Of a stretch of DNA of 64,000 nucleotides, positions 1 through 64,000 are shown piece after piece. A model generated the notes under the pieces. The model did not search any database. It had not been told where the DNA came from and saw only the letters and a list, made by a program, of their open reading frames with translations. The stretch is from Halorubrum sp. CBA1229 (GTDB taxonomy: Archaea > Halobacteriota > Halobacteria > Halobacteriales > Haloferacaceae). How positions within the stretch are numbered: position 1 is the first letter of the stretch; every line of letters starts with the position of its first letter. The position numbers and the translations under genes are program-made. Where the stretch lies: contig NZ_CP054585.1 in the NCBI RefSeq assembly GCF_003721435.2, forward strand, positions 2,914,001 to 2,978,000, read 5' to 3'.

Positions 1-710
1 TCAAGCCGCTGGCGGGCCGCCTCGGTGCCGGCCGGACCGATGTCGGCCTCGGGCTCCGCGAAGCCCAGGTCGGCGGGTGCGGGCAGGTCACCGACGGCGA
101 CGCGGTCGATCGCGACGCCGTCGACCGATCGCCCGTCGCCCCGATCACCGCCGTCCGCCAGCGCGCCCCCGTCGTCCCCCACCGCCGCCGCCAGCGCGTC
201 GGCGTCGACGAGGTCGCCCGCCCCGGGCGTCGGTGCCGGCGAGTCGGTCTCGCGGTCGGCCCACTTCCGCCAGTAGTAGGTGTACACCGAGTAGGGGTCG
301 CCGGCATTCGTCCGGATCGAGTCCGGAGTGTGTAACACCGCGTCGTGGTGCGCCGCGCGTTCGATCCCGGCCTCGTTGAGCGCCTTCCGGACATCGGCGT
401 CGCGCTGGCGCGCGAGCCCCGAGTAGTCTCGATTCCAGACGACCCGGTCAGCGTCGAGCGCGCCGGCCAGCTCCGGGAGGACGCTCTCGGGGTCGCCGCG
501 GGCGACGAGGAGGTCGCTGCCGCGGTCGCGGTAGTTGTCCCGCAGCGCCGCGAGCCCGTCGAGCAGGCGGCGGACCCGCGCGTCGCTCGCGTGCGCCAGC
601 ACGTCGTCGTCGAAGACGAAGGCGCCCGCGACCGCTCCCCTGTCGGCCGCAGCCGCGAGCCCGACGTTATCGGCGAGTCGCAGGTCCCGTCGGTGCCAGA
701 ACAGATCCAT
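1..710 (-). CDS. Deoxyribodipyrimidine photolyase / cryptochrome family, N-terminal part (cut by window edge)
   Basis: The reading frame opens at the ATG at 710 and runs off the left edge with no stop, so about 236 residues are visible. It begins MDLFWHRRDLRLADN, the hallmark N-terminus of the photolyase/cryptochrome alpha/beta domain, followed by a Rossmann-like domain with LLVARGDPESVLPEL and a WNRDYSGLARQRD segment, as in antenna-binding domains of class I photolyases. The family repairs UV-induced pyrimidine dimers with FAD and light. The catalytic FAD-binding half lies outside the window, so a cryptochrome role cannot be excluded. It is downstream of, and in the same direction as, the secreted-protein cluster, separated by 64 bp. 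Confidence 0.88.
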   Translation of the reverse strand, partial: MDLFWHRRDLRLADNVGLAAAADRGAVAGAFVFDDDVLAHASDARVRRLLDGLAALRDNYRDRGSDLLVARGDPESVLPELAGALDADRVVWNRDYSGLARQRDADVRKALNEAGIERAAHHDAVLHTPDSIRTNAGDPYSVYTYYWRKWADRETDSPAPTPGAGDLVDADALAAAVGDDGGALADGGDRGDGRSVDGVAIDRVAVGDLPAPADLGFAEPEADIGPAGTEAARQRL

Positions 711-774
711 GGGATCCACACGGGTGCAAGGACCGTGAAAGCACCGCCGTCGACGACGCGGCGATCGGCGACCG

Positions 775-945
775 TCACCACAGACCGGCGACGTAGCCGC
801 TGAGAAAACCGAGCAACAGAAGTAAGGCGAGTATCCGGAGGACGTTCCGTTTGGTCAGGAACCGGCTCCGCGAACGGTTCGACTCGATCCCAGAGACATC
901 GTTTCCGTTCCGTTCCCGCTTACCTGACGGGTCACTTGAGTTCAT
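775..945 (-). CDS. Small single-pass membrane peptide, 56 aa
   Basis: A short ORF from ATG 945 to TGA 775 starts 24 bp after the stop of the Thr/Asn-repeat protein gene (970-1503) on the same strand. The first 35 residues are hydrophilic and rich in Ser, Arg and Asn. The C-terminal third is one hydrophobic segment (ILALLLLLGFLSGYVAGLW), so a tail-anchored or single-pass protein is expected. I recognise no family. Its tight spacing behind the SipW-type cluster and its typical membrane character favour a real gene at the 3' end of that operon, perhaps an anchor or chaperone for the secreted subunits; that role is inference. Confidence 0.55.
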   Translation of the reverse strand: MNSSDPSGKRERNGNDVSGIESNRSRSRFLTKRNVLRILALLLLLGFLSGYVAGLW

Positions 946-969
946 GTGACTCTCCTTTTCCCGAACGCT

Positions 970-1503
970 TCACCCGCCCGACGGCGGCGGCGCCGCCGGG
1001 AGACGTCGTTGGTCCGCGGTCGTCGCCGAGGCGGCTGGAACGGCGTCGCTCGCCCGACTAACGTCCGGTCCCTCGGTGGTCGGGAGGCCTTCGCTATAGA
1101 GCCGATCGGATGTGTTCTGGCTCGTTTCGTTGGTCGTGGTATCGTCGCTGTCGGTGGTGTTGTCGGTCGTGGTGTTGTCGGTCGTGGTGTTGTCGGTCGT
1201 GGTGTTGTCGGTCGTGGTGTTGTCGGTCGTGGTGTTGTCGGTCGTGGTGTTGTCGGTCGTGGTGTTGTCGGTCGTGGTGTTGTCGGTCGCTGTGATGTTG
1301 TCCGTCTCGTCGGAATCCACTACATTCGTCCCGCTTATCGTTACTTCCGAACTGCCGGAGAAGTTGCCGGCAGTAAACGTCACGTCAACGTCACCGCTGT
1401 CGCTGAACGCGGCATACGTCACGGCGCCGCTGGAGACCGCGGCTATCAGTAGCGCCATACTCACCGCCAGCACGGCGGTCTTTCGAAGTGGCGTGTTATG
1501 CAT
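970..1503 (-). CDS. Secreted SipW-type protein with (TTTDN)n sequon-rich repeat stalk
   Basis: The 177-aa product starts MHNTPLRKTAVL and has a hydrophobic signal ending in TYAAFSD, then DVDVTFTAGNF. This matches the TasA/CalY pattern of an Ala-Phe-Asp junction followed by F..G. After about 70 residues the sequence becomes eight TTTDN repeats, each placing NTT in an N-glycosylation sequon, and ends in a Ser/Pro/Ala-rich tail. The ATG overlaps the stop of the signal peptidase gene by 8 bp (ATGCATAA), so the two are translationally coupled. The frame also opens at 1581, but those residues lie inside the peptidase gene and lack a signal-like start. Likely a glycosylated surface stalk or linker; the function is inferred. 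Confidence 0.75.
   Translation of the reverse strand: MHNTPLRKTAVLAVSMALLIAAVSSGAVTYAAFSDSGDVDVTFTAGNFSGSSEVTISGTNVVDSDETDNITATDNTTTDNTTTDNTTTDNTTTDNTTTDNTTTDNTTTDNTTTDNTTDSDDTTTNETSQNTSDRLYSEGLPTTEGPDVSRASDAVPAASATTADQRRLPAAPPPSGG
1156..1290 (-). repeat. 15-bp tandem repeat x 9 inside the sequon-repeat gene
   Basis: Nine consecutive copies of a 15-bp unit (plus strand GGTGTTGTCGGTCGT) lie in frame within the gene at 970-1503 and encode the TTTDN repeats on the minus strand. The copies are essentially identical, the last differing by one base. The unit is a multiple of three, so copy-number change would lengthen or shorten the stalk without a frameshift. Confidence 0.95.
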
Positions 1504-2515
1504 CGTCCGCCTCCGATTCCGCGTGATCCGCGCTCTCGATTCCGGCGTGCTCAGGAGACGGCATCGACGATCCGTCGGCACGCATCGCCGGGGTCGATCC
1601 AGTCACGGCCACAGGGTCCAGGGCGGGTACCGAGCCAGTATCTGACGTGGTCTCCGACTCCGGTGCGTCATCACTCCCGGCGGCGTAGTACATAGAGCCG
1701 ACGAGTAACGCCCCGATTCCCGACCCGAAGGCGACGGCGAACGACCACGCGGCTTGGATGTTGTAGACGACCCAGCCGGCGTATACCGCGGTCCCCGTGA
1801 GAACGCCCAGCGAGAGACGGAGGTCCGTTCGCGTGAGCGCGATGCCCCCCCCATCTTCCGCTTCCTCGTCGGCCGCTTCGGACGCCGCCCTCTGACCGTT
1901 CGTCCCGGCGACGGTCGGAGTGTGGACGGGTCGCCGAACGGCCGGCTCCGGCCCGGCGACGTCCGGGTCTGCAGCGGTGACCGCTTTCGTCTCGTCGCTC
2001 CCCTCGTCGTCCGATTCCGAACCGTCGACGACTATCGAGTACACCTCCGAGAGCAGCAGCAGGGCGAACGGAACGACGACGAGAGCGACGAATCCGGTGG
2101 TCGTGCTCCCGAACTGAATGACGTACCCGATGTACGGGATCGTGAACACGACTTGGCCTCTGACTTCCGAGGCCGCGACCGGCGAGGCGTCCGGGTCGTC
2201 GTTCGCGTCACCCTGGGTTACGAACGAGCGCTCGCCGCCGTCCTCGTTGATACCGACAACGCGATGGGTGGTCGGGGTATCCGAGCCGCTCCGGAGGTAG
2301 GTGATAACGTCCCGTTCCTCGATGTCGGCCGGGTCCACGTCGTCGACGACGACGACGTCGCCCGTGTTGATCGTCGGCTCCATGCTGCCCGACAGCACGA
2401 CGTAGCTCCCCTCGGCCCCGACCACTCCCGGCACCGCGTAGATGACGAACGGGATCACGATAGCGATCAACAGGAGGAGTCCGAGCCAACTGAGCAGCCG
2501 GCGAGTGTCGGGCAT
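1496..2515 (-). CDS. Archaeal signal peptidase I (SipW/Sec11-like) with long C-terminal membrane extension
   Basis: A membrane serine peptidase that removes signal peptides; given its place, probably dedicated to the SipW-type substrates around it. Residues 8-30 are the N-terminal anchor. Catalytic Ser44 lies in SGSMEP, His84 in THRVVGI replaces the bacterial Lys as in archaeal and ER enzymes, and Asp103 lies in QGDAND. A second membrane segment follows near 130-155. After a long acidic linker there are two further hydrophobic segments (about 235-285) that ordinary archaeal SPases lack. I chose ATG 2515 because GGAGGTGA sits 8 bases upstream; GTG 2527 is an alternative. It is flanked by substrates on both sides. 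Confidence 0.9.
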   Translation of the reverse strand: MPDTRRLLSWLGLLLLIAIVIPFVIYAVPGVVGAEGSYVVLSGSMEPTINTGDVVVVDDVDPADIEERDVITYLRSGSDTPTTHRVVGINEDGGERSFVTQGDANDDPDASPVAASEVRGQVVFTIPYIGYVIQFGSTTTGFVALVVVPFALLLLSEVYSIVVDGSESDDEGSDETKAVTAADPDVAGPEPAVRRPVHTPTVAGTNGQRAASEAADEEAEDGGGIALTRTDLRLSLGVLTGTAVYAGWVVYNIQAAWSFAVAFGSGIGALLVGSMYYAAGSDDAPESETTSDTGSVPALDPVAVTGSTPAMRADGSSMPSPEHAGIESADHAESEADDA

Positions 2516-2605
2516 GTCACCACTCACCTCCGTCTGGTGACCTCTCGCTGGCTATCTCGCGCCCTGTCCCGGGGCGACTCGTTTCGTATCGTCTCGATTT
2601 CCCCG

Positions 2606-3250
2606 TCATTCCGTCTCGTTCCATGGATTATCGTTTTGCTGGCTGTGTCGACACTGTACGGCGGTGAAATCGAACGAACAGGAGAGCGACTCCTCGGAGA
2701 GGTCGGCTGGCGTGTCCGCCCGGAACTTCCACTTGAGGTCGAGACACCACCGTCCGTCGACGCAGCCATCGGTGAGCAGGCCGCCGTCGGCGTACCTGGT
2801 GGTCAGCCCGTCGAGCGTCCCCTGGTACAGCTCAGTACCCTCACCGTCGTCACACGTCGGCCGCTGTAGGAGCTCGACGTCGATGTACGACCCGAGATCG
2901 GTAGCACTCGACGACGCGGCCCGCATCCAGATCCGACCCCGGTCTTCGCCGAGCCGATATCCGACTCTGAGCACACCCGTGTCTTTCGGTTTGATGCCGG
3001 AGAAGCCGACCTCGATCGTCGCGTCCGTTCGGTAATCGTCGTCGGAGAAGGAATCGAGACTCTTGACGTCGGTGGCCCGATCGGTGGCGAGTTCGAGGAT
3101 TAGGTCGCCAGTACCGATGAGATTTCCGGAGAACGGCTCCCAGTCCGAAAGGTAGGCACCCGTCACCGCTCCGCCGCCGGCACCGAGCGTGCCAGTGACT
3201 CCTATCGCTTTGAGCAGTCGTCGGCGGGAGTAGTCGTCGTCTTCGGACAT
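2606..3250 (-). CDS. SipW-type secreted protein, TasA/CalY-like, 214 aa
   Basis: Starts MSEDDDYSRRRLLKAIG with a twin-arginine followed by a Gly/Ala-rich hydrophobic stretch and TGAYLSDWEPF..N..GTGDLIL, the SipW-type cleavage and first-strand pattern. Further motifs shared with the large paralogues are IKPKDTGVLRVGY (their DVKPGD.GE.T.S) and a C-terminal CSFDFTAVQCRH (their FDLGFYTEQCRHN). Four cysteines in the second half may form disulfides. ATG 3250 is chosen because the longer frame to 3415 has no signal-like N-terminus. It precedes the signal peptidase gene by 90 bp. Probably a minor or accessory subunit of the same surface structure; function inferred. Confidence 0.75.
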   Translation of the reverse strand: MSEDDDYSRRRLLKAIGVTGTLGAGGGAVTGAYLSDWEPFSGNLIGTGDLILELATDRATDVKSLDSFSDDDYRTDATIEVGFSGIKPKDTGVLRVGYRLGEDRGRIWMRAASSSATDLGSYIDVELLQRPTCDDGEGTELYQGTLDGLTTRYADGGLLTDGCVDGRWCLDLKWKFRADTPADLSEESLSCSFDFTAVQCRHSQQNDNPWNETE

Positions 3251-3564
3251 GTGTTCTCTTTTTTCGATGACCGCCGCGGGCGTCAGTCGTCTCGGTCCCG
3301 GTCCGGCTCGGGAGTCGAAGCGGCCTGAGGTTCCCCGTTCGAGTTCCCGGCCGTCTTCGTCGTCATTTGGTTGACTTGTTACTTTGTATTGAGGTGCTTG
3401 AGAACGAGCGAGCACGGACAGTGTGATCGACGCTCACGTCTAATCGGTCGTTAGAAGCGTTTAACGAGCCGTTTGAAGTTTCGATTTGATCGATAACTAC
3501 CGAGATATCTCTACGTCCGACAACTGCTCCTGTCGAAAGGCAACGTCGGACGATACCGACGAGA
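3251..3564 (-). promoter_or_regulatory. 314-bp AT-richer gap, probable internal promoter region
   Basis: No convincing gene lies here. The gap is visibly AT-richer than its surroundings and contains a perfect palindrome GAGATATCTC (3502-3511) and a GTTAAACG stretch (3455-3472) that could act as promoter elements for the downstream unit (SipW-type protein, peptidase, repeat protein). A 27-codon ATG frame (3283-3366) is present but I would not call it a gene. No T-arm element is found here, unlike the four leaders upstream in the cluster. Confidence 0.35.
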
Positions 3565-4275
3565 TCAGCACTGGGTGACATCGAACTGGATATCGAACTC
3601 GACCGTGTCGCCCTGTGCCGCGTTGATGTCGGCCTGATCCGGGGGGAAGGACCACCCGAACGTGACCGTCACCGCGTCCTCGGCGCCGAGACAGCTCGCC
3701 CCGGGCGTGAGCGGCGAGGCGTCGAGAGCGACGCCGTCCTCGAGGGCGGCGGCGACGTCTCCGAGCGTTCCGCTCGCGCCCGAATCGACGAGCCGTTCGC
3801 CCGGATCGTGCTCGGCGTTGTCGGACCCCAACGCTCCGACGTCGAAGAGGCCGGTGTCGTACCAGACCGCGATGTCGATGTACTCCTGTATCGACGTCGG
3901 CTCTCCGCCGTCCCTCAGCGAGACCGTCAATTCCGGTTCGACCGCCGGCCCGTCTCCCCCGCCCGAACCGTCGGTGACGATCCGGAGTCGGACGCTGAGC
4001 GATCCGGAATCTCCGGGAAGCACGTTGCCGAGGGAGATCGCCGGGCCCGACGGCTCGGTGCTCACGGTACCGGCGGTCGTGTCCGTCAGCGTCGCTCCGT
4101 TGTACGTCTCCCGCCAATCGATGACGCAGTCCTCGATTGCCTCCGTCTGAAGCTGCATCGTGTCGGTATACGCCCGACTCCCCTCGGTCATCAGCGCCAA
4201 TCCTCCGAGCGATGCGGCGCTCCCGCCGGTGATACCGGCGAGCAGCGTACGACGTGAGATGCGATCGAGAGTCAT
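3565..4275 (-). CDS. SipW-type secreted protein, TasA/CalY-like, 236 aa
   Basis: N-terminus MTLDRISRRTLLAG with twin Arg and a Gly/Ser/Ala-rich hydrophobic core, then SRAYTDT at the expected cleavage junction. The core matches the cluster's paralogues: VLPGDSGSLSVRL, IAVWYDTG, a GTLGDVAAALEDGVALD helix, and VTFGW.FPP..ADI..AQGDTVEFDIQF..TQC at the C-terminus. It has no inserted domain and is the most compact complete version of the fold. Stop is at 3565. The ATG at 4275 is 20 bp downstream of a tRNA-like T-arm/acceptor element. Expected to be exported and trimmed by the neighbouring peptidase; structural role inferred. Confidence 0.8.
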   Translation of the reverse strand: MTLDRISRRTLLAGITGGSAASLGGLALMTEGSRAYTDTMQLQTEAIEDCVIDWRETYNGATLTDTTAGTVSTEPSGPAISLGNVLPGDSGSLSVRLRIVTDGSGGGDGPAVEPELTVSLRDGGEPTSIQEYIDIAVWYDTGLFDVGALGSDNAEHDPGERLVDSGASGTLGDVAAALEDGVALDASPLTPGASCLGAEDAVTVTFGWSFPPDQADINAAQGDTVEFDIQFDVTQC

Positions 4276-4295
4276 GTGAGCTCTGTGTTGGAGAC

Positions 4296-4368
4296 ACCCA
4301 CCGTCGGAATCGAACCGACATGCACGGATCCGGTGAGTCCGGATGGGCCGGCATGCACCTGCGTGGGC
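4296..4368 (-). promoter_or_regulatory. tRNA-like leader element A (T-arm plus acceptor-like stem)
   Basis: On the minus strand GTCGG-TTCGATT-CCGAC (4303-4319) is a perfect 5-bp/7-nt T-arm with the canonical TTCGA loop. It is followed without a gap by GGTGGGT (4296-4302), which can pair with GCCCAC at 4363-4368 (five Watson-Crick pairs and one G-U). Between the two halves lies a hairpin ATCCG...CGGAT (stem near 4329-4345). The start codon of the 236-aa subunit is 20 bases downstream. Its T-stem differs from the other three copies but still pairs. Confidence 0.6.
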
Positions 4369-4374
4369 TGGGGG

Positions 4375-4405
4375 GATCGACCGACTGCTGTCGCTCCGGT
4401 CGATC
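4375..4405 (-). terminator. Inverted repeat just after the 546-aa subunit gene
   Basis: GATCGACC (4375-4382) and GGTCGATC (4398-4405) form an 8-bp stem with a 15-nt loop, 3 bases past the TAA of the 546-aa subunit gene. It lies just ahead of tRNA-like element A. It could be a terminator, or a stem protecting the 3' end of a processed upstream mRNA. Confidence 0.4.
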
Positions 4406-4408
4406 GCC

Positions 4409-6049
4409 TTAGGTCTGACCGCTCCCGTCGTTGTGGCGGCACTGCTCGGTGTAGAACCCGAGATCGAAGGTCACCGAATCCCCTTGGACCTCGTTGCCGA
4501 CGTCGGCCGGGAGCCACCACTCGAAGCCGACGTACGCCGTCGTCGAGTTCGGGAAGCACTGGCGGTCGTCCGTCTCCCCGTTATCGCCGTTGTCTCCACC
4601 GCTCCCGTTGACGGGACAGCAGACATCGATGTTACTGATATCCTGATCAGTGGGTGTTGTCAGCGTTACCTCATCTAGAATGACCGGCTCATCCCACACG
4701 TAGATATTCTCGCCTTCGTTCCCGCCTTTCACGCTGACGACGCGCACGGGGTTGCCCGTCGAGATGGTGATCTCGTTGGGGGTGCCGTTGTCGTCGGTGT
4801 CGGTGAGAGTGTTTACAGTCAGGTCCGCACAGCTATTGTAATCCGTATTTTCCTCCAACATTCCCGCCTCGATATCCGTCCCAACGAGATCGATACCGAG
4901 TAGCTTCTCGTAATCCGCACACTGGAGGTTTCTCGGTTTCTTATTGGTGTATGAGGCGAATGGATCATCTTGAGTGCTATTATACACGCTCACCGACGCA
5001 TCGTCATACGCCGAGATCGTCGGGGTCTCACCGCTTTCTCCACCAGTTTCTTCGTCCGCTGGAGACACCGGTTCCGCATCGAGAGGGAACATGCCGTTTT
5101 CAAGCGCGGTGAGAACGCTCCGCAGCGTTCCCCCTAGTGGGATATACTTCTCCTCAGTTTGGAGATAGTTGTCTCCCTCGCTCCTATCACCGTCCTTATC
5201 CTCGTAATCCTCACCGTACACACCGTCAGTGCCGGTATCGTACCAGAAGGCGGTTCGAATCTCGTCGAGGATTTCGACTGTCTCCTCGTCGTCCTTCGCC
5301 ACGATTTCGCCGTCATCGTTGAGCGTCTGATCCTCGTCGTCCTCCTCCATCTCCGGTTCGGTCAACCCGTTCTCGCTGGCGCTAACGAGCTCGCCCGTCA
5401 GCCAGACGTAGCCGGGATTGTCACACAGGTGGAAGCTGAACGTCACCTCGCCGAAGTCGCCCGGCTTGGCGTCGCTGATGTTGACGAGGGGATCGCCAGC
5501 CTTCGTGGTCTGTGGGTTCGGTCCGTCGCCGATGGTGACTCCCCCGTCGACGTTTGCACCGGTCCGGTACGGATGGCTCAACACCCCATCGCCACCGTCG
5601 AGATCCGCGGGGATGTCACAGATGTCGCTATCGTTATCGAACCGGACTTTCTCACCGTCGTAATCCTCCGAGGCTGGGTCGTCCGTTAGCGTGTCCGGGA
5701 ACGCCTCGATGGCCGTGTTCGCGAGGAACCCGCGTGCATCTTCCATGTGCTTAACGAACACGGACTGCTCCGCTTCCGGCGCTGCAGCCGGGAACCCGAT
5801 GTCGTAATCGCCGTCTGGTTCCATACTGACGTCGACTTCATCGGATTCGTCGTCAGACCAGTCGGAGTAGTGTTCGGTCCAGTCGACTTTCAGGTCGAGC
5901 TCGCCCGCCGTGATCGTGTTGTTCTCGAACGATTCCGTGTCGCTGAAGTAGGCACTCGTGCCGAGCCCGGCACCGGCGGACGCGACGCCGACCGCTCCGA
6001 GGCTCGCGAGCGCCTTCCGTCGTGAGAGTTTGAAGCTTTTGTTACTCAT
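4409..6049 (-). CDS. SipW-type secreted subunit with inserted domain, 546 aa
   Basis: Starts MSNKSFKLSRRKALASLG with the SipW-type junction GTSAYFSDTESF..N.ITAGELDL (residues about 32-52). Core motifs: ISDAKPGDFGEVTFSFHLCDNP (about 195-215), IRTAFWYDTGTDG, a GGTLRSVLTALENGMFPLD helix, and a C-terminal FEWWLPADVGNEVQ..SVTFDLGFYTEQCRHND. Between the helix and that C-terminal strand sits an extra, visibly AT-richer segment of about 150 residues (roughly 4590-5060) with its own cysteines and a beta-rich look (LTDTDDNGTPNEITIS). I do not recognise that insert. The start is only 2 bp after the upstream gene's stop, so it is coupled to the 253-aa subunit and has no tRNA-like leader of its own. Confidence 0.8.
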   Translation of the reverse strand: MSNKSFKLSRRKALASLGAVGVASAGAGLGTSAYFSDTESFENNTITAGELDLKVDWTEHYSDWSDDESDEVDVSMEPDGDYDIGFPAAAPEAEQSVFVKHMEDARGFLANTAIEAFPDTLTDDPASEDYDGEKVRFDNDSDICDIPADLDGGDGVLSHPYRTGANVDGGVTIGDGPNPQTTKAGDPLVNISDAKPGDFGEVTFSFHLCDNPGYVWLTGELVSASENGLTEPEMEEDDEDQTLNDDGEIVAKDDEETVEILDEIRTAFWYDTGTDGVYGEDYEDKDGDRSEGDNYLQTEEKYIPLGGTLRSVLTALENGMFPLDAEPVSPADEETGGESGETPTISAYDDASVSVYNSTQDDPFASYTNKKPRNLQCADYEKLLGIDLVGTDIEAGMLEENTDYNSCADLTVNTLTDTDDNGTPNEITISTGNPVRVVSVKGGNEGENIYVWDEPVILDEVTLTTPTDQDISNIDVCCPVNGSGGDNGDNGETDDRQCFPNSTTAYVGFEWWLPADVGNEVQGDSVTFDLGFYTEQCRHNDGSGQT

Positions 6050-6051
6050 TA

Positions 6052-6813
6052 TTAGTTTCCGAATTCATCGTTGTGGCGGGCCTGTTCCGCGTAGAACCCG
6101 ACATTCGATTCGTGGGACGCGCCCTGCAGCTCGTTGCCGGCGTCGGGCGAGATCGCGATCTTGATACAGAGCGTGAGGACGTCCCCGGGATCGATCTGGA
6201 CCGGGTCTCCGGAGTCGTCGACGAGCGGCCACCCCGATTGGAGCGCATCGAACAGCGCGGTCAGTCCGACGAACTCCTGACTTTCGTTGGTCACCATGAA
6301 CTCGCCACTGGTATCGTCGTAATTGCCGAACGAGACGATGGCGGTGACGTTCTCGGACTCGCCGAGCGACTCGAAATCGGAGTCGTCAGCGATGTCGCTG
6401 ATCTCGTTCGGATCGATGTCGGCGTCACTACCGTCTTCGTCGGACACCTCCTCGCCCTCGAGTTGGACGAAACCGGGGTTGTGCTCGGTCGTGATGTCCC
6501 AGCACGGGTCGTAGGTGTCTCCCGGTTTCGCGTCCGCGATCGAGAGCGACGTCATGACTTGATTCTCGTCGAGATTGTACCAGTCACCGAGTTCGTCCGG
6601 ACCGATCCCCCCCTGGTCGATGGAACTCGCTGCCTCGTTGAACTCGATATTCACCCCGAACTCGCCCGCCTGAATCGTGTTGTCTGAGAAGTCCTCTTGG
6701 TCGCTGAAGTAGGCGCTCGTGCCGACCCCGGCACCGGCGGACGCGACGCCGACCGCTCCGAGGCTCGCGAGCGCCTTTCGACGCGACAGTTCGAACGCGT
6801 TTTTTTCGCTCAT
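6052..6813 (-). CDS. SipW-type secreted subunit, core-only form, 253 aa
   Basis: MSEKNAFELSRRKALASLG followed by GTSAYFSDQEDF..NTIQAGEFGV: the same signal as the next gene, with near-identical DNA over the signal-peptide codons. The body keeps IADAKPGDTYDPCWDI, a TALFDALQSGWPLVDD helix, and a C-terminal ISPDAGNELQGASHESNVGFYAEQARHND, with no inserted domain. It is very acidic. Stop and the next start are 2 bp apart, giving a two-gene unit with the 546-aa subunit. The leader 6814-6903 carries a T-arm element and a hairpin over the ribosome-binding site. It may be the main polymerising subunit, but that is inference from its simple architecture. Confidence 0.8.
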   Translation of the reverse strand: MSEKNAFELSRRKALASLGAVGVASAGAGVGTSAYFSDQEDFSDNTIQAGEFGVNIEFNEAASSIDQGGIGPDELGDWYNLDENQVMTSLSIADAKPGDTYDPCWDITTEHNPGFVQLEGEEVSDEDGSDADIDPNEISDIADDSDFESLGESENVTAIVSFGNYDDTSGEFMVTNESQEFVGLTALFDALQSGWPLVDDSGDPVQIDPGDVLTLCIKIAISPDAGNELQGASHESNVGFYAEQARHNDEFGN

Positions 6814-6837
6814 GGTCGATCATCCCCCGTGGGGAAG

Positions 6838-6876
6838 TCCCACCGGCGGAGTCGAACCGCCGTACACCATGTGGGA
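6838..6876 (-). promoter_or_regulatory. tRNA-like leader element C (minimal T-arm/acceptor minihelix)
   Basis: Minus strand: TCCCAC (6871-6876) pairs with GTGGGA (6838-6843), enclosing a 9-nt single-stranded part and a T-arm GGCGG-TTCGACT-CCGCC (6845-6861) that abuts the outer stem. The outer pair is U-A here where copies D and E have A-U, a compensatory change that supports real base pairing. Directly after it TCCCC (6831-6835) and GGGGA (6823-6827) form a hairpin that includes the G-rich Shine-Dalgarno region of the 253-aa subunit. Confidence 0.65.
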
Positions 6877-6903
6877 AATGACCGGGGACCGTGCTGTCCG
6901 GGA

Positions 6904-8589
6904 TCAGGTATCCGGAGATGACGGGCCGGTCGGACTGTCGTTGTGGCGGCACTGTTCGGTGTAGAATCCGATATCGAACTCGATAGAATCGCCTTGGACT
7001 TCGTTACCGACATCGGTCGGGAGCCACCACGCGAAGCCGATGTAGCGGGTGAATCCGGGCATGAAGCACTCCTCGAGACCGAGATCATCTAATTGGAGGC
7101 CACCGCCCTGTAGAGCATTGAGGTCATCTGCGAGAGTACTTCGCCTAATCTGCCGCTCACAGAGTGTACCGGTTGCCATATCCCCGAACCCATGATCCGT
7201 TAGATCACCGCTTAAGCTGTATCGGTCAAGTTCAGTACCGCTAAGATCGAATTCTATTAGCTCCGTACCTCCGGTAACAGATCCGAGGAGGCTCCCGGAT
7301 CCCGTGTCACGGATGGTGAGCCCCGTTAGGTCTTCACCGGTTTCGAGTTCGGCCACTTCCATCGTATTTCCGGAGAGCAAGTCGACGGCATGGAGCATGT
7401 TCCCAGCGTCTGTGTATAAGTAGAACTGACCGTTCGACGCGAAGACGTTATCCGCACCACTGATGTTGATATCAACATCCAGTCTGTTTGTCACTACTGG
7501 ATTCTCTGGGTCGGGGATCTCGAACAGATAATCCGAAGTACTCCCTATCCAGAGCGTACCGTCCGTGTCGACTGCTGCTTGAGTAATTTGTCCCAAGCTG
7601 TAGTCGCCTACATCGATGGGTTCGAACGTCAGTGAGTCGCTGTCGTAGTCGTAGACTGCGAGCTCATCCTCACCCTCAGCTACCATGTATACTGTCCCGC
7701 CGTCAGGGGACGTTCCAATATGAGTTCCCGCGAACTTGTCTTTTGAAATAGATGTCAGCTCCGACGTAACTGCGTTACCATTATTTATCGTCACTTCGTA
7801 TAACGTCGGATCTCTCTGTCCTTGGTAGTGATCTGCCAGATATAATTTCTCGTCACAATTGTTTCCGGTGAAGACGTTGTCACCGTCATCGTACCACCAG
7901 ACGGTCTGGATTTTGTTGGCAAGTTCTGGCCACTCACCCTCCGAATAGCTGTGATCACCGATTATCCAAACGTATCCAGGATTATCACAGAGGTGGTAAC
8001 TCAGCGTGAGTTCTCCGAAGTCACCCGGCTTCACGTCGTCCAGACTGACGAGCGGGTTGTTACCTCCATCGCCGTTATTTGTATCGCCGTTGTCAGTACG
8101 ACCAATCCCCGTGGAGTCGCGCTCTAGGTCATCGGGAAGGTCCGCACCGTCCTTACAGGGGTCGAAGAACTCTCCGTTACTGAAGTTGGAGCCCTCAACT
8201 TCCTGCTCCCCATCGTTGTCGGTGTCCGGGAACGCCTCGATCGACGTGTTCGACATGTAGTCGACGAGGTCGTCTTCGTGGACCCAGACCATCGGATCGC
8301 TCGGATCCGGCATCGCGACGTATTCGTCGGACGACTCCGGTTCCGACCTGTGGACGTCGAGACCATCGGTCGGATCGTCGAATCCGTAGATCTGCGGGAA
8401 GTTGTAGTGTTCCTCCCAGTCGACCTTGAGATCGAGTTCACCTGCGGTCAGGCTGTTTCCGTTAAACGATTCCTCGTCGCTGAAGTAGGCACTCGTGCCG
8501 ACTCCAGCCCCGGCGCTCGCGACGCCGATCGCGCCGATACCGGCGAGCGCCCGCCGCCGTGAGATGTTGAGTCCGTTGTTGTCGCTCAT
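6904..8589 (-). CDS. SipW-type secreted subunit with propeller-like inserted domain, 561 aa
   Basis: MSDNNGLNISRRRALAGIG, signal junction GTSAYFSDEESF..NSLTAGELDL (33-54). Core: LDDVKPGDFGELTLSYHLCDNPGY (183-206), VWWYDDGDN (230-238), STLADDLNAL helix (484-493), and FAWWLPTDVGNEVQ.DSIEFDIGFYTEQCRHND (519-551). Residues about 246-477 are an insertion with repeating blade-like strands such as TSPDGGTVYMVAEGEDELAV, AAVDTDGTLWIGSTSDYLFE and GNMLHAVDLLSG, typical of beta-propellers (YVTN/WD-like). The DNA of this insert (about 7158-7854) is visibly AT-richer than the core, suggesting separate acquisition. Preceded by the 90-nt tRNA-like element D. Confidence 0.82.
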   Translation of the reverse strand: MSDNNGLNISRRRALAGIGAIGVASAGAGVGTSAYFSDEESFNGNSLTAGELDLKVDWEEHYNFPQIYGFDDPTDGLDVHRSEPESSDEYVAMPDPSDPMVWVHEDDLVDYMSNTSIEAFPDTDNDGEQEVEGSNFSNGEFFDPCKDGADLPDDLERDSTGIGRTDNGDTNNGDGGNNPLVSLDDVKPGDFGELTLSYHLCDNPGYVWIIGDHSYSEGEWPELANKIQTVWWYDDGDNVFTGNNCDEKLYLADHYQGQRDPTLYEVTINNGNAVTSELTSISKDKFAGTHIGTSPDGGTVYMVAEGEDELAVYDYDSDSLTFEPIDVGDYSLGQITQAAVDTDGTLWIGSTSDYLFEIPDPENPVVTNRLDVDINISGADNVFASNGQFYLYTDAGNMLHAVDLLSGNTMEVAELETGEDLTGLTIRDTGSGSLLGSVTGGTELIEFDLSGTELDRYSLSGDLTDHGFGDMATGTLCERQIRRSTLADDLNALQGGGLQLDDLGLEECFMPGFTRYIGFAWWLPTDVGNEVQGDSIEFDIGFYTEQCRHNDSPTGPSSPDT

Positions 8590-8614
8590 GCGTATTCACT
8601 CCCCTGATGGGGAA

Positions 8615-8704
8615 ACCCACCGGCGGAATCGAACCGCCGTCACGCGGATGAACCGCGTACCGGGCCTCCGGGAGAACCGGAGACGCCGGAGTGCCAGCGT
8701 GGGT
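8615..8704 (-). promoter_or_regulatory. tRNA-like leader element D (90-nt, four-arm cloverleaf-like)
   Basis: Minus-strand order: ACCCAC (8699-8704); a hairpin with a wobble pair at 8685-8698; CTCCG-GTTCTCC-CGGAG with a 7-nt loop (8666-8682), placed like an anticodon arm; ACGCGG...CCGCGT (8642-8658), placed like a long variable arm; a T-arm GGCGG-TTCGATT-CCGCC (8622-8638); then GGTGGGT (8615-8621) closing 6 pairs with ACCCAC. Total 90 nt, the size of a class II tRNA, but the first arm lacks the D-arm consensus and pair 7-66 is mismatched, so I do not call it a tRNA gene. A hairpin over the ribosome-binding site follows (8600-8613). Confidence 0.65.
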
Positions 8705-8709
8705 GATCG

Positions 8710-10209
8710 TCAGTCGGCGGTCCCGTTTGACGGGAGCCCGTTGTCGTCTTGGTAGGTCCCGTTGAACGGCTCCGCCGGCGGGTCGTCGTTGTGCCGGCTC
8801 TGGAGCGCGTAGAACCCGAGATCGAAGACGGCCGAGTCGGTCTGGATCTCGTTGCCGACGTCTGTCGGGACCTCCCACTCGAAGCCGAGACAGTGAGTCA
8901 TCGCGCCCGCGAACGGTTCGCGTTCTTCGCTAGACCGGTTCCCGTCGAGGGCGATCCCGTCCTCTAGGGCGTCCATGGCGTCGGCGAGGGTGCCTTCCAA
9001 GATGACCTCCTCGCCGCCGGTGATCGTCTGCCCGACCTGGGCGAATACCTGGTCGATCGCGTCCTCGGCGCTCGTACCGCCGGCGACGACGAAGGTGTTG
9101 GAGTCGTCGTCCTGATCGCCGGTGGTGAGTCTGTTGAGGAACTGCTGGTTCGCTCCTGCGACGCCGATCGCGTAGAGTTCGATGTCGTCGTCGAGATCGT
9201 TGGCGGCGCTCAAAGCACTATCACTGTTGTCCGGAGAGCCATCAGTGAAGACGACCATGATCCGATCGTGGCCCCCGGTACAGTTGGCGAGATCGTCGCC
9301 GGCATCGGATATCCCGGAGCTCATGTTCGTGCTTCCGTTGGAGCCCAATCCAGTGAGATCGGACCACGCGTCCGCCACGCTGTTCACGACGTCCGAGCCT
9401 CCGGAGAACGTCGTCGCACCGACCTCGTTGTCATCGTTGGCGCCCAGAATGGTGTTCGCGAGGTCGTTAGCCGCGTCCTCGACTGTGCCGATGTCGCCAC
9501 CGATCGACCCGGACGTGTCGAGGACGAGTTGGACACACGATGGAACCGATGTCGTGTCGTCATCGCCCCCGTCGAGCACGTTGTTACAGTTCTCGTCGTA
9601 CCAGAGCGTGGTTTGGATGTTATCCGCGAGTTCTCCGGCACCCTCGCCCGGATCGCCGCCGGTTTCGTCGACGTCCGCCTCGGGCTCCGACTGGCCGTTC
9701 TCGTCGTTCGCCGTCAGCGCTCCGTTCATGTACATCCACGCGGGGTTGTCACAGACGTGGAGGCTGACGGTGACCTCGCCGGAGTCACCGGGCTTCACGT
9801 CGTCGAGTGCGAAGACGGGGATCTCATCGCCGTTGATGAGACCCAGATCCGGCGCACAGAGATCCGTGTTCTGGACCTCGTCCGCCCACATATCTTCCGT
9901 ATTGTCCGGCGTCTCGCCGATCAGGTACGTCCCGTCCTCGATCTCCTGCACGTCGAACGGCTCGCCCGGCCCGTCTGCGCTGTACCAGCTGTCCACCTCA
10001 CTGAGGCGTCCCGGGCCGCCAGCGTACGTGGCTTTGTAGTCGAGTTTGAGGTCGAGCTCGCCGGCCGTCAGCGAGTTGTCGTCGAACGATTCCTCGTCGC
10101 TGAAGTAGGCACTCGTGCCGATTCCGGCGCCAGCGCTGGCGACGCCGATCGCTCCGATACCGGCGAGCGCCCGCCGCCGAGACAGCTCGAGTCCGTTGTT
10201 GTCGCTCAT
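8710..10209 (-). CDS. SipW-type secreted subunit with inserted von Willebrand A domain, 499 aa
   Basis: MSDNNGLELSRRRALAGIG with junction GTSAYFSDEESF (32-42) and LTAGELDLKLDY. Core: LDDVKPGDSGEVTVSLHVCDNPAW (135-158), IQTTLWYDENCNNVLDGG (198-215), GTLADAMDALEDGIALDG helix (406-423), FEWEVPTDVGNEIQ..SAVFDLGFYALQSRHND (443-475). Residues about 225-397 are a complete vWA domain: VLDTSGS (D231, S233, S235), GSTNMSSG (T294) and VFTDGSPDN (D323) give a full metal-ion-dependent adhesion site. vWA domains bind protein ligands, so this subunit is a candidate adhesin. The insertion lies at the same core position as the propeller-like insert of the next gene. Confidence 0.85.
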   Translation of the reverse strand: MSDNNGLELSRRRALAGIGAIGVASAGAGIGTSAYFSDEESFDDNSLTAGELDLKLDYKATYAGGPGRLSEVDSWYSADGPGEPFDVQEIEDGTYLIGETPDNTEDMWADEVQNTDLCAPDLGLINGDEIPVFALDDVKPGDSGEVTVSLHVCDNPAWMYMNGALTANDENGQSEPEADVDETGGDPGEGAGELADNIQTTLWYDENCNNVLDGGDDDTTSVPSCVQLVLDTSGSIGGDIGTVEDAANDLANTILGANDDNEVGATTFSGGSDVVNSVADAWSDLTGLGSNGSTNMSSGISDAGDDLANCTGGHDRIMVVFTDGSPDNSDSALSAANDLDDDIELYAIGVAGANQQFLNRLTTGDQDDDSNTFVVAGGTSAEDAIDQVFAQVGQTITGGEEVILEGTLADAMDALEDGIALDGNRSSEEREPFAGAMTHCLGFEWEVPTDVGNEIQTDSAVFDLGFYALQSRHNDDPPAEPFNGTYQDDNGLPSNGTAD

Positions 10210-10218
10210 GCGTGTTCA

Positions 10219-10233
10219 CCCCCCCAAGGGGGG
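10219..10233 (-). promoter_or_regulatory. C-run/G-run hairpin covering the ribosome-binding site of the vWA subunit
   Basis: On the minus strand CCCCCC, then TT, then GGGGGGG forms a 6-bp stem with a 2-nt loop. The G-run is the only candidate Shine-Dalgarno sequence for ATG 10209, so the hairpin would hide it. Homopolymer runs of this kind are also prone to length changes. Confidence 0.55.
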
Positions 10234-10235
10234 AA

Positions 10236-10278
10236 ACCCACCGGCGGAGTCGAACCGCCGTAACGCACCTGAGTGGGT
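10236..10278 (-). promoter_or_regulatory. tRNA-like leader element E (minimal T-arm/acceptor minihelix)
   Basis: Minus strand: ACCCAC (10273-10278) pairs with GTGGGT (10236-10241) around 13 unpaired bases and a T-arm GGCGG-TTCGACT-CCGCC (10243-10259) that directly abuts the outer stem. This matches the minimal coaxial acceptor-plus-T-arm helix of tRNA. It lies between the 475-aa and vWA subunit genes. Confidence 0.65.
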
Positions 10279-10309
10279 GTTTATTAGTAGATCTAAGCGA
10301 TCTGTTACA

Positions 10310-11737
10310 TCATCTCCAGTTGATTACAAGTCCGTCAATTCCGGACCATCCACTAGCATCCCCCTCGATGTTGAGAGTTCCATCAATCTCGATGGTGTTT
10401 CCGGCTGAGGAGTCGATCCCCTGAAGCACTAGATACGTCTGTTCAGGTCCAGCGCTGGCAGCGAGTTGGTCGGGGGATACCGAAGTACCGTTCAGTGTGA
10501 GGTTTTTCACCGTGGTCGTGTCGCTGTTCAGGCTTCGTGCACTGATAGCGACGTCAACCGTTTGTGGAATTCCACCGTTCTGCCACTCAGTATCGCTACC
10601 CAGAGCGTTACCGTCTCCCTGACCATCAGTTACATCCGTATCGGATGCAGTCACATCGGTGCCACCTGCCTGCGAACCGAGGACCTCAAGCGAAGCCGTG
10701 TTCGAGTCCACATCGAGTGTTGCCGTGAAATCAACATCCTGATCTGCGGGGAAGTTATCCGAATCGTCATTCGCGTTACCGAACGGGAACGCAGTGTTAC
10801 CGGATGTCGCGTTATGAATCTCAGCTTCCGCACTGCCGGACCCTCCACTACCTTGTATGGACATTCCCAGTGCACGATTACTGTCAAAGGGTGGGTAGAG
10901 GTCGTCTGTCGTTCCAGTTGCGTACGGACTAGTCGGGTTCTCGTTATGGCGTTCCTGTTCCGCGTAGAACCCGAGGTCGAACTCGACCGAATCGGACTGG
11001 ATCACGTTGCCAACCGTGGTCGGCACGTTCCATTCGATACAGATACACGGCCCAGTCTGCGTGTCCGAGTCAGGGCTGGCCGGATATGCGCCGTCATCAG
11101 TCGGCACCCATTCGCCTCCCTCCTCCACGTACCCGTCTAACAGATATCCATACTGAAGTTCCAGAAGGAGATCCGTGAGCGTGTAGTCTTCAGGATTGTT
11201 GAGTTCCCGAACCGTTTCGAAATCTTCCGGACCCGATGGATCGCTGCCCTCGAGATCGTCGGACGGTTCACAGTACGCCACCGTGACCTGGATGTTGTCC
11301 GCGAGTTCGCCGTTGCCAGCGCCGGGGTCACCGCCCGTGTCGTCGACCTCCGCCTCAGGCTCAGTCAGGTCGTTCTCGTACTGTGTGAATCCGGAGCTAC
11401 CCGCCCACAGCCACGCGGGGTTGTCCACGATCTTCGGACAGAACACCAGCTTCCCCGAGTCGCCGGGCTTGACGTCGTTGAGGACGTACTGCGCCGACAC
11501 GCCGCCGTCGTTTTGACCGCTTCCGGTCGTTCCCCCGTCGATCGCCTCCGAGTTTGCGCCCGTCCAGTAATCGACGAAGAGGTCCAGCTCTCCCGCAGTG
11601 AGTGTGTTATCCTCGAAGCTCTCCTCATCGCTGAAGTACGCGCTTGTTCCGACTCCCGCTCCCGCGGACGCGAGGCCCACGGTCCCGAGACCGATCAGTG
11701 CGTTCCGCCGTGACAGCTCGAATTTCTTGTCTGACAT
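10310..11737 (-). CDS. SipW-type secreted subunit with C-terminal beta-rich extension, 475 aa
   Basis: First gene of the minus-strand cluster. MSDKKFELSRRNALIGLG; junction GTSAYFSDEESF..NTLTAGELDLFVDY. Core motifs LNDVKPGDSGKLVF, VDNPAWLW, a YTLTDLLLELQYGYLLD helix, and IEWNVPTTVGNVIQ.DSVEFDLGFYAEQERHN, which ends the common fold at about residue 318. A further 155-residue Ser/Asp/Gly-rich, beta-strand-like domain follows (10310 to about 10785), ending GWSGIDGLVINWR. It could be a cap, anchor or capsule-binding module; I do not recognise it. ATG 11737 is used because upstream frame residues to 11806 overlap the structured leader and are not signal-like. Confidence 0.8.
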   Translation of the reverse strand: MSDKKFELSRRNALIGLGTVGLASAGAGVGTSAYFSDEESFEDNTLTAGELDLFVDYWTGANSEAIDGGTTGSGQNDGGVSAQYVLNDVKPGDSGKLVFCPKIVDNPAWLWAGSSGFTQYENDLTEPEAEVDDTGGDPGAGNGELADNIQVTVAYCEPSDDLEGSDPSGPEDFETVRELNNPEDYTLTDLLLELQYGYLLDGYVEEGGEWVPTDDGAYPASPDSDTQTGPCICIEWNVPTTVGNVIQSDSVEFDLGFYAEQERHNENPTSPYATGTTDDLYPPFDSNRALGMSIQGSGGSGSAEAEIHNATSGNTAFPFGNANDDSDNFPADQDVDFTATLDVDSNTASLEVLGSQAGGTDVTASDTDVTDGQGDGNALGSDTEWQNGGIPQTVDVAISARSLNSDTTTVKNLTLNGTSVSPDQLAASAGPEQTYLVLQGIDSSAGNTIEIDGTLNIEGDASGWSGIDGLVINWR

Positions 11738-11830
11738 CGTGATTGAACCCGACCTGACTCCCGGTCGGGCTTGGTAGAGGCCCACAACACCTGCCCCCTT
11801 AGCCAATTACACCATTTCTGACGAAACGGC
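11738..11830 (-). promoter_or_regulatory. Structured leader of the first subunit gene, with tRNA A-box-like motif
   Basis: The minus-strand leader contains TGGTGTAATTGG (11803-11814), an exact match to the tRNA A-box/D-arm consensus (TRGYNNARNNGG). It also has a 7-bp hairpin CCCGACC...GGTCGGG (11748-11769), followed by TTCAATC and then the start codon. The D-stem does not close and there is no proper T-stem, so it is not a tRNA gene. It differs from the four T-arm leaders further down the cluster. Confidence 0.4.
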
Positions 11831-11860
11831 CGAGTTGGAGCGTCGAACCGCATGTTCGAG

Positions 11861-11870
11861 CGTTTTAATG
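11861..11870 (-). promoter_or_regulatory. Likely promoter of the SipW-type cluster
   Basis: CATTAAAACG on the minus strand is an AT-rich box with purines upstream, in the GC-richer divergent region between the cluster and the regulator gene. Transcription starting about 25 bases downstream would give a leader of about 100 nt including the structured region at 11738-11830. Confidence 0.45.
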
Positions 11871-12183
11871 ACTCGTTACGGAGAGAGTTACCGTGGTTTG
11901 ACACGTGGCTTTGAGTCGGAACGCACGGTCGGTGACCGACCGGATCGCCACGGAGATGATCCCCGTACCACACCGGTTTGACCCGCTACATTCGCCTCGT
12001 TTAGGCACGCCAATCTCCGATGAGAAATACAATCGGCCCGTTACGGACATCTCGAGAGTTTGAGAAAGAGAGCGCGTCGGCTCGAGACGGAACTCGCATC
12101 GGTCCGGAAAGAACCGGTAACTATTCATTGTTGTTGCTCTGTCGACACCTGAACAACGGCCGGCGTCGGTATCGGTCCAATTA

Positions 12184-12191
12184 CTTTTATG
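12184..12191 (+). promoter_or_regulatory. Candidate promoter of the divergent regulator gene
   Basis: CTTTTATG lies about 55 bases before ATG 12247, in an AT-rich stretch of the 370-bp divergent region. The rest of 11871-12183 shows no gene on either strand. Confidence 0.4.
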
Positions 12192-12246
12192 ACATCATTA
12201 CGTGTGTCGCTCTGTCGCACGTGAGAATCGGTGACGGGACCAATAT

Positions 12247-12780
12247 ATGGCAATAACCAATCGGTACGGGGGGATTCCCGAAACGGAGATCCACGACCTG
12301 CTGCGCAACGAGCGCAGGCGTCAAGTGATCAAACACCTGCAGGTCACGGTCGGCAAGACGACCCTGCGGGACCTCGCGGAGACCATCGCCGAACGCGAGA
12401 CCGGCGAGTCGCCGCCACCGAAGAACATCCGCAACAGCGTCTACAACTCGCTGCACCAGACGCACCTCCCGAAGCTCGACGAGCGCGGGATCGTGGAGTA
12501 CGAGTCGGACCGGAAGACGATCCGACTCACCGAGGAGGCCCGCTCCGTCGACGTGTACATGGAGGTCGTCACGCCGTACGGGATCACGTGGGCCGAGTAC
12601 TACAGCATGCTCGGTACTCTCTCGCTTTTCGTCGTCCTCGCCGCCCTGATCGAAGTGCCCGTCGTCTCCGCGGTCGATCCGGTTCTCTGGGTGAGCGCCT
12701 TCCTCGCTGCGTTCGGCGTCTCGATAGGGTACCAGCTGTGGACGGACCGCTGGGTGTACCTCAACGCGCTCTTCGACTGA
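12247..12780 (+). CDS. Membrane-anchored winged-helix regulator (DUF7344-like), 177 aa
   Basis: Residues about 14-100 form a winged-helix domain: EIHDLLRNERRRQVIKHL, TTLRDLAETIAERETGE, a NSVYNSLHQTHLPKLDERG helix pair, and VEYESDRKTIRLTEEA as the wing. This is the DUF7344-type haloarchaeal layout. Two hydrophobic segments follow (about 120-140 and 145-163), so the protein should sit in the membrane with its DNA-binding domain inside. It is divergent from, and the only regulator beside, the SipW-type cluster, so control of that cluster is the simplest reading. The family assignment is from memory of the motif and could be checked by HMM. Confidence 0.75.
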   Translation: MAITNRYGGIPETEIHDLLRNERRRQVIKHLQVTVGKTTLRDLAETIAERETGESPPPKNIRNSVYNSLHQTHLPKLDERGIVEYESDRKTIRLTEEARSVDVYMEVVTPYGITWAEYYSMLGTLSLFVVLAALIEVPVVSAVDPVLWVSAFLAAFGVSIGYQLWTDRWVYLNALFD

Positions 12781-12869
12781 TCGACCGTGCGAGGTCGGAC
12801 ATCGCCTCGATCTGCCTTCTCAATCCGCCTCCCCGCTGACCGACAATAACCGCGGCGCCCAGTCCGACG

Positions 12870-13736
12870 TCATCCCTCCTCGAGCGCGTCCGCGTCGATG
12901 TCGGCCTCGAACAACCGGCTCCCGCAGGAGTCGCAGGTCGAGGCGAGCACCTGCCGCTCCCGACAGCACGACGAGACCGTCTCCCGTCCCATCGACACGC
13001 GACCGCCGCACGAGGGACAGCTATCGAGCCAGAGCCGGAGGACGCCGGCGACCTCGGTCCGGTCGCGGAACCCCAGACGCCGCCAGCCGGGGTACCGGTC
13101 CTGCAGCACCGCCGCGGCGGCGGCGTCGGAGAGGTACGCCGCCTCGGACTCCCACTGCGCGATCCGCGTCCCGTCGAGCAGCGCCACGCACGCCTCGCCG
13201 CGTTCCTCGAGGGTGATATCCCCTCTATCGACTGATTCGTCGAGGTCCTCGCCGTCGATGAACCGGTCGATCACCCGCTCGATCCCGGGGTCGTTCGCGG
13301 CGAACCGCTCGGTCTGAGCGCGCCAGGCGGACTCGAACGACGGGGTGAGACAGAGGTCGTCCCGGTCGGGGCACTCCTCGAGCGCGCCCGCGTCGAACAA
13401 CACCGCCTCGACGTCGATATCCCCGGTTTCGTCCCGCTCCGGGCCCGTCGCCTTGCCGAACAACCGAAGCGCCCAGAGCGGGAGGTACCGCTTCGTCAGC
13501 GTCGGGGTTCCGGGCACTAGGTAGCCCCGTAGATACACGGTCGCGACGCTGCCGGCGAGAACGAGGCCGCCCCCGGCGATCCGACCCCCGGTCGAGACGC
13601 CGGACGCCGCGAGCAGGGCGACCGTCAAGACGGCGGCGACCGCGGCGATACTGAGGTTGACCACGGTACAGGGGAGACACCGATTTTCCCCGACGTACTC
13701 CGGCTGGCGTATCTCGTCGGTGAGCTTCGGAAACAT
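12870..13736 (-). CDS. Haloarchaeal membrane protein with C-terminal zinc ribbon, 288 aa
   Basis: N-terminal EYVGENRCLPCTVVN precedes two membrane segments (about residues 25-70). The soluble part ends in a cysteine-rich region with SCPSCGGRVS, SSCCRERQ and TCDSCGSRLF, which should bind zinc. I recognise no named function. ATG 13736 is used; TTG 13760 in the same frame has AAGGAG ten bases upstream and remains possible. It converges on the regulator gene with 89 bp between, where I see nothing notable. Confidence 0.65.
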   Translation of the reverse strand: MFPKLTDEIRQPEYVGENRCLPCTVVNLSIAAVAAVLTVALLAASGVSTGGRIAGGGLVLAGSVATVYLRGYLVPGTPTLTKRYLPLWALRLFGKATGPERDETGDIDVEAVLFDAGALEECPDRDDLCLTPSFESAWRAQTERFAANDPGIERVIDRFIDGEDLDESVDRGDITLEERGEACVALLDGTRIAQWESEAAYLSDAAAAAVLQDRYPGWRRLGFRDRTEVAGVLRLWLDSCPSCGGRVSMGRETVSSCCRERQVLASTCDSCGSRLFEADIDADALEEG

Positions 13737-13871
13737 CTGTGTTAGTGTGTTCCGTGTCAACGGCCGTGTACTCCTTAGGTAATAACACGTTGAACGGGGC
13801 GCATCGCCGGGAAGGCCGTCGTTCTTTCGCCCGAGATCGGCGTGAGATCCGACCGGGAAGCCGGTACGCGC

Positions 13872-14342
13872 TCACTCCTCGGGGGTCGAGTCGCTCGCGA
13901 GCTCCGGTCGCCCGGGCACGCTCACCCGGTCGAGGAGGAAGTAGCCGAGGGCGAGCGCGAGGACCAACACGGCGATCGAGAGGGCGGCCAGCAGGGTCTC
14001 CTGCCCCGAGGCGTAATCCTCCAGCCGGAAGCTGATGGCGCGTCGGGCGACCGCGATGATCGACGCGCTGACGACGATCCGGAGGACGGGCTTCCCCCTG
14101 GCGTACGCCAGCAGCGTCCGGTGGACCTCGACGATGATCAGCAGGAGGAGGACGCTGTCGAGGAGGCCGACCACCTCGTTCGGATCGGTGAAATCGCCGG
14201 CGGCGAGGAGTCGGAACAGCGATAAGAACAGGTCGAACACGCCGATGAGAAACAGCAGGAGGAGGAAGTACGCGGCTCCGAGCACCAGCCACTCCATCGT
14301 CACCGCGGCCGGCCGCGTCGCGTCGTCGAGGTCGAACGCCAT
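13872..14342 (-). CDS. PsiE-like phosphate-starvation-inducible family membrane protein, 156 aa
   Basis: Four hydrophobic segments across 156 residues. The signature region has LLDSVLLLLIIVEVHRTLLAYA followed by GKPVLRIVVSASIIAVARRAI, which matches the PsiE family pattern. The role of PsiE is not well known; the E. coli gene is induced by phosphate starvation. ATG 14342 fits the family length; residues up to 14522 in the same frame lack any conserved character. No operon partner is evident. Confidence 0.75.
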   Translation of the reverse strand: MAFDLDDATRPAAVTMEWLVLGAAYFLLLLFLIGVFDLFLSLFRLLAAGDFTDPNEVVGLLDSVLLLLIIVEVHRTLLAYARGKPVLRIVVSASIIAVARRAISFRLEDYASGQETLLAALSIAVLVLALALGYFLLDRVSVPGRPELASDSTPEE

Positions 14343-14419
14343 GCGTCGCGTTCGCCCGGGGGCGGCAAGTCGTTTGTGCCTGTCCGTCTCGCGCGGCGCC
14401 CCTCCCGGAGCGCGTTCGT

Positions 14420-16882
14420 CTACCCGTCGTCCGTCAGCGCCTCCAGCAGGCGGACCGCCGGCGCCTTCGCGAGGGGATCGTTGGCGTTGCCGCAGTGCGG
14501 CGATTGGACGCAGGCCGGACACCCCCCCTCGCAGTCGCAGCCGTCGATGAGCCGCGCGGTGCGGGCCATCAGCTCCTCGATCCGCTCGTGACCGCGACGC
14601 GTGAGCCCGACGCCGCCGGGGTAGCCGTCGTAGACGAACACCGCGGGCGCGTCGGTGTGCGGGTGGTACGGCGTCGAGATGCCGCCGACGTCGGCGCGGT
14701 CGCAGAGCAGGTGGAACGGGAACAGCGAGATGATCCCGTGTTCGGCCGCGTGGATCCCGCCGTTGAAGGCGTACTCGCCGTCGGGTGTGGCCTCGCTCCC
14801 CCCGTCCCCGGCTCCGCCCTCTCCGTCTCCAGTTTCACTCTCCCCGCCGTCGGTCGCTGCCTCCGCGTCGTCGGCGTCGCTCCCCTCGCCCGCGTCGCCG
14901 TCGCCGGCGCCGATCGCCCGCATCTCCGACTCCAGGTCGGCCGGCACCGGGAAGTACAGGGCCTTCGTCCGCAGCGTCGTCTCCGGGAGGTCCAGCGTCG
15001 ATTCGCCGAGCGACTCTCCGGTCTTGGCGTCCTTCCGTACGAACCCCGTGATCCGCTCCGTCACGGTCACGTCCGCGAACCGGACCGGAACGTCGGGGCG
15101 CGCCGACAGCTCCCGCTCCGCGAGGTCCTCGTTCACGACGATGTCCTTCTCGGTGAGCGGCTGCGTGTAGTAGTCGGCCCACGACGACTGCAGTTCGGCG
15201 ACGTCGCGGTCGAGGTCCAGCTCCGTCACCTCGTAGGTGCGCCCCTGCTGGTGGTAGATGGCGCCGGGGTGGGCGTCGCGGAGGGCGTCGCCGAACCCGA
15301 GCGAGGCGACCGTCTCGCTCCGCGACGAGTCGATGAGGTCGATCTCGCGGTCGCCCGCGGTCCGGAGGTTCACGGACTGCTGCGGGCTCGACGAGCCGGC
15401 GTGGGTCCACCGCAGCCCGTCGTCGGTCTCCCGCCTGTCGAGGACACTCTCGTCGGTCAGGTCGGCGACGACACCGGGGAACGATGAGCCGAAGAAGCGA
15501 TCGTCGTCGGGCGTGAGCCAGCTCTCGTCGGCCGCGCAGGCGACGTGGCCCGGGAGCAGCTGATCGTTCTCGGGGTCGCAGATCGCGTCCTCCGGCGGCG
15601 CCTCGAAGAAGTCGGCCGGGTTGTTCATCAGGTACTGATCGAGCTGGTCCTCGCCGCCGACCATCACGACGAGGGCGGGGTCGTCGCCGCGGCCGGCCCG
15701 CCCCGCGCGCTGGTGCGCCGACATTCGCGTTCCGGGGTAGCCGTCGAGGATCACGGCGTCGAGCCCGCCGACGTCGACGCCGAGCTCCAGCGCGCTCGTC
15801 GACCAGACGCCCCGGAGGTCGCCGGCGTGGAGGTCGGCCTCGATCTCCCGGCGGCGCTGGTTCGTCAGGGCGGCCTGATACGCGCCCACCTTCCCCGCCA
15901 GCTCGCGCTCGCCGCGCTCGCGGAGGTCGCTCGCGCTGTCGGTCGCGTACTGCTCCGCGGTCTGGCGCGCCCTCGTGAACGCCAGCGTCTGGGCGCCGGC
16001 GGTCACGAGGTCACAGAAGAGCCGTTTGCTCTCCGTGTGACTCGACTTCCGGCGGCCGCTCCCGCGCTCCTGCCAGTCGTCGTCGTACTCCGGCGGGTTC
16101 CACAGCACCCAGTCGCGCGGCCCCCGCCCCGACGTATCTTCGTCGACGAGCGCGATCCCGTCCGGGTCGCGACCGGTCACCGCGGCGACGTGCTCGACCG
16201 GGTTGTTGATCGTCGCCGAACAGCAGACGAACTGCGGGTCCGACCCGAATCGCTCGCAGGTCCGCGCGAGCCGGCGGAGGGTCAGAGCGACCTGCGAGCC
16301 GAACACGCCGCGGTAGCTGTGGACCTCGTCGATAACGACGTACTCCAGCGACGAGAAGAACCACTCCCACAGGCGCCCCGCGTACGGCAGCAGCGCGTAG
16401 TGGAGCATGTCCGGATTCGACAGCAACACGGTCGGCTGGCGGTCGCGCACGTCGCGCTTCTCCGCCCGCGAGAGCCGGCCCGTGTACGACGCGACGGAGA
16501 CGCCGCTGCCGAAGCCGAGCCCGTGAGCGAGGTCGCTCAGGCTCTCCTCCTGGTCCGCGATCAGCGCGTTCTGGGGGGCGATGTACAGCGTCCGGCCCCC
16601 GCGGTCCATCGCCGCCTCGAAGGCGGGGACGGTGTACGCGAGCGACTTCCCGCTCGCCGTCTCGGTGGCGAGGACGACGTCGTCGCCGTCGCGGACCGCG
16701 TCGATCGCGTCGGCCTGGTGACGGTAGAGGCGGTCGATGCCGTCCTTCGAGAGCGCGTCGGCCATCCGGGGGGCGAGGTCGACGTCGCCGTACGCGGGCT
16801 CGCGGGCGGGGAGGCGGCGGTGCTCCGCGATCTGTCCCTCGTAGAACGGTCGGTTCCGCAGCCACTCGATGGCGTCCTCCAC
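14420..16882 (-). CDS. DEAD/DEAH-box helicase of the Hrq1/MrfA family with DUF1998 zinc domain, 820 aa
   Basis: An SF2 helicase probably acting in repair of crosslinked or bulky DNA lesions, as for yeast Hrq1 and Bacillus MrfA. Motifs: Q-motif region YRHQADAIDAV, Walker A ATETASGKS (about 71-79), Walker B VIDEVHSY (about 187), motif III SATINN, motif VI HQRAGRAGRGD. The C-terminal DUF1998 region has CDCEGGCPACVQSPHCGN, a four-Cys metal site near 790. An acidic Asp/Glu/Gly linker of about 50 residues near 645-700 is a haloarchaeal embellishment. Starts at GTG 16882. Confidence 0.92.
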   Translation of the reverse strand: MEDAIEWLRNRPFYEGQIAEHRRLPAREPAYGDVDLAPRMADALSKDGIDRLYRHQADAIDAVRDGDDVVLATETASGKSLAYTVPAFEAAMDRGGRTLYIAPQNALIADQEESLSDLAHGLGFGSGVSVASYTGRLSRAEKRDVRDRQPTVLLSNPDMLHYALLPYAGRLWEWFFSSLEYVVIDEVHSYRGVFGSQVALTLRRLARTCERFGSDPQFVCCSATINNPVEHVAAVTGRDPDGIALVDEDTSGRGPRDWVLWNPPEYDDDWQERGSGRRKSSHTESKRLFCDLVTAGAQTLAFTRARQTAEQYATDSASDLRERGERELAGKVGAYQAALTNQRRREIEADLHAGDLRGVWSTSALELGVDVGGLDAVILDGYPGTRMSAHQRAGRAGRGDDPALVVMVGGEDQLDQYLMNNPADFFEAPPEDAICDPENDQLLPGHVACAADESWLTPDDDRFFGSSFPGVVADLTDESVLDRRETDDGLRWTHAGSSSPQQSVNLRTAGDREIDLIDSSRSETVASLGFGDALRDAHPGAIYHQQGRTYEVTELDLDRDVAELQSSWADYYTQPLTEKDIVVNEDLAERELSARPDVPVRFADVTVTERITGFVRKDAKTGESLGESTLDLPETTLRTKALYFPVPADLESEMRAIGAGDGDAGEGSDADDAEAATDGGESETGDGEGGAGDGGSEATPDGEYAFNGGIHAAEHGIISLFPFHLLCDRADVGGISTPYHPHTDAPAVFVYDGYPGGVGLTRRGHERIEELMARTARLIDGCDCEGGCPACVQSPHCGNANDPLAKAPAVRLLEALTDDG

Positions 16883-16954
16883 GACTACCGGATCGTGGGG
16901 ACGGGCGGGCCTAACGGTTGTGGTCGCCGAAATCGGTCCGGGAGCACGGACCGG

Positions 16955-17620
16955 TCAGTCGTCGGCCGGGGCGCGGGAAGGACCTGCTGCGGGCGGCTCG
17001 TCCGCCTCCGGCTCGGCGGGCCCGAGACGCGCCAGCGGCGGCCAGCGCACCTCGGTCGCGATCGGGTCGTCGAGGTCGAGTTCCATCCGGAGGTCGCCGC
17101 GTCGCTCGGCGAGCTCGAACCCGACCGTTCGGTACACCCGGCGCGCGACGCGGTTCCCGCTCTCGACGTGGAGTTCGAGCCCCTCGCGTCCCGCGGCGGC
17201 GGCGTCGGCGATCACGTGTCGGCAGAGCTCGGTCCCGACGCCCCGCCCCTGCATCGTCGGCTGGACGAACACCGCCAGTTCGGGGCGGGGCGCGTCGCTG
17301 GGCGTGTACATCGCGTGGCCGAACAGCTCGCCGTCGCGCTCGGCGACGACGTTGCTCCCCTCGGTCAGCATCGACTCGATCCACTCCGCCCGGCGGTCCC
17401 GCGTCACCGGCGGGAGCCCCTGGGCGCGGTCCCCGGTCTCGAACCGCTCGTACATCTCGGCGAGCGGCGCGGCGTCCTCGTGCACGGCGGGCCGGATCGT
17501 CCACCGCGCGCCCTCCTTGTCCACGAACCGCGGACACCGCGGCGGACAGTGGACCGTGCCCTCGCACTCGCTCCCGTCCCACCCCTCGCAGGTGACGGCG
17601 TCGGCGTCGTCGTGGCTCAT
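16955..17620 (-). CDS. GNAT-family acetyltransferase with N-terminal Cys-rich segment, 221 aa
   Basis: The acetyl-CoA-binding motif A is VQPTMQGRGVGTELCRHV (about residues 130-147), preceded by AVFVQ and followed by LHVESGNRVARRVYRTVGF, a standard GNAT core that transfers acetyl to an amine. The first 35 residues contain CEG, CEGTVHCPPRCPRF with four cysteines, a likely zinc site seen in haloarchaeal homologues. The tail is Pro/Ala-rich. ATG 17620 is chosen; GTG 17641 adds seven unremarkable residues. Substrate unknown. Confidence 0.85.
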   Translation of the reverse strand: MSHDDADAVTCEGWDGSECEGTVHCPPRCPRFVDKEGARWTIRPAVHEDAAPLAEMYERFETGDRAQGLPPVTRDRRAEWIESMLTEGSNVVAERDGELFGHAMYTPSDAPRPELAVFVQPTMQGRGVGTELCRHVIADAAAAGREGLELHVESGNRVARRVYRTVGFELAERRGDLRMELDLDDPIATEVRWPPLARLGPAEPEADEPPAAGPSRAPADD

Positions 17621-17716
17621 AGCTACTAGTCCGTCGCCCAAGGGGTTATATCGTGACAGCTGGTCCCACGGCGTGGGAACGGTCGAAGGCGGGCCTGAAG
17701 AACGGGGAGCCGCCCC

Positions 17717-18505
17717 TCACTCCCGGATCAGGACGATCCCGTCGCGGAACACCGAGTGGTTGGGGATCACGTGGTCTTCTCCGTCGGCCTCGATGTGCGT
17801 GACGAACAGGTCGACCTCCTGGACGATGCCGCGCTCCCCGGCGACCTTCACCTCGTCGCCGACGACGTAGGGCTGGCGGAGCAGGAGGAACACCCCGGCG
17901 GCCGCGCTCGCGACGAGGTCCTTCGTCGCGAGCGCCGCGAACAGCACGACCGCCAGCGCGTACGCCGCGAGCAGCACGACCAGCGCGAGCGTCTGCACCC
18001 CCACCTGTCCGAGCGCGACCAGCGCGGCGACGTACACGATGCTGTACTTCACGAGCGGCGGCAACACGCCGAGGTCGGGCAGCTTGATCCCGCGGAGCCG
18101 CTCGGCGACGAGCAGCTCCGCCTTGTCGCCGACGACGACGCCGACGATCATGACGACCGCGGCGACGAACAGGCGCGGGAGGAAGGCGGCGACCGAGGAC
18201 CAGAACCGGTCGAGGTAGTTCACCTCGGCGACGGTGAGGGCGACGATGACGGCGACGGCGAGGATGAAGTAGCTGGACAGCTGCGCCAGGATCCGGACGG
18301 TCGACGTGTTGAACTCCCGGACGGTGCGCTCGAAGGCCGTCCCCTCGATCGCCTCCGGGACCCCGGCCCGGGTCAGCAGCCGCCGGTTTATCACTCCGAC
18401 CAGGAACGCCGCGATCACGCCGATGACGAGCACGACCAAGGCGAGCCACAGTCGCTCGGGGACCCTCCCCGCGAACTCCGTGAACGCGCTCTGTGCCGCG
18501 AACAT
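17717..18505 (-). CDS. MscS-like mechanosensitive channel, 262 aa
   Basis: Five hydrophobic segments span the first about 190 residues, ending in the pore-type helix ALAVVLFAALATKDLVAS. The MscS beta domain follows: QPYVVGDEVKVAGERGIVQEVDLFVTHIE and HVIPNHSVF, the canonical small-conductance mechanosensitive channel pattern. It releases solutes during hypo-osmotic shock. Its ATG is only 6 bp downstream of the dacZ stop, so they form an operon, and c-di-AMP control of turgor is a reasonable inference because c-di-AMP governs osmolyte transport in bacteria. Confidence 0.9.
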   Translation of the reverse strand: MFAAQSAFTEFAGRVPERLWLALVVLVIGVIAAFLVGVINRRLLTRAGVPEAIEGTAFERTVREFNTSTVRILAQLSSYFILAVAVIVALTVAEVNYLDRFWSSVAAFLPRLFVAAVVMIVGVVVGDKAELLVAERLRGIKLPDLGVLPPLVKYSIVYVAALVALGQVGVQTLALVVLLAAYALAVVLFAALATKDLVASAAAGVFLLLRQPYVVGDEVKVAGERGIVQEVDLFVTHIEADGEDHVIPNHSVFRDGIVLIRE

Positions 18506-18511
18506 GGGTGG

Positions 18512-19321
18512 TCAGTACTCCTCCGGATCGATCTCCAAGACGAGTTCGCCCGCCTTGAACGCTCGGACGAGCCCGTCGGACTCCGAGAGCACGATCGCGG
18601 TCGCGTTCGTGTCCCGAGTGATCGCGCCGCCGGCCATGTGGCGCGCGCCGAGCCCCTTCGGGATGTCGACGCCCTCGGCCCCCGGTTCGAGGTAGCGGTA
18701 CGCGGAGACGATCTTCCCGGAGTCGGAGACGACGAACGCGCCGTCGAGCCGGGAGAACTCCTTGACCATCACGTTGACAATAGGGTCGCCGACGTGGACG
18801 TGCGACTTCTCGAAGGGGTTGTACGACAGCGGGCGGGACTTGTTCATCACCTTCCCCGCGTCGCCGACGACGAACAGGGCGCCCACCGGCTTCCCCTTCT
18901 GTCCCTTCTGTCCGAGTTCGATCGCGAGTTCGAACACGTCGCGGATGACGCTCGGCTCCGCCCGGGAGTTGACGAACAGGTCGTAGATCCCGGTGTGGAC
19001 CGTCTCGTCGACGGTAACGCGGATCACCGCGTCCGATCCCCCGTCGAAGACGCTCGCGATGCAGACGACCTCGTCGCCCTCGCTGACCAAGTCGGCGTCC
19101 ATCGAGCCCTCAATACCGAACCGGATCCGGTCTTTGACGTTGTCGAACGGGAGGGGGAGCTCGACGAAGGTGTCGGCGTCGACGTCGTTGTCCGGAGCGA
19201 CGACGACGACCTCGGTGTCGCCGTCCTCGAACCGGTCGTGAAACGAGCTCGTCGGCGAGAACAAAAGCACCGCGTCCGCGTCCTCGACGAGGTCGGACAG
19301 GTGGTCGGTGAGCGAGGCCAT
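18512..19321 (-). CDS. dacZ: Diadenylate cyclase DacZ (c-di-AMP synthase)
   Basis: Makes cyclic di-AMP from two ATP. The DisA_N-type catalytic motifs are in the C-terminal half: DGA at 193-195 (SRLDGAFVVSDSGKIV) and GARH at 225-228 (KGLGARHMAGGA). The N-terminal about 115 residues are a separate alpha/beta domain, as in the archaeal DacZ layout; c-di-AMP synthesis by DacZ is known to be essential in Haloferax volcanii. Start is ATG 19321, with CTATAGG about 25 bases upstream (19345-19352), fitting a leaderless mRNA; the frame upstream to 19333 would lie inside that spacing. First gene of an operon with mscS. Confidence 0.95.
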   Translation of the reverse strand: MASLTDHLSDLVEDADAVLLFSPTSSFHDRFEDGDTEVVVVAPDNDVDADTFVELPLPFDNVKDRIRFGIEGSMDADLVSEGDEVVCIASVFDGGSDAVIRVTVDETVHTGIYDLFVNSRAEPSVIRDVFELAIELGQKGQKGKPVGALFVVGDAGKVMNKSRPLSYNPFEKSHVHVGDPIVNVMVKEFSRLDGAFVVSDSGKIVSAYRYLEPGAEGVDIPKGLGARHMAGGAITRDTNATAIVLSESDGLVRAFKAGELVLEIDPEEY

Positions 19322-19531
19322 TACTCGGAGCAACTCCCGGACGGCCTATAGTCGTTGTGTCGCCGTCGTGCGCCTGTCGGACGTGTTACATTCTCTCGAA
19401 ACGAATCCTCGGCCGTCGTCGCCCGCTGACCGCCGCGCGATTGGGTCCGCCCGCCGGATGCCGCTCGATCGCTGGCCGCCCGCCGAACGCCGCGCGACTT
19501 TTGCCCCCGCGGCGACACCGTTCGGACGAAC

Positions 19532-20689
19532 ATGGCGACTCGCGACGCGCTCTGGGCCTACCGCGACCGGTTCGGCGACGCCTTCGGGCGGACCTACTTC
19601 CGGCGCTTCGGCCCCGGCGTGGCCTCCAGCGTCGGGATCGGCACCTACCTCGGCGAGCCGACAGCCGCGGTCGACGACGCCTCCCGCGAGGCGATCGGGC
19701 TCGCGCTCCGCTCCGGGGTGAACCACGTCGACACCGCGGTCAACTACCGCTGCGGGCGGGCCGAGCGCGTCGTCGGCGAGGCCGTGCGGGAGTCCCCGAT
19801 CGACCGCGAGTCGATCGTCGTCGCGACGAAGGGCGGGTTCCTCCCCTTCGACGGCGAGCGCCCGGACGACCCGACGGCGTACGTCCGCGACCGCTTCCTC
19901 GCGACCGGAATCGTCGACGCCGACGACCTCGCGAACGGCGCGCACGCGGTGGCGCCGGAGTACCTGGAGTGGTCGCTCGACCGCTCGCTGGACCGGCTCG
20001 GGCTCGACGCCGTCGACCTCTTTTATATTCACAACCCGGAGACGCAGCTCGCGGCCCGCTCCCGCGAGGCGGTGTACGACCGGCTGGAGGCCGCCTTCGA
20101 GGCCCTGGAACGCCGGCGCGCCGCCGGCGACGTCGGCGCCTACGGCGTCGCCACCTGGGACGCCTTCCGCGTTCCCGAGAGCGACGAGCGGTACCTCTCG
20201 CTCGCCGAGGTCCTCGCCCGGGCCGAGGCCGCCGGCGAGGCGGTCGGCCCCGACGACGATCACGGGTTCGAGGCGGTCCAACTCCCTTTTAATGTCGCCA
20301 TGGCGGACGCCTTCACGCGGCGGAACCAGCGCCCGCCCGGAGTCGACGGCGACGACGGCGACGCCGACGGAGACGACTCCGACGACGCCGACGGCGACGC
20401 TAAGCCGGTCTCGACCCTGGAGTTCGCCCACGAGGCCGGCCTCTCTGTGGTGACGAGCGCGAGCATCGGGCAGGGGGAACTCGCGAACGAGGGCGCGATC
20501 CCGGCCGACGTCGACGCAACCCTCGCCGGCGAGACGCCGGCGCAGCGCGCGCTCAACTTCGCTCGGAGCGCCCCGGGCGTCACCGCCTCGCTCGTCGGGG
20601 CGAGCGACCCGGCCCACGTCCGCGAGAACGTCGCCGCGGGCACGTTCGACCCGCTCGGCGCCTCGGCGTTCGACGCCGTCTTCGAGTGA
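19532..20689 (+). CDS. Aldo/keto reductase family oxidoreductase, 385 aa
   Basis: A TIM-barrel NAD(P)H reductase of carbonyl compounds. GTYLGEP near 35 and NHVDTAVNYRCGRAE (catalytic Asp and Tyr) near 68-80 match the family; KGGF follows (catalytic Lys), and DLFYIHNPETQ carries the His. A 30-residue Asp/Gly-rich loop near 270-295 is inserted before LSVVTSASIGQGEL, and GVTASLVGASDPAHVREN is the cofactor-binding C-terminal part. The start follows a GC-rich divergent region of 210 bp shared with dacZ, in which I see only weak promoter signals. Substrate not predictable. Confidence 0.88.
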   Translation: MATRDALWAYRDRFGDAFGRTYFRRFGPGVASSVGIGTYLGEPTAAVDDASREAIGLALRSGVNHVDTAVNYRCGRAERVVGEAVRESPIDRESIVVATKGGFLPFDGERPDDPTAYVRDRFLATGIVDADDLANGAHAVAPEYLEWSLDRSLDRLGLDAVDLFYIHNPETQLAARSREAVYDRLEAAFEALERRRAAGDVGAYGVATWDAFRVPESDERYLSLAEVLARAEAAGEAVGPDDDHGFEAVQLPFNVAMADAFTRRNQRPPGVDGDDGDADGDDSDDADGDAKPVSTLEFAHEAGLSVVTSASIGQGELANEGAIPADVDATLAGETPAQRALNFARSAPGVTASLVGASDPAHVRENVAAGTFDPLGASAFDAVFE

Positions 20690-20749
20690 GTCCGGGAGCG
20701 ACCCGATGTCGGCAAAAGAGGTTTGTCGAGACCGCTCCAAGCCGGCCGC

Positions 20750-21412
20750 ATGTCCCCGACGAGACGAGCCCTCCTCGGTAGCGTTCCCCTCGTCGCGCTC
20801 GCCGGGTGTCTCGGCGTCGAGACGCGCGACGAGGGCTCGGGGTCGCCCCGGCGACGGGTCTCCGGAACGGATACGGACCCGACCGTCCTGAAGGCGCGAA
20901 ACCCCGACGGCGAGGCCGTCCTCCTCGACGGCGCCGACGTCGGCGACGAGGGAGCCGACGACCCGGCCCCGATCGGACGCGAACTCGTCACCACCGAGGA
21001 CCGGGCCGCGGAGCTGTCGGTCGCCGAGGGCGTGTCCGACGCGGACCGCTCGCGGATCCGGTCGTTCCTGGAAGAGACGGACTACGACGCGGAGACGGTG
21101 TACGCGTCGCGCGCCGGGGTGCGGTCGTGTTACCGCCTCCGAATCGAGTCGGTCTCGTGGGAGCCGCGGCGCGTCGAGTACGAGTACTGCCGCGAGCTCA
21201 GGCCGCCGGACGCGGCCTGCGAGGCGGGCGAACGCGTCGCGCTCGCGCTCCTTTTCCGGCTCCCCGCCGCGTTGGACCCGGAACTCACCGGCTCCGGGTC
21301 CAGCGGTCGGTCCCCCTGTCGCGGCGTCGACACCGAGTACGAGGTGCTCGACGCGAACGCGACCGTGCCGGGCAACGTGACGGCGGTCGACGAGGGAGGT
21401 GACGGCTCGTGA
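20750..21412 (+). CDS. Haloarchaeal lipoprotein of unknown function, 220 aa
   Basis: MSPTRRALLGSVPLVALAGC is a twin-arginine signal with a lipobox (LAGC), so the protein should be exported folded and lipid-anchored. The mature part is acidic, with a YDAETVYASRAGVRSCYRL segment and paired cysteines (YCRELRPPDAACEAG) but no fold I recognise. ATG 20750 was chosen because the signal begins there; the frame from 20723 has none. It overlaps the next gene by 4 bp (GTGA), so the two lipoproteins are probably made and act together. Confidence 0.7.
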   Translation: MSPTRRALLGSVPLVALAGCLGVETRDEGSGSPRRRVSGTDTDPTVLKARNPDGEAVLLDGADVGDEGADDPAPIGRELVTTEDRAAELSVAEGVSDADRSRIRSFLEETDYDAETVYASRAGVRSCYRLRIESVSWEPRRVEYEYCRELRPPDAACEAGERVALALLFRLPAALDPELTGSGSSGRSPCRGVDTEYEVLDANATVPGNVTAVDEGGDGS

Positions 21413-22761
21413 CCCGACGGCTCACCCGACGCGACGCCCTCGCGGTCGGCGGCGCGGTCGCGCTCGCCACCCTCGCCGGCTGTTCCGATGTCGGAAGCGA
21501 GCCCCGGTTCTGGGACGACCCGCCGTCGCTCGACACCGACGGTATCACGCGCGCCTTGGACGCCCCGGTCCCGGAGACGCCGCGGCTCGTCCCGGTCGAT
21601 TTCGACCCCGCCGTCGCGGCCGCGTTCGACGACCGGATCGACCGCCTGCTCGGCCCGATTCCGGAGCCGCTGACCGCGACGACGCTCCCGAACGGCGAGA
21701 TCCGCGAGCGGATACGCCAACAGCGGGCGGCCGCTCGCGAGGCGCGGCCGGCCCCCGACGAGTCGCTCCCGCCGCTCCGGGCCGCGGAGCGGTACGCGAC
21801 GGCGCGGGACCGCGCGGCGACCGCCGTCGGCACGTGGGCCGGGGTGACCGTCGAGGGCGACCCCGAGGACGTGTCCGCCGACATCGGGACGGTGCGGCGA
21901 CGAGCGTTCGAGACGTTGGACGCGCTCCCGGGACCCGCGGCCGACCCGCTGGCCGGCGCCGCGGCGTACGGCCCGATCGAGCGCTGGTACGACGAGTCGC
22001 GGCGGCGGACGCTGGTCGGCGGGGCCGCGGGTGTCGAGGGGCGAGCGAACCCGCTTCGGGCCGGCGAGTCGGTCGGCGACGTCGAGCGCGTCCAGTCGTA
22101 CGTGGACGCGGGACGCCACCTCAGCGACCGGTACCGGGCGTCGCTCGCGGACCCGCAGTCCGTCGAGGAGCCGCTTCGGGAGGCGGCGGAGCGGCTGGGC
22201 GCGTCAGTCCGCGACCGGCTCCGAGGGCTCCACGGGAGCGACGCCGACCTCCGGTCGAACCCGGGTGCAGAGGCGTTCCTCGACGAGCGGCCGGTGGCCC
22301 GCGACGCGCCGAGCGTCTCGCTGCTCTCGAACGCCCTCCACCGGACGTTCGAGGACCTCCGCTTCGACCCGGTTCCGGTGGACGACCGCCCGCCGGAGAA
22401 CCCGGCGACCGCGCTCACGCGGACGGCGCTCGCGCTCGCTCGACTCCGGGGGCTCGACGCCGTCGCGTCGCGGATCGAGACGGGCGACACGCTGTTCCCG
22501 GAAGACCGCGCCGCGGTGAGAGAAGCACGCGACGCGGCGGTCGACTCGGCGGCGTCGCTCGCGGCGAGCGAGAACCCGCTCGACCGCTGGCTCGCGGCGC
22601 GGTTCCTCCCCCTCTTCGACAGGCCCGACGCCCGACTCGCGGCGACCGATCCCGACGCCCGCGACGCGGCCGAGGCGTTTACAGAGTACCGGTGGATCGA
22701 GACGGCTGCGCGCGAGTCGACGAGCGTGGCGGCGTCGGTCGCCGAGTCGATCGAGGCGTGA
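21409..22761 (+). CDS. Haloarchaeal lipoprotein of unknown function, 450 aa
   Basis: GTG start overlapping the upstream stop. MTRRLTRRDALAVGGAVALA then TLAGC gives a Tat signal with lipobox. The remainder is Arg/Ala/Asp-rich and predicted mostly helical, with no recognisable catalytic motif. Paired with the 220-aa lipoprotein in an apparent two-gene operon. Function unknown; both may be surface-exposed parts of one complex. Confidence 0.7.
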   Translation: MTRRLTRRDALAVGGAVALATLAGCSDVGSEPRFWDDPPSLDTDGITRALDAPVPETPRLVPVDFDPAVAAAFDDRIDRLLGPIPEPLTATTLPNGEIRERIRQQRAAAREARPAPDESLPPLRAAERYATARDRAATAVGTWAGVTVEGDPEDVSADIGTVRRRAFETLDALPGPAADPLAGAAAYGPIERWYDESRRRTLVGGAAGVEGRANPLRAGESVGDVERVQSYVDAGRHLSDRYRASLADPQSVEEPLREAAERLGASVRDRLRGLHGSDADLRSNPGAEAFLDERPVARDAPSVSLLSNALHRTFEDLRFDPVPVDDRPPENPATALTRTALALARLRGLDAVASRIETGDTLFPEDRAAVREARDAAVDSAASLAASENPLDRWLAARFLPLFDRPDARLAATDPDARDAAEAFTEYRWIETAARESTSVAASVAESIEA

Positions 22762-22835
22762 GAGCGGCGACGACGACGCGGTGAGTTGAGGGGAAAAGAG
22801 ACGAGACGCGGCGTCGGGAGGGCGGGCGGGACGCG

Positions 22836-22985
22836 GTTCGGTTCGATTAGGTTCGGTTCGATTAGGTTCGGTTCGATTAGGTTCGGTTCGATTAGGTTCG
22901 GTTCGATTAGGTTCGGTTCGATTAGGTTCGGTTCGATTAGGTTCGGTTCGATTAGGTTCGGTTCGATTAGGTTCGGTTCGATTAG
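22836..22985. repeat. Minisatellite: 10 identical 15-bp units
   Basis: Ten perfect tandem copies of GTTCGGTTCGATTAG occupy 150 bp of the 263-bp gap between two convergent genes. The region is not obviously coding: one plus frame has a stop in every unit, and the open frames (RFGSI or NRTEP repeats) have no start or context of their own. Exact identity of the copies implies recent expansion by slippage. Confidence 0.97.
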
Positions 22986-23024
22986 TTCGGCTTCGGCTCT
23001 CGTCGCACCGGCCCGCGACGACGC

Positions 23025-23195
23025 TCAGCGCAGCTCTTTGAACGTCGCCTCGCACTCGGGGCAGACCCGGACCGCGAACACTTCGTCGGGATCGTTCTTC
23101 TTTTTCAAGACCTTCTCGCAGTCGGCGCAGTTCAGGCGCTCGTAGGTGTCCTTGAACAGGTCGCCGTCGCGGAGTCCCTTGCGCGTCGATTTCAT
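23025..23195 (-). CDS. HVO_0758-like zinc-finger microprotein, 56 aa
   Basis: MKSTRKGLRDGDLFKDTYERL opens the protein; two CxxC pairs (NCADCEK and VCPECEA) separated by a KKKNDPDEVFAVR linker give one four-Cys zinc finger, and it ends FKELR. This closely matches the HVO_0758 family of haloarchaeal small zinc-finger proteins as I recall it. A TATA-like box (23217-23224) lies about 25 bases upstream, consistent with a leaderless mRNA. Probable nucleic-acid or protein binding; no defined role. Confidence 0.85.
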   Translation of the reverse strand: MKSTRKGLRDGDLFKDTYERLNCADCEKVLKKKNDPDEVFAVRVCPECEATFKELR

Positions 23196-23216
23196 ACGTC
23201 TCGGTTGATCCCGTGT

Positions 23217-23225
23217 GGGTATAAA
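23217..23225. promoter_or_regulatory. TATA box in divergent region (23195 minus / 23347 plus)
   Basis: GGTATAAAAACC is a strong archaeal TATA-like element. On the minus strand it sits about 25 bases before ATG 23195. On the plus strand it could also serve the MFS gene, giving a leader of about 100 nt. Confidence 0.6.
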
Positions 23226-23346
23226 AACCCCGTACGACGCGAGTCGGACGGCGCACCCGCTCCGGTCGCGACCGTACGACACGCGACGTCGTATCGGAGC
23301 GCCGCGCTTTCGCAACGCTTGTCTCCGGGCGATTCGAAGCGCGTCC

Positions 23347-24531
23347 GTGTCACGGACTCGGCTGTTCGGATCGCTGTGTGCCCTCGTCTTCCTCGTCAAC
23401 TTCGCGCGCGTCGTCTTCGCGCCGCTCGTGGGGGAGTTCATCGGCGAGTTCGCGATCGGCGAGGGGACCGCCGGCCTCATCGTCACGCTCGCGTGGCTCG
23501 GCTCGGCCGCGCCGCGGCTCCCGGCCGGTTGGGCGCTCACGCGCTTCTCCCGCCGGCTGGTTATCGTGGTCTCCGGGGCGATGCTGACCGTCGGCGCGCT
23601 CGGCGTCGCCCTCGCGCCCGGCGTGGCGACGCTGATGACCGCCGCGTTCGCGATCGGCTTAGCGTCCGGCGTCTACTTCGTCGCCGCGAACCCGTTCGTC
23701 TCCGAGCTGTTCCCGGAGCGCGTCGGTCGGGCCATGGGCGTTCACGGGACGGCGAGCCAGCTCGCCGCGGTCGCGGCCGCACCGGTCGTCACGGTCGCGC
23801 TGTGGTACGACTGGCGGCTCGCGTTCTACGGGCTCGCGGCCGTCGCGGCCGCGACGACCGGCGCCTTCGTGTTCCTCGCCTCCCGGACGGACCTCCCCGA
23901 CGCCGGCGCGGACGACACCGACTTCGTCGGCGGCGCGCTCGCCGAGTGGAAGCTCATCCTGACGGCCGTCGTGCTGATGGGCCTCACGGGCTTCGTCTGG
24001 CAGGGGCTGTTCAACTTCTACGAGCTGTACATGATCGACAAGGGGCTGCCGCCCGCGACCGCCCGCAACCTCCTGACGGTGATCTTCGCCGCCGGCGTCC
24101 CCGCCTTCCTCGTCTCCGGGGACCTCGCCGACCGGCTCCCACACGTGCCGTACCTGCTCGGCATCGTCTCGGCGTTCATCGGGAGCGTCGTCCTCGTGGT
24201 CACCGTCTCCGGGCTCGTCGCCGTCGTCCTCGCCAGCCTCTCCGTCGGCTTCGCCATCCACATGCTGTTCCCCGCCATGGACACGTACCTGCTCGCGTCG
24301 CTGCCGGACGGGTCCCGGGCGTCGGCGTACGCCGTCTACTCCGCCGGGATGATGACGACGCAGGCGGCCGGCTCGTGGACCGTCGGCGAGGCGATCGAGG
24401 CCGGATTCGCCTACGACGTCGTCTTCCTCGCGCTCTCCGGGGGACTCGGTGCGGTCGTGGTCGCCTACGCCGTGTTGGAGCGCATGGGCCGCGTCCCGGG
24501 CGGCGCGGCGGGGGCGGAGCCGGCGGCGTGA
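23347..24531 (+). CDS. Major facilitator superfamily transporter, 394 aa
   Basis: Twelve hydrophobic segments, with the loop 2-3 motif GWALTRFSRRLVIVVSG and a mid-protein acidic loop (DLPDAGADDTDF) between the two six-helix halves. Start GTG 23347 (SRTRLFGSLCALVFLVNF) is placed directly before the first membrane helix; the frame is open to 23215 but those codons include the TATA box. NarK/Bcr-like single-component carriers look similar; substrate unknown. Confidence 0.82.
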   Translation: MSRTRLFGSLCALVFLVNFARVVFAPLVGEFIGEFAIGEGTAGLIVTLAWLGSAAPRLPAGWALTRFSRRLVIVVSGAMLTVGALGVALAPGVATLMTAAFAIGLASGVYFVAANPFVSELFPERVGRAMGVHGTASQLAAVAAAPVVTVALWYDWRLAFYGLAAVAAATTGAFVFLASRTDLPDAGADDTDFVGGALAEWKLILTAVVLMGLTGFVWQGLFNFYELYMIDKGLPPATARNLLTVIFAAGVPAFLVSGDLADRLPHVPYLLGIVSAFIGSVVLVVTVSGLVAVVLASLSVGFAIHMLFPAMDTYLLASLPDGSRASAYAVYSAGMMTTQAAGSWTVGEAIEAGFAYDVVFLALSGGLGAVVVAYAVLERMGRVPGGAAGAEPAA

Positions 24532-24619
24532 GCGCCGTGCGGAGCAGGCGGCGTGAGCGCGGAGTTGTGGCCGCTCGCGTGCGCGGTCGCGCGTGTGCCG
24601 GCACGCGCCACGGGTATCG

Positions 24620-24630
24620 CACCTATTTAG
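24620..24630 (+). promoter_or_regulatory. TATA box of the glycosyltransferase gene
   Basis: CACCTATTTAGGG lies about 26 bases before ATG 24656, the spacing expected for a leaderless haloarchaeal transcript. The remaining 24532-24619 stretch holds nothing notable. Confidence 0.55.
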
Positions 24631-24655
24631 GGCGTCCCGCCCCTGTACGGTCATA

Positions 24656-25873
24656 ATGGAGTACGTCCAAGAGCGCGTGACGACGCTGCACGCGTTGACC
24701 GACCACCGGCCGGACGCCCCCACCGGCCGGGCGGCGGTCGTGGTGCCGATGACGGAGCGCGAGTACGGCACGCTCGCGGCCGAGCGCGTCCTCTCGGCGC
24801 TGGAGACGGTCGCGCCGGCTCGGGTGATCGTCCCCCTCCGCGCCCCGCCCGAGCGCGTCGGCCCCTTCGCGCGGTGGCTCGACGGGTTCGACCTCGACGT
24901 GGAGACGCTCTGGTGCGGCGGTCCCCGGCTGACGGAACTGCTCGCCGACAGCGGCCTCGACGGGGACCGCGGGAAGGGGCGCGACGTGTGGCTCGGCCTC
25001 GGCCGCGCCTTGGAGGAGGAGTACGTCGTCGTCCACGACGCCGACACGAAGACGTACTCGCCGGCGTTCGTCAAGCGACTGCTGTTCCCGGTCGCGAACG
25101 GCTACTCGTTCTCGAAGGGGTACTACGCCCGCGTCGAAGACGGGGCGCTGTACGGCCGGCTCTTCCGGCTGTTCTTCCGACCCCTCGTCCGCGCGCTCGC
25201 CGACGCCACCGAGCGTCGGGAGGCGGGCGTGATCGAGTATCTCGACGCGTTCCGGTACGCGCTCGCCGGCGAGTTCGCGGCGACGACAGACCTCGTCTCG
25301 AAGCTCCGCGTCCAGCGCGGCTGGGGCCTGGAGGTCGGGACCCTCGGCGAGGCGTTCGCGCACGCCGGCTTCGCGGGGAGCGCGCAGGTCGACCTCGGCC
25401 GCTACGAGCACGACCACCGCTCCGTCGACGGCCCGACCGGCCTCGCGGACATGAGCCGTGCGGTCGGCGAGGCGACGCTCCGGGCGGTGGAAGAGGCCGG
25501 CGTCGCCGTCGACTACGACGGCCTCGCCGACCGCTACCGCGAGGCGGCCGAGGGAATTATTGACGGGTACGAGACCGACGCCGCGTTCAACGGCCTCGAC
25601 TACGACCGCGAGGACGAGCGCTCGCAGGCCGCGACGTACGCGGACGCCCTCGGGAAACCGGGGCCGGACACCCGCCTCCCGGCGTGGCGCGACGCGCCGA
25701 TCACGCCCGAGGCGGTCGCCGAGGCGGCCCGGGCGGACCTCGCGGAGGCGGCCGGCGGAGCGGGCGGCGAGGCGACTCGAATCGGCGGCGCGCCGGGCGA
25801 CGCCGACGTCCGCGGGAACGGCCACCAACCGCCGGCGTCCCCGCCCTCCGATCCGGCGCCGGGAGAGGACTGA
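24656..25873 (+). CDS. Glycosyltransferase family 2-like, glucosyl-3-phosphoglycerate synthase type, 405 aa
   Basis: RAAVVVPMTEREYGTL near the N-terminus is the nucleotide-binding strand of a GT-A fold. YVVVHDADTKTYSP carries the metal-binding DAD motif, and YSFSKGYYARV...GRLFRLFFRPL resembles the acceptor region of GpgS-type enzymes that make glucosylglycerate precursors. The last 60 residues are a low-complexity Gly/Ala/Pro tail. The next gene begins 3 bp after the stop, indicating a two-gene operon. A compatible-solute role is a guess from the family. Confidence 0.75.
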   Translation: MEYVQERVTTLHALTDHRPDAPTGRAAVVVPMTEREYGTLAAERVLSALETVAPARVIVPLRAPPERVGPFARWLDGFDLDVETLWCGGPRLTELLADSGLDGDRGKGRDVWLGLGRALEEEYVVVHDADTKTYSPAFVKRLLFPVANGYSFSKGYYARVEDGALYGRLFRLFFRPLVRALADATERREAGVIEYLDAFRYALAGEFAATTDLVSKLRVQRGWGLEVGTLGEAFAHAGFAGSAQVDLGRYEHDHRSVDGPTGLADMSRAVGEATLRAVEEAGVAVDYDGLADRYREAAEGIIDGYETDAAFNGLDYDREDERSQAATYADALGKPGPDTRLPAWRDAPITPEAVAEAARADLAEAAGGAGGEATRIGGAPGDADVRGNGHQPPASPPSDPAPGED

Positions 25874-25876
25874 CCG

Positions 25877-26458
25877 ATGGCCGAAGACGGAGCCGCCGAC
25901 GATGTCGCGGCGGCGCCGGACGCGCCAAGCGTGGCCGCGCGCGACGACCTCGCAGGAGTCGTCGACCTGTTCGAGTGGCTCACTCGCGCGGAGCTCTCGC
26001 ACGCGCTTTCGGAGCTCGCTTTTAAACAACGGGCCGAGGTCGACGACGACGCGATCGCCGCCGCGATCGACGTCGCCGTCGCGGAGTACGCGCTGGTGCC
26101 GGCGCCGCCCGCGGCGCTCTCGGAGGGCGGCGAGACGCCGCCGGAGACCGCCGACCCCGAGGCCGGTCTCGACGCCGGCGACGTCGCCCTCGCGGTCGGG
26201 CCCGCCGCGTTCCCGTCGCTGCCCGACGGCGCGGGGGATCTCCCGCACATCCTCGACGTGCCCGAGCGCGACGTGGACCGCGAGGCGCTCTCGGAGGCGG
26301 TCCTCGCTCGGCTCTCCGCGGACGCAGTCTCGGCGATTCGCGAGAGCAACGCCGACCGGCTGGAGGTCCTCGCCGACGTGACCTACGACATCGAGGCGTG
26401 GGCGCCCGTCGACGCCGGCGAGATCCGCGAGCGGATCGTCGCCGAGCTGGACGCCTGA
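25877..26458 (+). CDS. Conserved haloarchaeal protein of unknown function, 193 aa
   Basis: Acidic, mostly helical protein with LFEWLTRAELSHALSELAFKQR in the N-terminal part, reminiscent of a helix-turn-helix, and LPHILDVPERDVDREALSEAVLARLS later. I know similar haloarchaeal proteins beside glycosyltransferases but no function. Starts 3 bp after the upstream gene, so the two are co-transcribed. Confidence 0.7.
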   Translation: MAEDGAADDVAAAPDAPSVAARDDLAGVVDLFEWLTRAELSHALSELAFKQRAEVDDDAIAAAIDVAVAEYALVPAPPAALSEGGETPPETADPEAGLDAGDVALAVGPAAFPSLPDGAGDLPHILDVPERDVDREALSEAVLARLSADAVSAIRESNADRLEVLADVTYDIEAWAPVDAGEIRERIVAELDA

Positions 26459-26490
26459 CTCGGTTTAAAAAAGAAACGCGGGGGCTCGAC

Positions 26491-26874
26491 TCAGGCGCTC
26501 GCCTCGCCCTCGGCGAGCTCGCGCGCGAGGAACTCCGCGATCGAGACGTCGGCGTCCTCGACGAAGCGGGCGAGCTCCTCGCCGTCGGCGCTCTCGACCA
26601 CGACGGTCGGGATCAGCTCGATCCCGTACTCGTCGACGGCCTCGCCCTCCTTGCCGTCCGGCCCCTTCGTGACCGGGAAGTCCTCGATCCGGTCGTCGGG
26701 GACGCCGGCCGCGTCGAGCGCCGCCGCGAACGCGGGGAGCTGCCGCCGACAGTCGCCGCACCAGTCGCCGCCCCACACCTTGAATCGGTAGTCGCCGCCT
26801 CCGAGCGCGTCCAGCACGTCGTCGCCGAGCGCGTCGCCGTCGGTTCCGTCGGGAGCGAGCGTTTCGAGTGTCAT
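26491..26874 (-). CDS. Thioredoxin-fold protein, 127 aa
   Basis: YRFKVWGGDWCGDCRRQLPAF contains the redox motif CGDC (Cys39 and Cys42). IPTVVVES carries the conserved cis-Pro of thioredoxins. The size and fold fit a small thioredoxin family member for disulfide exchange in the cytoplasm; target unknown. The gene converges with the preceding one over 32 bp and diverges from cysteine synthase, which may hint at a sulfur or redox link. Confidence 0.85.
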   Translation of the reverse strand: MTLETLAPDGTDGDALGDDVLDALGGGDYRFKVWGGDWCGDCRRQLPAFAAALDAAGVPDDRIEDFPVTKGPDGKEGEAVDEYGIELIPTVVVESADGEELARFVEDADVSIAEFLARELAEGEASA

Positions 26875-26976
26875 ACCGCCCGCTACGCCGGGTAGCCTTG
26901 TAAACCGCGCGTCGGTGGCAACGCGTCTTGCCGCGGTCCGTCGGGCATTTGAGTGGCGGTCCCGTTCGTCGACGTA

Positions 26977-27894
26977 ATGGACGACGACGTGCTGGAGGGG
27001 CTCGGCTCGCCGCTGGTTCGGGTCGACGCGCCGCCGGAGACGACGGTGGCCGCGAAGGTCGAGTCGCGCAACCCGGGCGGCTCCGCGAAGGACCGCCCGG
27101 CGCGGTACATGGTCGAGGCGGCCGAGGAATCGGGAGAGCTGGAACCGGGGGACGGGATCGTCGAACCCACGTCCGGCAACACCGGCATCGGGCTGGCGAT
27201 GGCCGGCGCGGTGAAGGGGTACGACGTGACGCTCGTGATGCCCGACGGCAAGTCGCTGGAGCGCCGCCGGATCATGCGCGCGTACGGCGCGGAGGTCGAG
27301 CTCGTCGACGGCGACATCTCCGCGGCCAAGGACCGCGCCGACGAGCTCGAGGCCGAGGCGGGGATGGTCCAGCTCCGGCAGTTCGAGAACCCCGCGAACC
27401 CGCGGGCCCACTACGAGACCACCGGCCTGGAGGTCGTCGAGCAGGTCGGCGACCGGACCGTCGACGCGCTCGTCGCCGGCGTCGGGACCGGCGGGACCAT
27501 TTCCGGGATCGGTCGTCGGCTCCGCGAGGAGTTCCCCGACGTCCGGGTCGACGCGGTCGAGCCCAGCGACAACGCCGTCCTCTCCGGCGGGGAGCCCGGA
27601 AACGACGCGTTCCAGGGGATGGGACCGGGCTTCGTCTCGCCGAACCTCGATGTCGACCTCATCGACGAGGTCCACGCGGTCGGCATCGAGGAGGCGGAGG
27701 CCGAGTGCCGGCGGCTCGCCCGCGAGGAGGGGATCCTCGTCGGGCAGTCCTCGGGCGCTTCGAACCTCGCGGCGAAGGACGTCGCCGCGGAGCTCCGGGA
27801 CGCCGGCGCCTACGCCGGCGAGGAGCCCCTCGTCGTCACCGTGTTCTGGGACAGCGGCGAGCGGTACCTCTCGGCCGGCACCTTCGACGAGTAG
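26977..27894 (+). CDS. PLP-dependent cysteine synthase family protein, 305 aa
   Basis: Fold-type II PLP enzyme that makes cysteine from O-acetylserine (or a related activated serine) and sulfide. ESRNPGGSAKDRPA has the PLP-binding Lys; EPTSGNTGIGLAMAG contacts the substrate carboxylate; VAGVGTGGTISGIGR is the phosphate-binding loop; VGQSSGASNLAA is the usual C-terminal PLP-ring contact. ATG 26977 and in-frame GTG 26953 are both possible; I favour ATG. Confidence 0.9.
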   Translation: MDDDVLEGLGSPLVRVDAPPETTVAAKVESRNPGGSAKDRPARYMVEAAEESGELEPGDGIVEPTSGNTGIGLAMAGAVKGYDVTLVMPDGKSLERRRIMRAYGAEVELVDGDISAAKDRADELEAEAGMVQLRQFENPANPRAHYETTGLEVVEQVGDRTVDALVAGVGTGGTISGIGRRLREEFPDVRVDAVEPSDNAVLSGGEPGNDAFQGMGPGFVSPNLDVDLIDEVHAVGIEEAEAECRRLAREEGILVGQSSGASNLAAKDVAAELRDAGAYAGEEPLVVTVFWDSGERYLSAGTFDE

Positions 27895-28018
27895 GTCGCG
27901 GGCGGCTAGCGGCTGCTCGCCCTTGACCCGCCTCCAACCCGCCCGCCACCCGCCTCCAACCCTCCCCCGACCCGCCCCCGACCCGAACGTTGAGTACCGT
28001 CGGGCCCTCAGATGGGTC
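27895..28018. other. C-rich low-complexity gap
   Basis: Intergenic DNA with imperfect repeats of CCGCCTCCAACCC and CCCCGACCCG motifs near 27930-27985. No gene or clear promoter is seen. Confidence 0.5.
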
Positions 28019-28414
28019 GTGACTACACACGCGGAATCCCCCCCGGGCGACCCCGACGGGGCGGCCGCCGAACCGGCCGGTAGACGGTTCGACGGCCCGT
28101 GGCTCCTCATCCTCGCCGTCGCCGCCGGCGGGTGGACCGTCCTCTACGCGGTCGACTGGGCGCTGCTCTCGGCCGGCACCCCGGCCGGCGCCGCCGTCGC
28201 GTTCGCCCACGGCTACCTCCTCGCGCCGCTCGCGACCGCCGCGGTGCTCCTCGACGCGCTGTCGCTGAACGAGCGCGGGGTCGCCGACTTCGGCCTATTT
28301 AAATGCCTCTACGCGCTGGCCGCGCTGGTCGCGCCCCCGGTCGGCGCCGTCTACTACGCGCACCGCGAGTGGCTGAAGCCGGGCGACCCGAATCTCCTCG
28401 GAGGGACGCCGTGA
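28019..28414 (+). CDS. Small haloarchaeal membrane protein, 131 aa
   Basis: GTG start (MTTHAESPPGD). Three hydrophobic segments: LLILAVAAGGWTVLYAV, VAFAHGYLLAPLATAAVLL, and LYALAALVAPPVGAVYYA, ending in a short hydrophilic tail. No recognised family. It overlaps the MOSC gene start by 4 bp (GTGA), so it is co-translated and may help the MOSC protein at the membrane. Confidence 0.65.
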   Translation: MTTHAESPPGDPDGAAAEPAGRRFDGPWLLILAVAAGGWTVLYAVDWALLSAGTPAGAAVAFAHGYLLAPLATAAVLLDALSLNERGVADFGLFKCLYALAALVAPPVGAVYYAHREWLKPGDPNLLGGTP

Positions 28415-28971
28415 GCGGCGAGGGCGGGACGAGCGGCGTCGTCCGAAGCCTCGTCACGGCCCCGGCGGGAGGCGCGCCGCCCGAACTCCGAGAGGCCGTC
28501 GAGATCCGGCCGGACGGGGTCGACGGCGATCGCTACCGGCGCGGCGACGGGCGCTTCCAGCTCGACGGCTGCGCCGTCACCCTCGTCGCCGCCGAGGCCC
28601 TCGACGCCGTCCGCGAGGAGACCGGGATCGACGTCTCGGACGGTCGCCACCGTCGAAACGTCGTCGTCGAGGGGTTCGGTCCGGGGATGGACGACCTGCT
28701 GGACGCGACCGTCGCGGTCGGCGAGGCGCGCCTGCGACCGACCCGACGCCGGCCGCCGTGCGCGCACGTCGAGTCGCTGGCCGGCGCGGACGGGCTCGCG
28801 TCGGCGCTGCGGAACCGCGGCGGGCTCTGCTGTGACGTGATCGAGCCGGGCCGCGTCGCCGTCGGCGACTCCGCGAGCGTCGCGGACCCGGACCCACGCA
28901 CCGCGGGCGCCGCCATCGCAGACCGGCTGCGCGAGCGCTCGGCCGGTGGGGATCACCGGCGAGACGACTGA
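28411..28971 (+). CDS. MOSC domain protein, 186 aa
   Basis: The MOSC fold of molybdenum cofactor sulfurases and related sulfur carriers: GVDGDRYRRGDGRFQ early, RRNVVVEGFG in the middle, then RRPPCAHVESLAG, whose Cys is the candidate sulfur carrier, and LCCDVIEPGRVAVGD at the end. Overlaps the preceding membrane protein gene. Likely to sulfurate or transfer sulfur to a metal cofactor; substrate unknown. Confidence 0.82.
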   Translation: MSGEGGTSGVVRSLVTAPAGGAPPELREAVEIRPDGVDGDRYRRGDGRFQLDGCAVTLVAAEALDAVREETGIDVSDGRHRRNVVVEGFGPGMDDLLDATVAVGEARLRPTRRRPPCAHVESLAGADGLASALRNRGGLCCDVIEPGRVAVGDSASVADPDPRTAGAAIADRLRERSAGGDHRRDD

Positions 28972-29017
28972 TACGGCCGTTTCTATCGGGTGTGTGTGAT
29001 TCTCACACCTCCGCTTT

Positions 29018-29028
29018 GGGCTTTATAT
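29018..29028 (+). promoter_or_regulatory. TATA box of the DUF3179 lipoprotein gene
   Basis: GGCTTTATATTG is about 25 bases before ATG 29051, the usual leaderless arrangement. Confidence 0.6.
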
Positions 29029-29050
29029 TGTCGAGTCCGGAGCTATCGCC

Positions 29051-30244
29051 ATGGACCGCACTCGTCGGTCGGCGCTGGCCGGACTCGCCGCGGTCGGAGC
29101 CGTCGGCGTCGCCGGCTGTCTCGGCGGCGCACCCCTCGACTCGCTCGCCGGCGACGAGGCGGGCGACAACGATGGGTCCGGCGCCGATGGGCCCGGTGGC
29201 GATGGGTCCGGCGACGATGGATCCGGCGACGCCGACGACGCCACCGGAGAGGGCGCGCGGCCTCCCACCGCCGACACCGGCTATCACGTCCCGTACGACG
29301 CCGACACCCTGGTGGCGGAGGCGCTCAACGGCGGCGTCGGGAAGGACGGGATCCCCTCGATCGACGACCCCTCGTTCCGGCCGATCGAGGAGGTGAATTA
29401 CGCCGAGGGGATCCCGGTTTTCGGTGTCGTTCGCGACGGGGAGGCGAAAGCGTACCCGCAGCAGGTGCTCTCCCATCACGAGATCGTCAACGACGAGCTC
29501 GGCGGCGAGCCGGTCGCGGTCACGTACTGTCCGCTCACCGGGACGGCACAGGGGTTCCGCCGCGGCGACACGACGTTCGGGGTGTCGGGGCAACTCGTCA
29601 ACTCGAACTTGATCATGTACGACCGGGGCACCGACAGCTGGTGGCCGCAGATGCTCGCCACCGGGATCGACGGGCCGATGACCGGCGAGACGCTCGACGA
29701 GTTCCGGGTCGTGTGGACGACGGCCGACCAGTGGAGCGAGCGCCACCCGGACTCGCTCGTCATGACGGACGACACCGGGTACGTGCGCCGGTACGAGAGC
29801 GACCCGTACGGGAGCTACGCCCCGCTCGGCGGCTACTACGCGCGGGACGGCACGGTGTTCCCGCCGCTGTCGTCGCCCGACGAGGGACACCCGAAGTCGG
29901 TCGTCATCGGGGCGCGAACGGGGACCGGCGCTATCGCGTTCGACAAGCGGACGCTGCTCGCGGACCGGGTGCTGACCGGCTCGATCGGCGACGGAGGGGC
30001 GGACGTCGTCGCCGTCGCGGACTCGGGGCTCTCGACGGGGTACGTCTACCGCAACCCCGATGGCCTTGGGGTCGAACCGGACGGCGACGCCTACCGAGTG
30101 GAGGGCGAGGGCGGCGGCGTCGCGGCGGCCGACCTCCCGCTGGAGCCGGTGCTCGCGTTCGACGCGATGTGGTTCGCCTGGGCGGGCTTTTACCCCGACA
30201 CCGCGTTCGTCGGCGAGCACACGGGGGCGGGGGATGGCGGCTGA
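29051..30244 (+). CDS. DUF3179 domain lipoprotein, 397 aa
   Basis: MDRTRRSALAGL...GVAGC is a Tat signal with lipobox. A Gly/Asp-rich linker of about 50 residues leads into the DUF3179 domain: QVLSHHEIVNDELGGEPVAV and TYCPLTGTAQGF are its signature, containing conserved His and Cys. The family is widespread, and its biochemical role is unclear. The last codons overlap the start of the next membrane protein gene, so both are probably expressed together. Confidence 0.85.
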   Translation: MDRTRRSALAGLAAVGAVGVAGCLGGAPLDSLAGDEAGDNDGSGADGPGGDGSGDDGSGDADDATGEGARPPTADTGYHVPYDADTLVAEALNGGVGKDGIPSIDDPSFRPIEEVNYAEGIPVFGVVRDGEAKAYPQQVLSHHEIVNDELGGEPVAVTYCPLTGTAQGFRRGDTTFGVSGQLVNSNLIMYDRGTDSWWPQMLATGIDGPMTGETLDEFRVVWTTADQWSERHPDSLVMTDDTGYVRRYESDPYGSYAPLGGYYARDGTVFPPLSSPDEGHPKSVVIGARTGTGAIAFDKRTLLADRVLTGSIGDGGADVVAVADSGLSTGYVYRNPDGLGVEPDGDAYRVEGEGGGVAAADLPLEPVLAFDAMWFAWAGFYPDTAFVGEHTGAGDGG

Positions 30245-30872
30245 GTCGGCCCCGCCGGTCGAGTCGCCGGTCGCGTGGGCTGGCGGGCTGATCCGCCGGA
30301 CCGCCTTCGCCGTCCGGGCGTCGCTCGGTCGGCGCGACGGGCGGTCGACACTCGCGGTCGTCGCGGTCGCGTACTTCCTTGCGTACAGCGCCGGAGTCCG
30401 CCACCTCGGCCTCCGCGGCGGCGGTGGCGGCTGGGCCGGCTCGGGGCCCGCCATCGACGTCACCGTCGCGAGCGACCCGCTCGCGCTCCTGACGCGCCGA
30501 GTCGGACCGTTCCAGTACGAGCCAGTCGCGCTCGTCGCGGTCGGCCCGCTCGAGTACCTGTTCGCGCCCGTCAACGCCGCCATCGGACTCGCGCTCGCCG
30601 CGCTCGTCGGAGTCACGCTCGCGGTCTCCGTCGTCGCGTGGCGCGGCCCCGCGGCGTGTCGGATCGGCGCCGGGGCGGGCGCCGCCGCGGGACTCCCCGG
30701 GATCCTGTCGGGGGTCGCCTGCTGCGGCCCGACGCTCCTGCTCGTCATCGGCGTGCAGGCCTCCGCGGGGCTGCTCGCCGTGATGCAGTGGTTCCTCCCG
30801 CTCGCGGTCCTCGGACTGCTCGCCACGCTGCTGTGGGTCGGGAGCCGGGTCGACCCGGCCGCCGTCGGGTGA
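30234..30872 (+). CDS. Multi-pass membrane protein, 212 aa
   Basis: Begins at ATG 30234 inside the end of the DUF3179 gene. Four or five hydrophobic segments, including STLAVVAVAYFLAYSAG, AALVGVTLAVSVVAW, and a Cys-Cys segment SGVACCGPTLLLVIG typical of small haloarchaeal membrane proteins of unknown role. The CC pair in a membrane helix could be redox-active or bind metal. Partner of the DUF3179 lipoprotein by position. Confidence 0.65.
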   Translation: MAAESAPPVESPVAWAGGLIRRTAFAVRASLGRRDGRSTLAVVAVAYFLAYSAGVRHLGLRGGGGGWAGSGPAIDVTVASDPLALLTRRVGPFQYEPVALVAVGPLEYLFAPVNAAIGLALAALVGVTLAVSVVAWRGPAACRIGAGAGAAAGLPGILSGVACCGPTLLLVIGVQASAGLLAVMQWFLPLAVLGLLATLLWVGSRVDPAAVG

Positions 30873-30950
30873 GGGGCGGCGGAGGTGGTTCCGGCCGGAA
30901 CCGAAAGCGTTGACCGCCGACCGGACCCACCTCCCGTCAGTGACAGCCGG

Positions 30951-32123
30951 ATGAGTTGGCAGTACCGTCACACGGTGCTGTCGCTGTGCATGCTCGCGTT
31001 CCTGGTGACGTACTTCGCCAGGCTGGCGATCAGCCCTGTCGTCCCCCTCATCGTCGACGACTTCGCGGTGTCGAACACCGGCATCGGGATCGCGCTCTCC
31101 GGAATGTGGCTGGCGTACGGCGCCGCCCAGTTCCCGAGCGGCGTGCTCGCCGACCGACACGGCGAGCGGATCGTGATCCTCGTCGCCGTCGGCGGCACGA
31201 CGGCGATGAGCCTCGTGCTCGCCTTGGCGCCCGTCTTCCCCCTGTTCGTGCTGGCGGCGGTGCTGTTAGGGCTCGTCGCCGGCCTCCACTACGCGGTGGC
31301 GACGACGCTGCTCTCGCGGACCTTCGACGAGATCGGCACGGCGTTCGGGCTCCACTCCGCGGGCGGCCCGCTCGCCGGGCTCGTGGCGCCCGTCGCCGCG
31401 GCGTGGGTCGGCGTCCGCTACGGCTGGCGGCCCGCGGTCGCGCTGGCCGCGGTGGTCGGCGTGCCGGTGTTCCTGCTGTTCGCGTGGCGCGTCCGGCCGA
31501 CTGAGCCGCGGCGCCCCGACCAGCCGATGCGGGACCGGCTCGCGGTCGCGCCGCTCGTCGAACTCCTCTCGCGGCCGCGCATCCTCCTCCCGCTGTTCGT
31601 CGCGATGGCCGGCACGTACGTGGTGCAGGGCGTGATGTCCTTCCTCCCGACGTTCCTCGTCGAGTTCCGCGGGTATTCGCCGGCGTTCGCCGCCAGCGTC
31701 TTCTCCGCGTTCTTCGTCGTCCGGGCGGTCGCGCAGATCGCGCTCGGCCGGCTGTCGGACCGCGTGGGCCGCGACGCGGCCATCGGCGGCGCGATGCTGG
31801 CGGGCGCGCTCGGGATCACCTCGTTCGTCCTCGGTCCCGGGCTCGTCGGCGTCGGCGTCGCCGTGCTGCTGGCCGGCTCCGGGTCGAGCTTCTTCTCGGC
31901 GATCGACCCGCGGTTCATGGACGCGCTCAGCGACACGGAGCGGGGGGCTGGATTCGGACTCGTCCGGACCGTCTACACCGTGATCGGCTCCGCGGGCTCC
32001 TTCGGCGTCGGGCTCGCGACCGACCTGTTCGGCTGGGGCGTCTCCTTCTCGATACTGGCGGTGCTGTTCGGGCTCACGTTCGCCGTGCTCGTCGCCAACT
32101 GGGCGCTCGGCACGGGGTACTGA
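30951..32123 (+). CDS. Major facilitator superfamily transporter, 390 aa
   Basis: Twelve hydrophobic segments with the MFS loop motif GVLADRHGERIVI between helices 2 and 3 and its counterpart GRLSDRVGRDAAIGG between helices 8 and 9. ATG 30951 starts just before helix 1. Such carriers often move organic acids, sugars or drugs; nothing here tells which. It is convergent with the sugar-acid dehydratase gene over a 190-bp palindrome-rich gap. Confidence 0.88.
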   Translation: MSWQYRHTVLSLCMLAFLVTYFARLAISPVVPLIVDDFAVSNTGIGIALSGMWLAYGAAQFPSGVLADRHGERIVILVAVGGTTAMSLVLALAPVFPLFVLAAVLLGLVAGLHYAVATTLLSRTFDEIGTAFGLHSAGGPLAGLVAPVAAAWVGVRYGWRPAVALAAVVGVPVFLLFAWRVRPTEPRRPDQPMRDRLAVAPLVELLSRPRILLPLFVAMAGTYVVQGVMSFLPTFLVEFRGYSPAFAASVFSAFFVVRAVAQIALGRLSDRVGRDAAIGGAMLAGALGITSFVLGPGLVGVGVAVLLAGSGSSFFSAIDPRFMDALSDTERGAGFGLVRTVYTVIGSAGSFGVGLATDLFGWGVSFSILAVLFGLTFAVLVANWALGTGY

Positions 32124-32313
32124 GGGGAGACCTGAACTCGGCTTCTCTCCACTCTAATAAAAAATCGATAGATGACCGTAGCGCGCCTATCGAGTTCGAC
32201 GAAGCGTCGCTTCGTCGAACTGCGAAAATCAGATATTTTCGCGCTTGACTTCGGCTTACGCCTCGTCAAATATCGATAGGCTCGCTCCGCTCGCCTATCG
32301 GACTCGATCCGGC
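32124..32313. terminator. Palindrome-rich convergent gap with terminator-like hairpins
   Basis: Contains a perfect 13-bp inverted repeat with one central base (32194-32220), an 8-bp stem GCGAAAAT/ATTTTCGC (32222-32242), and CGATAGG/CCTATCG (32274-32300). A 19-bp copy of the dehydratase gene's 3' end, CGGCTTACGCCTCGTCAAA, is also repeated at 32252-32270. The hairpins can serve as terminators for both convergent genes. Confidence 0.6.
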
Positions 32314-33552
32314 TTACGCCTCGTCAAACAACGTCTCGCCCTCGACCATGTGCGCCTCGACGGCGTCCATGTCGAGCGTGACGCCGAGGCCCGGCTTCTC
32401 CGGGACCTCGATGTAGCCGTCCTCGATGACGTCCTCCTCGACGAGGTCCTCCCACCAGCCGAGCTCGTAAGAGTGGTACTCGATCGCCAGCGAGTTCGGG
32501 ATCGCGGCGCCGACGTGCGTCGCCGCCATCGTCGCGATCGGCGAGGCGACGTTGTGCATCGCGACCGGGACGTAGTACTGGTTCGCCACGTCGGCGATCT
32601 TGCGGGTCTCGCGCATCCCGCCGACCTTCGGCAGGTCGGGCGCGACGATGTCGACCGCCTGGTTCTCGATGAGGCGGCGGAGCTCGGTGACGCGGTAGCG
32701 GTTCTCGCCGACCGCGATCGGCGTCGTCGTGCTCTTGGTGACCTCCTCCTGCACCTCGAGGTTCTCCGGCGGGACGGGGTCTTCGAGCCACCACACGTCG
32801 TAGTCGTTGATGGCCTCCGCGAGCCGCTTCGCGGAGCCGCCCGAGAACGTCCAGTGGCAGTCGAAGGCGACGTCGGCCTTGTCCTTCACGCGCTCGGTGA
32901 CCTTCTCGACGATCTCCGCCTTGTGACGGATCTCGCCGGGGCGGAGGTGGCGGTTCGCGCGGTCCTTCTCGAGCCCCGAGGGGACGTCGAGGTCGAACTT
33001 CAGCGCGTCGTAGCCGAGCTCGTCGACGACCCGTTCGGCCTCGTCGGCGCACGCGTCGGGGTCGGCCTCCTCCTCCGTGTGGCAGTCGCAGTAGACGCGG
33101 AGCTCGTCGCGGTACTTCCCGCCGAGCAGCTGGTAGGCGGGCACGTCGAGGATCTTGCCGGCGAGGTCGTGGAGCGCGACCTCGATCCCGGAGATCGCGG
33201 TGACGGTGACGCCCTCGACGGAGCCCTCGCCCGACATCTTCTGGATCAGGTGCTCGTACAGCCGGTCGATGTCGAGCGGGTTCTCGCCGATCACGAACGG
33301 CTTCATCCGTTCGATGAGCTCCGGGACGCCGGCGCCCCAGTAGGCCTCGCCGGTGCCGACGACGCCCGCGTCGGTGTACACGCGGACGAGCGTCCACGGG
33401 AAGTTCCCGTCGACCATCGTCGTCTGTACGTCCGTGATCTCGACGTCGCGGTCGCCGCCGCGCGACCCGGTCGTCCCCATCGTCTCGGCGGAGAGCTCCC
33501 GCATCGTGTACTCCGCGTTCGGGTCGTGAAGCGACTCGTAGTTTCGGCTCAT
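32314..33552 (-). CDS. Sugar-acid dehydratase of the enolase superfamily (gluconate/xylonate dehydratase type), 412 aa
   Basis: Mandelate racemase/muconate lactonizing enzyme fold. The N-terminal part has DPNAEYTMRELSAETMG, which I associate with haloarchaeal gluconate (GnaD) and xylonate (XacD) dehydratases. The barrel contains AFDCHWTFSGGSAKR, WWLEDPVPPEN and AVGENRYRV, giving the metal-binding Asp and Glu residues, and AMHNVASPIA has a catalytic His. These enzymes dehydrate sugar acids to 2-keto-3-deoxy acids in semi-phosphorylative Entner-Doudoroff or pentose oxidation pathways. AT-rich box near 33575-33583. The 3' end is duplicated as a 19-bp repeat downstream. Confidence 0.85.
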   Translation of the reverse strand: MSRNYESLHDPNAEYTMRELSAETMGTTGSRGGDRDVEITDVQTTMVDGNFPWTLVRVYTDAGVVGTGEAYWGAGVPELIERMKPFVIGENPLDIDRLYEHLIQKMSGEGSVEGVTVTAISGIEVALHDLAGKILDVPAYQLLGGKYRDELRVYCDCHTEEEADPDACADEAERVVDELGYDALKFDLDVPSGLEKDRANRHLRPGEIRHKAEIVEKVTERVKDKADVAFDCHWTFSGGSAKRLAEAINDYDVWWLEDPVPPENLEVQEEVTKSTTTPIAVGENRYRVTELRRLIENQAVDIVAPDLPKVGGMRETRKIADVANQYYVPVAMHNVASPIATMAATHVGAAIPNSLAIEYHSYELGWWEDLVEEDVIEDGYIEVPEKPGLGVTLDMDAVEAHMVEGETLFDEA

Positions 33553-33623
33553 GAGCGGCGATTCCTTCGGGACAGGGTAAATGTTTATGTTCGACTGTCG
33601 GCACTGGGAATCCCTCCGCTTTC

Positions 33624-33694
33624 CGCTGTTTCCAGACCCGCATCGCTTCCCGCTGTTTCCAGACCCGCATCGCTTCCCGCTGTTTCCCGATCCC
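33624..33694. repeat. 27-bp tandem repeat upstream of the dehydratase
   Basis: Two full units of 27 bp (CGCTGTTTCCAGACCCGCATCGCTTCC, copies starting at 33624 and 33651) and a partial third at 33678. It lies in the 216-bp gap between divergent genes, outside both promoters; no coding function is apparent. Confidence 0.85.
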
Positions 33695-33768
33695 CGGGGG
33701 CTCCGAATGGCTCCGCGCGGCGGATAATAAATAGGGAGCTTTTCATTACCGTGTTCGAAAGGTGACCT

Positions 33769-34230
33769 ATGGTCGAAATCACCGATTCGCTGGCGTGTCT
33801 GTTCACAGGAGAGGTCGAGGAGCGCGACGGCGATCACGTCGTCGCCGTCCCCTCGTCGGAGATCGAACACGGGTCCGTCGCTCCCGACGAGACGTACCGC
33901 GTGGCACTGATACAGCGAGACGGGGGTAACCAGGGCGCCGCCTCGACCGAGTCAGCCACCGACACGTCGGGGGATCGGGACGTCGCGGGCAACGCTGCCG
34001 GGAGGTCCCCGGCGCACTCCGCCGTCGACGACGCCGCCGGCCCGCCGGTCTCCGAGGGCGACGTCCGCGAGGTCACGATCGAGACGCTCGGCGACAAGGG
34101 CGACGGCATCGCGAAGATCGAACGCGGCTACGTCGTCATCGTCCCGGACTCCGAGCCGGGCGACGAGCCGACCGTCGAGATCACGAGCGTCCGCGAGAAC
34201 GTCTCGTTCGCCGACGTCATCGAGGAGTAG
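33769..34230 (+). CDS. TRAM domain RNA-binding protein, 153 aa
   Basis: The C-terminal 60 residues (GDVREVTIETLGDKGDGIAKIERGYVVIVPD...) are a TRAM domain, a small beta-barrel that binds RNA; archaeal single-TRAM proteins act as cold-shock-like RNA chaperones. The first 40 residues look like a second beta segment, and a Ser/Asp/Gly linker of about 55 residues joins them. An AT-rich box (33722-33735) lies about 35 bases upstream of the ATG. Confidence 0.88.
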   Translation: MVEITDSLACLFTGEVEERDGDHVVAVPSSEIEHGSVAPDETYRVALIQRDGGNQGAASTESATDTSGDRDVAGNAAGRSPAHSAVDDAAGPPVSEGDVREVTIETLGDKGDGIAKIERGYVVIVPDSEPGDEPTVEITSVRENVSFADVIEE

Positions 34231-34270
34231 GCGGCTCCGTCGGACCCGCCGTTTCGAATCCGCCCCCCGG

Positions 34271-35371
34271 TCACTCCGGCGGGTCGCTCCGCGAGAACAG
34301 CCGCCGGAGGTGCGCCGGCGAGAAAAAGGAGCTCGGCCGGTCCATGTGGACGCCGATCTCGCCCGAGAGCGCCCGGAGGCCGAGCCGCTGGACGGGTTCC
34401 GGCAGCGAGTAGCACCGCCTGATCCCCTTTCCGAGCAGGATCTCTCGGCCGATCGCGTCGCGCCAGCCGGCCTCGTAGTCGGCGAGCGTCGCCGGGTCCG
34501 CGGGGTCGATCACGTCCGCGGCCACGTCGGCCGCGGTCATCCCGTACAGAATCCCGCCGCCGGTGAACGGCTTCGTCTGCGCGGCCGCGTCCCCGATCAG
34601 GAACGCCCGGTCGGTGGTGACCCGATCCGGCGGGCCGACCGGGATCGCCCCGGAGCAGAACCGGTCGGTCGTCGCGCCGTAGGCGTCGGTGAGCCGGTCA
34701 AACATCGCCGAGACGTCGTCGCTGGGGGGCGCCGCGAGCCCGTACTCGACGCCGGCGTCGCCCCGCGGGATCCGCCACGCGAAGAACGTCGGCGCGGTGA
34801 GGTGGACGTCGACGAGGTCGCCGTCGTCGGGCGCGTCGTCGAACGCGAGCACGCCGTGGAGCAGCTCGTCCGGCTCCGGGAGGTCGAGCGACCGGCGCAC
34901 GCGGGAGGTCGGACCGTCGCAGCCGGCGACCATCCGGGCCTCCACCGTCTCGACGTCGCCATCGGGAGTCCGGACCTCGACGGCGACCCGATCCGACCGC
35001 TCGTCGAGGTCGACGACCGTGTGGCCCTCGCGCACGTCGGCGCCCGCGTCCCGGGCGCAGTCGGCGAGCGTCCGGTCGAGCCCGACGCGGTCGATCACGT
35101 TCGAGACCGGCCGTTGCTTATAAAACGGGTACGCCTTCGAGTTCGGGCCGCCGACGTGGAACCGCGCTCCGTACACGCGGTTCTGGAGGAGGCGGTCGCG
35201 GGCCTCGTCCGGGACGTAGTCCCAGACGTCGTCGGAGACGTGTCCCGAACAGGCCAGCGGCTCGCCGACCGTCCCCTTCTCGAAGACGACCACGTCGCGG
35301 CCGGCCTCGGCCGCGCGTCGGGCGAACCGGGACCCCGGCGGGCCGGCGCCGACGACGACGAAATCGTGCAT
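34271..35371 (-). CDS. Geranylgeranyl reductase family FAD oxidoreductase, 366 aa
   Basis: MHDFVVVGAGPPGSRFARRAAE has the GxGxxG FAD-binding Rossmann motif. EPLACSGHVS and DRAFLIGDAAAQTKPFTGGGILYGM are the hallmarks of the geranylgeranyl reductase/halogenase-like flavoproteins. In archaea these saturate isoprenoid chains of lipids or quinones. ATG 35371; codons further upstream to 35722 show no family similarity. The gene stands alone between the TRAM and DUF255 genes. Confidence 0.88.
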   Translation of the reverse strand: MHDFVVVGAGPPGSRFARRAAEAGRDVVVFEKGTVGEPLACSGHVSDDVWDYVPDEARDRLLQNRVYGARFHVGGPNSKAYPFYKQRPVSNVIDRVGLDRTLADCARDAGADVREGHTVVDLDERSDRVAVEVRTPDGDVETVEARMVAGCDGPTSRVRRSLDLPEPDELLHGVLAFDDAPDDGDLVDVHLTAPTFFAWRIPRGDAGVEYGLAAPPSDDVSAMFDRLTDAYGATTDRFCSGAIPVGPPDRVTTDRAFLIGDAAAQTKPFTGGGILYGMTAADVAADVIDPADPATLADYEAGWRDAIGREILLGKGIRRCYSLPEPVQRLGLRALSGEIGVHMDRPSSFFSPAHLRRLFSRSDPPE

Positions 35372-35481
35372 GAACGAAGCGTCGTGGCGGATAGGTAAAA
35401 GTACGACGCGGTTACCTCGGCTCCGGCAGCGCCCCGCCCGCGGGCTCGCGCTCCTCGCCGGCGCCCCGGAGTCGGCTTCCC

Positions 35482-37683
35482 CTACCGTCGCTCCGCCAGC
35501 CACGCCAGCGCCGCGTCGAGGTCGGTCTCCGGCGGCGAGCAGGTCCGCCCCTCGCAGACGTAGGCGGTCGGCTCGCCGTCGACGGCGTCCCGGCCGGCCC
35601 AGATCGGCGGCGCCTCGTCCATGTCGAGCCGGCCCAGCCACGCGTCCAGTCCGCCCTCGGTCGGCGGTCGTGGCGCGACGAGCGCGCCCGGCAGGTAGCG
35701 CTCGCCCAGGGTCTCCCGCCACGCGTCCGGCACCGCGTCGGCGGCGATCGTCGCCTCGATCCCGCCCGTCTCGACGCGCTCGGCCGCTCGAACGAGCGAG
35801 ACGTGCTCCAGCGGGCTCGCGCGGATCCGGTCGGCGTGAGTCGTCACGACCGCCTCCGCGACCGCGGCGAACTCGCGGTCGGTTCGGAACCCGTCGAGCA
35901 GCGCCAGCGTCTCGGCCGCCACGCCGAGGCTCGACGGCGTCGAGCGGTCGGTGAACTCCTGCGGGCGGGCGAAGAGGGCGTCGTCGCCCTCATCGGCGCT
36001 CTTTCCCGGCTCCCGCGTGAAGTAGATCGTTCCGTCGTCGGCGTCGTAAAAGTCCGAAACGATCGTCTCGGCCAGTTCGAGCGCGAACCCGAGCGGCTCG
36101 GGATCGCCGGTGGCGGCGTAGACGTCGAGCGCGCCGCGCGCGAGGAACGCGTGGTCGTCGAGGTAGCCCGGCCCGCGGACGTCGCCGTCGAGCCACCGGC
36201 GAGCGAGCTCGCCGGACGCCTCGTCGTACAGGCGGTCCCGACAGAACTCCAGCGCCTCGCGGGCGATCTCGGCGTACGACTCGCCGAGGACGTCCCCCGC
36301 GTTCGCGAACGCGGAGATCGCGCGGCCGTTCCACGAGGCGAGCACCTTCTCGTCACGGGCGGGCCGCGGCCGCGACTCCCGGGCCTCGAACAGCGCGGTG
36401 CGGGCCTCAGTCAGGCGCTCGCGGACCTCGTCGACCGCCAGGTCGTGCTCGTCGGCGAGCTCCTCGACCGAGGCCGCGATCGTCGGCACCGTCGTGCCGC
36501 GCTCGAAGTTCCCGCCCGACTCGATCCCGTAGCGGTCCTTCGCCAGCGACGCGGCCGGGTCGTCGAGGACCGCGTCGACCTCGGCGGGCGTCCAGACGTA
36601 GAAGGCGCCCTCGACGTCGGCGGGCTCTCCTCCGTCGTCGCTCCCGTCCCCACGCCGGCTTTCGGGCGGTGCGCTCCGCGCGTCGAGGGTGCTGAAGAAG
36701 CCCCCCTCGTCGTGGCGGAGTTCGCGGTCGAGGAACCCGAGGGTCTCGCTCGCGACGCGGGCGTACGCGGGGTCACCGGTCAGGCGGTACCCGTCGAGGT
36801 ACACCAAGGGGAGCTCCGCGTTGTCGTACAGCATCTTCTCGAAGTGCGGGACGGTCCACCGCCGATCCGTCGCGTACCGGTGGAACCCGCCGCCGATCTG
36901 GTCGTACATCCCGCCGCGGGCCATCCCGTCGAGGGTGCCGGTCGCGGCCGTGAGCGCGGCGTCCCGACCGGTCCGGGCGTAGGCGCGCATGAGCAGGTCG
37001 ATCCGGCCCGGCATCGGGAACTTCGCGCCGCCGCTTCCGAAGCCGCCGTACTCGTCGTCGTAGCCGCGGATCGCGGCGGCGGCCGCCTCGTCGAGGAGAT
37101 CGGCGCCGGGCGGTTCCGCGTCGCTCGCGTCGCCGGCGGGGTCCGCCTCCGGCACCGACTCCAGCTCGTCGCGGGCGCTCGTCGCCCACTGCTCGGCGCG
37201 CCGCTCCATCTCCTCGCGCTGCTCGGGGTCCGCCCACGAGTCGGCGATGCGCTCGCACAGATCGCGGAACCCCGGCTGGTTCCGCCGCGGCTCGGGCGGG
37301 AAGTACGTCCCGACGTAGAACGGCTTCCCCTCGGGCGTGCACCACGCGGAGAGCGGCCAGCCGCCCCCGCCCGTGACGAGCTGGGAAACGGTCATGAACG
37401 TGCTGTCGACGTCGGGCCGCTCCTCGCGGTCGACCTTCACCGGCACGAACTCCTCGTTGAGCACCTCGGCGATCCCCTCGTCCTCGAAGCTCTCCTCGGC
37501 CATCACGTGACACCAGTGGCAGGAGGAGTAGCCGATGGAGACGAACACCGGGACGTCGTGCTCGCGGGCGCGCTCGAACGCCTCGTCACCCCACGGCTGC
37601 CAGTTGACCGGGTTGTCGGCGTGTTGCTGGAGGTACGGGCTCGCCTCCTCGTCGAGGCGGTTCCGCTCCGTCGGCTGTGTCAT
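35482..37683 (-). CDS. Thioredoxin domain-containing DUF255 protein (YyaL/SSP411 type), 733 aa
   Basis: N-terminal thioredoxin-like domain: [21 protein letters not shown], then [18 protein letters not shown] with a CxxC redox pair (CHWC), [12 protein letters not shown] and [18 protein letters not shown]. The rest is an (alpha/alpha)6-barrel like N-acylglucosamine epimerases. This matches the family of YyaL and spermatogenesis-associated protein 20, which is widely conserved but of unclear activity. Starts at ATG 37683. Confidence 0.92.
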
Positions 37684-37784
37684 ACCCCCGGTTCGCTCCG
37701 GCGAGGCAAAAAGCCGTCACACGACCGGCGGATCAGGAAGCCGGCGCGACTGGTAATGCACGTGTGTGTATATCTCGTCCCAGA

Positions 37785-37803
37785 GGGGAAAGTAAAGCTT
37801 ACA
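37785..37803 (+). promoter_or_regulatory. Candidate purD promoter
   Basis: GGAAAGTAAAGCTTACAC is an AT-rich box about 27-35 bases before ATG 37828. A second AT-rich box GTGTATATCTC lies near 37763-37773. Confidence 0.4.
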
Positions 37804-37827
37804 CTACCGTGCACTCACCCGTCGAGC

Positions 37828-39111
37828 ATGACCGAGACCGTACTCCTCGTCGGCGGCGGCGGACGCGAGCACGCGATCGCCCGCGCGGTCGCCGACGACT
37901 GCGCGTTGTACGCCTGCGCGAGCAACCGGAACCCGGGCATCCGTCGGCTGGCGGACGGCTTCGAGACGATCGACGAGACCGACGCCGCGGCGGTCGCCGA
38001 CTACGCGACCGACGTGGGCGCCGACCTCGCGGTGATCGGCCCCGAGTCCGCGCTGGCGGCGGGCGTCGCGGACGCGCTCGACGACGCCGGCGTGTACGCG
38101 TTCGGCCCGCGGGCCGAGGAGGCGCGGCTGGAGACGGACAAGGCGTACCAGCGAGAGTTCATGGAGGAGGCTGACGTCCCCGGCTGCCCGGACTACGCGG
38201 TGTTCGACGACATCGAGGCCGCCTGCGACTACATCGACGCCTACGACGGCGACCTCGCGGTGAAGCCCGCCGGGCTCACGGGCGGGAAGGGCGTCAAGGT
38301 GATCGGCGACCAGGTCACCGCCGAGGAGGCGAAGGCGTACCTCCGCGACTCCGACTACGACCGCGTCGTCTTGGAGGAGCGACTCGTCGGCGAGGAGTTC
38401 ACTATCCAGGCGTTCGTCGCGAACACCGACGTGCGGACGACCCCCGCGGTCCAGGACCACAAGCGAGCCTACGAGGGCGACGAGGGGCCGAACACGGGCG
38501 GGATGGGCTCGTACTCGGACACGGGCCTCTCGCTGCCGTTCATGACCGATGGCGACTACGAGGCCGCCGTCGACGTGCTCGAGGCCGTCGTCGAGGCGCT
38601 CCCCGACTACAAGGGCGTCCTCTACGGCCAGTTCATGCTCACGGACGAGGGGCCGAAGGTCGTCGAATTCAACGCGCGGTTCGGCGACCCCGAGGCGATG
38701 AACACGCTGCCGGTGTTAGACACGCCCTTCATCGACGTGCTGACCGCCGCCCGCGACGGCGAGGCGCTTCCCGAGCTCTCCTTCGCCGGCGAGGCGACCG
38801 TCTGCAAGTACGCCGTCCCGGACGGCTACCCGGTCGACCCCGACGCGGGCGCTGAGATCGCGGTCGACGAGGAGAGCGTCGGCGACGCGCTCCTCTACTA
38901 CGCCAGCGTCGACGAGCGCGACGACGGGCTGTACACGACCACCTCGCGGTCGTTCGCCGTCGTCGGCCGCGGCGACTCGATCGCCGCCGCGGAGCGGCAG
39001 GCCGAGGCGGGGCTCTCGGCCGCCGGCGACGGGCTCCGGATCCGCCACGACGTGGGGAAGGCCGACCTCGTCGAGCGCCGGATCGAGCACATGAACGAGC
39101 TGCGAGAATAG
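37828..39111 (+). CDS. purD: Phosphoribosylamine--glycine ligase (GAR synthetase)
   Basis: ATP-grasp enzyme that joins 5-phosphoribosylamine and glycine in purine synthesis. VLLVGGGGREHAIARAV opens the N domain; VKPAGLTGGKGVKVIGD and VVLEERLVGEEFTIQAF are ATP-grasp core motifs, with NARFGDPEAMNTLP near the metal and substrate site. 427 residues, the usual length. The frame is open far upstream, but the ATG at 37828 matches the family N-terminus and follows a promoter-like region. Confidence 0.96.
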   Translation: MTETVLLVGGGGREHAIARAVADDCALYACASNRNPGIRRLADGFETIDETDAAAVADYATDVGADLAVIGPESALAAGVADALDDAGVYAFGPRAEEARLETDKAYQREFMEEADVPGCPDYAVFDDIEAACDYIDAYDGDLAVKPAGLTGGKGVKVIGDQVTAEEAKAYLRDSDYDRVVLEERLVGEEFTIQAFVANTDVRTTPAVQDHKRAYEGDEGPNTGGMGSYSDTGLSLPFMTDGDYEAAVDVLEAVVEALPDYKGVLYGQFMLTDEGPKVVEFNARFGDPEAMNTLPVLDTPFIDVLTAARDGEALPELSFAGEATVCKYAVPDGYPVDPDAGAEIAVDEESVGDALLYYASVDERDDGLYTTTSRSFAVVGRGDSIAAAERQAEAGLSAAGDGLRIRHDVGKADLVERRIEHMNELRE

Positions 39112-39204
39112 TCGGCTCCGCTCGCTCGCGCCCGCGTTCGACTCGCCGCGTGTCGCTGCCGCGCGTCGACGACCCTTTTACCCGTGCCCGCCGAACGTCC
39201 CCTC

Positions 39205-39840
39205 GTGACTCACGAGGACGGCGGCGCGGCGGCCGAACCGACGAGCTCCGCGGGGGCGACCGCGGTCGACCACGCGGCGGACGACGACTCCCGTACCGAC
39301 CGACTGGACCGGCGTCCGACGCCCGGGGCGCGCAACTCGCTGTGGTCGTGGCCGGACGCGAAGTCGCCGCTCGCCGTCGTCCGCAACTACGTCGTCATCG
39401 TGCTCGCGCGGATCTGCCCGAGCCTCCGGCTGAAAAACTGGCTGTTGCGGCGGATCGGCGTCACGGTCGGCGCCGGCGTGTCGTGGGGGCTGGAGTCGAC
39501 GCCGGACGTGTTCTGGCCCGAGCGCATCACCGTGGGCGACGACGCCATCGTCGGCTACGACGCGACGCTGCTGTGTCACGAGTTCCTTCAAGAGGAGTAC
39601 CGCCTCGGCGACGTCGTCGTCGGGGAGAGTGCGATGATCGGGGCGGGCGCGGTCGTCCTCCCGGGCGTCACGGTCGGCGAGGGCGCGCGGGTCGCCGCCA
39701 ACTCCCTCGTCGCCGCGGACGTCCCGCCGGAGACAACGGTAGCGGGCGTACCGGCCAAGGTCGTGTCGCGGTCAGACGGCGGAGACGACCCCGCCGACGG
39801 GACGGCCGACCCGGACGATCCGACCGAGTCGGTCGAATAG
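39205..39840 (+). CDS. Hexapeptide-repeat acyltransferase-like protein, 211 aa
   Basis: Left-handed beta-helix pattern: RIGVTVGAGVSWGLESTP, ITVGDDAIVGYDATLLCHEF, GDVVVGESAMIGAGAVVLPGVTVGEGARVAANSLV and AGVPAKVV, typical of the maltose/galactoside acetyltransferase group. A disordered 45-residue N-terminus and an acidic tail surround it, and a hydrophobic segment (VVRNYVVIVLARICPSL) may associate with membranes. I chose GTG 39205, which is about 25 bases after CCTTTTACC; GTG 39184 is the alternative. Confidence 0.82.
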   Translation: MTHEDGGAAAEPTSSAGATAVDHAADDDSRTDRLDRRPTPGARNSLWSWPDAKSPLAVVRNYVVIVLARICPSLRLKNWLLRRIGVTVGAGVSWGLESTPDVFWPERITVGDDAIVGYDATLLCHEFLQEEYRLGDVVVGESAMIGAGAVVLPGVTVGEGARVAANSLVAADVPPETTVAGVPAKVVSRSDGGDDPADGTADPDDPTESVE

Positions 39841-39842
39841 CG

Positions 39843-40208
39843 TTACGCGGCGTCGTCTGTGGACTCGCCGGCGTCGCTCTCGGCGGGGGCCGCGTCCTCG
39901 TCGGCGCTCTCGGCCGCGTCATCACCGGCGTTCCCGACGCCGTCCTCCGCGGCGGCGCGCTCCGCCTCGGTGATGTGGGCCTCGGTGCTGACGCTCTCCA
40001 GGTCGACGCCGACCTCGCGCGCGACCGCGTCGAGGACGGCCCGCTGCTCGGCCATCTCGTTCTCCAACTGCTGGACGCGCTCTGAGGTGTCGAGCACGGT
40101 CGTCTGGGTCTCCTCGACCTCGGCGCGGAGCTCGTTGATCTTCTGGTACGTGCGCTCGGCCTTGTCGGCGAGCGTCTGGATCTTCTTTGCCGTGTCCCCG
40201 AATCCCAT
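39843..40208 (-). CDS. Coiled-coil protein (DUF5798-like), 121 aa
   Basis: MGFGDTAKKIQTLADKAERTYQKI begins a continuous heptad-like coiled coil to about residue 65, followed by a short conserved VAREVGVDLESVS part and an Asp/Ala/Glu-rich disordered tail. This is a haloarchaea-specific family (DUF5798 as I recall); no function is known. Convergent with the acyltransferase gene, with 2 bp between their ends. Confidence 0.75.
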   Translation of the reverse strand: MGFGDTAKKIQTLADKAERTYQKINELRAEVEETQTTVLDTSERVQQLENEMAEQRAVLDAVAREVGVDLESVSTEAHITEAERAAAEDGVGNAGDDAAESADEDAAPAESDAGESTDDAA

Positions 40209-40336
40209 GTCGGACGCTGGGGGCCCGGGATACGTGGGCTTTTCCGTTCGCCGCGGCCGGACCGGACCCCGGCCGAGCCAGTACTGGCCGCCCCGGGCGA
40301 CGGTGGACTTTTGCCTGAACCGCCCGAGGTACCGGT

Positions 40337-41197
40337 ATGAGCGTCGAGCGGATCCTGCTGACGAACGACGACGGCATCGACGCCGTCGGTCTCCGCGCCG
40401 TGTACGACGCGCTCGCGGTCGACTACGACGTGGTGGCGGTCGCGCCCACGGGCGACCGCTCTTCTATCGGCCGCGCCATCTCCGCCGACGTCGACGTCGC
40501 AGAGCACGAGTTGGGGTACGCCGTGGACGGGACCCCTGTCGACTGCGTCGTCGCCGGGGTCGACGAGCTCGTCCCGGACGCCGACCTCGTGATCGCCGGG
40601 TGCAACGAGGGGGCCAACCTCGGCGCGTACACCCTCGGGCGCTCCGGGACCGTGTCGGCGGTCGTCGAGGGGGCCTTCTTCGGCGTCCCGGGGATCGCGG
40701 CGTCGATGTACGTCCCGGGCGGCGACGACTGGCGGCAGCGGGAGCTGTCGCCCGCGTCGTTCGAGCACGCCGTCCGCGCCACGCGGTTCCTCGTCGAGGA
40801 GGCCGCGCCGGCCGGGATCTTCGAGCGGGCCGACTACCTCAACGTCAACGCGCCGATGGCGGAACCGGCCGAGGGCGACGGGGGGAGCGAGGCGACCGCG
40901 GACGGGGGCACGGCGGCCGACGCCGCGGCCGACCCCGCGCCGATGCGCGTCACCGCGCCCTCGGAGTGGTACGGAATGGAGGCGACGTCGGACGGCAACG
41001 GCGGCGTCTCCATCTCCGACCCGATCTGGGGGCGGATGTCGCCCGCGGAGGTGCCGGACTCCGTCGGCACCGACCGCCGCGCGGTCGTCGACGGCGAGGT
41101 GTCGGTCTCGCCGCTGTCGGTGCCGCACGCCGCGGAGCCGGACGCGGGGCTCGACGAGCTCGCGTCGCGGTACGGGAGCGATACGACCGGGGAGTGA
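40337..41197 (+). CDS. surE: 5'/3'-nucleotidase SurE
   Basis: ILLTNDDGIDAVGLRAV is the SurE metal-binding N-terminus (Asp-Asp pair). VAPTGDRSSIGRAIS and VIAGCNEGANLG complete the active site, with YSGTVSAV replaced by LGRSGTVSAVVEGAFFG. Dephosphorylates nucleoside monophosphates. An acidic low-complexity loop near 175-205 is a halophilic insertion. Convergent with grpE, with 9 bp between. Confidence 0.94.
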   Translation: MSVERILLTNDDGIDAVGLRAVYDALAVDYDVVAVAPTGDRSSIGRAISADVDVAEHELGYAVDGTPVDCVVAGVDELVPDADLVIAGCNEGANLGAYTLGRSGTVSAVVEGAFFGVPGIAASMYVPGGDDWRQRELSPASFEHAVRATRFLVEEAAPAGIFERADYLNVNAPMAEPAEGDGGSEATADGGTAADAAADPAPMRVTAPSEWYGMEATSDGNGGVSISDPIWGRMSPAEVPDSVGTDRRAVVDGEVSVSPLSVPHAAEPDAGLDELASRYGSDTTGE

Positions 41198-41206
41198 CCC
41201 CGCAGA

Positions 41207-41884
41207 CTACGACTCGTCGGCGCTGACGGTGACCTTCGCCTCGCTGACGACGCGGTCGCCCATCTCGTACCCGGGCTCGTACACCTCGTGGACGGTGCCC
41301 TCGGGCTGGTCGCTCTCGACGCGGAGCATCACCTGGTGGCGCCCGGGGTCGACCTCGTCGCCCGGCTCGGGGGCGATGGGCTCGACGCCCTCCTCGGCGA
41401 GCACCTCGTCGAACTTCTCCAGCGTCGACTCGACGCCGGGGCGGAGGTCGCTCCCCTCCTCCTGGTCGAGCGCTCGCAGGAGGTCGTTGCGGACCGGGGT
41501 GATGCGCTCGACGAGCTGCTCGGAGGCGCGCTCGCGGATCTCGTCCTGCTTGCGCTTGGCGCGCTGCTTGTAGTTGCTGAAGTCCGCCTTCACCCGGGCG
41601 AGCTTGCTCGTCAGCTCGTCGACCTCTTCCTCGGCCTCCAGCAGCTCCTCGCGCGTCTCGTCGAGCTCCGCTTCCAGCTCGGCCACCTCCCGCGCGAGCG
41701 CCGCGTCGTGCTCGGCGACGGCGGCGGCCAGCGCTTCCCCGCCGCGGGCGTTCGCATCGTCCTCGCCGGACTCCCCGCTCGCTTCCCCGGCGGTCGCCTC
41801 CGCCGTGCCGTTCGCGCTCGCCGCGTCGGCCGCGGCGTCGTCGGGGGACTCGACCTCGACGTCGACGGCGTCGTCGTCGCTCAT
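41207..41884 (-). CDS. grpE: Nucleotide exchange factor GrpE
   Basis: Co-chaperone that releases ADP from DnaK. Residues about 60-110 form the long coiled coil (VAELEAELDETREELLEAEEEVDE), then the four-helix bundle and DFSNYKQRAKRKQDEIRERA, and the C-terminal beta domain ends with VHEVYEPGYEMGDRVVSEAKVTVS. The first 55 residues are an acidic disordered tail. ATG 41884. DnaK, often the next gene in haloarchaea, is not adjacent here; surE follows convergently. Confidence 0.95.
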   Translation of the reverse strand: MSDDDAVDVEVESPDDAAADAASANGTAEATAGEASGESGEDDANARGGEALAAAVAEHDAALAREVAELEAELDETREELLEAEEEVDELTSKLARVKADFSNYKQRAKRKQDEIRERASEQLVERITPVRNDLLRALDQEEGSDLRPGVESTLEKFDEVLAEEGVEPIAPEPGDEVDPGRHQVMLRVESDQPEGTVHEVYEPGYEMGDRVVSEAKVTVSADES

Positions 41885-41988
41885 ACCCGATCGAAGTCGG
41901 TCGGCGTGCATAAGCGTTGCAGAACGCGGCCGCGGGCGGCGGCGCGGAGCGGGTCGCTCGCGCTCGCGGCGTCGGGCGTCTCGACCGG

Positions 41989-41996
41989 ATTTATGA
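41989..41996 (+). promoter_or_regulatory. TATA box of the DUF1028 gene
   Basis: GGATTTATGAGG lies about 27 bases before ATG 42023, in the divergent gap with grpE. Confidence 0.55.
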
Positions 41997-42022
41997 GGCC
42001 GGCCGCCGATCGGTCGGGTCGC

Positions 42023-42973
42023 ATGCCACCCCGCCCCTCGACGTTCTCGATCGCCGCCCGCGACCCGGAGACCGACGCCGTCGGCGTCGCCGTCCAGTCG
42101 AAGTTCGTCGGCGTCGGCGCGGTCGTCCCGTTCGTCAGCGCTGACGCGGGCGCGATCGCGACGCAGAGCTTCGCGAACGTCGCCTACGGACCCGACGGGC
42201 TCGACCTCCTCCGCGAGGGGCGCGACGCCGCCGCGGTCGTCGACGAGCTCACGAGCGCCGACGACGAGGCGCCCTCCCGACAGGTCGGCGTCGTCGGTCT
42301 CGACGGCGAGCCGGCCGCGTTCACGGGCGAGGAGTGCCACGACTACGCCGGCGACCTGCAGGGCGAGCAGTACACCGTGCAGGGGAACATCCTGGAGAAC
42401 GCCGAGACCCTCACGGCGATGGCGGAGGCGTTCGAGGAGACGACCGGCGGGCTCCCGGAGCGTCTCATCGCCGCGCTCCACGCCGGCAACGCGGCTGGCG
42501 GCGACAAGCGCGGCGAGCAGTCGGCGGCGCTGTACGTCGCCAAGCCGGAGGGCGGGTACGACGGCCGCAACGACCGGTGGATCGACGTGCGCGTCGACGA
42601 CCACGAACGGCCGATCGACGAGCTGGAGCGCGTGTTCAAGCTGTACGACGTCACCCTGCTGGAGCGCGAGGCGCCCGACGAGACCCGCGAGCTGACCGGC
42701 GACGCGGCGACCGAGGTGGCGGCGATCCTCGCCGACCTCGGCTTCCTCGACGAGAGCGACGCGGCCGAGGGCGACGCGGCCGACGTCGACGCCTTCGGCG
42801 AGCCCCACCGGGAGGCGCTGGAGACGTTCCGCGGGATGAACAACTTCGAGAACCACCCGATCCCGGTGTTAGAGGACGCCATCGCCCGCGGCTGGGCCGA
42901 CGCGGAGGGTGAGGGCGAGGACCGGCTCGTCGACGCGGTGTGGCACGGGCTCTCGCGGCTGGATAGAGTATAA
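42023..42973 (+). CDS. DUF1028 (Ntn-hydrolase-like) protein, 316 aa
   Basis: MPPRPSTFSIAARDPETDAVGVAVQSKFVGVG is the family start, with STFSIAARD typical of DUF1028, followed by AIATQSFANVAYGPDGLDLL, HDYAGDLQGEQYTVQGNIL and HAGNAAGGDKRGEQSAALYV. The fold is thought to be Ntn-hydrolase-like with a Ser/Thr nucleophile near the N-terminus. No pathway is evident. Leaderless by its TATA spacing. Confidence 0.88.
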   Translation: MPPRPSTFSIAARDPETDAVGVAVQSKFVGVGAVVPFVSADAGAIATQSFANVAYGPDGLDLLREGRDAAAVVDELTSADDEAPSRQVGVVGLDGEPAAFTGEECHDYAGDLQGEQYTVQGNILENAETLTAMAEAFEETTGGLPERLIAALHAGNAAGGDKRGEQSAALYVAKPEGGYDGRNDRWIDVRVDDHERPIDELERVFKLYDVTLLEREAPDETRELTGDAATEVAAILADLGFLDESDAAEGDAADVDAFGEPHREALETFRGMNNFENHPIPVLEDAIARGWADAEGEGEDRLVDAVWHGLSRLDRV

Positions 42974-43002
42974 AACGTCCCGCCCTCGAGACCGACCCGC
43001 GG

Positions 43003-43016
43003 GAGTATTTAAATAT
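43003..43016 (+). promoter_or_regulatory. TATA box of menD
   Basis: GAGTATTTAAATATCG sits about 25 bases before ATG 43037, the usual position for a leaderless mRNA. Confidence 0.65.
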
Positions 43017-43036
43017 CGACCACCTAGCGGCGGTTA

Positions 43037-44932
43037 ATGACCGCGCCGAACCGGAACGCGCTGTGGGCGAGGGCGCTCGTGGACGAGCTGGTCGCCGCCG
43101 GCGTCGACAGCGTCGTCGTCTCGCCGGGCAGCCGCTCGACGCCGCTGACCATGGCCGCCGCCCGCAGCGACGACCTCCGCGTCTTCTCGCAGTTGGACGA
43201 GCGCTCCGCCGCCTACTTCGCGCTGGGCCGCGCCCGGCGGACGGGGAGCGTCACGCCGCTGATCTGCACCTCCGGCACCGCCGCCGCCAACTACCACCCC
43301 GCCGTGATGGAGGCGAGCGAGGCCCGCGTCCCCCTGCTCGCGCTCACGGCCGACCGCCCGCCGGAGCTCCGCGACTCGGGGGCCAACCAGACCGCCGACC
43401 AGGAGAAGCTGTACGGCGACGCCGTCCGATTTTATAAGGACCTCCCCGAACCGGCGCCGAACGACCGCGCGCTCCGCTCGCTGCGGACCACCGTCTCGCG
43501 CGCCGTCGGGACCGCCGAGGGCGCCGACCCGGGCCCGGTGCATCTCAACGTTCCGTTTAAGAAGCCGCTGGAGCCGACGCGGGTGGCGGACGACGTGCCC
43601 GCCGACCTCGATCCGGTCGCCGCGACCGGCCGGGACGGCCCCTACGTCGACGTGACGCCGGGGTCGCCGGAGCCGGGAGACGAGGAGTTGCGCGCCCTCG
43701 CGAACGAGCTCGCGAGAACCGACCGCGGGCTGATCGTCGCCGGCCCCGCGGACCCGCCCGGACTCGACGCGGAGTCGGTGACGGCGCTGTCGCACGCGAC
43801 CGGGTTCCCGGTCCTCGCCGACCCGCTCTCCGGCGTCCGGTACGGCGGCCACACTCGGGTCGCGCCAGTGATCGGCGCCTACGATGCCTACCTCTCGGCA
43901 GATGTCGCGGGGGAGGACGACGCCGGCGAAGACGGCGGGGCTCCGGACGCCGACGCCGCCGGCTGGACCGACCCCGAACTGGTCCTCCGGCTCGGCGCGT
44001 CGCCCACCTCGAAGCGCCTCCGCAAGTACCTCGCCGGCACCGGCGCCGACCAGTACCAGGTCGACCCCGCGGGGCGCTGGCGCGAGGCCGAGTTCGCCGC
44101 GACCGACCTCGTCGTCGCCGAGCCGAGCCGCCTCTGTGCCCGGCTCTCGCGGCTGGGAGGCGGGGGCGGCGGCGACCCGGACTGGCGCGCGCAGTGGGAG
44201 GCGGCCGACCGCGCCGCCCGGGCGATTCAGGAACGAGAGGCGGCGGACCGCCTCCCGGGAGACGACCCCGTCGGCTTCCACGAGGGCGACGCGCTCCGGG
44301 TCGTCGCCGACGCGCTCCCGGACCCGGCGACGCTGTTCGTCTCCAACTCCATGCCCATCCGCGACCTCGACCGGTTCGTCGGGCCGACGACGACGAGCGT
44401 CACCGCGCTCGGCAACCGCGGCGTGAGCGGGATCGACGGGATCGTCTCCAGCGCGCTCGGGGCCGGCTCAGCGACGACCGACGACCTCACCCTCGTCGTC
44501 GGCGACCTCGCGCTGTACCACGACGCGAACGGCCTGCTTGCGCTCGACCGGTGCGACGTCGACGCGACGGTCGTGCTGATCAACAACGACGGCGGGGGGA
44601 TCTTCCACGCGCTCCCGATCGAGTCGTTCGAGCCGGAGTTCACGGAGTCGTTCAAGACGCCCCACGGCATCGAGTTCGAGCCGATGGCCGACCTCCACGG
44701 GCTCGAGTACGCGCGGGTCGACGCGCGGCCCGAAGCGGTCGGCGACGGGGCCGAAGGGGCGGACGGGGCCGCGGAGGAGGCCGCCGCCGCGCTCGGGGAA
44801 GCGTACGCCCGGGCCAAAGAGGCCGACGGCTCGCACCTGATCGAGGTCCGGACAGACGCCGAGTCGAGCCACCGGACGCGCGAGCGGCTCGCGTCCGCGG
44901 TCGAGGACGCGGTCCACGGCGACGGGGACTGA
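43037..44932 (+). CDS. menD: 2-succinyl-5-enolpyruvyl-6-hydroxy-3-cyclohexene-1-carboxylate synthase MenD
   Basis: Thiamine diphosphate enzyme of menaquinone synthesis. VSPGSRSTPLT, LDERSAAYFALG and CTSGTAAANYHPAV are the N-terminal (PYR) domain; TADRPPELRDSGANQT is diagnostic for MenD. The C-terminal PP domain has VGDLALYHDANGLLAL and VLINNDGGGIFHALPI, which bind the diphosphate and metal. Two low-complexity acidic loops are halophilic additions. Menaquinone is the main quinone of haloarchaea. No other men genes are in the window. Confidence 0.95.
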   Translation: MTAPNRNALWARALVDELVAAGVDSVVVSPGSRSTPLTMAAARSDDLRVFSQLDERSAAYFALGRARRTGSVTPLICTSGTAAANYHPAVMEASEARVPLLALTADRPPELRDSGANQTADQEKLYGDAVRFYKDLPEPAPNDRALRSLRTTVSRAVGTAEGADPGPVHLNVPFKKPLEPTRVADDVPADLDPVAATGRDGPYVDVTPGSPEPGDEELRALANELARTDRGLIVAGPADPPGLDAESVTALSHATGFPVLADPLSGVRYGGHTRVAPVIGAYDAYLSADVAGEDDAGEDGGAPDADAAGWTDPELVLRLGASPTSKRLRKYLAGTGADQYQVDPAGRWREAEFAATDLVVAEPSRLCARLSRLGGGGGGDPDWRAQWEAADRAARAIQEREAADRLPGDDPVGFHEGDALRVVADALPDPATLFVSNSMPIRDLDRFVGPTTTSVTALGNRGVSGIDGIVSSALGAGSATTDDLTLVVGDLALYHDANGLLALDRCDVDATVVLINNDGGGIFHALPIESFEPEFTESFKTPHGIEFEPMADLHGLEYARVDARPEAVGDGAEGADGAAEEAAAALGEAYARAKEADGSHLIEVRTDAESSHRTRERLASAVEDAVHGDGD

Positions 44933-44950
44933 GGGGCGACCCGCGCGGCG

Positions 44951-45319
44951 TCACTCGACCGCGACTCGCGCGGTCGCCGCCGCATCGTGGTCCTCGGCGG
45001 TCAGCGACCCGACGACTCGGAACTCTCCCGCCGGCGGGTCCGGCCACGTCCCCTCGTAGGTCGCCGACTCGCCCGGCCCCAGCGTCTCGGTTCCGAGCGC
45101 CTGCGTGAACACCCGCCCCTCACCGTGTCGCCAGACGGGGTCGTCGTCTCCCGGCTCGGCGTCGCCCGGCTCGGCGTCGACTCCCTCGTACGCCGCGAAG
45201 TCGGCGCGCTGGCCGGTCCGGAACCGGAGCGTGACGGGGTCGTCGCCCTCGTTCGTCACGGTGAGCGCGAGGTCGACTCCCTCGTCGCCGTCGGCGGTCG
45301 CGAGCGCGGCGTCGAGCAT
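44951..45319 (-). CDS. BsuPI-related proteinase inhibitor-like protein, 122 aa
   Basis: A single beta-sandwich domain: LALTVTNEGDDPVTLRFRTGQRADF, VWRHGEGRVFTQALGTETLGPGESATYEGTW and PAGEFRVVGSLTAED, the pattern of the intracellular proteinase inhibitor BsuPI family. No signal peptide, so cytoplasmic. TTTTTAAATC on the minus strand at 45342-45351 gives leaderless spacing to ATG 45319. Inhibitor activity has not been shown for archaeal members. Confidence 0.75.
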   Translation of the reverse strand: MLDAALATADGDEGVDLALTVTNEGDDPVTLRFRTGQRADFAAYEGVDAEPGDAEPGDDDPVWRHGEGRVFTQALGTETLGPGESATYEGTWPDPPAGEFRVVGSLTAEDHDAAATARVAVE

Positions 45320-45418
45320 GCGACCAGATCGCACGGGACGCGATTTAAAAACAGGGCTCGGGCGGGTCCGCCCCTCGGCGACGACGCGCATAAGTCGGGG
45401 CTCCCCCTACTGGCGAAC

Positions 45419-46171
45419 GTGCAGGTCGTGGGCTACGAGTCGGGCGAGGGACTCTACGTCGCCAGCGGCGGCGCGGTCGAGTTCGTCGAGGCGGACGCCG
45501 GGACGGAGCTCGCGTACGGCCTCGGCGACCGCCGCTGCGCCGGGACCGTCCACGACGGCGAACACGTCGCCTGCGACGCCTCAGACGCCCCCTACTGCGA
45601 CGCCCACGACAGCGTCTGGGTCTGCGCGCGGTGTACGGGGACGTGTTTAAAAGACGAGATGGACTGTCACGAGGAGCACGCGCTGTACCTCGCCGCGTTC
45701 GCGCCCGACGTGTTGAAGGTCGGCGTGACGCGGCTGTGGCGGCTGGAGACGCGGCTCCGCGAGCAGGGCGCGGACCGGGCCGCCCACGTCCGGACCTTCC
45801 CGGACGGCCGGGTCGCCCGGCAGGTGGAGGCCGAGCTGGCCGACGGCGACGACCTCGTCGACCGGGTCCGGGTGCCGACGAAGCTCGCCGGGTTCGGGCG
45901 CGCGGTCGACGAGTCGGCGTGGGAAGCGCTCCTCGACCGGTTCGACCCGATCGACCGCTTCGCGTTCGACTACGGGCTCGACCTCGCCGACCGCCCGGTC
46001 GCGGAGACGATGGCGGCCGGCACGGTGCGCGGCTGGAAGGGCCGGGTGCTGGTGCTCGACCGCGGCGGGTCGACGTACGGGGTCGACGCCCGGGAGCTGG
46101 TCGGGTACGAACTCACCGACGAGGTTCCGGGCCGCGAACTGCAGTCGAGCCTGGGGGCGTTCGGCGAGTGA
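45419..46171 (+). CDS. DUF2797 family protein, 250 aa
   Basis: Starts GTG 45419 (MQVVGYESGEGLYVAS). A cysteine-rich centre, RRCAGTVHDGEHVACDA, YCDAHDSVWVCARCTGTC and MDCHEEHALYLAAFAPDVLKVGVTR, looks like a metal-binding domain followed by a GIY-YIG-like KVGVTRLWRLETRLREQGA segment, as in DUF2797. Translationally coupled to the next gene by a 4-bp overlap (GTGA). Function unknown; nucleic-acid binding is plausible. Confidence 0.75.
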   Translation: MQVVGYESGEGLYVASGGAVEFVEADAGTELAYGLGDRRCAGTVHDGEHVACDASDAPYCDAHDSVWVCARCTGTCLKDEMDCHEEHALYLAAFAPDVLKVGVTRLWRLETRLREQGADRAAHVRTFPDGRVARQVEAELADGDDLVDRVRVPTKLAGFGRAVDESAWEALLDRFDPIDRFAFDYGLDLADRPVAETMAAGTVRGWKGRVLVLDRGGSTYGVDARELVGYELTDEVPGRELQSSLGAFGE

Positions 46172-46842
46172 CGGAGGGACTCGTGGCGGTCCTGTTCGGT
46201 GACCCCTTCGCCGTCATGAACACGATCGGGCTGGTCGCGTTCGCGCTCGTGGGGTCGACGAAGGCGATCCGGGAGGAGTTCGACCTGTTCGGCGTCGCCG
46301 TCGTCGGGCTGGCGATGGCGTTCGCCGGCGGGGTGACCCGCGACCTCCTCGTGAACCGCGTCCCGCTCGCCCTCCAGTCGCCGGTCGAGATCGCGCTCGG
46401 ACTCGTCGGCGTCGGGTTGGCCGTCGGCCTCAGCGTCGCCCTCCAATCGGCCGACACCCACCCGATAACGCTCGTCGCGGACGCGATCGGGCTCGCCGCG
46501 TTCGCGACGACCGGCGCGATCGTCGCCGCCGACGCGGGCGTCTCCGCGTTCGGCGTCGTCGCGGTCGCGACGATCAACGCGGTCGGCGGCGGCGCGTTCG
46601 CGGACATCCTGCTCGACCGCGCGCCGTTCATTTTGTTCGACGACTTCTACGCGAGCTGCGCGGTGCTGGGCGGGGCGACGTACTGGGCGCTCGGCGCGCT
46701 GGGCGGTCTCGGCGGAATCGCCGCCGCCGGCTGTGCGGCGGTGACCGTCGGGAGCCGGCTGGTCGCGGTCGCGTACGGCTGGAGCGTCCCCACCGCCGGG
46801 TGGGTCGAGCGGCTCGTCGAGCGCGTCAGCGGCAAGCGGTAG
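46168..46842 (+). CDS. TRIC/UPF0126 family cation channel-like membrane protein, 224 aa
   Basis: Seven hydrophobic segments in two similar halves, each with the TRIC glycine motif: GLAMAFAGGVTRDLLVNRVP and TINAVGGGAFADILLDRAPF. Prokaryotic members are trimeric cation channels, likely for K+ or Na+. Start GTG overlaps the DUF2797 stop. C-terminal hairpin at 46861-46882 probably ends transcription. Confidence 0.88.
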   Translation: MTEGLVAVLFGDPFAVMNTIGLVAFALVGSTKAIREEFDLFGVAVVGLAMAFAGGVTRDLLVNRVPLALQSPVEIALGLVGVGLAVGLSVALQSADTHPITLVADAIGLAAFATTGAIVAADAGVSAFGVVAVATINAVGGGAFADILLDRAPFILFDDFYASCAVLGGATYWALGALGGLGGIAAAGCAAVTVGSRLVAVAYGWSVPTAGWVERLVERVSGKR

Positions 46843-46860
46843 CTCGGACCGGCGAGCGGT

Positions 46861-46882
46861 GAGCCCTATTTAAAAAGGGCTC
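46861..46882. terminator. Bidirectional hairpin terminator
   Basis: GAGCCCT (46861-46867) and AGGGCTC (46876-46882) flank an A/T-rich loop, between convergent genes. The right arm overlaps the first bases of the permease stop codon. Confidence 0.65.
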
Positions 46883-47963
46883 AGCTCTCGAACCCGTTCT
46901 CCGCGACGAGCGCCCTGACGCCGGCGTACGCGACCGCCGCGATACCGACGTAGGCGACGACGAGGGCGGTCGTCGTCGCGTCCGCGCTGTCGATCGCGAG
47001 CCGCGCGACCGCGTTCGCGGGCCCGCCGGCCATCGCCGTGGCGCCGCCGAACAGGACGAGGACCCCGACCGAGTAGAGGAACTGGGCAGCCCGGCGGTCG
47101 GGCGCGAGCGCGGAGATGGCGACCGCCAGCGCGACGACGAGCGTCGTCAGCGCGGTCATCAGCGCGAGGATCGACGGGACGTTGGCGACGGGCGTCCCGT
47201 TCGCGCGGAGCAGGAGCAGCCACAGCAGCGCCTGTCCGGGGGCGATCGCGACCGCGGCGAGCGCCTTGCCGTCGACGATCTCCCCCAGCGTGACCGGGGC
47301 GACGCGGAGCAGTTCGAGCGTCCCCTCGTCGATCTCCTCGGTGATCGAGTCGACCACGAGCGACCCGGAGATGAAGACGGGGAGGAAGACGAGAACCGGG
47401 ATCAACACGGTGTAGGTGAACGTGAAGTACGGGCTGGAGCCGGTCCGCTCCGGGAGCGGAAGCGGCGACTCGCTGAGGGACGCGGCGCGGTCGGCGCGCT
47501 CGTTCAGCTCGTAGGTCCGCAGCAGCTCCCGGAGCTGGACGACGATCACGGTGGTCTCGACGGTCGCGTCCGGCGCCGTGACCGTGGCCGAGATCCGCCC
47601 CTCGTCGTGCCGGTTCACCACGACCACCGCGTCGGCGGCGTTGCGGTCGAAGGCGAGCCGCGCGGCGGCGGCGTCCTCGTACGGGGTGACCGAGGCCCCC
47701 TCGACCTCGCTCGCGGCGCGTTCGAGGTCGCTCACGGCGTCGCCCGCGCCGGCCACCTCCACCTCCGCGCCGCCGAGCGCGCCGGGGTCGTACATCGAGA
47801 CGAGCCCGACCACGAGGAACGACGAGAACGCCGCGATGAACAGCTGGATCGCGACCGCGAGCAGGATCGTCTTCTCCGCGCGCAGGCCCGCCAGCTCGCG
47901 GCCGGCGATCGTCAGGCGGCTGCTCTTTCCGGCGGTCGTCGCCCCGCCTTCACCCTCACCCAT
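46881..47963 (-). CDS. ABC-2 type transporter permease, 360 aa
   Basis: One membrane helix near the N-terminus (ILLAVAIQLFIAAFSSFLVVG), then a 130-residue extracytoplasmic domain, then five or six helices including FTYTVLIPVLVFLPVFISGSLVVD, the NatB-like architecture of sodium or peptide exporters. VVDSITEEIDEGTLELLRVAP is the conserved cytosolic loop of ABC-2 permeases. Its start overlaps the preceding permease gene by 8 bp, so the three genes 46881-50897 form one operon. Confidence 0.88.
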   Translation of the reverse strand: MGEGEGGATTAGKSSRLTIAGRELAGLRAEKTILLAVAIQLFIAAFSSFLVVGLVSMYDPGALGGAEVEVAGAGDAVSDLERAASEVEGASVTPYEDAAAARLAFDRNAADAVVVVNRHDEGRISATVTAPDATVETTVIVVQLRELLRTYELNERADRAASLSESPLPLPERTGSSPYFTFTYTVLIPVLVFLPVFISGSLVVDSITEEIDEGTLELLRVAPVTLGEIVDGKALAAVAIAPGQALLWLLLLRANGTPVANVPSILALMTALTTLVVALAVAISALAPDRRAAQFLYSVGVLVLFGGATAMAGGPANAVARLAIDSADATTTALVVAYVGIAAVAYAGVRALVAENGFES

Positions 47964-49887
47964 GGATGCTCACCACCCCGAAGTTGTACGCGGCGTGGAG
48001 CAGCGTCGCCAGCGCCAGCGTCAGGACGTAGTACGTCCGGTTCCGGCTCGCGCCCACCGCGGCGACGGTCGTCGCGAACCCGTGGAGCAGGAGGGGCGCG
48101 AACAGCAGCGCCGCGACGGCGACCGGGGAGAGCCCCTCGACGCCGGCGACGCTCCCGAACGCGGCTCGGCCGACGTACAGGTCGGTGAGCCCGACCGCCT
48201 GCACGACCGCCGTGGCCTTCTCGGCGAGGAAGAAGCCGACCGCGGAGGCGAGCCCGACCGCGACGGCGACCCGGTCGGCCCGGGCGAAGACGCCGCGCTC
48301 GAACCCGGCGTAGAGGTGGACGCTTTTCGCGACCTCCTCGATGAAGGCGATGGTCACGAGCAGCACGGGGATCGACACCGTCACCGGCAGTGCGAACAGC
48401 GTCGCGACCGCCAGCAGCTCCGCGACGAACACGAAGGGGATCGTGAAGGCGGTGAGGAGCGCGACCGACCCGAGCGCGCGGATCCGCCGACGGTCGACGA
48501 GGTCGGCGAGGACGACGTCCTCTATCGCCGAGAGCCGCACCGCGAGCGCGTCGAGGAGCTTCCGCGCCACGGGCTTCTGGGTGAACATGTCTTCCTCGCG
48601 GTACACCCCGAGCCCGAGCCCGAACAGGAGGGCGGCGCCGAGCGCCATCGGCCCGGTCGAGAAGAGGGCCTCGCCGACCGAGACGGCCTCCCCTTGCAGG
48701 TCGAAGACGACGAGCGTCAGCGGCGACACCAGTGCGACGGGCGTTACGTTGGTGAAGATGGCCGGCACGAAGGCGTACGTCGTCAGGAGCACGCTGACGC
48801 CGACCGTGACGAAGGTGAGCTCCTTGAACGACCGCGCGAACATCGCGCCGACGAACGTGGCCGCGAGGAAGGTCAGCGCCACCGGAAGCACGGCGATCAC
48901 CGAGAGGGGGCCGCCCCCCACGGCGGCCGCGATGAGCGTCGTGACGAGCAGCGCGGCCGCGACGTACGGCAGCGTCTTCCCGGCGACGATGTCGACCGGC
49001 GAGAGCGGCGTGACGAGCAGCGGCTCCCCCCGCCGGTTCGTGCGCTCGTCGAGAATCGAGGAGCCGTACGCCTGGATGAGGAAGTTCATCGGGACGAGGA
49101 AGACAAACGCGAGAAGCAGCGAGACGAACGGGAACGGCGGGGAGATCGACCCCGGCGACCCGACCGTGTCGGCGCCGAACGCCGCGCCGCCGACAGAGGG
49201 GACCGCGAGGCCGTCGCCGGCGGTGTCGTCGGCCGTCACCGGGTCTCCGCTACCGTCCGCGTCGCCGCCCTCCGAGTCGCCGTCGCTCCCGCCGCCGTCG
49301 GTGGAGCCGTCTCCGCCGCCGGATCCGTCCCCGCTTTCGCTGTCGCCCCCGCTACCGCCGTCGTCCTCGCCGAGCGTCGAGCCGTCGTCGAGCCCGCTCG
49401 TCCGACCGACGTACTGGAGGGTGACGGTGATCGGGAAGGCGGCGGTCGCGTTCTCCTCGGCGGCCATCAGCCGCTCGTTGTGCGCCTCGACGGCCTCGCG
49501 GAACTCGGCGGCCGCGGCCTCGCCCTTCCGCGTGTCGCTGGCCCGGACGGCGACGGTCTCGACCGCGCCGGTCCGGCTCCCGCCGCCGTCGAACACGACG
49601 AGGTCGGCCGTGTCGCCGAGTTCGGCCCCCTCGACGGGGACCGGCGTCAGCGCCGGCGCCTCCTCGACCGCGTCCGCGTACGGGGAGTCGCCGTCGACGG
49701 CGACCCGGTAGACGTCGCGGTCGACGTCGAGCCCGACCGCTCCGGCCGCGAGCCCCCCGCCGAGGACGCCGCCGGCGACGAGCAGGAGCGCGAGCGCCGC
49801 GAGCAGCGTGCGGCGGTCGACGCCGCCGCCGGCGCGGGCGACCTCCCAGCGGGCGACCCGGAGGACCCTCCGGAGCCGGTCGATCAC
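47956..49887 (-). CDS. ABC-2 permease fused to PrsW-like intramembrane protease, 643 aa
   Basis: The first half is an ABC-2 permease: helix near 28-52, a large extracytoplasmic part with a Gly/Ser/Asp-rich linker, LDERTNRRGEPLLVTPLSPVDIVAG loop, then six helices. From about residue 450 the sequence is a second membrane domain with a PrsW/CPBP-like catalytic pattern: EEVAK (E517, E518), a further Glu in FFLAEK (E556), LLHGFAT (H602) and LLHAAYNFG (H631). Such glutamate/histidine sets bind a metal in site-2-independent intramembrane metalloproteases. GTG start overlaps the ATPase stop. The fusion suggests cleavage of exported substrates during transport. Confidence 0.78.
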   Translation of the reverse strand: MIDRLRRVLRVARWEVARAGGGVDRRTLLAALALLLVAGGVLGGGLAAGAVGLDVDRDVYRVAVDGDSPYADAVEEAPALTPVPVEGAELGDTADLVVFDGGGSRTGAVETVAVRASDTRKGEAAAAEFREAVEAHNERLMAAEENATAAFPITVTLQYVGRTSGLDDGSTLGEDDGGSGGDSESGDGSGGGDGSTDGGGSDGDSEGGDADGSGDPVTADDTAGDGLAVPSVGGAAFGADTVGSPGSISPPFPFVSLLLAFVFLVPMNFLIQAYGSSILDERTNRRGEPLLVTPLSPVDIVAGKTLPYVAAALLVTTLIAAAVGGGPLSVIAVLPVALTFLAATFVGAMFARSFKELTFVTVGVSVLLTTYAFVPAIFTNVTPVALVSPLTLVVFDLQGEAVSVGEALFSTGPMALGAALLFGLGLGVYREEDMFTQKPVARKLLDALAVRLSAIEDVVLADLVDRRRIRALGSVALLTAFTIPFVFVAELLAVATLFALPVTVSIPVLLVTIAFIEEVAKSVHLYAGFERGVFARADRVAVAVGLASAVGFFLAEKATAVVQAVGLTDLYVGRAAFGSVAGVEGLSPVAVAALLFAPLLLHGFATTVAAVGASRNRTYYVLTLALATLLHAAYNFGVVSIHG

Positions 49888-50897
49888 TCGGCCCCCTCCG
49901 GCGGCCCCGCGGGGCGTTTCTCGTCGTCGCCTCCGGTATCGTCGTCCGTCTCATCGACCGGCCCGCCGCCGGCCGCGTACCGTCCGGGCATCGGTCGCCC
50001 GACGATGTCGAGGAACACGTCCTCCAAGCTGGGTTCGCGGGTGCGGATGTCGACGACCTCGCCGCCGGCGTCGGCGGCCGCCGCCCGGACCGCCTCGACC
50101 GCGTCCATGTCCGGTACGACGGTGCGGAACCGGTCGCCGACCTCCTCGGTCGCGGCGCCCGGGTCGTCGAGCGTCTCGGTCAGCCGCTCGGTGACCGCGG
50201 GCGAGACGTCGGTGAACACGTGGTACGTCGTCTCGCCGTGTCGCTCGCGGATCCCGTCGACGCTCCCGCGGGCGACGATGCGGCCCTCGTTCATCACCAC
50301 GACGCGGTCGCAGACGGACTCGACGTGGTAGAGGTTGTGCGCGGAGAAGACGACGGTCTTCCCGGCCGCGCGGAGCTCGCGGGTGAACTCCAGCACGGAG
50401 TTCGTCGTCACCGGGTCGAGCCCCGAGGCGGGCTCGTCGTACACGAGCACGTCCGGGTCGTTGACGAGCGACCGGGCGATGGCGACCTTGCGTTTCATCC
50501 CCTTCGACATGTCGCCGAGCCGGCGCTCGCGGTGGTCCAGTTCGAGCCGGTCGAGCGCGGCCTCGATGCGCTCGTCGGCGACGTCGCGCGGCACGTCGTA
50601 CAGGTCGGCGAAGAACCGCAGGTACGACAGCGGCGTCATCTCCTCGTACAAGGGCGACTCCTCGGGGAGGAAGCCGAGTCGCCGTCGCATCTCCGGGTCG
50701 TCCGAGGGGAAGCCGGCGACCGTGACCTCGCCGTCGGTGGGCTCGACCAGTCCCGCGAGCACCTTCAGCGTCGTCGTCTTGCCGGCGCCGTTCGGGCCGA
50801 CGATGCCGAACACCTCGCCCTCCTCGACGGAGAAGCCGCTGTCGACGACGGCCGCGAAGTCGCCGTACGTCTTCCGTAGCCCCTCCACCTCGATCAT
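49884..50897 (-). CDS. ABC transporter ATP-binding protein (NatA-like), 337 aa
   Basis: Walker A GPNGAGKTTT (about 34-43), signature DMSKGMKRKVAIAR, Walker B VLVYDEPASGLDP, and the H-loop SAHNLYH. The C-terminal region after 230 is a regulatory domain as in NatA-type exporters, followed by a short acidic tail. First gene of the exporter operon with both permeases. Substrate unknown. Confidence 0.93.
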   Translation of the reverse strand: MIEVEGLRKTYGDFAAVVDSGFSVEEGEVFGIVGPNGAGKTTTLKVLAGLVEPTDGEVTVAGFPSDDPEMRRRLGFLPEESPLYEEMTPLSYLRFFADLYDVPRDVADERIEAALDRLELDHRERRLGDMSKGMKRKVAIARSLVNDPDVLVYDEPASGLDPVTTNSVLEFTRELRAAGKTVVFSAHNLYHVESVCDRVVVMNEGRIVARGSVDGIRERHGETTYHVFTDVSPAVTERLTETLDDPGAATEEVGDRFRTVVPDMDAVEAVRAAAADAGGEVVDIRTREPSLEDVFLDIVGRPMPGRYAAGGGPVDETDDDTGGDDEKRPAGPPEGAE

Positions 50898-50990
50898 GGG
50901 ATTCGCTCGGCCGCGGGACGGGTTAAACCCACCTCCGCGGCTATCAGCCGCGAGAACGCGGAGCGAGGGTCACGGATCCTTCGGCGCGAT

Positions 50991-51506
50991 TCAATCCGTG
51001 TACGGCTTCTCGATATTCGCGTCGCCGCTGATGTACGCGTTCATCCGACGGGTGATCCCGTCGAACAGCGTGATGACCGGAGAGAGGACGCGCTCGACCA
51101 GCCGGACCGGCGATGCGATCCGCAGCGACCACCGCTCAGCGTTTCCGAGGCCGAACGCCTTGGGGACGATCTCGCCGAACACGAGGACGAGAAAGCTGGT
51201 ACACAGGGTCGTCACCACGACCGCGCTGCCCGTGGGGAGGTAACTCGCGACCAGCACGGTGACGATACTCGAGATCGCGATGTTGACGACGTTGTTCCCG
51301 ACGAGCAGCGTCACCAGCAGGCGGTGGGGGTCGTCGTAGAGCTCCTTCAGGATCTTGCCCCGCGGGTCACCCGTGGCGGCCTGCTGCTCGAACCACTCCG
51401 CCGGCAGCGAGAAGATCGCGGTCTCCGAGCTGGAGAAGAACGCGCTGAGCGACAGTAACGCGATTACCGCTGCGATCCCGGCCAACCCGAGTGTGACTCC
51501 GACCAT
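50991..51506 (-). CDS. DUF21 (CNNM/CorC-type) membrane protein lacking CBS domains, 171 aa
   Basis: The whole protein is the DUF21 membrane domain: SAFFSSSETAIFSLP, LLVTLLVGNNVVNIAISS and LVFGEIVPKAFGL are its signature. The CBS pair and transporter-associated domain normally following are missing; it ends 40 residues after the last helix with KPYTD. Related proteins move Mg2+ or Co2+. AT-rich box TTTTAAATT (51514-51522) is very close to the ATG, so the true start could be slightly downstream. Confidence 0.82.
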   Translation of the reverse strand: MVGVTLGLAGIAAVIALLSLSAFFSSSETAIFSLPAEWFEQQAATGDPRGKILKELYDDPHRLLVTLLVGNNVVNIAISSIVTVLVASYLPTGSAVVVTTLCTSFLVLVFGEIVPKAFGLGNAERWSLRIASPVRLVERVLSPVITLFDGITRRMNAYISGDANIEKPYTD

Positions 51507-51651
51507 GCGACGTAATTTAAAACGTCATCAAAGAGAGTGTCGGCCGGCTGCGCGGGATCGAAACAGACGCGCTCCGGTTCGAGCGCGTTTTCGGCGGACG
51601 AAGCCGTGACGGCCGGTCGCGGCGTCGACGAAAAAAAGTGGCTCGACGGCG

Positions 51652-51771
51652 TTACTCCTCTTCTTCCTCTTCCTCGACGGGGCCTCGGCCCCGTTTCCAG
51701 ACTCCCTTCGCCGATGTGTCGTGCGGTGCCGTGTGCGAGACGTCTTTCATGGTGTCGCGGTCGTTGGCCAT
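51652..51771 (-). CDS. Short acidic-tailed haloarchaeal protein, 39 aa
   Basis: MANDRDTMKDVSHTAPHDT then SAKGVWKRGRGPV and a run of seven Glu to the stop at 51652. No recognised family; likely a conserved small protein because ATG, stop and promoter spacing all fit, with an AT-rich divergent promoter region at 51835-51846. It might bind nucleic acid through the basic WKRGRG patch. The gap 51507-51651 between it and the DUF21 gene holds only a short A-run. Confidence 0.5.
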   Translation of the reverse strand: MANDRDTMKDVSHTAPHDTSAKGVWKRGRGPVEEEEEEE

Positions 51772-51833
51772 GTTGGGTTCGAGTTGCTCGGATCCCCGTA
51801 TTAACCCTTCGTGGAAAGAGATAATGATACCTG

Positions 51834-51849
51834 ATACCATATAAGGTAT
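51834..51849. promoter_or_regulatory. Divergent promoter with palindromic TATA region
   Basis: ATACCATATAAGGTAT is nearly palindromic and contains TATA-like sequence in both directions, between the 39-aa gene (minus) and the SRPBCC gene (plus). Confidence 0.5.
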
Positions 51850-51853
51850 TAAT

Positions 51854-52375
51854 ATGCGTCGGCTTAACTACGACGAGAACGTTGGACGGATCGTGACTTA
51901 CCGGTCTCGTTCGGGCGGCGAATCGGACGGACGTTTCGATCTCGGCGGGTGTCGCGTCGACTCCGCGTCGAGCGTCGAGCGAGAGGGAGCGACGCTCGCC
52001 GTGGGTCGCGACGTCGCCGTCGCGCCGGCGGTCGCCGCCGAGGCCCTCCGCGACACGCACACGTGGCCGGACTGGGGGCCGGCGATCGACGCCGTCGAGA
52101 GCGACGACCGCCACGTGACCAGCGGGACGAGGGGGCGTGTCTCGGTCGGCGGCGCGTGGATCCCGTTCCGCGTGACCGCGTGCAACGATCGTCGGTGGGA
52201 GTGGCGGGTCGCGGGGGTCCCCGCGACCGGTCACCGCGTCGACCGGTACCCGAGCGAGTCCGATCGCAGCCGCGTCGTGATCGAGGTGCCGGTCGCGGCG
52301 GCGTGGTACGTCCCCGTCTGCCGGCGCGCGCTCGACCGGTTCGCGGCGCTGGTGGAGGGCGACGCGGAGAGATAA
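51854..52375 (+). CDS. SRPBCC-fold (polyketide cyclase-like) protein, 173 aa
   Basis: The C-terminal 125 residues read as a START-like helix-grip fold: VAAEALRDTHTWPDWGPAIDAVE, GTRGRVSVGGAWIPFRVTACNDRRWEWRV, GHRVDRYPSESDRSRVVIEVP. Such domains bind hydrophobic ligands. The first 45 residues are not typical; a start at GTG 51893 is possible because the TATA box is so near ATG 51854. Ligand unknown. Confidence 0.7.
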   Translation: MRRLNYDENVGRIVTYRSRSGGESDGRFDLGGCRVDSASSVEREGATLAVGRDVAVAPAVAAEALRDTHTWPDWGPAIDAVESDDRHVTSGTRGRVSVGGAWIPFRVTACNDRRWEWRVAGVPATGHRVDRYPSESDRSRVVIEVPVAAAWYVPVCRRALDRFAALVEGDAER

Positions 52376-52403
52376 AAAGGCGCGACGAGGGCGACGGCGC
52401 GAG

Positions 52404-53036
52404 CTACGGCGGACGCTCCAGTTCGAACCGGTCGTCGGTACTGGCGTACCACTCGCCGGCGAGCCGGCCGACCGTGTCGAGGCGGTCGACGTCGATCTTC
52501 CCGTCGGTCAGCGCGCCCTCGGCGACGTGGGCGTAGACGACCTCGCCGAGCACCAGCGTCGAGGTGCCGATCTCGACGGCGTCGTACAGCTCGCACTCGA
52601 GGCTCACGGCCGCCGCGGCCACCCGCGGCGCGTCGACCCGGACGGACGGGGCGCGGTCGATCCCGACGCGGTCGAACTCGCTCTCGCCCGCCTCAAGCGT
52701 CGCGCTCGACGCGTTCATCGCCTCGACGACGGTCTCGGTGACGACGTTGACGACGAACGCCTCCGTCTCCAGGGCGTTCGCGAGCGTGTCCTTCGGGTCC
52801 GCCGCGGTCGCCACCGGCGAGAACGCGACGACCGGCGGGTCGATCGCGACGGTGTTGAAGAAGCTGTACGGCGCGAGGTTCTCGCCCGCCGGCCCCCGCG
52901 AGGAGACCCACGCGATGGGGCGCGGCGTCACCGCGGTCGAGAGCAGGCGGTACGGCGACCCGAAGGCGTCCGGTTCGCCGCTCCGGTGGGACACCGGACC
53001 GTCGGAGTGTGTGTCAGCGGGGCGCTCGCCCGCCAT
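52404..53036 (-). CDS. Flavin reductase-like FMN-binding protein, 210 aa
   Basis: YRLLSTAVTPRPIAWVSSRGPAGENLAPYSFFN is the FMN-binding N-terminal signature of the flavin reductase domain; PPVVAFSPV and FVVNVVTE continue the split-barrel. Reduces or carries FMN, often for a partner oxygenase. Its start directly abuts the VOC gene stop (0 bp), so they are co-transcribed. Confidence 0.88.
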   Translation of the reverse strand: MAGERPADTHSDGPVSHRSGEPDAFGSPYRLLSTAVTPRPIAWVSSRGPAGENLAPYSFFNTVAIDPPVVAFSPVATAADPKDTLANALETEAFVVNVVTETVVEAMNASSATLEAGESEFDRVGIDRAPSVRVDAPRVAAAAVSLECELYDAVEIGTSTLVLGEVVYAHVAEGALTDGKIDVDRLDTVGRLAGEWYASTDDRFELERPP

Positions 53037-53519
53037 TCAGCTCTCGTACCCCTCCGCGAACGGGTCGATCTCCTCGCTGCCTGGCTCCTCCTCGTCGCGG
53101 GTGAACCCCGGCCCCTCGGTCGCCAGCTCGAAGACGAGCCCGTCGGGGTCGCTGAAGTAGATGCTCTTGAAGTAGGTGCGGTCCTTCACCTCGGAGACCC
53201 GCACCCCCTGCTCGCGGAGGTGCTCTTGCCACTCGCGGAGCGTCTCCTCGTCTTCGACGCCGAACGCGAAGTGGTGGCTCGCGCCCGGCCCGGGCGCGCC
53301 CTGCGAGTTCGGGTACTCGAAGTAGGTGACGTTGGTCCCGGGCTCGCCCTCGGGCGTGGACGAGAAGTAGTAGTGCGGCGTCCCCGGGTCGTCGTAGTTC
53401 TGGGTCCGCTTGACGGTGTGCCAGCCGAGCGCGTCCTCGTAGAACGCGACCGTCTCCTCCATGTCGGTGCAGATGTTCGTCACGTGGTGCAGTCCGGTAG
53501 TGGGCGGGGCGTCGGTCAT
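53037..53519 (-). CDS. VOC-family (glyoxalase/ring-cleaving dioxygenase-like) protein, 160 aa
   Basis: One vicinal-oxygen-chelate module pair: HHVTNICTDMEETVAFYEDALGWHTVKR, then HYYFSSTPEGEPG, HHFAFGVEDEETL and YFKSIYFSDPDGLVFELATEG with metal-binding His and Glu candidates. 160 residues with an acidic tail. First of a two-gene unit with a flavin reductase, suggesting degradation of an aromatic or oxidised compound; beside DoxX and HxlR genes. Confidence 0.85.
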   Translation of the reverse strand: MTDAPPTTGLHHVTNICTDMEETVAFYEDALGWHTVKRTQNYDDPGTPHYYFSSTPEGEPGTNVTYFEYPNSQGAPGPGASHHFAFGVEDEETLREWQEHLREQGVRVSEVKDRTYFKSIYFSDPDGLVFELATEGPGFTRDEEEPGSEEIDPFAEGYES

Positions 53520-53618
53520 GAGTGTCTCATCGGTGGTCGCGAAGTCAGTTAGTGGTACTGGCGGGTCGGCAGAGCGGTCGAGAAGCGATTCAGTCGTCTC
53601 GGAACGGTCGCGTCCGGC

Positions 53619-54068
53619 TCAGAACAGACCGAGGCCCAGCGCGTAGGGCCACGCGGTGCCGCCGACGGCGAGCAGCGCGACCGCCGCGCCGGCGCCGTAG
53701 ACGTTCTTGAGGAAGCTCGTCATCTCGTTCTGCTTCTCCTCCGGGTCGTCGACCGACCAGAAGTCGTGCATCGTCACGGCGGAGACGAGCAGGAAGGCGG
53801 CGAGCGCGCCGGCCGCGAGCACGGGGAACGCGCCGAGGACGACGCCGAGCCCGCCCAGCACGAGCAGGAGCCCGGAGGCGATCACGGAGAAGCGCGGCGC
53901 CGGGAGCCCCTTGAACTCGGCGTAGCCGGCCATGGTGTCGACGTCCATGAAGTGGTTCAGGCCCATGAACGCGAGCGTCGCGCCGAACAGGATCCGGCCG
54001 AGCAGGAACAGTTCGCCCGCGAGGGGGCCGTCGAGCTGCAGTGGTAGCGTCGTGAATTCAGCTAACAT
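53619..54068 (-). CDS. DoxX family membrane protein, 149 aa
   Basis: Four helices: LFLLGRILFGATLAFMGLNHF (with the DoxX family GRILFG..F...G..HF pattern), VIASGLLLVLGGLGVVLGAF, LAAFLLVSAVTMHDFW and a C-terminal segment. ATG 54068. Divergent from the HxlR regulator gene across 69 bp. DoxX proteins accompany redox stress and quinone functions; here likely HxlR-regulated. Confidence 0.86.
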   Translation of the reverse strand: MLAEFTTLPLQLDGPLAGELFLLGRILFGATLAFMGLNHFMDVDTMAGYAEFKGLPAPRFSVIASGLLLVLGGLGVVLGAFPVLAAGALAAFLLVSAVTMHDFWSVDDPEEKQNEMTSFLKNVYGAGAAVALLAVGGTAWPYALGLGLF

Positions 54069-54137
54069 CGTGTAACTACGTATACGGACGTAACCTATAT
54101 ATCGCTTCCCGGACAATACGGTTAGTAGGTAACACCG
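54069..54137. promoter_or_regulatory. Divergent promoter/operator between DoxX and HxlR genes
   Basis: AT-rich region with GTAAC direct repeats (near 54070 and 54089), TACG...CGTA inverted symmetry, and CTATATAT at about 54095. HxlR-type repressors bind inverted repeats of this sort in divergent promoters, so autoregulation plus DoxX control is plausible. Confidence 0.55.
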
Positions 54138-54527
54138 ATGTCATCGCAGGAACTCGCCGGCTCCGATCCGGCGGACACGACCGAAGGGGAGCCCGACGCG
54201 GATGCCTCGTCCGGCCCGGACACGCCGTGTCCGGTTGTCGACTCGCTCGAACAGATCGGCTCGCGCTGGCGGCTCGTCGTGCTGCACGAGCTGTTGAACG
54301 GCGAGTCGCGGTTCAACGAGCTGAAACGCGAGACCGACGCGAACGCCCGGACGCTCTCGCGCGTGCTCGACGACCTCCAAGAGACCGGCTTCGTCGACCG
54401 GCGGTTGGAGGAGGAGTCGCCGGTGGCGACGTACTACAGCCTCACGCCGAAAGGCGAATCGCTCGCGCCCGTCTTCGAGGAGATCGACGACTGGGCCCAC
54501 GAGTGGCTCGCCGAATGTAGCGGGTAG
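54138..54527 (+). CDS. HxlR family transcriptional regulator, 129 aa
   Basis: CPVVDSLEQIGSRWRLVVLHELLNGESRFNELKRE is the HxlR winged-helix signature, followed by ANARTLSRVLDDLQETGFVDRR and TYYSLTPKGESLAPVFEEI. The Cys at the domain start is a common redox sensor. The first 35 residues are an acidic leader. Probably regulates the DoxX and VOC/flavin reductase genes in response to electrophiles or oxidants. Confidence 0.9.
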   Translation: MSSQELAGSDPADTTEGEPDADASSGPDTPCPVVDSLEQIGSRWRLVVLHELLNGESRFNELKRETDANARTLSRVLDDLQETGFVDRRLEEESPVATYYSLTPKGESLAPVFEEIDDWAHEWLAECSG

Positions 54528-55040
54528 GATATCGTCGGCGGGGTCGGCGATCGGTACTCAGCGTCTCCCGGTCCCGTGGCTGCCTGTTTTTAAATGGTAG
54601 TTGATGGACCGGCGGTGAGCACTTCCAAAGCCCCAGCCGGGAGGACAGCGCACGCTCGCTGCGCGCTTCAGTCGCTCGCGATGCTCGCTCCTTCCAGTGC
54701 TTGCGTCGCCTGCGCTGTCCTCCCGGCTGCCCCTTTGAGTCCCACCCAGTCGCACCGCGACCGCAGCCTCACGCCTCCCCAGCCTCGTCACCGGCGCTAC
54801 GCGCCGGTTGCAAGCGAGAGCTCCGCTCTCGCCCTGTCGGTGGTCCTCCGCTTCGCTCCGGACCACCGACTCCCTCGCGCGTGCGGTTCGCGGCCTGTCG
54901 GCCGCTCACCGGCACGCGCCGCCTCACCGCCTTTTATTTATAAAAGCCGGCGCTATCGATCGCCTTTTTATACGCTACGTCGCCGGGGTTCGGTTCCCGC
55001 CGGCGAAACGCACACGTCCCCTCGGTCCGTACGGATCGGC
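54528..55040. other. Gene-free, hairpin-rich stretch of about 510 bp
   Basis: No real gene is apparent, though long open frames exist. It holds a perfect 16-bp inverted repeat GCCGGGAGGACAGCGC (54636-54651) with its complement at 54712-54727, and hairpins of 8 bp at 54790-54808, 8 bp at 54814-54832 and 11 bp at 54836-54870, and CTTTTATTTATAAAAG (54931-54946). A TATA box (54965-54972) and hairpin (54981-55005) precede the next gene. Confidence 0.6.
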
Positions 55041-55502
55041 GTGTACGCCGGACTGAAGAACACCCCCTGTTGCCTCTGCGGGCGCGACGAGACCCACACC
55101 CGGATCGCGGTGCCGCCGCGGGCGCTCGGGCTGATGGAGAACGGCGATCCGATCTCGTGGCGCGACGTGGTCGGGGCGGTGACGCTCCGCTTCTGCGCCG
55201 ACGACTGGGAGCTCGTGAGCGACCTCGCGATCGAGATGGACACGCACCCGCTCTCGCGGTGTAACGCGGCGCACGTCTCGCTCGACCTCCGCGAGGACCA
55301 CGAGGCGCTCCTGTCGGCGGTCAAAGGCGAGACGGACCAGACGGAACTGGAGTCGCGGCTCGCCGGCGAGGCAGAGGCGACGCTCGACGCCGTCGACGAC
55401 CCCTACACGGAGGAGCGCGACGTGGTCGAGGCGGTCGTGGTGTTGCGCGCGTTAGCGGAGCTCGGCGTCCGCGACCCGCCGGGCGACCCGGTGGCGCCGT
55501 AG
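55041..55502 (+). CDS. Cys-rich haloarchaeal protein of unknown function, 153 aa
   Basis: GTG start MYAGLKNTPCCLCGRDETHTR. The CCLCG motif and a later LRFCADDW...SRCNAAHVS with cysteines suggest one metal site. The rest is acidic and helical. No family is recognised. The TATA box at 54965-54972 gives a leader of about 50 nt containing a GC-rich hairpin. Confidence 0.6.
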   Translation: MYAGLKNTPCCLCGRDETHTRIAVPPRALGLMENGDPISWRDVVGAVTLRFCADDWELVSDLAIEMDTHPLSRCNAAHVSLDLREDHEALLSAVKGETDQTELESRLAGEAEATLDAVDDPYTEERDVVEAVVVLRALAELGVRDPPGDPVAP

Positions 55503-55528
55503 CGCGATCCGCGCTTAGGAGTCGCCGG

Positions 55529-55807
55529 TCACCACCGCACCTCGAACCCGTCTAGCCCCTCCGGCTCCGCGTACGTGGCGTCGACGTCGTCGACATCGGC
55601 CGCCTTACTCCCCGTCTCGCACCACGCGACCATCTCGCGGACCGCGTTCTCCGGCCCTTCGAAGACGGCCTCGACGCGCCCGTCGTCGAGGTTCCGTACC
55701 CAGCCGTCGACGCCCTTCTCCCGGGCGGTGTCGCGCGTCGTCGCGCGGTAGTAGACGCCTTGTACGCGACCCGAAACGTACACGTGTGCTCGCGTGCGGT
55801 CGGCCAT
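55529..55807 (-). CDS. Acylphosphatase, 92 aa
   Basis: HVYVSGRVQGVYYRATTRDTA is the acylphosphatase signature with the catalytic Arg (in YYRATTR), and GWVRNLDDGRVEAVFEGPENAVREMV has the active-site Asn. Hydrolyses acyl phosphates. ATG 55807 gives the standard length; upstream codons of the long frame are antisense to the mutase gene and not real. Confidence 0.94.
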   Translation of the reverse strand: MADRTRAHVYVSGRVQGVYYRATTRDTAREKGVDGWVRNLDDGRVEAVFEGPENAVREMVAWCETGSKAADVDDVDATYAEPEGLDGFEVRW

Positions 55808-55891
55808 CGACCGGGGCTGTGACGCCCGCCGGCTTAAATACGGCGGCGCGCAACCGACGGCTTCTAACTGTTCGCCGGCGCAGGCGGGGGT

Positions 55892-57421
55892 ATGGACTTG
55901 TTCGGAACCGCGGGGATCCGCGGGAGCGCCGAGGAGCGGGTCACCCCCGAACTCGCGCTCGCCGTGGGGCGCGCCGTCGCGGCGGAGGTACGGGGAGCGG
56001 CCGAGGCGGACGGAAGCGACCGGACGAACGGGGACGGGCGGCCCGCCGAGGTCGTGCTCGCCCGAGACGGACGCGTGACGGGCGACGCGCTCGCGGCGGC
56101 GATGGAGTCGGGGCTCGCGTCGGGCGGCGTCCGGGTGCTGCGCGCGGGTCGGCTCCCGACGCCGGCGCTCGCGCACGCCTCGCGGGGCCGGTACGGCGTC
56201 ATGCTCACCGCCTCGCACAACCCCCCGACCGACAACGGGATCAAGCTGTTCCGCGACGGCAGCGAGTTCGACCGGGAGGCCGAGCGCGCCGTCGAGGAGC
56301 GGGTGTCGAACGGGGGGCCGCCCGCGGCGTGGGACGCGTGGACCGAGACGGAGCGCGTCGACGCCCTCGGCGGGTACCTCGGTGACGTCCGCGCGTACGC
56401 GGAGCGGTTCGGCGCCCCCCTCGACGGGCTCCGGGTCGCGGTCGACTGCGGGAACGGGATGGCCGGGCCCGCGACGCCGACCGTGCTCCGCGAGCTCGGG
56501 GCCGACGTCGTCACGCTCAACGGGAACGTCGACGGCCACTTCCCGGGCCGCGGCAGCAAGCCGACCCCGGAGACGCTCCGGGACCTCCGCGCGTTCATCG
56601 CCGACGCCAACGAGGGACTGGACGACCCCGGCCGCCCGGGTACGGACGGGGGGAGCGAAGCCCGCGACGCCGAGGGCGACACGGCGGGGTTCGCGTTCGG
56701 AATCGGCCACGACGGCGACGCCGACCGGATCGTGGTCGTCGACGCCGACGGCGAGGTGGTCCACGAGGACACCGTCCTCGCGATGCTCGCGGAGCGGTAC
56801 ACCCGCGAGAGCGACGCGGCCGATCCCGTGGTCGTCACGACCCCGAACGCCTCCGGTCGGATCGACGAGCGCGTCCAAGAGGCGGGCGGACGCGTCGAGC
56901 GCGTTCGGCTTGGCGCCCTCCACGAGGGCATCGCGGCGGTCCGCGAGGAGGCGACGGCCAGCGGGGAGATGGACGCGGAAGCGGGCGGAGACGCCGACAC
57001 CCGCGTCGTCTTCGCCGCGGAGCCGTGGAAGCACATCCACGTCGCCCACGGCGAGTGGATCGACGGGGTCGCCTCGGCGGCCGTGATCGCCCGGCTCGTC
57101 GCCGACGAGGGACTCGACGGCCTCCGCGAGCCGATCACGGAGCGCCCGTACCGCAAGGTGAGCGTCGACTGCCCCGACGACGCCAAGGCCGGGGCGATGG
57201 AGCGGCTGGAGACCGAGCTGCCGGCGGCGTTCCCCGACGCGACCGTGGACACCGACCACGGCGTCCGCCTGGAGTTCCCGGACGCCTCGTGGACGCTGGT
57301 CCGGCCCTCCGGCACGGAGCCGTACGTCCGGGTGTACGCCGAGAGCGACGCGGTCGACGAGCTCGTCGCGAACGTCGAAGCCGTCGTCGCCGACGCGGTG
57401 AGCGCGGCCGCGGACCCGTGA
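55892..57421 (+). CDS. Phosphohexomutase (phosphoglucomutase/phosphomannomutase/GlmM family), 509 aa
   Basis: FGTAGIRGSAEERVTPE at the start, VMLTASHNPPTDNGIKLF with the phosphoserine loop (catalytic Ser), GHDGDADRIVVVD for the metal site, and TLVRPSGTEPYVRVYAESD for phosphate binding. Interconverts hexose-1- and hexose-6-phosphates (mannose, glucose or glucosamine). The sugar-specificity loop reads FAAEPWKHI, not the common GGE.SGH, so the preferred sugar is uncertain. Confidence 0.93.
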   Translation: MDLFGTAGIRGSAEERVTPELALAVGRAVAAEVRGAAEADGSDRTNGDGRPAEVVLARDGRVTGDALAAAMESGLASGGVRVLRAGRLPTPALAHASRGRYGVMLTASHNPPTDNGIKLFRDGSEFDREAERAVEERVSNGGPPAAWDAWTETERVDALGGYLGDVRAYAERFGAPLDGLRVAVDCGNGMAGPATPTVLRELGADVVTLNGNVDGHFPGRGSKPTPETLRDLRAFIADANEGLDDPGRPGTDGGSEARDAEGDTAGFAFGIGHDGDADRIVVVDADGEVVHEDTVLAMLAERYTRESDAADPVVVTTPNASGRIDERVQEAGGRVERVRLGALHEGIAAVREEATASGEMDAEAGGDADTRVVFAAEPWKHIHVAHGEWIDGVASAAVIARLVADEGLDGLREPITERPYRKVSVDCPDDAKAGAMERLETELPAAFPDATVDTDHGVRLEFPDASWTLVRPSGTEPYVRVYAESDAVDELVANVEAVVADAVSAAADP

Positions 57422-57578
57422 CCCCGGCCGATCGCCGCGCATAAGCCACGAACGTGAACGGGTTCGGGGCCGTTCGGTGCGAATCGGCGACGTATCTCCC
57501 GTCCGCTACCGGGAACGTGCGATATCGGGCGTCGGGAACGACGATTTTATGATGCGTACCCACTCCCTTGTACGTGAC

Positions 57579-58736
57579 ATGGTATCCGACCTCGATCGGC
57601 GGCGGTTCGTCAAGGCGGCAAGCGCAGCGGGCCTCATCGGCCTCGCCGGCTGTAGCGGCGGGCCGAGCGACGACGGTTCGGACGGCAACGACTCGGAGGA
57701 CGGCTCGGACGGGTCCGACGGCGACGACGGGATGGACGGGTCCGACGGCGACGACGGCTCGGACGGCGGGAACGGCCCGGCGGCGAACATCGGGATGGTG
57801 TACGCGACCGGCGGCCTCGGCGACGGGTCGTTCAACGACCAGGCCCAGCAGGGGGCGATACAGGCCGAAGAGGAGCTCGACATCTCCTTCCAGGAGGCCC
57901 AGCCCGACGAGGTGGCGCAGTTCAGCAACTTCCAGCAGCAGTTCGCGGAGTCGACCGATCCGAACTACGACCTGGTCTGCTGTATCGGCTTCCTCCAGGC
58001 GGACTCGCTCTCGGAGACGTCCGGGTCGTACCCCGACCAGAACTTCATGATCGTCGACTCGGTTGTCGACGGAGACAACGTCGCGAGCTACACGTTCAAG
58101 GAGCACGAAGGGTCGTACCTCGCGGGCCTGATGTCGAGCCTCCTCACCACCCGCGACTTCTCGGCGGGCGCGGGGTCGACCGCGGGCGACTCCACGAACG
58201 TCGGCTTCGTCGGCGGCGTCGAGTCCGGCCTGATCCAGAAGTTCCAGGCCGGCTTCGAGGCGGGCGTCGCGGCAGGCAGCGACGACGTCGACGTCAGCGT
58301 CAACTACACCGGCAGCTTCAACGACCCCGCGGCGGGCCGCGAGGCGGCGACCGCGATGTACAACAGCGGCGCTGACATCGTCTACCACGCCGCGGGCAAC
58401 ACCGGCACCGGCGTCTTCCAGGCCGCGCAGGAGCAGGAGAAGTTCGCGATCGGCGTCGACCGCGACCAGTCGGTCACGCGTCCCGACTACGCCGACGTCA
58501 TCCTCGGTAGCATGGTCAAGCGGGTCGACACGGCCGTCTACAACGCGATCGACGCGACCGTCGACGGCGAGTTCCCCGGCGGGTCGAACGTCGCGCTCGG
58601 CCTCGACAACGAGGGCGTCGCGCTCGTCTACGGCGACCAGCTCGGCTCCGAGATCCCCACCGACGTCCAGGACGAGGTCGCGACCGCGCGAGAGGACATC
58701 ATCGCCGGCGACATCTCCGTCCCCTCGGAAGTCTAG
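57579..58736 (+). CDS. BMP-family nucleoside ABC transporter substrate-binding lipoprotein, 385 aa
   Basis: MVSDLDRRRFVKAASAAGLIGLAGC is a Tat signal with lipobox; a Ser/Asp/Gly-rich linker precedes the BMP (PnrA-like) domain: IGMVYATGGLGDGSFND, CCIGFLQAD, VGFVGGVESGLIQKFQAGFEAG and VYHAAGNTGTGVFQAA. Binds nucleosides outside the cell. The TATA-like box GATTTTATGATGC lies about 30 bases upstream. First gene of the importer with ATPase and two permeases. Confidence 0.93.
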   Translation: MVSDLDRRRFVKAASAAGLIGLAGCSGGPSDDGSDGNDSEDGSDGSDGDDGMDGSDGDDGSDGGNGPAANIGMVYATGGLGDGSFNDQAQQGAIQAEEELDISFQEAQPDEVAQFSNFQQQFAESTDPNYDLVCCIGFLQADSLSETSGSYPDQNFMIVDSVVDGDNVASYTFKEHEGSYLAGLMSSLLTTRDFSAGAGSTAGDSTNVGFVGGVESGLIQKFQAGFEAGVAAGSDDVDVSVNYTGSFNDPAAGREAATAMYNSGADIVYHAAGNTGTGVFQAAQEQEKFAIGVDRDQSVTRPDYADVILGSMVKRVDTAVYNAIDATVDGEFPGGSNVALGLDNEGVALVYGDQLGSEIPTDVQDEVATAREDIIAGDISVPSEV

Positions 58737-58887
58737 CGCGTCGATCCGCGGACCGCCGCCGCCGACGGACGAGACGCGCGGCGACCGATCCGCGCGCAGA
58801 TCGGAGTGTCGGCCGCTCCCCCGGCCGCTCGGACCGGACCATATCCAAACATATTCACCCCCGCTCGAATCAGTGGGTACTAGACCA

Positions 58888-60516
58888 ATGGCCACAGCCG
58901 TCCACCTCGACGGGATAACGAAGCGGTTTCCCGGAGTCGTGGCGAACGACGACGTCGACCTCGAAGTCGAGCGCGGCACCGTCCACGCCCTCCTCGGCGA
59001 GAACGGGGCCGGCAAGACGACGCTGATGAACGTTCTCTACGGCCTCTACGAACCGACGTCGGGGGTGGTTCGGCTCGACGGCGAACCGCGCGAGTTCGGC
59101 TCGCCGCGGGACGCGATCGACGCCGGGATCGGGATGATCCACCAGCACTTCATGCTCGTGGACCCGATGACCGTCACCGAGAACATCACGCTCGGCAACG
59201 AGCCGCGGAAGTGGGGAGGGCTCGCCGTCGACCGATCCGGGGCGCGCGAGGCCGTCGTCGAGCTTGCCGACCGCTACGGGTTCGACGTCGACCCGGACGC
59301 GCGGATCGAGGACGTCTCCGTCGGGGAGCAACAGCGCGTCGAGATCCTGAAGGCGCTGTACCGCGGCGCCGACACGCTGATCTTAGACGAGCCGACCGCC
59401 GTGTTGACGCCTCAGGAGGTCGACGAGCTGTTCGGCGTGCTCGACGAGCTCACCGCGCAGGGGAAGACGATCATCTTCATCACCCACAAGCTCGGCGAGG
59501 CGATGCGCGCGGCCGACGACATCTCCGTCCTCCGAGACGGGCGGAAGGTCGGGACCGTCGACGCGGACGCGACCACGCAGGAGGAGCTCGCGGAGCTGAT
59601 GGTCGGTCGCGAGGTCCTCATGGAGATCGACCGCGGGGCCGCGGAGGCGGGCGAGGTCGTCGCCTCGGCCTCCGATGTCGTCGTCGAGGACGACCGCGGG
59701 GTCCGGGCGGTCGACGGCGTCTCCTTCGAGGTCCGCGCCGGCGAGGTGTTCGGGATCGCCGGCGTCGACGGCAACGGCCAGTCGGAGCTCGTCGAGGCGG
59801 TGACCGGCCTTCGGACCCCCGACGGGGGCGAGATCCGGTTCGTCGGGGAAGACGTCACGACCGCCTCGCGGCGGCAGCGGATCGACGCCGGGATGGCGTA
59901 CATCCCCGAAGACCGCCAGGAGCGCGGACTGGTGATGGAGTTCGACCTCGTCGAGAACGGACTCCTCGGCAGCCAACACGGCTCAGAACTCGCCTCCAAC
60001 GGCCGGATCGACTGGTCGAAAACCCGGGGACACGCCGAGTCTATCATCGACGAGTACGACATCCGACCGCCGGACGCCGACGCCGGCGCGGAGTCGCTCT
60101 CCGGCGGCAACCAGCAGAAGTTCATCGTCGGCCGCGAGTTCGAGCGCGACCCGGAGCTGGTCGTCGCCTCGCACCCGACGCGGGGCGTCGACGTCGGGTC
60201 GATCGAGTTCATCCACGAGCGGCTCCTAGAGCTCCGCCGTCAGGGCGTGGCGATCCTCCTCGTCTCCTCGAAGCTCGAGGAGGTACAGGGGCTCTCGGAC
60301 CGCTTGGCCGTCGCCTACGAGGGCGAGTTCGTCGACGTGGTCGACCCGGACGAGACGACGGAAGAGGAGCTCGGCCTGCTGATGGCCGGGGAGCGGCCGG
60401 GAGACGACGGCGGGGACGGAGGTGGATCGGCGGCGACGGGGCGCGGCGAGGGCGACGAGACCGATCGGGACGCGCCGACCGACCTCGCGGACGCCACGGA
60501 CGGTGAGCGAGCGTGA
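58888..60516 (+). CDS. ABC nucleoside importer ATPase with two nucleotide-binding domains, 542 aa
   Basis: RbsA-like tandem ATPase. First domain: LLGENGAGKTTLMN, signature VSVGEQQRVEILKA, LILDEPTAVLTP. Second domain: GIAGVDGNGQSELVEA (degenerate Walker A), LSGGNQQKFIVGRE, VVASHPTRGVDVG (diverged Walker B). QHFMLVDPMTVTEN is typical for the nucleoside/BMP group. An acidic tail follows. Overlaps the permease gene by 4 bp (GTGA). Confidence 0.94.
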   Translation: MATAVHLDGITKRFPGVVANDDVDLEVERGTVHALLGENGAGKTTLMNVLYGLYEPTSGVVRLDGEPREFGSPRDAIDAGIGMIHQHFMLVDPMTVTENITLGNEPRKWGGLAVDRSGAREAVVELADRYGFDVDPDARIEDVSVGEQQRVEILKALYRGADTLILDEPTAVLTPQEVDELFGVLDELTAQGKTIIFITHKLGEAMRAADDISVLRDGRKVGTVDADATTQEELAELMVGREVLMEIDRGAAEAGEVVASASDVVVEDDRGVRAVDGVSFEVRAGEVFGIAGVDGNGQSELVEAVTGLRTPDGGEIRFVGEDVTTASRRQRIDAGMAYIPEDRQERGLVMEFDLVENGLLGSQHGSELASNGRIDWSKTRGHAESIIDEYDIRPPDADAGAESLSGGNQQKFIVGREFERDPELVVASHPTRGVDVGSIEFIHERLLELRRQGVAILLVSSKLEEVQGLSDRLAVAYEGEFVDVVDPDETTEEELGLLMAGERPGDDGGDGGGSAATGRGEGDETDRDAPTDLADATDGERA

Positions 60517-61760
60517 GCGCCGCCGACCGCGCGCGGGACGCTCTCTCTCGGCTGGTCGACGCGTCCGCGACCGAGCGGATCCTGATCAGCACGGCGGCGC
60601 TCGTCCTCTCCGTCCTCATCGGTGCGGTGCTGGTCCTCGTGGCCGGTCGGATGACGACGTGTACCGCGGGCGAGGCGGTGTACTACTTCGGGATGGGGTT
60701 CTGTTACGACCCCGTCGTCGTCTTCGATCGGCTCTTCCTCGGGGCGCTCGGCGACCCGTTCAGCGGGAGCTGGTCGCCGAACGGGCAGTTCTCGGTTACC
60801 CTCCGGGAGACGACGCTGCTGCTGTTCACCGGGCTCTCGGTTGCCTTGGCGTTCCGCGCCGGGATCTTCAACATCGGGACGCAGGGACAGATGGTCGTCG
60901 GCGCGCTGGCGACCGCGCTCGGCGTCCTCTGGGCGTCGTCGCTCGTGTCGGGCGTCGTCGGAACCGTCGTGCTGATCCCGTTCGGGCTCCTCGTCGGCGC
61001 GGTGTTCGGTGGTCTCTACGGAGCGGTTCCGGGTCTGCTGAAGGCGTACGCCGACGCCAACGAGGTGATCACGACGATCATGCTCAACTTCATCGCTACC
61101 GGCGTCGCGCTCTACCTCGTCAGCGGGGTGTTCAAGGACCCCGAGAGCGCCGCGAACCAGACCGTACCGCTCCCGGAGTTCGCGCAGTTCCCGGCTCTGC
61201 TGTTCGGCGCCCGGCAGGACTTCTCGATCGTCGCGCTCGCGTTCGGTCTCCTCGCCGTCGCCGCGCTGTACTACGTCCTCGAGCACACGGCCTTCGGCTA
61301 CGACGTCCGAACGAGCGGCGTCCAGCCCGGGGCGGCCGAGTACGGCGGCGTCGACGCCAAGCGCACCGTCGTCGCGAGCCTGACGCTGTCGGGCGCGCTC
61401 GGCGGTATCGCCGGCGCGATGTACGTGATGATGATCCTCGGGACGTTCCAGACCGGCATTCCCTCGTACGGCTTCGACGGGATCACCGTCTCGATCCTCG
61501 CCGGCAACAACCCGCTCGGCGTCGGGATCGCCGCGCTGCTGTTCGGCGTGCTGAAGAGCGGGACGACGGTCGTGCAGTTTGCGACCGACGTGCCGCCGCA
61601 GCTCGTCGGCGTCCTCCGTGGGCTCATCATCCTGTTCGTGGCGATGCCGGAGTTCTTCCGGCTGATGGCCCGCGGACTGCCGGGCACGGGGTCGAGGCCG
61701 GAGGCGGTCGCGACCGACGGCGGCACCGCCGGCGACGGCGGAGGTGAGACCGATGAGTGA
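60513..61760 (+). CDS. BMP-type ABC transporter permease, 415 aa
   Basis: About ten membrane helices with the conserved YADANEVITTIMLNFIATGVALYLV and ALGGIAGAMYVMMILG and FDGITVSILAGNNPLGVG motifs of the BPD_transp_2 family. Partner of the second permease at 61753. GTG start overlapping the ATPase stop. Confidence 0.92.
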   Translation: MSAADRARDALSRLVDASATERILISTAALVLSVLIGAVLVLVAGRMTTCTAGEAVYYFGMGFCYDPVVVFDRLFLGALGDPFSGSWSPNGQFSVTLRETTLLLFTGLSVALAFRAGIFNIGTQGQMVVGALATALGVLWASSLVSGVVGTVVLIPFGLLVGAVFGGLYGAVPGLLKAYADANEVITTIMLNFIATGVALYLVSGVFKDPESAANQTVPLPEFAQFPALLFGARQDFSIVALAFGLLAVAALYYVLEHTAFGYDVRTSGVQPGAAEYGGVDAKRTVVASLTLSGALGGIAGAMYVMMILGTFQTGIPSYGFDGITVSILAGNNPLGVGIAALLFGVLKSGTTVVQFATDVPPQLVGVLRGLIILFVAMPEFFRLMARGLPGTGSRPEAVATDGGTAGDGGGETDE

Positions 61761-62853
61761 CGCGCCCGCGGACCCCGAGGGCGCCGGCGTCTCGGCCGAG
61801 AGCGCCGAGGGTGAGGGCTTCTTCGAGCGGTACACGACCCGGGCGATCGCCGCCGGCGTGACGGTCGCCACGGTCGTCGCGCTGCTGCTCGCCGGGGCGC
61901 TGTTCCCGGACTCGCTCGCGGGGACGCTCTCGGACGCGCTCACGAGCCGGAACACGCTCGCGTCGGCGCTGCGGCTGTCCGTGCCGATCGCGTTCGCCGC
62001 CCTCGGGGGTATCTTCGCGGAGAAGTCGGGCGTGATCAACATCGGGCTGGAGGGGCTCCTGATCATCTCGGCGTTCAGCGCCATCTACGTCGCCGACCTC
62101 ACCGGCGGTGTCTGGCTCGGCTTCGCCGGCGGAGTGGTCGCGAGCACGCTGCTCGCGGCGCTGTTCGCCGTCGTGACGATCGGGTTCCGCGCGGACCAGA
62201 TCATCGCCGGGCTCGCGGTCTGGCTCATCGCGCTCGGGCTCGCGCCGTTCGCCTCGCAGGTGATCTACGGCAGTCCGAACACGCCGATCGTGGCGACGTC
62301 GCCGTCGATCACGGTGCCGGTGCTCGCCGACATCCCGTTCTTCGGCGCGCTCTTCTCGGCGTCGCCGTCGGTGTACATGCTGTTCGCCGCCGTCTTCGGC
62401 TCGTGGTACGTCTTCGAGCGGACGGCGTTCGGCCGGTGGATCCGCGCTAGCGGCGAGAACCCGAAGGCGCTCGATACCGCCGGTGTGAGCGTTACCCGCG
62501 TCCGGTACGCGGCGGTGCTGATCTCGGGCGTCCTCGCGGGAATGGGCGGCGCGGCGCTGTCGCTCGACCTCGGTCAGTTCACCGGCAACGGCCCGACGAT
62601 GGTCAACGGGAAGGGGTTCATCGCCATCGTCGCGTACCTGTTCGGCAACTACAACCCGGTCGGGGCGTTCCTCTCGACGATGCTGTTCGCGGGGCTGGAC
62701 GCGGTCCAGACCGTGCTCCAGCTCCAGGGGATCGGGATCCCCCGTCAGCTCATCCGGGTCACGCCGTTCGTGGTTGTCATCCTCGTCCTCGCCTTAGTCG
62801 GGCGGACGCGGCTCCCAGAGGCGGCCGGGGAGCACTACGAGACGGAGGAGTGA
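61753..62853 (+). CDS. BMP-type ABC transporter permease, 366 aa
   Basis: AALGGIFAEKSGVINIGLEGLLIISAF is the family hallmark, with GRWIRASGENPKALDTAGVSV and FTGNGPTMVNGKGFIAIVAYLFGNYNPVGA later. Nine or ten helices. GGAGGTGA is 5 bases upstream of ATG 61753 and inside the preceding gene, so translation is coupled. Last gene of the nucleoside importer. Confidence 0.93.
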   Translation: MSDAPADPEGAGVSAESAEGEGFFERYTTRAIAAGVTVATVVALLLAGALFPDSLAGTLSDALTSRNTLASALRLSVPIAFAALGGIFAEKSGVINIGLEGLLIISAFSAIYVADLTGGVWLGFAGGVVASTLLAALFAVVTIGFRADQIIAGLAVWLIALGLAPFASQVIYGSPNTPIVATSPSITVPVLADIPFFGALFSASPSVYMLFAAVFGSWYVFERTAFGRWIRASGENPKALDTAGVSVTRVRYAAVLISGVLAGMGGAALSLDLGQFTGNGPTMVNGKGFIAIVAYLFGNYNPVGAFLSTMLFAGLDAVQTVLQLQGIGIPRQLIRVTPFVVVILVLALVGRTRLPEAAGEHYETEE

Positions 62854-62923
62854 GGCCTCGTCCGGGACGAGAGGAGGGGTGAGGCCTCGTCCGAGGCCGA
62901 CGCGGTCGGCGAAGGCCGGTCGC

Positions 62924-63736
62924 TCAGTCCGACGCCGATTCCGCGGACCCGTCGCCGTCAGCCAGCGAGGGGAGCCGCAGGTCGGCGAACTCGGATAAGT
63001 CGCCGACGCCGGTGACGACCCGGACCTCGTCGGTGACCGGGACGCCGACGCAGGAGAGCCGGGCGTTCGTCTCCCGGATCTGCGCGTCCGAGAGCACCGA
63101 CTGCCCCGGCATCGCGACGTCGCCGTCGACCACGATGACGGCGCAGTTCGAGCACGCGCCGCCCCGACAGGCGTACGGCCACGACCGGCCGCCGCGCTCC
63201 GCGGCCTCGAGGATCGACTCGTCGGGTTCGACGAGGAAGCGGCCGTACTCGGGCAGCCCGAGGTCCGACTCCGCCGCTTTCTCGAAGAGGTCCGGGTCGT
63301 TGAGCGACCAGCCGCGCTCGGTCATCGCGTCGTGGTCGAGGTGGTACACCGTGGAGGGCTCGCCCGTGACGAGGGGCTCGACCCCGCCCTGCGCGTACCC
63401 GCGGATCACGCCGGCCGCCTCGGAGACGGGGCGGTCCGACAGCTCGGCGAACCACTCCTCGACCGAATCGACCGTCAGGTTCGACTCCTCGGCGACCGCC
63501 TCGATATCGGCCCCTTCGAGCCGGGCGATCTCCGCGACGTACCCCGGCGAGTCGAGCGCCGCGATCGTCTCCTCGACCGACTCGGTCGACCGACCGTACC
63601 ACGACGCCAGTTCGCCCGTTCCGATCCCCTTGTCGTACGCCACGGCGAGCATCAGCGCCGCGGTCGTCTCCCCCTCGCGGACCTCGTCGAGCCACTCCCG
63701 GAGCCGCTCAGTGTCGACGTGTTTGAGTCCGGTCAT
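62924..63736 (-). CDS. 2Fe-2S ferredoxin-fold protein with N-terminal helical domain, 270 aa
   Basis: The C-terminal about 100 residues are a plant-type [2Fe-2S] ferredoxin: YACRGGACSNCAVIV with the CX4CX2C cluster ligands and the fourth Cys in RLSCVG. The N-terminal 130 residues contain two HTH-like repeats (LASWYGRSTESVEETIAALD, AVAEESNLTVDSVEEWFAEL). A CGTTTTTATC box at 63761-63770 lies 25 bases before ATG 63736, so a leaderless start there is preferred over GTG 63748. It may act as an electron carrier with an added binding domain. Confidence 0.87.
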   Translation of the reverse strand: MTGLKHVDTERLREWLDEVREGETTAALMLAVAYDKGIGTGELASWYGRSTESVEETIAALDSPGYVAEIARLEGADIEAVAEESNLTVDSVEEWFAELSDRPVSEAAGVIRGYAQGGVEPLVTGEPSTVYHLDHDAMTERGWSLNDPDLFEKAAESDLGLPEYGRFLVEPDESILEAAERGGRSWPYACRGGACSNCAVIVVDGDVAMPGQSVLSDAQIRETNARLSCVGVPVTDEVRVVTGVGDLSEFADLRLPSLADGDGSAESASD

Positions 63737-63938
63737 ATCCGACGCCACGGAGCCGTTCCCGATAAAAACGAGGCCAGAACAGTAAGGTACCGATCTGGTG
63801 TCGGAGCCGGCGCTTTCGGCGAGGTGAACGGCCTCGACCGACCCGCCGTCGACCGGCTATCCACGGGGCTCGTGTTGGTCGAGAGGGGACCGAATCGGGA
63901 ACAAAGAGTTTTGCCACCGGGGGAACGACCCACGTGAC

Positions 63939-64000
63939 ATGACCATCGACGAGTACGACGTCGTCGTGGCCGGCGCCGGGACCGCCGGCTGTTACGCTGC
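63939..64000 (+). CDS. FAD-dependent oxidoreductase, N-terminus only (cut by window edge)
   Basis: MTIDEYDVVVAGAGTAGCYAA is the dinucleotide-binding start of a flavoprotein such as a geranylgeranyl reductase-like or NAD(P)/FAD-dependent oxidoreductase. Only 20 codons are visible, so the subfamily cannot be given. Confidence 0.7.
   Translation, partial: MTIDEYDVVVAGAGTAGCYA

Follow-up and report, generated by a model that had tools for sequence, protein, structure and literature searches.

Four tRNA-like elements (E1-E4) are located in an operon for secreted proteins of Halorubrum sp. CBA1229, 21-28 nt upstream of the ATG of genes encoding SipW-dependent (TasA-type) secreted proteins or a relative thereof. 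They are real structured elements, with their pairing backed by many compensatory changes, and belong to an RNA class conserved across haloarchaeal genera. E1-E4 are of the same kind as the element releasing 5S rRNA, and the operon mRNA is therefore probably cut by tRNA-processing enzymes into single-gene pieces. As such, E1-E4 likely represent intercistronic t-elements which let tRNA-processing enzymes cut polycistronic mRNA; the cleavage, the enzyme, the position of the cut and the effect on expression are inferred.

Structure and placement of the elements

The operon (Table 1) is located in the window, the whole 64,000-nt stretch of DNA that was analysed, and meets the criterion for a SipW/TasA-type secretion operon, with TIGR04088 found in six proteins and TIGR02228 in the product of gene 1496-2527. 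A search of the window for the T-arm/acceptor pattern produced exactly four matches, each with 0 mismatches and all on the minus strand, which is the mRNA strand. The chance expectation is 0.22 matches with three mismatches allowed, and four were reached in 0/100 shuffles. Each element has an acceptor-like stem and a T-arm of 6 bp each, the latter closed by a TTCGANT loop, as well as a 'D-loop' GG. The layout of E1 is ACCCAC-tcaGGtgcgtta-CGGCGG-TTCGACT-CCGCCG-GTGGGT and that of E3 TCCCAC-atGGtgta-CGGCGG-TTCGACT-CCGCCG-GTGGGA, while the T-stem of E4 is TGTCGG/CCGACG. A fifth, unlinked copy in the same genome likewise precedes a SipW-dependent/TasA-type secreted-protein gene. All five exact matches in this genome are leaders, and elsewhere three mismatches are needed to obtain a match.

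Table 1 Genes, elements and predicted post-cut leaders of the operon (window positions; R1, covariance model)
Feature	Position	Strand	Remarks
SipW-dependent secreted protein, first such gene of operon	10310..11737	-	TIGR04088; no element upstream
E1 t-element	10236..10278	-	Minimal form; precedes gene 8710-10209; R1 58 bits, E 8.6e-9
Leader after predicted cut behind N73 (10235)	10210..10234	-	5' hairpin UCCCCCC-UU-GGGGGG, SD-like GGGGGGGUGA; ATG at 10209
SipW-dependent secreted protein with VWA domain	8710..10209	-	TIGR04088, PF00092
E2 t-element	8615..8704	-	59-nt insert holding two extra hairpins; precedes gene 6904-8589; fold z -4.0
Leader after predicted cut behind N73 (8614)	8590..8613	-	Hairpin UCCCC-AUCA-GGGGA, SD-like GGGGAGUGA; ATG at 8589
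SipW-dependent (TasA-type) secreted protein	6904..8589	-	TIGR04088
E3 t-element	6838..6876	-	Minimal form; precedes gene 6052-6813; R1 57.9 bits, E 9.3e-9
Leader after predicted cut behind N73 (6837)	6814..6836	-	Hairpin UCCCC-AC-GGGGGA, SD-like GGGGGAUGAUC; ATG at 6813
SipW-dependent (TasA-type) secreted protein	6052..6813	-	TIGR04088
SipW-dependent secreted protein	4409..6049	-	TIGR04088; start 2 nt past preceding stop, no element
E4 t-element	4296..4368	-	42-nt insert holding one extra hairpin; precedes gene 3565-4275; exact pattern match, weak R1 match
Leader after predicted cut behind N73 (4295)	4276..4294	-	Weaker CUC/GAG hairpin; ATG at 4275
Secreted protein, twin-arginine-like N-terminus	3565..4275	-	No family match; downstream of E4
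Signal peptidase I, archaeal/SipW-like	1496..2527	-	TIGR02228 1.3e-35

The fold energies of the single core sequences are unremarkable save for E2 (z range -1.1 to -4.0), and the structural case therefore depends on covariation. Among the minimal copies (n=60), 32 cells changed on both sides were observed, versus 7.9 in shuffles (0/500 reaching the observed value), and 96.8% of the cells in the 12 pairs were paired, while in the combined set covariation supports 11 of the 12 pairs. The first G of 'GGTGGG' is a T-stem base, its partner being the base preceding GNCGG, usually C, and the layout therefore comprises a 6-bp acceptor and a 6-bp T-stem (12 bp) rather than the 7+5 of tRNA. This decisive base can pair with the T-stem side in 30/31 cases and with acceptor position 7 in 13/31. 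The weakest acceptor pair is the outermost one (A-U/U-A), unpaired in 21 of the 60 sequences. Strong covariation of this pair (x-x') in an early table was rejected, as the signal was weak once the 5' strand was picked blind to x (25 A-C mismatches), and the acceptor was therefore scored as five firm pairs and one weak pair. Its sequence is furthermore more constant than pairing alone demands. Only 8-12 nt are present in the minimal copies where tRNA has its D-arm and anticodon arm, and the insert between the GG and the T-stem differs greatly in length among copies, which would be expected if the enzymes read the acceptor, T-arm and elbow only.

An earlier note, made from the sequence alone, had claimed four tRNA-like copies (T-arm plus acceptor-like stem) in the leaders, with paired changes between them (outer pair A-U versus U-A; GTCGG/CCGAC versus GGCGG/CCGCC). 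Both claims held, as did that of two real stems, with the outermost pair as the weakest part. Its assignment of GGTGGG[T/A] after the T-arm to the acceptor strand held in part only, given the place of the first G in the T-stem. It had overlooked both the fifth copy and the identification of the E2 region (8614-8704) as tRNA-Arg by ARAGORN. The latter arises because the E2 insert contains two extra hairpins, and was rejected as a pseudo-call since these are missing in the remaining copies and the stems are arranged 6+6.

Distribution and relationship to the 5S rRNA t-elements

The T-arm/acceptor pattern is present in 173/392 Halobacteriales genomes, and approximately 90% of the exact-pattern copies are located upstream of SipW/TasA-type N-termini. 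By a strict test, 76 of the 98 element genes have a co-directional gene ending ≤250 nt upstream. The distance between the haloarchaeal element and the start codon is tightly conserved, mostly at 20-27 nt, while that to the upstream stop is variable; some copies are found only 6 nt upstream of the ATG, without a second hairpin. No copies could be identified outside the Halobacteriales in the R1 phylum sample under strict filters. The same 6+6 architecture is present in 24 of 201 Lactobacillaceae genomes, where most copies start 3-26 nt past a stop codon and several have no near downstream gene. When the R2 model was searched against 398 Bacillota, Pediococcus and one weak match were recovered and nothing else.

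The t-element before the 5S rRNA of Haloferax volcanii is reportedly cut by tRNase Z and RNase P (Holzle et al. 2008, 2012). The R1 covariance model was trained solely on secreted-protein leaders, with no 5S copies, and, in many haloarchaea, detects elements that end exactly 2 nt short of the 5S rRNA. The likeness is therefore to the known processing element itself, beyond a general likeness to tRNA. These 5S copies share the 6+6 stems, the T-loop and T74, and the same layout was read by eye at the two 5S genes of CBA1229. The H. volcanii element has been employed in PMC4326828 and PMC4946936, and the start of its primer (ACCGATATTGGTATGG; PMC4326828) shares the layout x-CCGAY-nnn-GG with the E1-E4 class. 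The latter differs in its location between protein genes of SipW/TasA-type operons, its other acceptor sequence (CCCAC/GTGGG), its often long inserts and extra hairpins, and its predicted product, which would be an mRNA rather than 5S rRNA, cleavage being unproven for the leaders. Two criteria for a haloarchaeal t-element of the 5S type are fulfilled, namely a tRNA-like acceptor stem and T-arm with T-loop, and a position directly before the RNA whose 5' end is created, while two more, cleavage by tRNase Z and by RNase P, are predicted for the leaders. For the mRNA copies the second is fulfilled in placement only, the 5' end being unproven: they adjoin a hairpin at the start of the predicted post-cut leader in 90/95 cases, versus 14.7 in shuffles.

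Predicted processing of the operon mRNA

In the proposed mechanism, t-elements in mRNA would mimic the upper half of a tRNA, with a 12-bp coaxial acceptor/T-arm, a T-loop and a GG taking the place of the D-loop GG that docks with the T-loop. tRNase Z, and probably also RNase P, would recognise these elements and cut the polycistronic mRNA, with tRNase Z predicted to cut between N73, one nucleotide beyond the outermost pair, and U74. The downstream mRNA would begin with a short hairpin, usually containing its Shine-Dalgarno-like sequence, while the upstream mRNA would finish in a compact tRNA-like 3' end. Cutting would uncouple paralogous SipW/TasA-type subunits encoded on a single transcript in their expression and stability.

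The structure, conservation and genomic position of the elements, the identity of their layout with 5S t-elements, the conserved T74 and the 5'-terminal hairpin are shown. Position N74 is T in 87/95 leaders and C in 6/95, and T or C in 30/30 real tRNAs of the genome; SD-like motifs occur in or next to the leader hairpin in 81/95. Cleavage is inferred, without RNA data, and against it stands the discriminator N73, which is mostly T/C in the leaders as opposed to the A/G of tRNAs. The frequent A-C at the outermost pair counts against the t-element reading. The acceptor varies too little for processing alone, although the search pattern itself selected for CCCAC/GTGGG, and processing as such leaves unaccounted for the near-restriction of the elements to one gene class.

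The earlier note had drawn an analogy to the Haloferax 5S element, which is supported by the 5S matches of the leader-trained model and the layout at the genome's own 5S genes, and had proposed processing of the operon mRNA by tRNase Z/RNase P, which is supported as an interpretation, with cleavage inferred. A lack of covariation in homologues would, by its own account, have refuted the idea, which passed this test on the compensatory changes found. The covariance-model search it proposed recovered elements in other haloarchaea, including those before 5S rRNA. Of its two alternatives, a recombination site is unsupported, given the fixed placement and covariation, and translational control is retained as an improbable rival.

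No description of E1-E4-type elements in mRNA leaders was found in the open-access literature searched, while a related copy in the in silico list of Holzle 2012 is not excluded. Neither tRNA-like elements nor tRNase Z are mentioned in the main text of papers on Halobacterium and Haloferax processing sites. The role previously known for the t-element was to signal 5S rRNA maturation; a few further copies have reportedly been predicted in one species. Here, the class proves to be conserved before one functional class of secreted-protein genes across haloarchaeal genera and, surprisingly, a matching architecture occurs in a bacterial family. Should cleavage be confirmed, the enzymes that mature tRNA would emerge as conserved processors of mRNA which follow a predictable signal and on which archaeal TasA-type subunits depend for their expression; other tRNase Z targets would become testable by covariance model and standard RNA-seq. 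In a bolder reading, which may as readily prove wrong as right, an unregistered 6+6 t-element RNA class would serve as a portable cut signal in polycistronic mRNAs of haloarchaea and Lactobacillaceae, at which tRNase Z and RNase P segment the mRNA, the haloarchaeal signal being tied to SipW/TasA-type secretion and setting subunit ratios.

Alternative explanations and comparison with known systems

The strongest rival, which we consider unlikely, is translational control, whereby the tRNA-like structure, itself or through a bound protein, would act with the neighbouring hairpin to mask the Shine-Dalgarno sequence and regulate the translation of each cistron without cleavage. It is favoured by the SD-like motifs in or beside the hairpin, the tight start-codon distance and an acceptor constancy beyond the needs of pairing. 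Against it, the same element precedes 5S rRNA, an untranslated RNA, the copies 6 nt from the ATG lack the second hairpin, and the Lactobacillaceae copies adjoin the upstream stop codon, several without a close downstream gene. A role in the upstream transcript, where the element would make or protect an exonuclease-resistant tRNA-like 3' end with any downstream effect secondary, is very unlikely; it fits the position of the Lactobacillaceae copies just after stop codons, but not the haloarchaeal distances, which are constant to the downstream start and variable to the upstream stop. The 3' halves of tRNAs, which the copies resemble, commonly serve as integration sites, yet remnants of a tRNA gene used as such an att site, or DNA recombination sites, are all but ruled out by the restriction of exact matches to leaders in this genome, the fixed orientation and start-codon distance, the compensatory changes and the occurrence at 5S genes.

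With tRNA (RF00005), the presumed t-elements share the T-loop (TTCRANY), 12 bp of acceptor and T-stem, the GG at the D-loop position and the pyrimidine 74. They differ in their 6+6 layout, thereby failing the tRNA criterion of a 7-bp acceptor and 5-bp T-stem, and in having no conserved D-stem or anticodon arm and an N73 that is mostly T/C. The further criterion of a D-arm, an anticodon arm and an RF00005 score above cut-off is also failed, as Rfam gave no match in the window at the gathering threshold and none of the elements is among the genome's own tRNAs. In the tRNA-like domain of tmRNA, the acceptor and T-arm are accompanied by a D-loop that lacks a stem and has a GG able to contact the T-loop. 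The acceptor, T-arm and GG are common to the elements, which are, however, intercistronic and have no tag-encoding mRNA part detectable by ARAGORN. In bacterial operons, RNase P cleaves mRNA at tRNA-like folds, where the known cases are individual sites. The likeness lies in a tRNA enzyme acting in an intercistronic stretch, which for the elements is predicted; they differ in forming a conserved family with one consensus, found in both archaea and Lactobacillaceae.

Four tRNA-like elements in a secreted-protein operon

The cluster encodes SipW-dependent (TasA/camelysin-like) secreted proteins, six of which match TIGR04088, together with an archaeal, SipW-like signal peptidase. Scanning the window with the T-arm/acceptor pattern returned exactly four matches, E1 to E4, each without mismatches; the chance expectation, with three mismatches allowed, is 0.22. 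An Rfam search of the window returned no match.

tRNA-like elements of the operon (window coordinates; the minus strand is the operon's coding strand)
Element	Position	Strand	Gene downstream	Form
E1	10278..10236	minus	8710-10209	minimal
E2	8704..8615	minus	6904-8589	insert with extra hairpins; ARAGORN call tRNA-Arg
E3	6876..6838	minus	6052-6813	minimal
E4	4368..4296	minus	3565-4275	insert with extra hairpins

The elements precede internal genes with room for a leader, the mRNA stretch before the start codon. No element is found before the first gene (10310-11737) or before gene 4409-6049, which starts 2 nt past the preceding stop. The gene behind E4 lacks a family match, but its product resembles the others in its twin-arginine-like N-terminus. 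Another locus of the genome carries a fifth exact copy, which also precedes a gene of the SipW/TasA type. A SipW-dependent protein gene at window 970-1581 adjoins the signal peptidase gene and contains a long TTDN repeat run (DNTTTDNTTT...), a tandem DNA repeat.

Structure and covariation

All four elements share the layout x-CCCAC, a short GG-bearing stretch, an optional insert, the T-arm GNCGG-TTCGAYT-CCGNC and GTGGG-x', with the T-arm closed by an additional pair, C-G in three copies and T-G in E4. Each is followed by a second small hairpin, weak at E4, and then the start codon. The structure is conserved: among 60 copies of the minimal form, the 12 proposed pairs are paired in 96.8% of cells, and 32 cells carry changes on both sides, where shuffles give 7.9 and slid controls no more than one. 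Adding 5S rRNA-associated and Lactobacillaceae copies extends both-side changes to 11 of the 12 pairs (61 cells versus 16), but some Lactobacillaceae rows were selected partly by pairing, which biases this combined set towards structure.

For the decisive column, a pair with the T-stem side is seen in 30/31 cases and one with acceptor position 7 in only 13/31, and the layout is therefore a 6-bp acceptor and 6-bp T-stem (6+6) rather than the 7+5 of tRNA, the total of 12 bp being common to both. In copies whose 5' strand was placed independently of pairing, position 4 of the acceptor is A-T in 127, G-T in 18, G-C in seven and A-C in none, while the outermost pair, x-x', is weak. CCCAY followed 2-4 nt on by GG is located upstream in 120 of 137 copies, as opposed to 0 and 4 in control stretches. 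By inference, this GG occupies the place of the tRNA D-loop GG that docks on the T-loop.

Haloarchaeal distribution and relation to 5S rRNA elements

The pattern (at most one mismatch) is present in 173/392 Halobacteriales genomes, with a single match to the reversed control pattern in the same table. Scanning 84,980 species gave 104 stretches with exact matches, all haloarchaeal except four: Pediococcus, a Spirochaetes tRNA-Thr, one Rikenella and one betaproteobacterial assembly. Among the 132 haloarchaeal copies with enough sequence for the check, 119 have a SipW/TasA-type N-terminus within 330 nt downstream, compared to 51 for controls taken 1.5 kb upstream, a region in which neighbouring paralogues are frequent; several of the remaining copies precede signal peptidase or related secreted-protein genes. 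The converse does not hold, as only 117 of the 310 N-termini of this type in the fetched loci have a full element close upstream, a count that includes some mis-called starts.

Leaders in seven of the fetched loci (L059, L083, L088, L093, L106, L114 and L116) harbor an altered-loop hairpin, CGGCGG-TTCGCGA-CCGCCG, at the expected place, before genes of the MNDD(K/T)IGLSRRKMLVGLG type. Lacking the T-loop A, it could represent a degenerate or altered copy.

A covariance model trained solely on secreted-protein leaders was searched against 393 genomes of the phylum and matched 43, every one of them assigned to the same order. Many matches are located between 23S and 5S rRNA, ending exactly 2 nt before the Rfam 5S rRNA start. 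Both 5S genes of CBA1229 are preceded by aCTGAC-aca-GG ... GTTCGG-TTCGAGT-CCGAGC-GTCAGc (read by eye, without a model score), and the Haloferax 5S t-element primer ACCGATATTGGTATGG starts in the same way as the elements here (PMC4326828). In that publication both tRNase Z and RNase P are said to act on the Haloferax element, which served for CRISPR RNA release in vivo (PMC4326828). Since the leader-built model finds 5S elements, those of CBA1229 match the layout and the Haloferax primer shares its start, the leader elements are best classed as t-elements between protein genes, although their cleavage is inferred.

Six rRNA operons (L181, L183-L186 and L227) contain two tandem 5S genes; at L181, L183 and L184 both of these genes have a t-element in front, each at the same 2-nt gap. 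At L167, L192, L195, L236, L238 and L245 the model matches are not followed by 5S or a typical TasA-type gene; an S-layer-like protein gene (MNGKRFTAVIAALALVLSAFAAP) lies downstream of one, and these matches may be further mRNA t-elements.

Predicted processing and copies in lactic acid bacteria

The elements probably function in processing by tRNase Z, likely together with RNase P; cleavage, the identity of the enzymes and any effect on expression are inferred. By tRNA-style counting, cleavage would come behind N73. The following base, N74, is T in 87/95 leaders and C in 6/95, and T or C in 30/30 real tRNAs of the genome, while N73 is mostly T/C in leaders and A/G in tRNAs, a difference that is unexplained. 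In 90/95 cases a hairpin with 4 bp or more opens the predicted post-cut leader (14.7 in shuffles), and 81/95 leaders contain an SD-like motif. In five other genomes (L015, L019, L023, L024 and L025) the ATG of one gene family, MN(L/T/A)DRRRLLG, is only 6 nt behind the element, and cleavage would therefore give a nearly leaderless mRNA. Haloarchaea translate leaderless mRNAs well.

Translational control alone is an improbable alternative, and a role chiefly for the upstream 3' end is more improbable still; either role could coexist with cleavage. As such, t-elements are already known, and a 2012 study reportedly predicted a few additional copies in the Haloferax genome, two of which it cleaved in vitro. 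What appears to be new is a family conserved across genera and linked to a single class of secreted-protein genes, as well as the defined 6+6 anatomy and the matching elements in lactic acid bacteria.

The latter matches occur in 24/201 Lactobacillaceae genomes, with four copies in a Pediococcus genome; by comparison, a sample of 398 Bacillota genomes gave one weak match outside Pediococcus. Their consensus, x-CCCAC-tctGGtgac-nG-CAGCGG-TTCGATT-CCGCTG-GTGGG-x', has no Rfam family match. Compensatory differences are abundant, N74 is nearly always T, and most copies begin 3-26 nt past a stop codon. The likeness to the haloarchaeal elements may stem from shared ancestry, transfer or convergence on the same enzymes. 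At the Lactobacillaceae loci (L203-L220 and L248-L264) the 6+6 copies are at times in tandem, and some adjoin phage-like genes, including ArpU-like regulators and a tape-measure-like gene.

Two further ARAGORN calls in the window, tRNA-Leu(aag) at 27296-27387 and tRNA-Arg(gcg) at 62787-62880, are absent from a whole-genome RF00005 search and are probably false. Beyond the window, approximately ten tRNA genes, several of them low-scoring, are packed densely within 2 kb (G000:C1:314068-316061), an arrangement that resembles the tRNA clusters found in mobile elements or viruses.

Follow-up and report, generated by a model that had tools for sequence, protein, structure and literature searches.

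tRNA-like elements between exported-protein genes of Halobacteriales share their form with the t-element that precedes 5S rRNA

In Haloferax volcanii, the 5′ end of 5S rRNA is made by tRNase Z, which cuts a t-element (Hoelzle 2008, as cited in PMC3296008 and PMC4326828). RNase P likewise accepts Haloferax t-elements as substrates, and in cells an RNA flanked by two of them is released (PMC4326828). In mitochondria, transcripts are punctuated by tRNAs (Ojala et al. 1981, as cited in PMC10941002), and the tRNA-shaped units between the cistrons define the mRNA ends via RNase P and tRNase Z. The MALAT1 mascRNA/menRNA (RF01684) are likewise tRNA-like units in a longer transcript that are cut by RNase P and RNase Z (PMC4919922). 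The yjdF riboswitch is a tRNA-like mRNA leader with an elbow of the D-loop/T-loop type (PMC9142559).

The t-element as such is known. The literature searched describes no conserved class of it that lies between protein-coding genes, in multiple copies and across a whole order. This search returned no report of t-elements in such a position, and an earlier description may exist. The class is described here from Halorubrum sp. CBA1229 (assembly GCF_003721435.2, contig NZ_CP054585.1, positions 2,914,001-2,978,000). The whole stretch of 64,000 nt is referred to as the window, and its coordinates are used throughout; the operon, its elements, and their parts are all read on the minus strand. The mitochondrial units are real tRNAs, whereas these archaeal chromosomal elements are minimal mimics whose processing is predicted. 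The mascRNA/menRNA differ in forming a cloverleaf at the 3′ end of mammalian long noncoding RNA, and the RF01684 model reaches a sub-threshold 12.2 bits (cut-off 42.5) at 8636-8684, off the t-element core. The yjdF riboswitch differs as a bacterial four-helix junction that binds azaaromatic ligands and is a homologue of tRNA-Lys. Its covariance model has no Rfam match in the window at the gathering score and is absent from the weak matches of the element stretch.

The window copy of the element spans positions 8614-8704. It is constructed from an outer stem of 6 bp (8704-8699/8620-8615), a GG near this stem (8695-8694), a linker of 59 nt that harbors a long hairpin (8689-8660) and a second hairpin (8659-8641), a 6-bp T-arm (8639-8621) with the T-loop UUCGAUU (8633-8627), and a discriminator position at 8614. 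The pairings are those of the predicted minus-strand fold, which has a z-score between -4.30 and -4.45 and was equaled in 0 of 200 shuffles. The element is followed by the hairpin UCCCC AUCA GGGGA (8600-8613), which would become the 5′ end of a processed mRNA and which is helix 3 in the family alignment, where 94% of its cells are paired. The 3′ strand of this hairpin doubles as a weak Shine-Dalgarno-like run.

A preliminary description had read this stretch as a four-arm cloverleaf leader of class II tRNA size. The outer 6-bp stem that it proposed is present in the fold (z -4.30), and its hairpin near 8642-8658 is recovered as 8659-8641. The T-arm is found as well, with a stem of 6 bp instead of the 5 bp assigned to it. 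The hairpin in the D position (8685-8698) and the separate hairpin at 8666-8682 are absent from the predicted fold, where the single long hairpin 8689-8660 replaces them. The four-arm look of 8614-8704 is due to the length of the linker in this copy, and ARAGORN labels the stretch tRNA-Arg(CCG). The Rfam tRNA model gives no match to 8614-8704 at the gathering score or even at E-values up to 10. An Rfam scan of the element under the same two settings yielded no fitting family.

The element is a member of a large Halobacteriales family, real but no decayed class II tRNA. A covariance model made from 16 leaders, all of them mRNA elements (R1), has matches in 151 of 392 Halobacteriales genomes and 53 of the 95 genera sampled, with up to 10 copies per genome; the window copy is matched at 8594-8705 with an E-value of 2.1e-11. 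Halorubrum, Halobellus, Halobacterium, Natronomonas, Halolamina, Haloarchaeobius, Salinigranum, and Halapricum are among the carriers. In a phylum-wide sample of 344 genomes that includes other orders, all of the matches listed fall in Halobacteriales. Of the 170 genomes in the taxonomic family, 31 contain the exact pattern GGTTCGANTCCNNNGGTGGGNNTTCC and 0 contain it read backwards. In the CBA1229 genome, four genes of the operon have the core before them, and a second cluster adds two more sites.

The order of the core is fixed: the outer stem CCCAC/GUGGG of 5-6 bp encloses about 3 nt, GG, the linker, and a T-arm of 6 bp whose loop reads UUCGAYU. On the 3′ side come a hairpin from 13 nt past the T-loop and then the start codon of a protein for export, mostly of the SipW type. 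All five inner pairs of the outer stem are formed in 115 of 126 non-redundant copies, the GG starts 2-4 nt into the linker in 113, the T-loop reads UUCGAYU in 110, and all six T-stem pairs are present in 111. The strands CCCAC and GUGGG of the outer stem are found in 91 and 109 of the 126 mRNA elements, respectively. Among 130 distinct sequences, 95% of the cells in the outer stem, the T-arm, and the hairpin after it are paired, versus 46-69% with the partner slid, and both partners have changed in 13 of the 17 pairs. Fitting to the model biases the alignment toward the modeled structure, yet pairing in the slid and shuffled controls is far lower. From the counts of pairs, GG, and T-loops together with the slid controls, it follows that the conserved unit is the acceptor/T-arm stack of a tRNA with a D-loop-like GG, and that the four-arm cloverleaf is accidental to the window copy.

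Conservation does not extend to the remainder of the cloverleaf. Linker lengths in the 126 homologues range from 6 to 74 nt (0 in one truncated match), with a median of 18 nt. No common structure was found in the linker across these homologues, and the D and anticodon arms that the class II reading calls for are unconserved. In the sister copies that start at 10279 and 6877, there is almost no linker. The expectation that the arms pair in homologues applies to the outer stem and T-arm, while the inner hairpins drop out. A CCA after the discriminator is present in 0 of the 126 copies. In short-linker copies, the outer stem is missing from the minimum-energy fold, and its mean probability over 124 sequences is 0.50 in a folding model that omits T-loop tertiary contacts and high salt.

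The operon starts with a SipW-type gene (10310-11737) that has no element upstream. A sister element with a 12-nt linker (10215-10279; R1 E 6.3e-15; R2, the 5S-derived model introduced below, E 1.4e-5; predicted cut 10235/10234) precedes the gene of a SipW-type protein with a VWA domain (8710-10209), whose stop codon lies 5 nt 5′ of the window copy. The window copy leads the gene of a 561-aa protein with a SipW-dependent-type signal peptide (6904-8589; TIGR04088 E 6.8e-8). Further down, a sister element with an 8-nt linker (6817-6877; R1 E 2.2e-13; R2 E 9e-4; predicted cut 6837/6836) stands before the gene at 6052-6813. The SipW-type gene at 4409-6049, which starts 2 nt after the preceding stop, has no element upstream. 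The last sister element (4276-4369; R1 E 4.6e-5; R2 E 0.056; predicted cut 4295/4294) is more divergent, has no clear downstream hairpin, and precedes the gene at 3565-4275. The four element-led genes have their start codons at 10209, 8589, 6813, and 4275. The cluster is closed by a signal peptidase I of the SipW/archaeal type (1496-2527; TIGR02228 E 1.3e-35).

Across the family, at least 112 of 128 elements precede a protein with a twin-arginine-like N-terminus and a hydrophobic stretch. Most of the downstream proteins have SipW-dependent signal peptides (TIGR04088), and a smaller group carries the motif GAFTSV. Most of the remaining elements are found at the end of a locus, or the gene behind them is masked or frameshifted, or the leader is longer; the one at locus L161 is a 5S t-element. 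Where enough upstream DNA was available, 101 of 109 elements lie within 200 nt 3′ of the stop codon of a long ORF (median 31 nt), and eight have no gene just upstream. As a control, a long ORF just upstream is found at 21% of random positions and on the antisense side in 29 of 97 cases. Within the named loci, an element is carried by 47 of 66 internal SipW-type genes versus 3 of 20 first genes (Fisher p 1e-5, a guide only because the genes are related and the loci were picked for having elements). The tRNA-shaped unit lies between cistrons on the coding strand, as in tRNA punctuation.

The relation to the 5S t-element is found in both directions. Weak R1 matches in the genome scan adjoin 5S rRNA directly on its 5′ side. 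In 31 5S loci gathered by pattern, R1, which had no 5S input, matches the t-element in nearly all cases, with 27 matches at E-values up to 0.05. Conversely, a model from twenty 5S t-elements only (R2) matches the window copy with the ends 8614 and 8704 (E 3.6e-4 in the window). In the whole genome, R2 ranks the two 5S sites first and four mRNA elements third to sixth, the window copy coming after one sister copy. The whole-genome R2 E-values of the mRNA copies (7.9e-4 for the best to 0.17; window copy 0.02) are modest, and therefore the ranking outweighs any single value. The suggestion of the preliminary description that a tRNA mimic resides in a 5′ leader is sustained by these results, as a conserved acceptor-like stem and T-arm precede the start codon and the 5S t-element model returns the same ends.

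The two classes share their architecture. Some 3 nt and a GG follow the outer stem of 5-6 bp, the linker is free in length and may or may not form hairpins, and the T-arm pairs over 6 bp around a UUCGANU loop. The product, which is a predicted one in the mRNA elements, starts with U and a helix at a distance of 13 nt from the T-loop, and each class is found by the model of the other. With its outer stem, its T-arm with a tRNA T-loop, and its linker of free length, the window copy is, as judged from sequence, a t-element of the 5S type. The distance between the T-loop and the 5S 5′ end (UUAA) is 13 nt in 30 of 30 5S t-elements, and in most of the 126 mRNA elements a U(U)CCC...GGG(A)A hairpin begins 13 nt past the T-loop. 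By this geometry, the tRNase Z cut is predicted at the 8614/8613 boundary. The classes differ in their location: the 5S t-element lies before 5S rRNA, whereas the mRNA elements lie between protein-coding cistrons, where cleavage is a prediction. The outer stem is variable in 5S t-elements (CCGAY, CUGAC, CCGGU) and nearly fixed as CCCAC/GUGGG in the mRNA elements, which, unlike the 5S t-elements, are followed by a conserved UUCCC/GGGAA hairpin.

The fold matches the tRNase Z substrate before 5S rRNA, and therefore the element probably marks a cut site in a long message. We consider it reasonably probable that the family consists of intercistronic t-elements, minimal tRNA mimics that are cut by tRNase Z to free each downstream cistron. 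The outer stem and T-arm would stack coaxially to about 11-12 bp, the length of the acceptor plus T-stem in tRNA. The GG would take the place of the D-loop guanines, and the free-length linker would replace the D, anticodon, and variable arms. tRNase Z would then read the element as a 5S t-element and cut one nucleotide past the outer stem (8614|8613). The cut would generate a 24-nt leader that starts with the 8613-8600 hairpin and ends at the AUG at 8589; each downstream cistron would likewise be released as its own mRNA with a short hairpin-first leader. RNase P may cut on the 5′ side and trim the upstream mRNA. A tRNase Z gene is present in the CBA1229 genome. The fold, its conservation and covariation, the likeness of form to 5S t-elements in both directions, and the position between cistrons are observed, whereas cleavage, the identity of the enzyme, and an effect on the stability or output of each cistron are what we infer. 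Some predicted Haloferax t-elements, in work by Hoelzle from 2012, reportedly stay uncut by tRNase Z in vitro. Several features count against this reading, namely the fixed outer stem, the 8 of 109 elements without an upstream gene, the internal genes that lack an element, and the short-linker copies whose minimum-energy fold misses the outer stem.

The main rival, which we regard as unlikely, leaves the element in the mRNA as a tRNA-like translational leader, whose elbow or a switch that masks the ribosome-binding site would set initiation for each cistron, perhaps with a ligand or protein. The yjdF riboswitch, a tRNA-like leader with a D-loop/T-loop contact, regulates translation, and grafting of authentic tRNAs into an mRNA activates it (PMC9142559). 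The start codon always lies close on the 3′ side of the element, some first genes have an element, and the near-fixed outer stem suggests a demand beyond tRNase Z recognition. However, the 5′ strand of the outer stem pairs downstream (probability >0.5) in only 9% of 124 sequences, the linker (6-74 nt) is without a conserved ligand-binding core, and the start codon in Halobellus is found about 60 nt further down. A translational leader also leaves the match to a processing substrate and the exact 13-nt register unexplained. Two particular switches were rejected. A strand swap between the outer stem and the downstream hairpin, hinted at by single folds, is favored in only 9% of sequences, and masking of the Shine-Dalgarno run by the hairpin fails as a general rule because several Halobellus start codons lie tens of bases further on.

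The near-fixed CCCAC/GUGGG stem across several families, compared to the variable 5S stems, could alternatively reflect a dedicated RNA-binding protein that reads both the outer stem and the T-arm in order to regulate the operon, the likeness to t-elements being a matter of descent instead of cleavage. The restriction of the elements to exported-protein genes would suit such a regulator, but it would need neither the tRNA-like length nor a hairpin at the predicted cut, and no candidate protein was identified; we hold this explanation to be improbable. It is more improbable by far that the elements are relics, either of a decayed tRNA, as the preliminary description had suggested, or of a DNA repeat that has spread through tandem paralogues by recombination. 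The paralogous genes do stand in tandem and ARAGORN does call a tRNA, but the family is maintained with strong covariation in 53 of 95 genera at a fixed position and orientation, the linker varies, and the Rfam tRNA model is unmatched. In its simple form, the relic is ruled out by the covariation with conserved pairing.

To return to cleavage by tRNase Z, this enzyme should tolerate variation of the stem, as in the 5S class, and therefore CCCAC/GUGGG should be read by something else, either a protein or translation. It is conceivable, and offered here as a tentative extension, that the elements provide regulated tRNA punctuation for exported surface-protein operons, in which cutting by tRNase Z (and RNase P) would set the stoichiometry or timing of the cistrons, and the fixed stem would mark a further factor that separates the mRNA elements from the constitutive 5S t-elements. 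If intercistronic cutting is true, an archaeal lineage uses its tRNA-maturation machinery to divide protein-coding operons at tRNA mimics made for this purpose, as mitochondria do with real tRNAs, and tRNase Z has a conserved mRNA role in Archaea. The elements would then give a handle on the balance of exported-protein operons, and more than 100 natural substrates would show what a minimal tRNA mimic needs.

Several variants were observed within the family. A subclass has the loops UUCGCGA/UUCGUGA in place of UUCGAYU, with outer stems such as UCCCG/CGGGA (L013:2925-3003, L086:28-104, L055:25-91). At L062, two elements (1478-1542 and 1543-1672) stand in direct tandem, with one frameshifted SipW-type gene downstream. 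The Halobellus loci L099, L104, L110, and L128 have an extra hairpin between the hairpin of the element and a start codon tens of bases on. The R1 match at L160:1501-1574 is followed by an unrelated frame and no exported-protein gene, and it possibly reflects another use or chance.

tRNA finders make false tRNA calls on elements of this kind. ARAGORN reports tRNAs on the homologous elements L099:3957-4030, L121:673-758, and L154:1513-1595, and such calls may sit in public annotation. In the window, it additionally calls a tRNA-Leu(aag) at 27296-27387 and a tRNA-Arg(gcg) at 62787-62880, both on the plus strand; neither has a tRNA T-arm, and GC-rich DNA appears to have misled the program in both cases. 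A 15-bp tandem repeat stands in ten copies at 1132-1289; in the SipW-type protein of 970-1503 these copies give (TDNTT)n, likely a glycosylated or elastic Thr-rich stretch of variable length.
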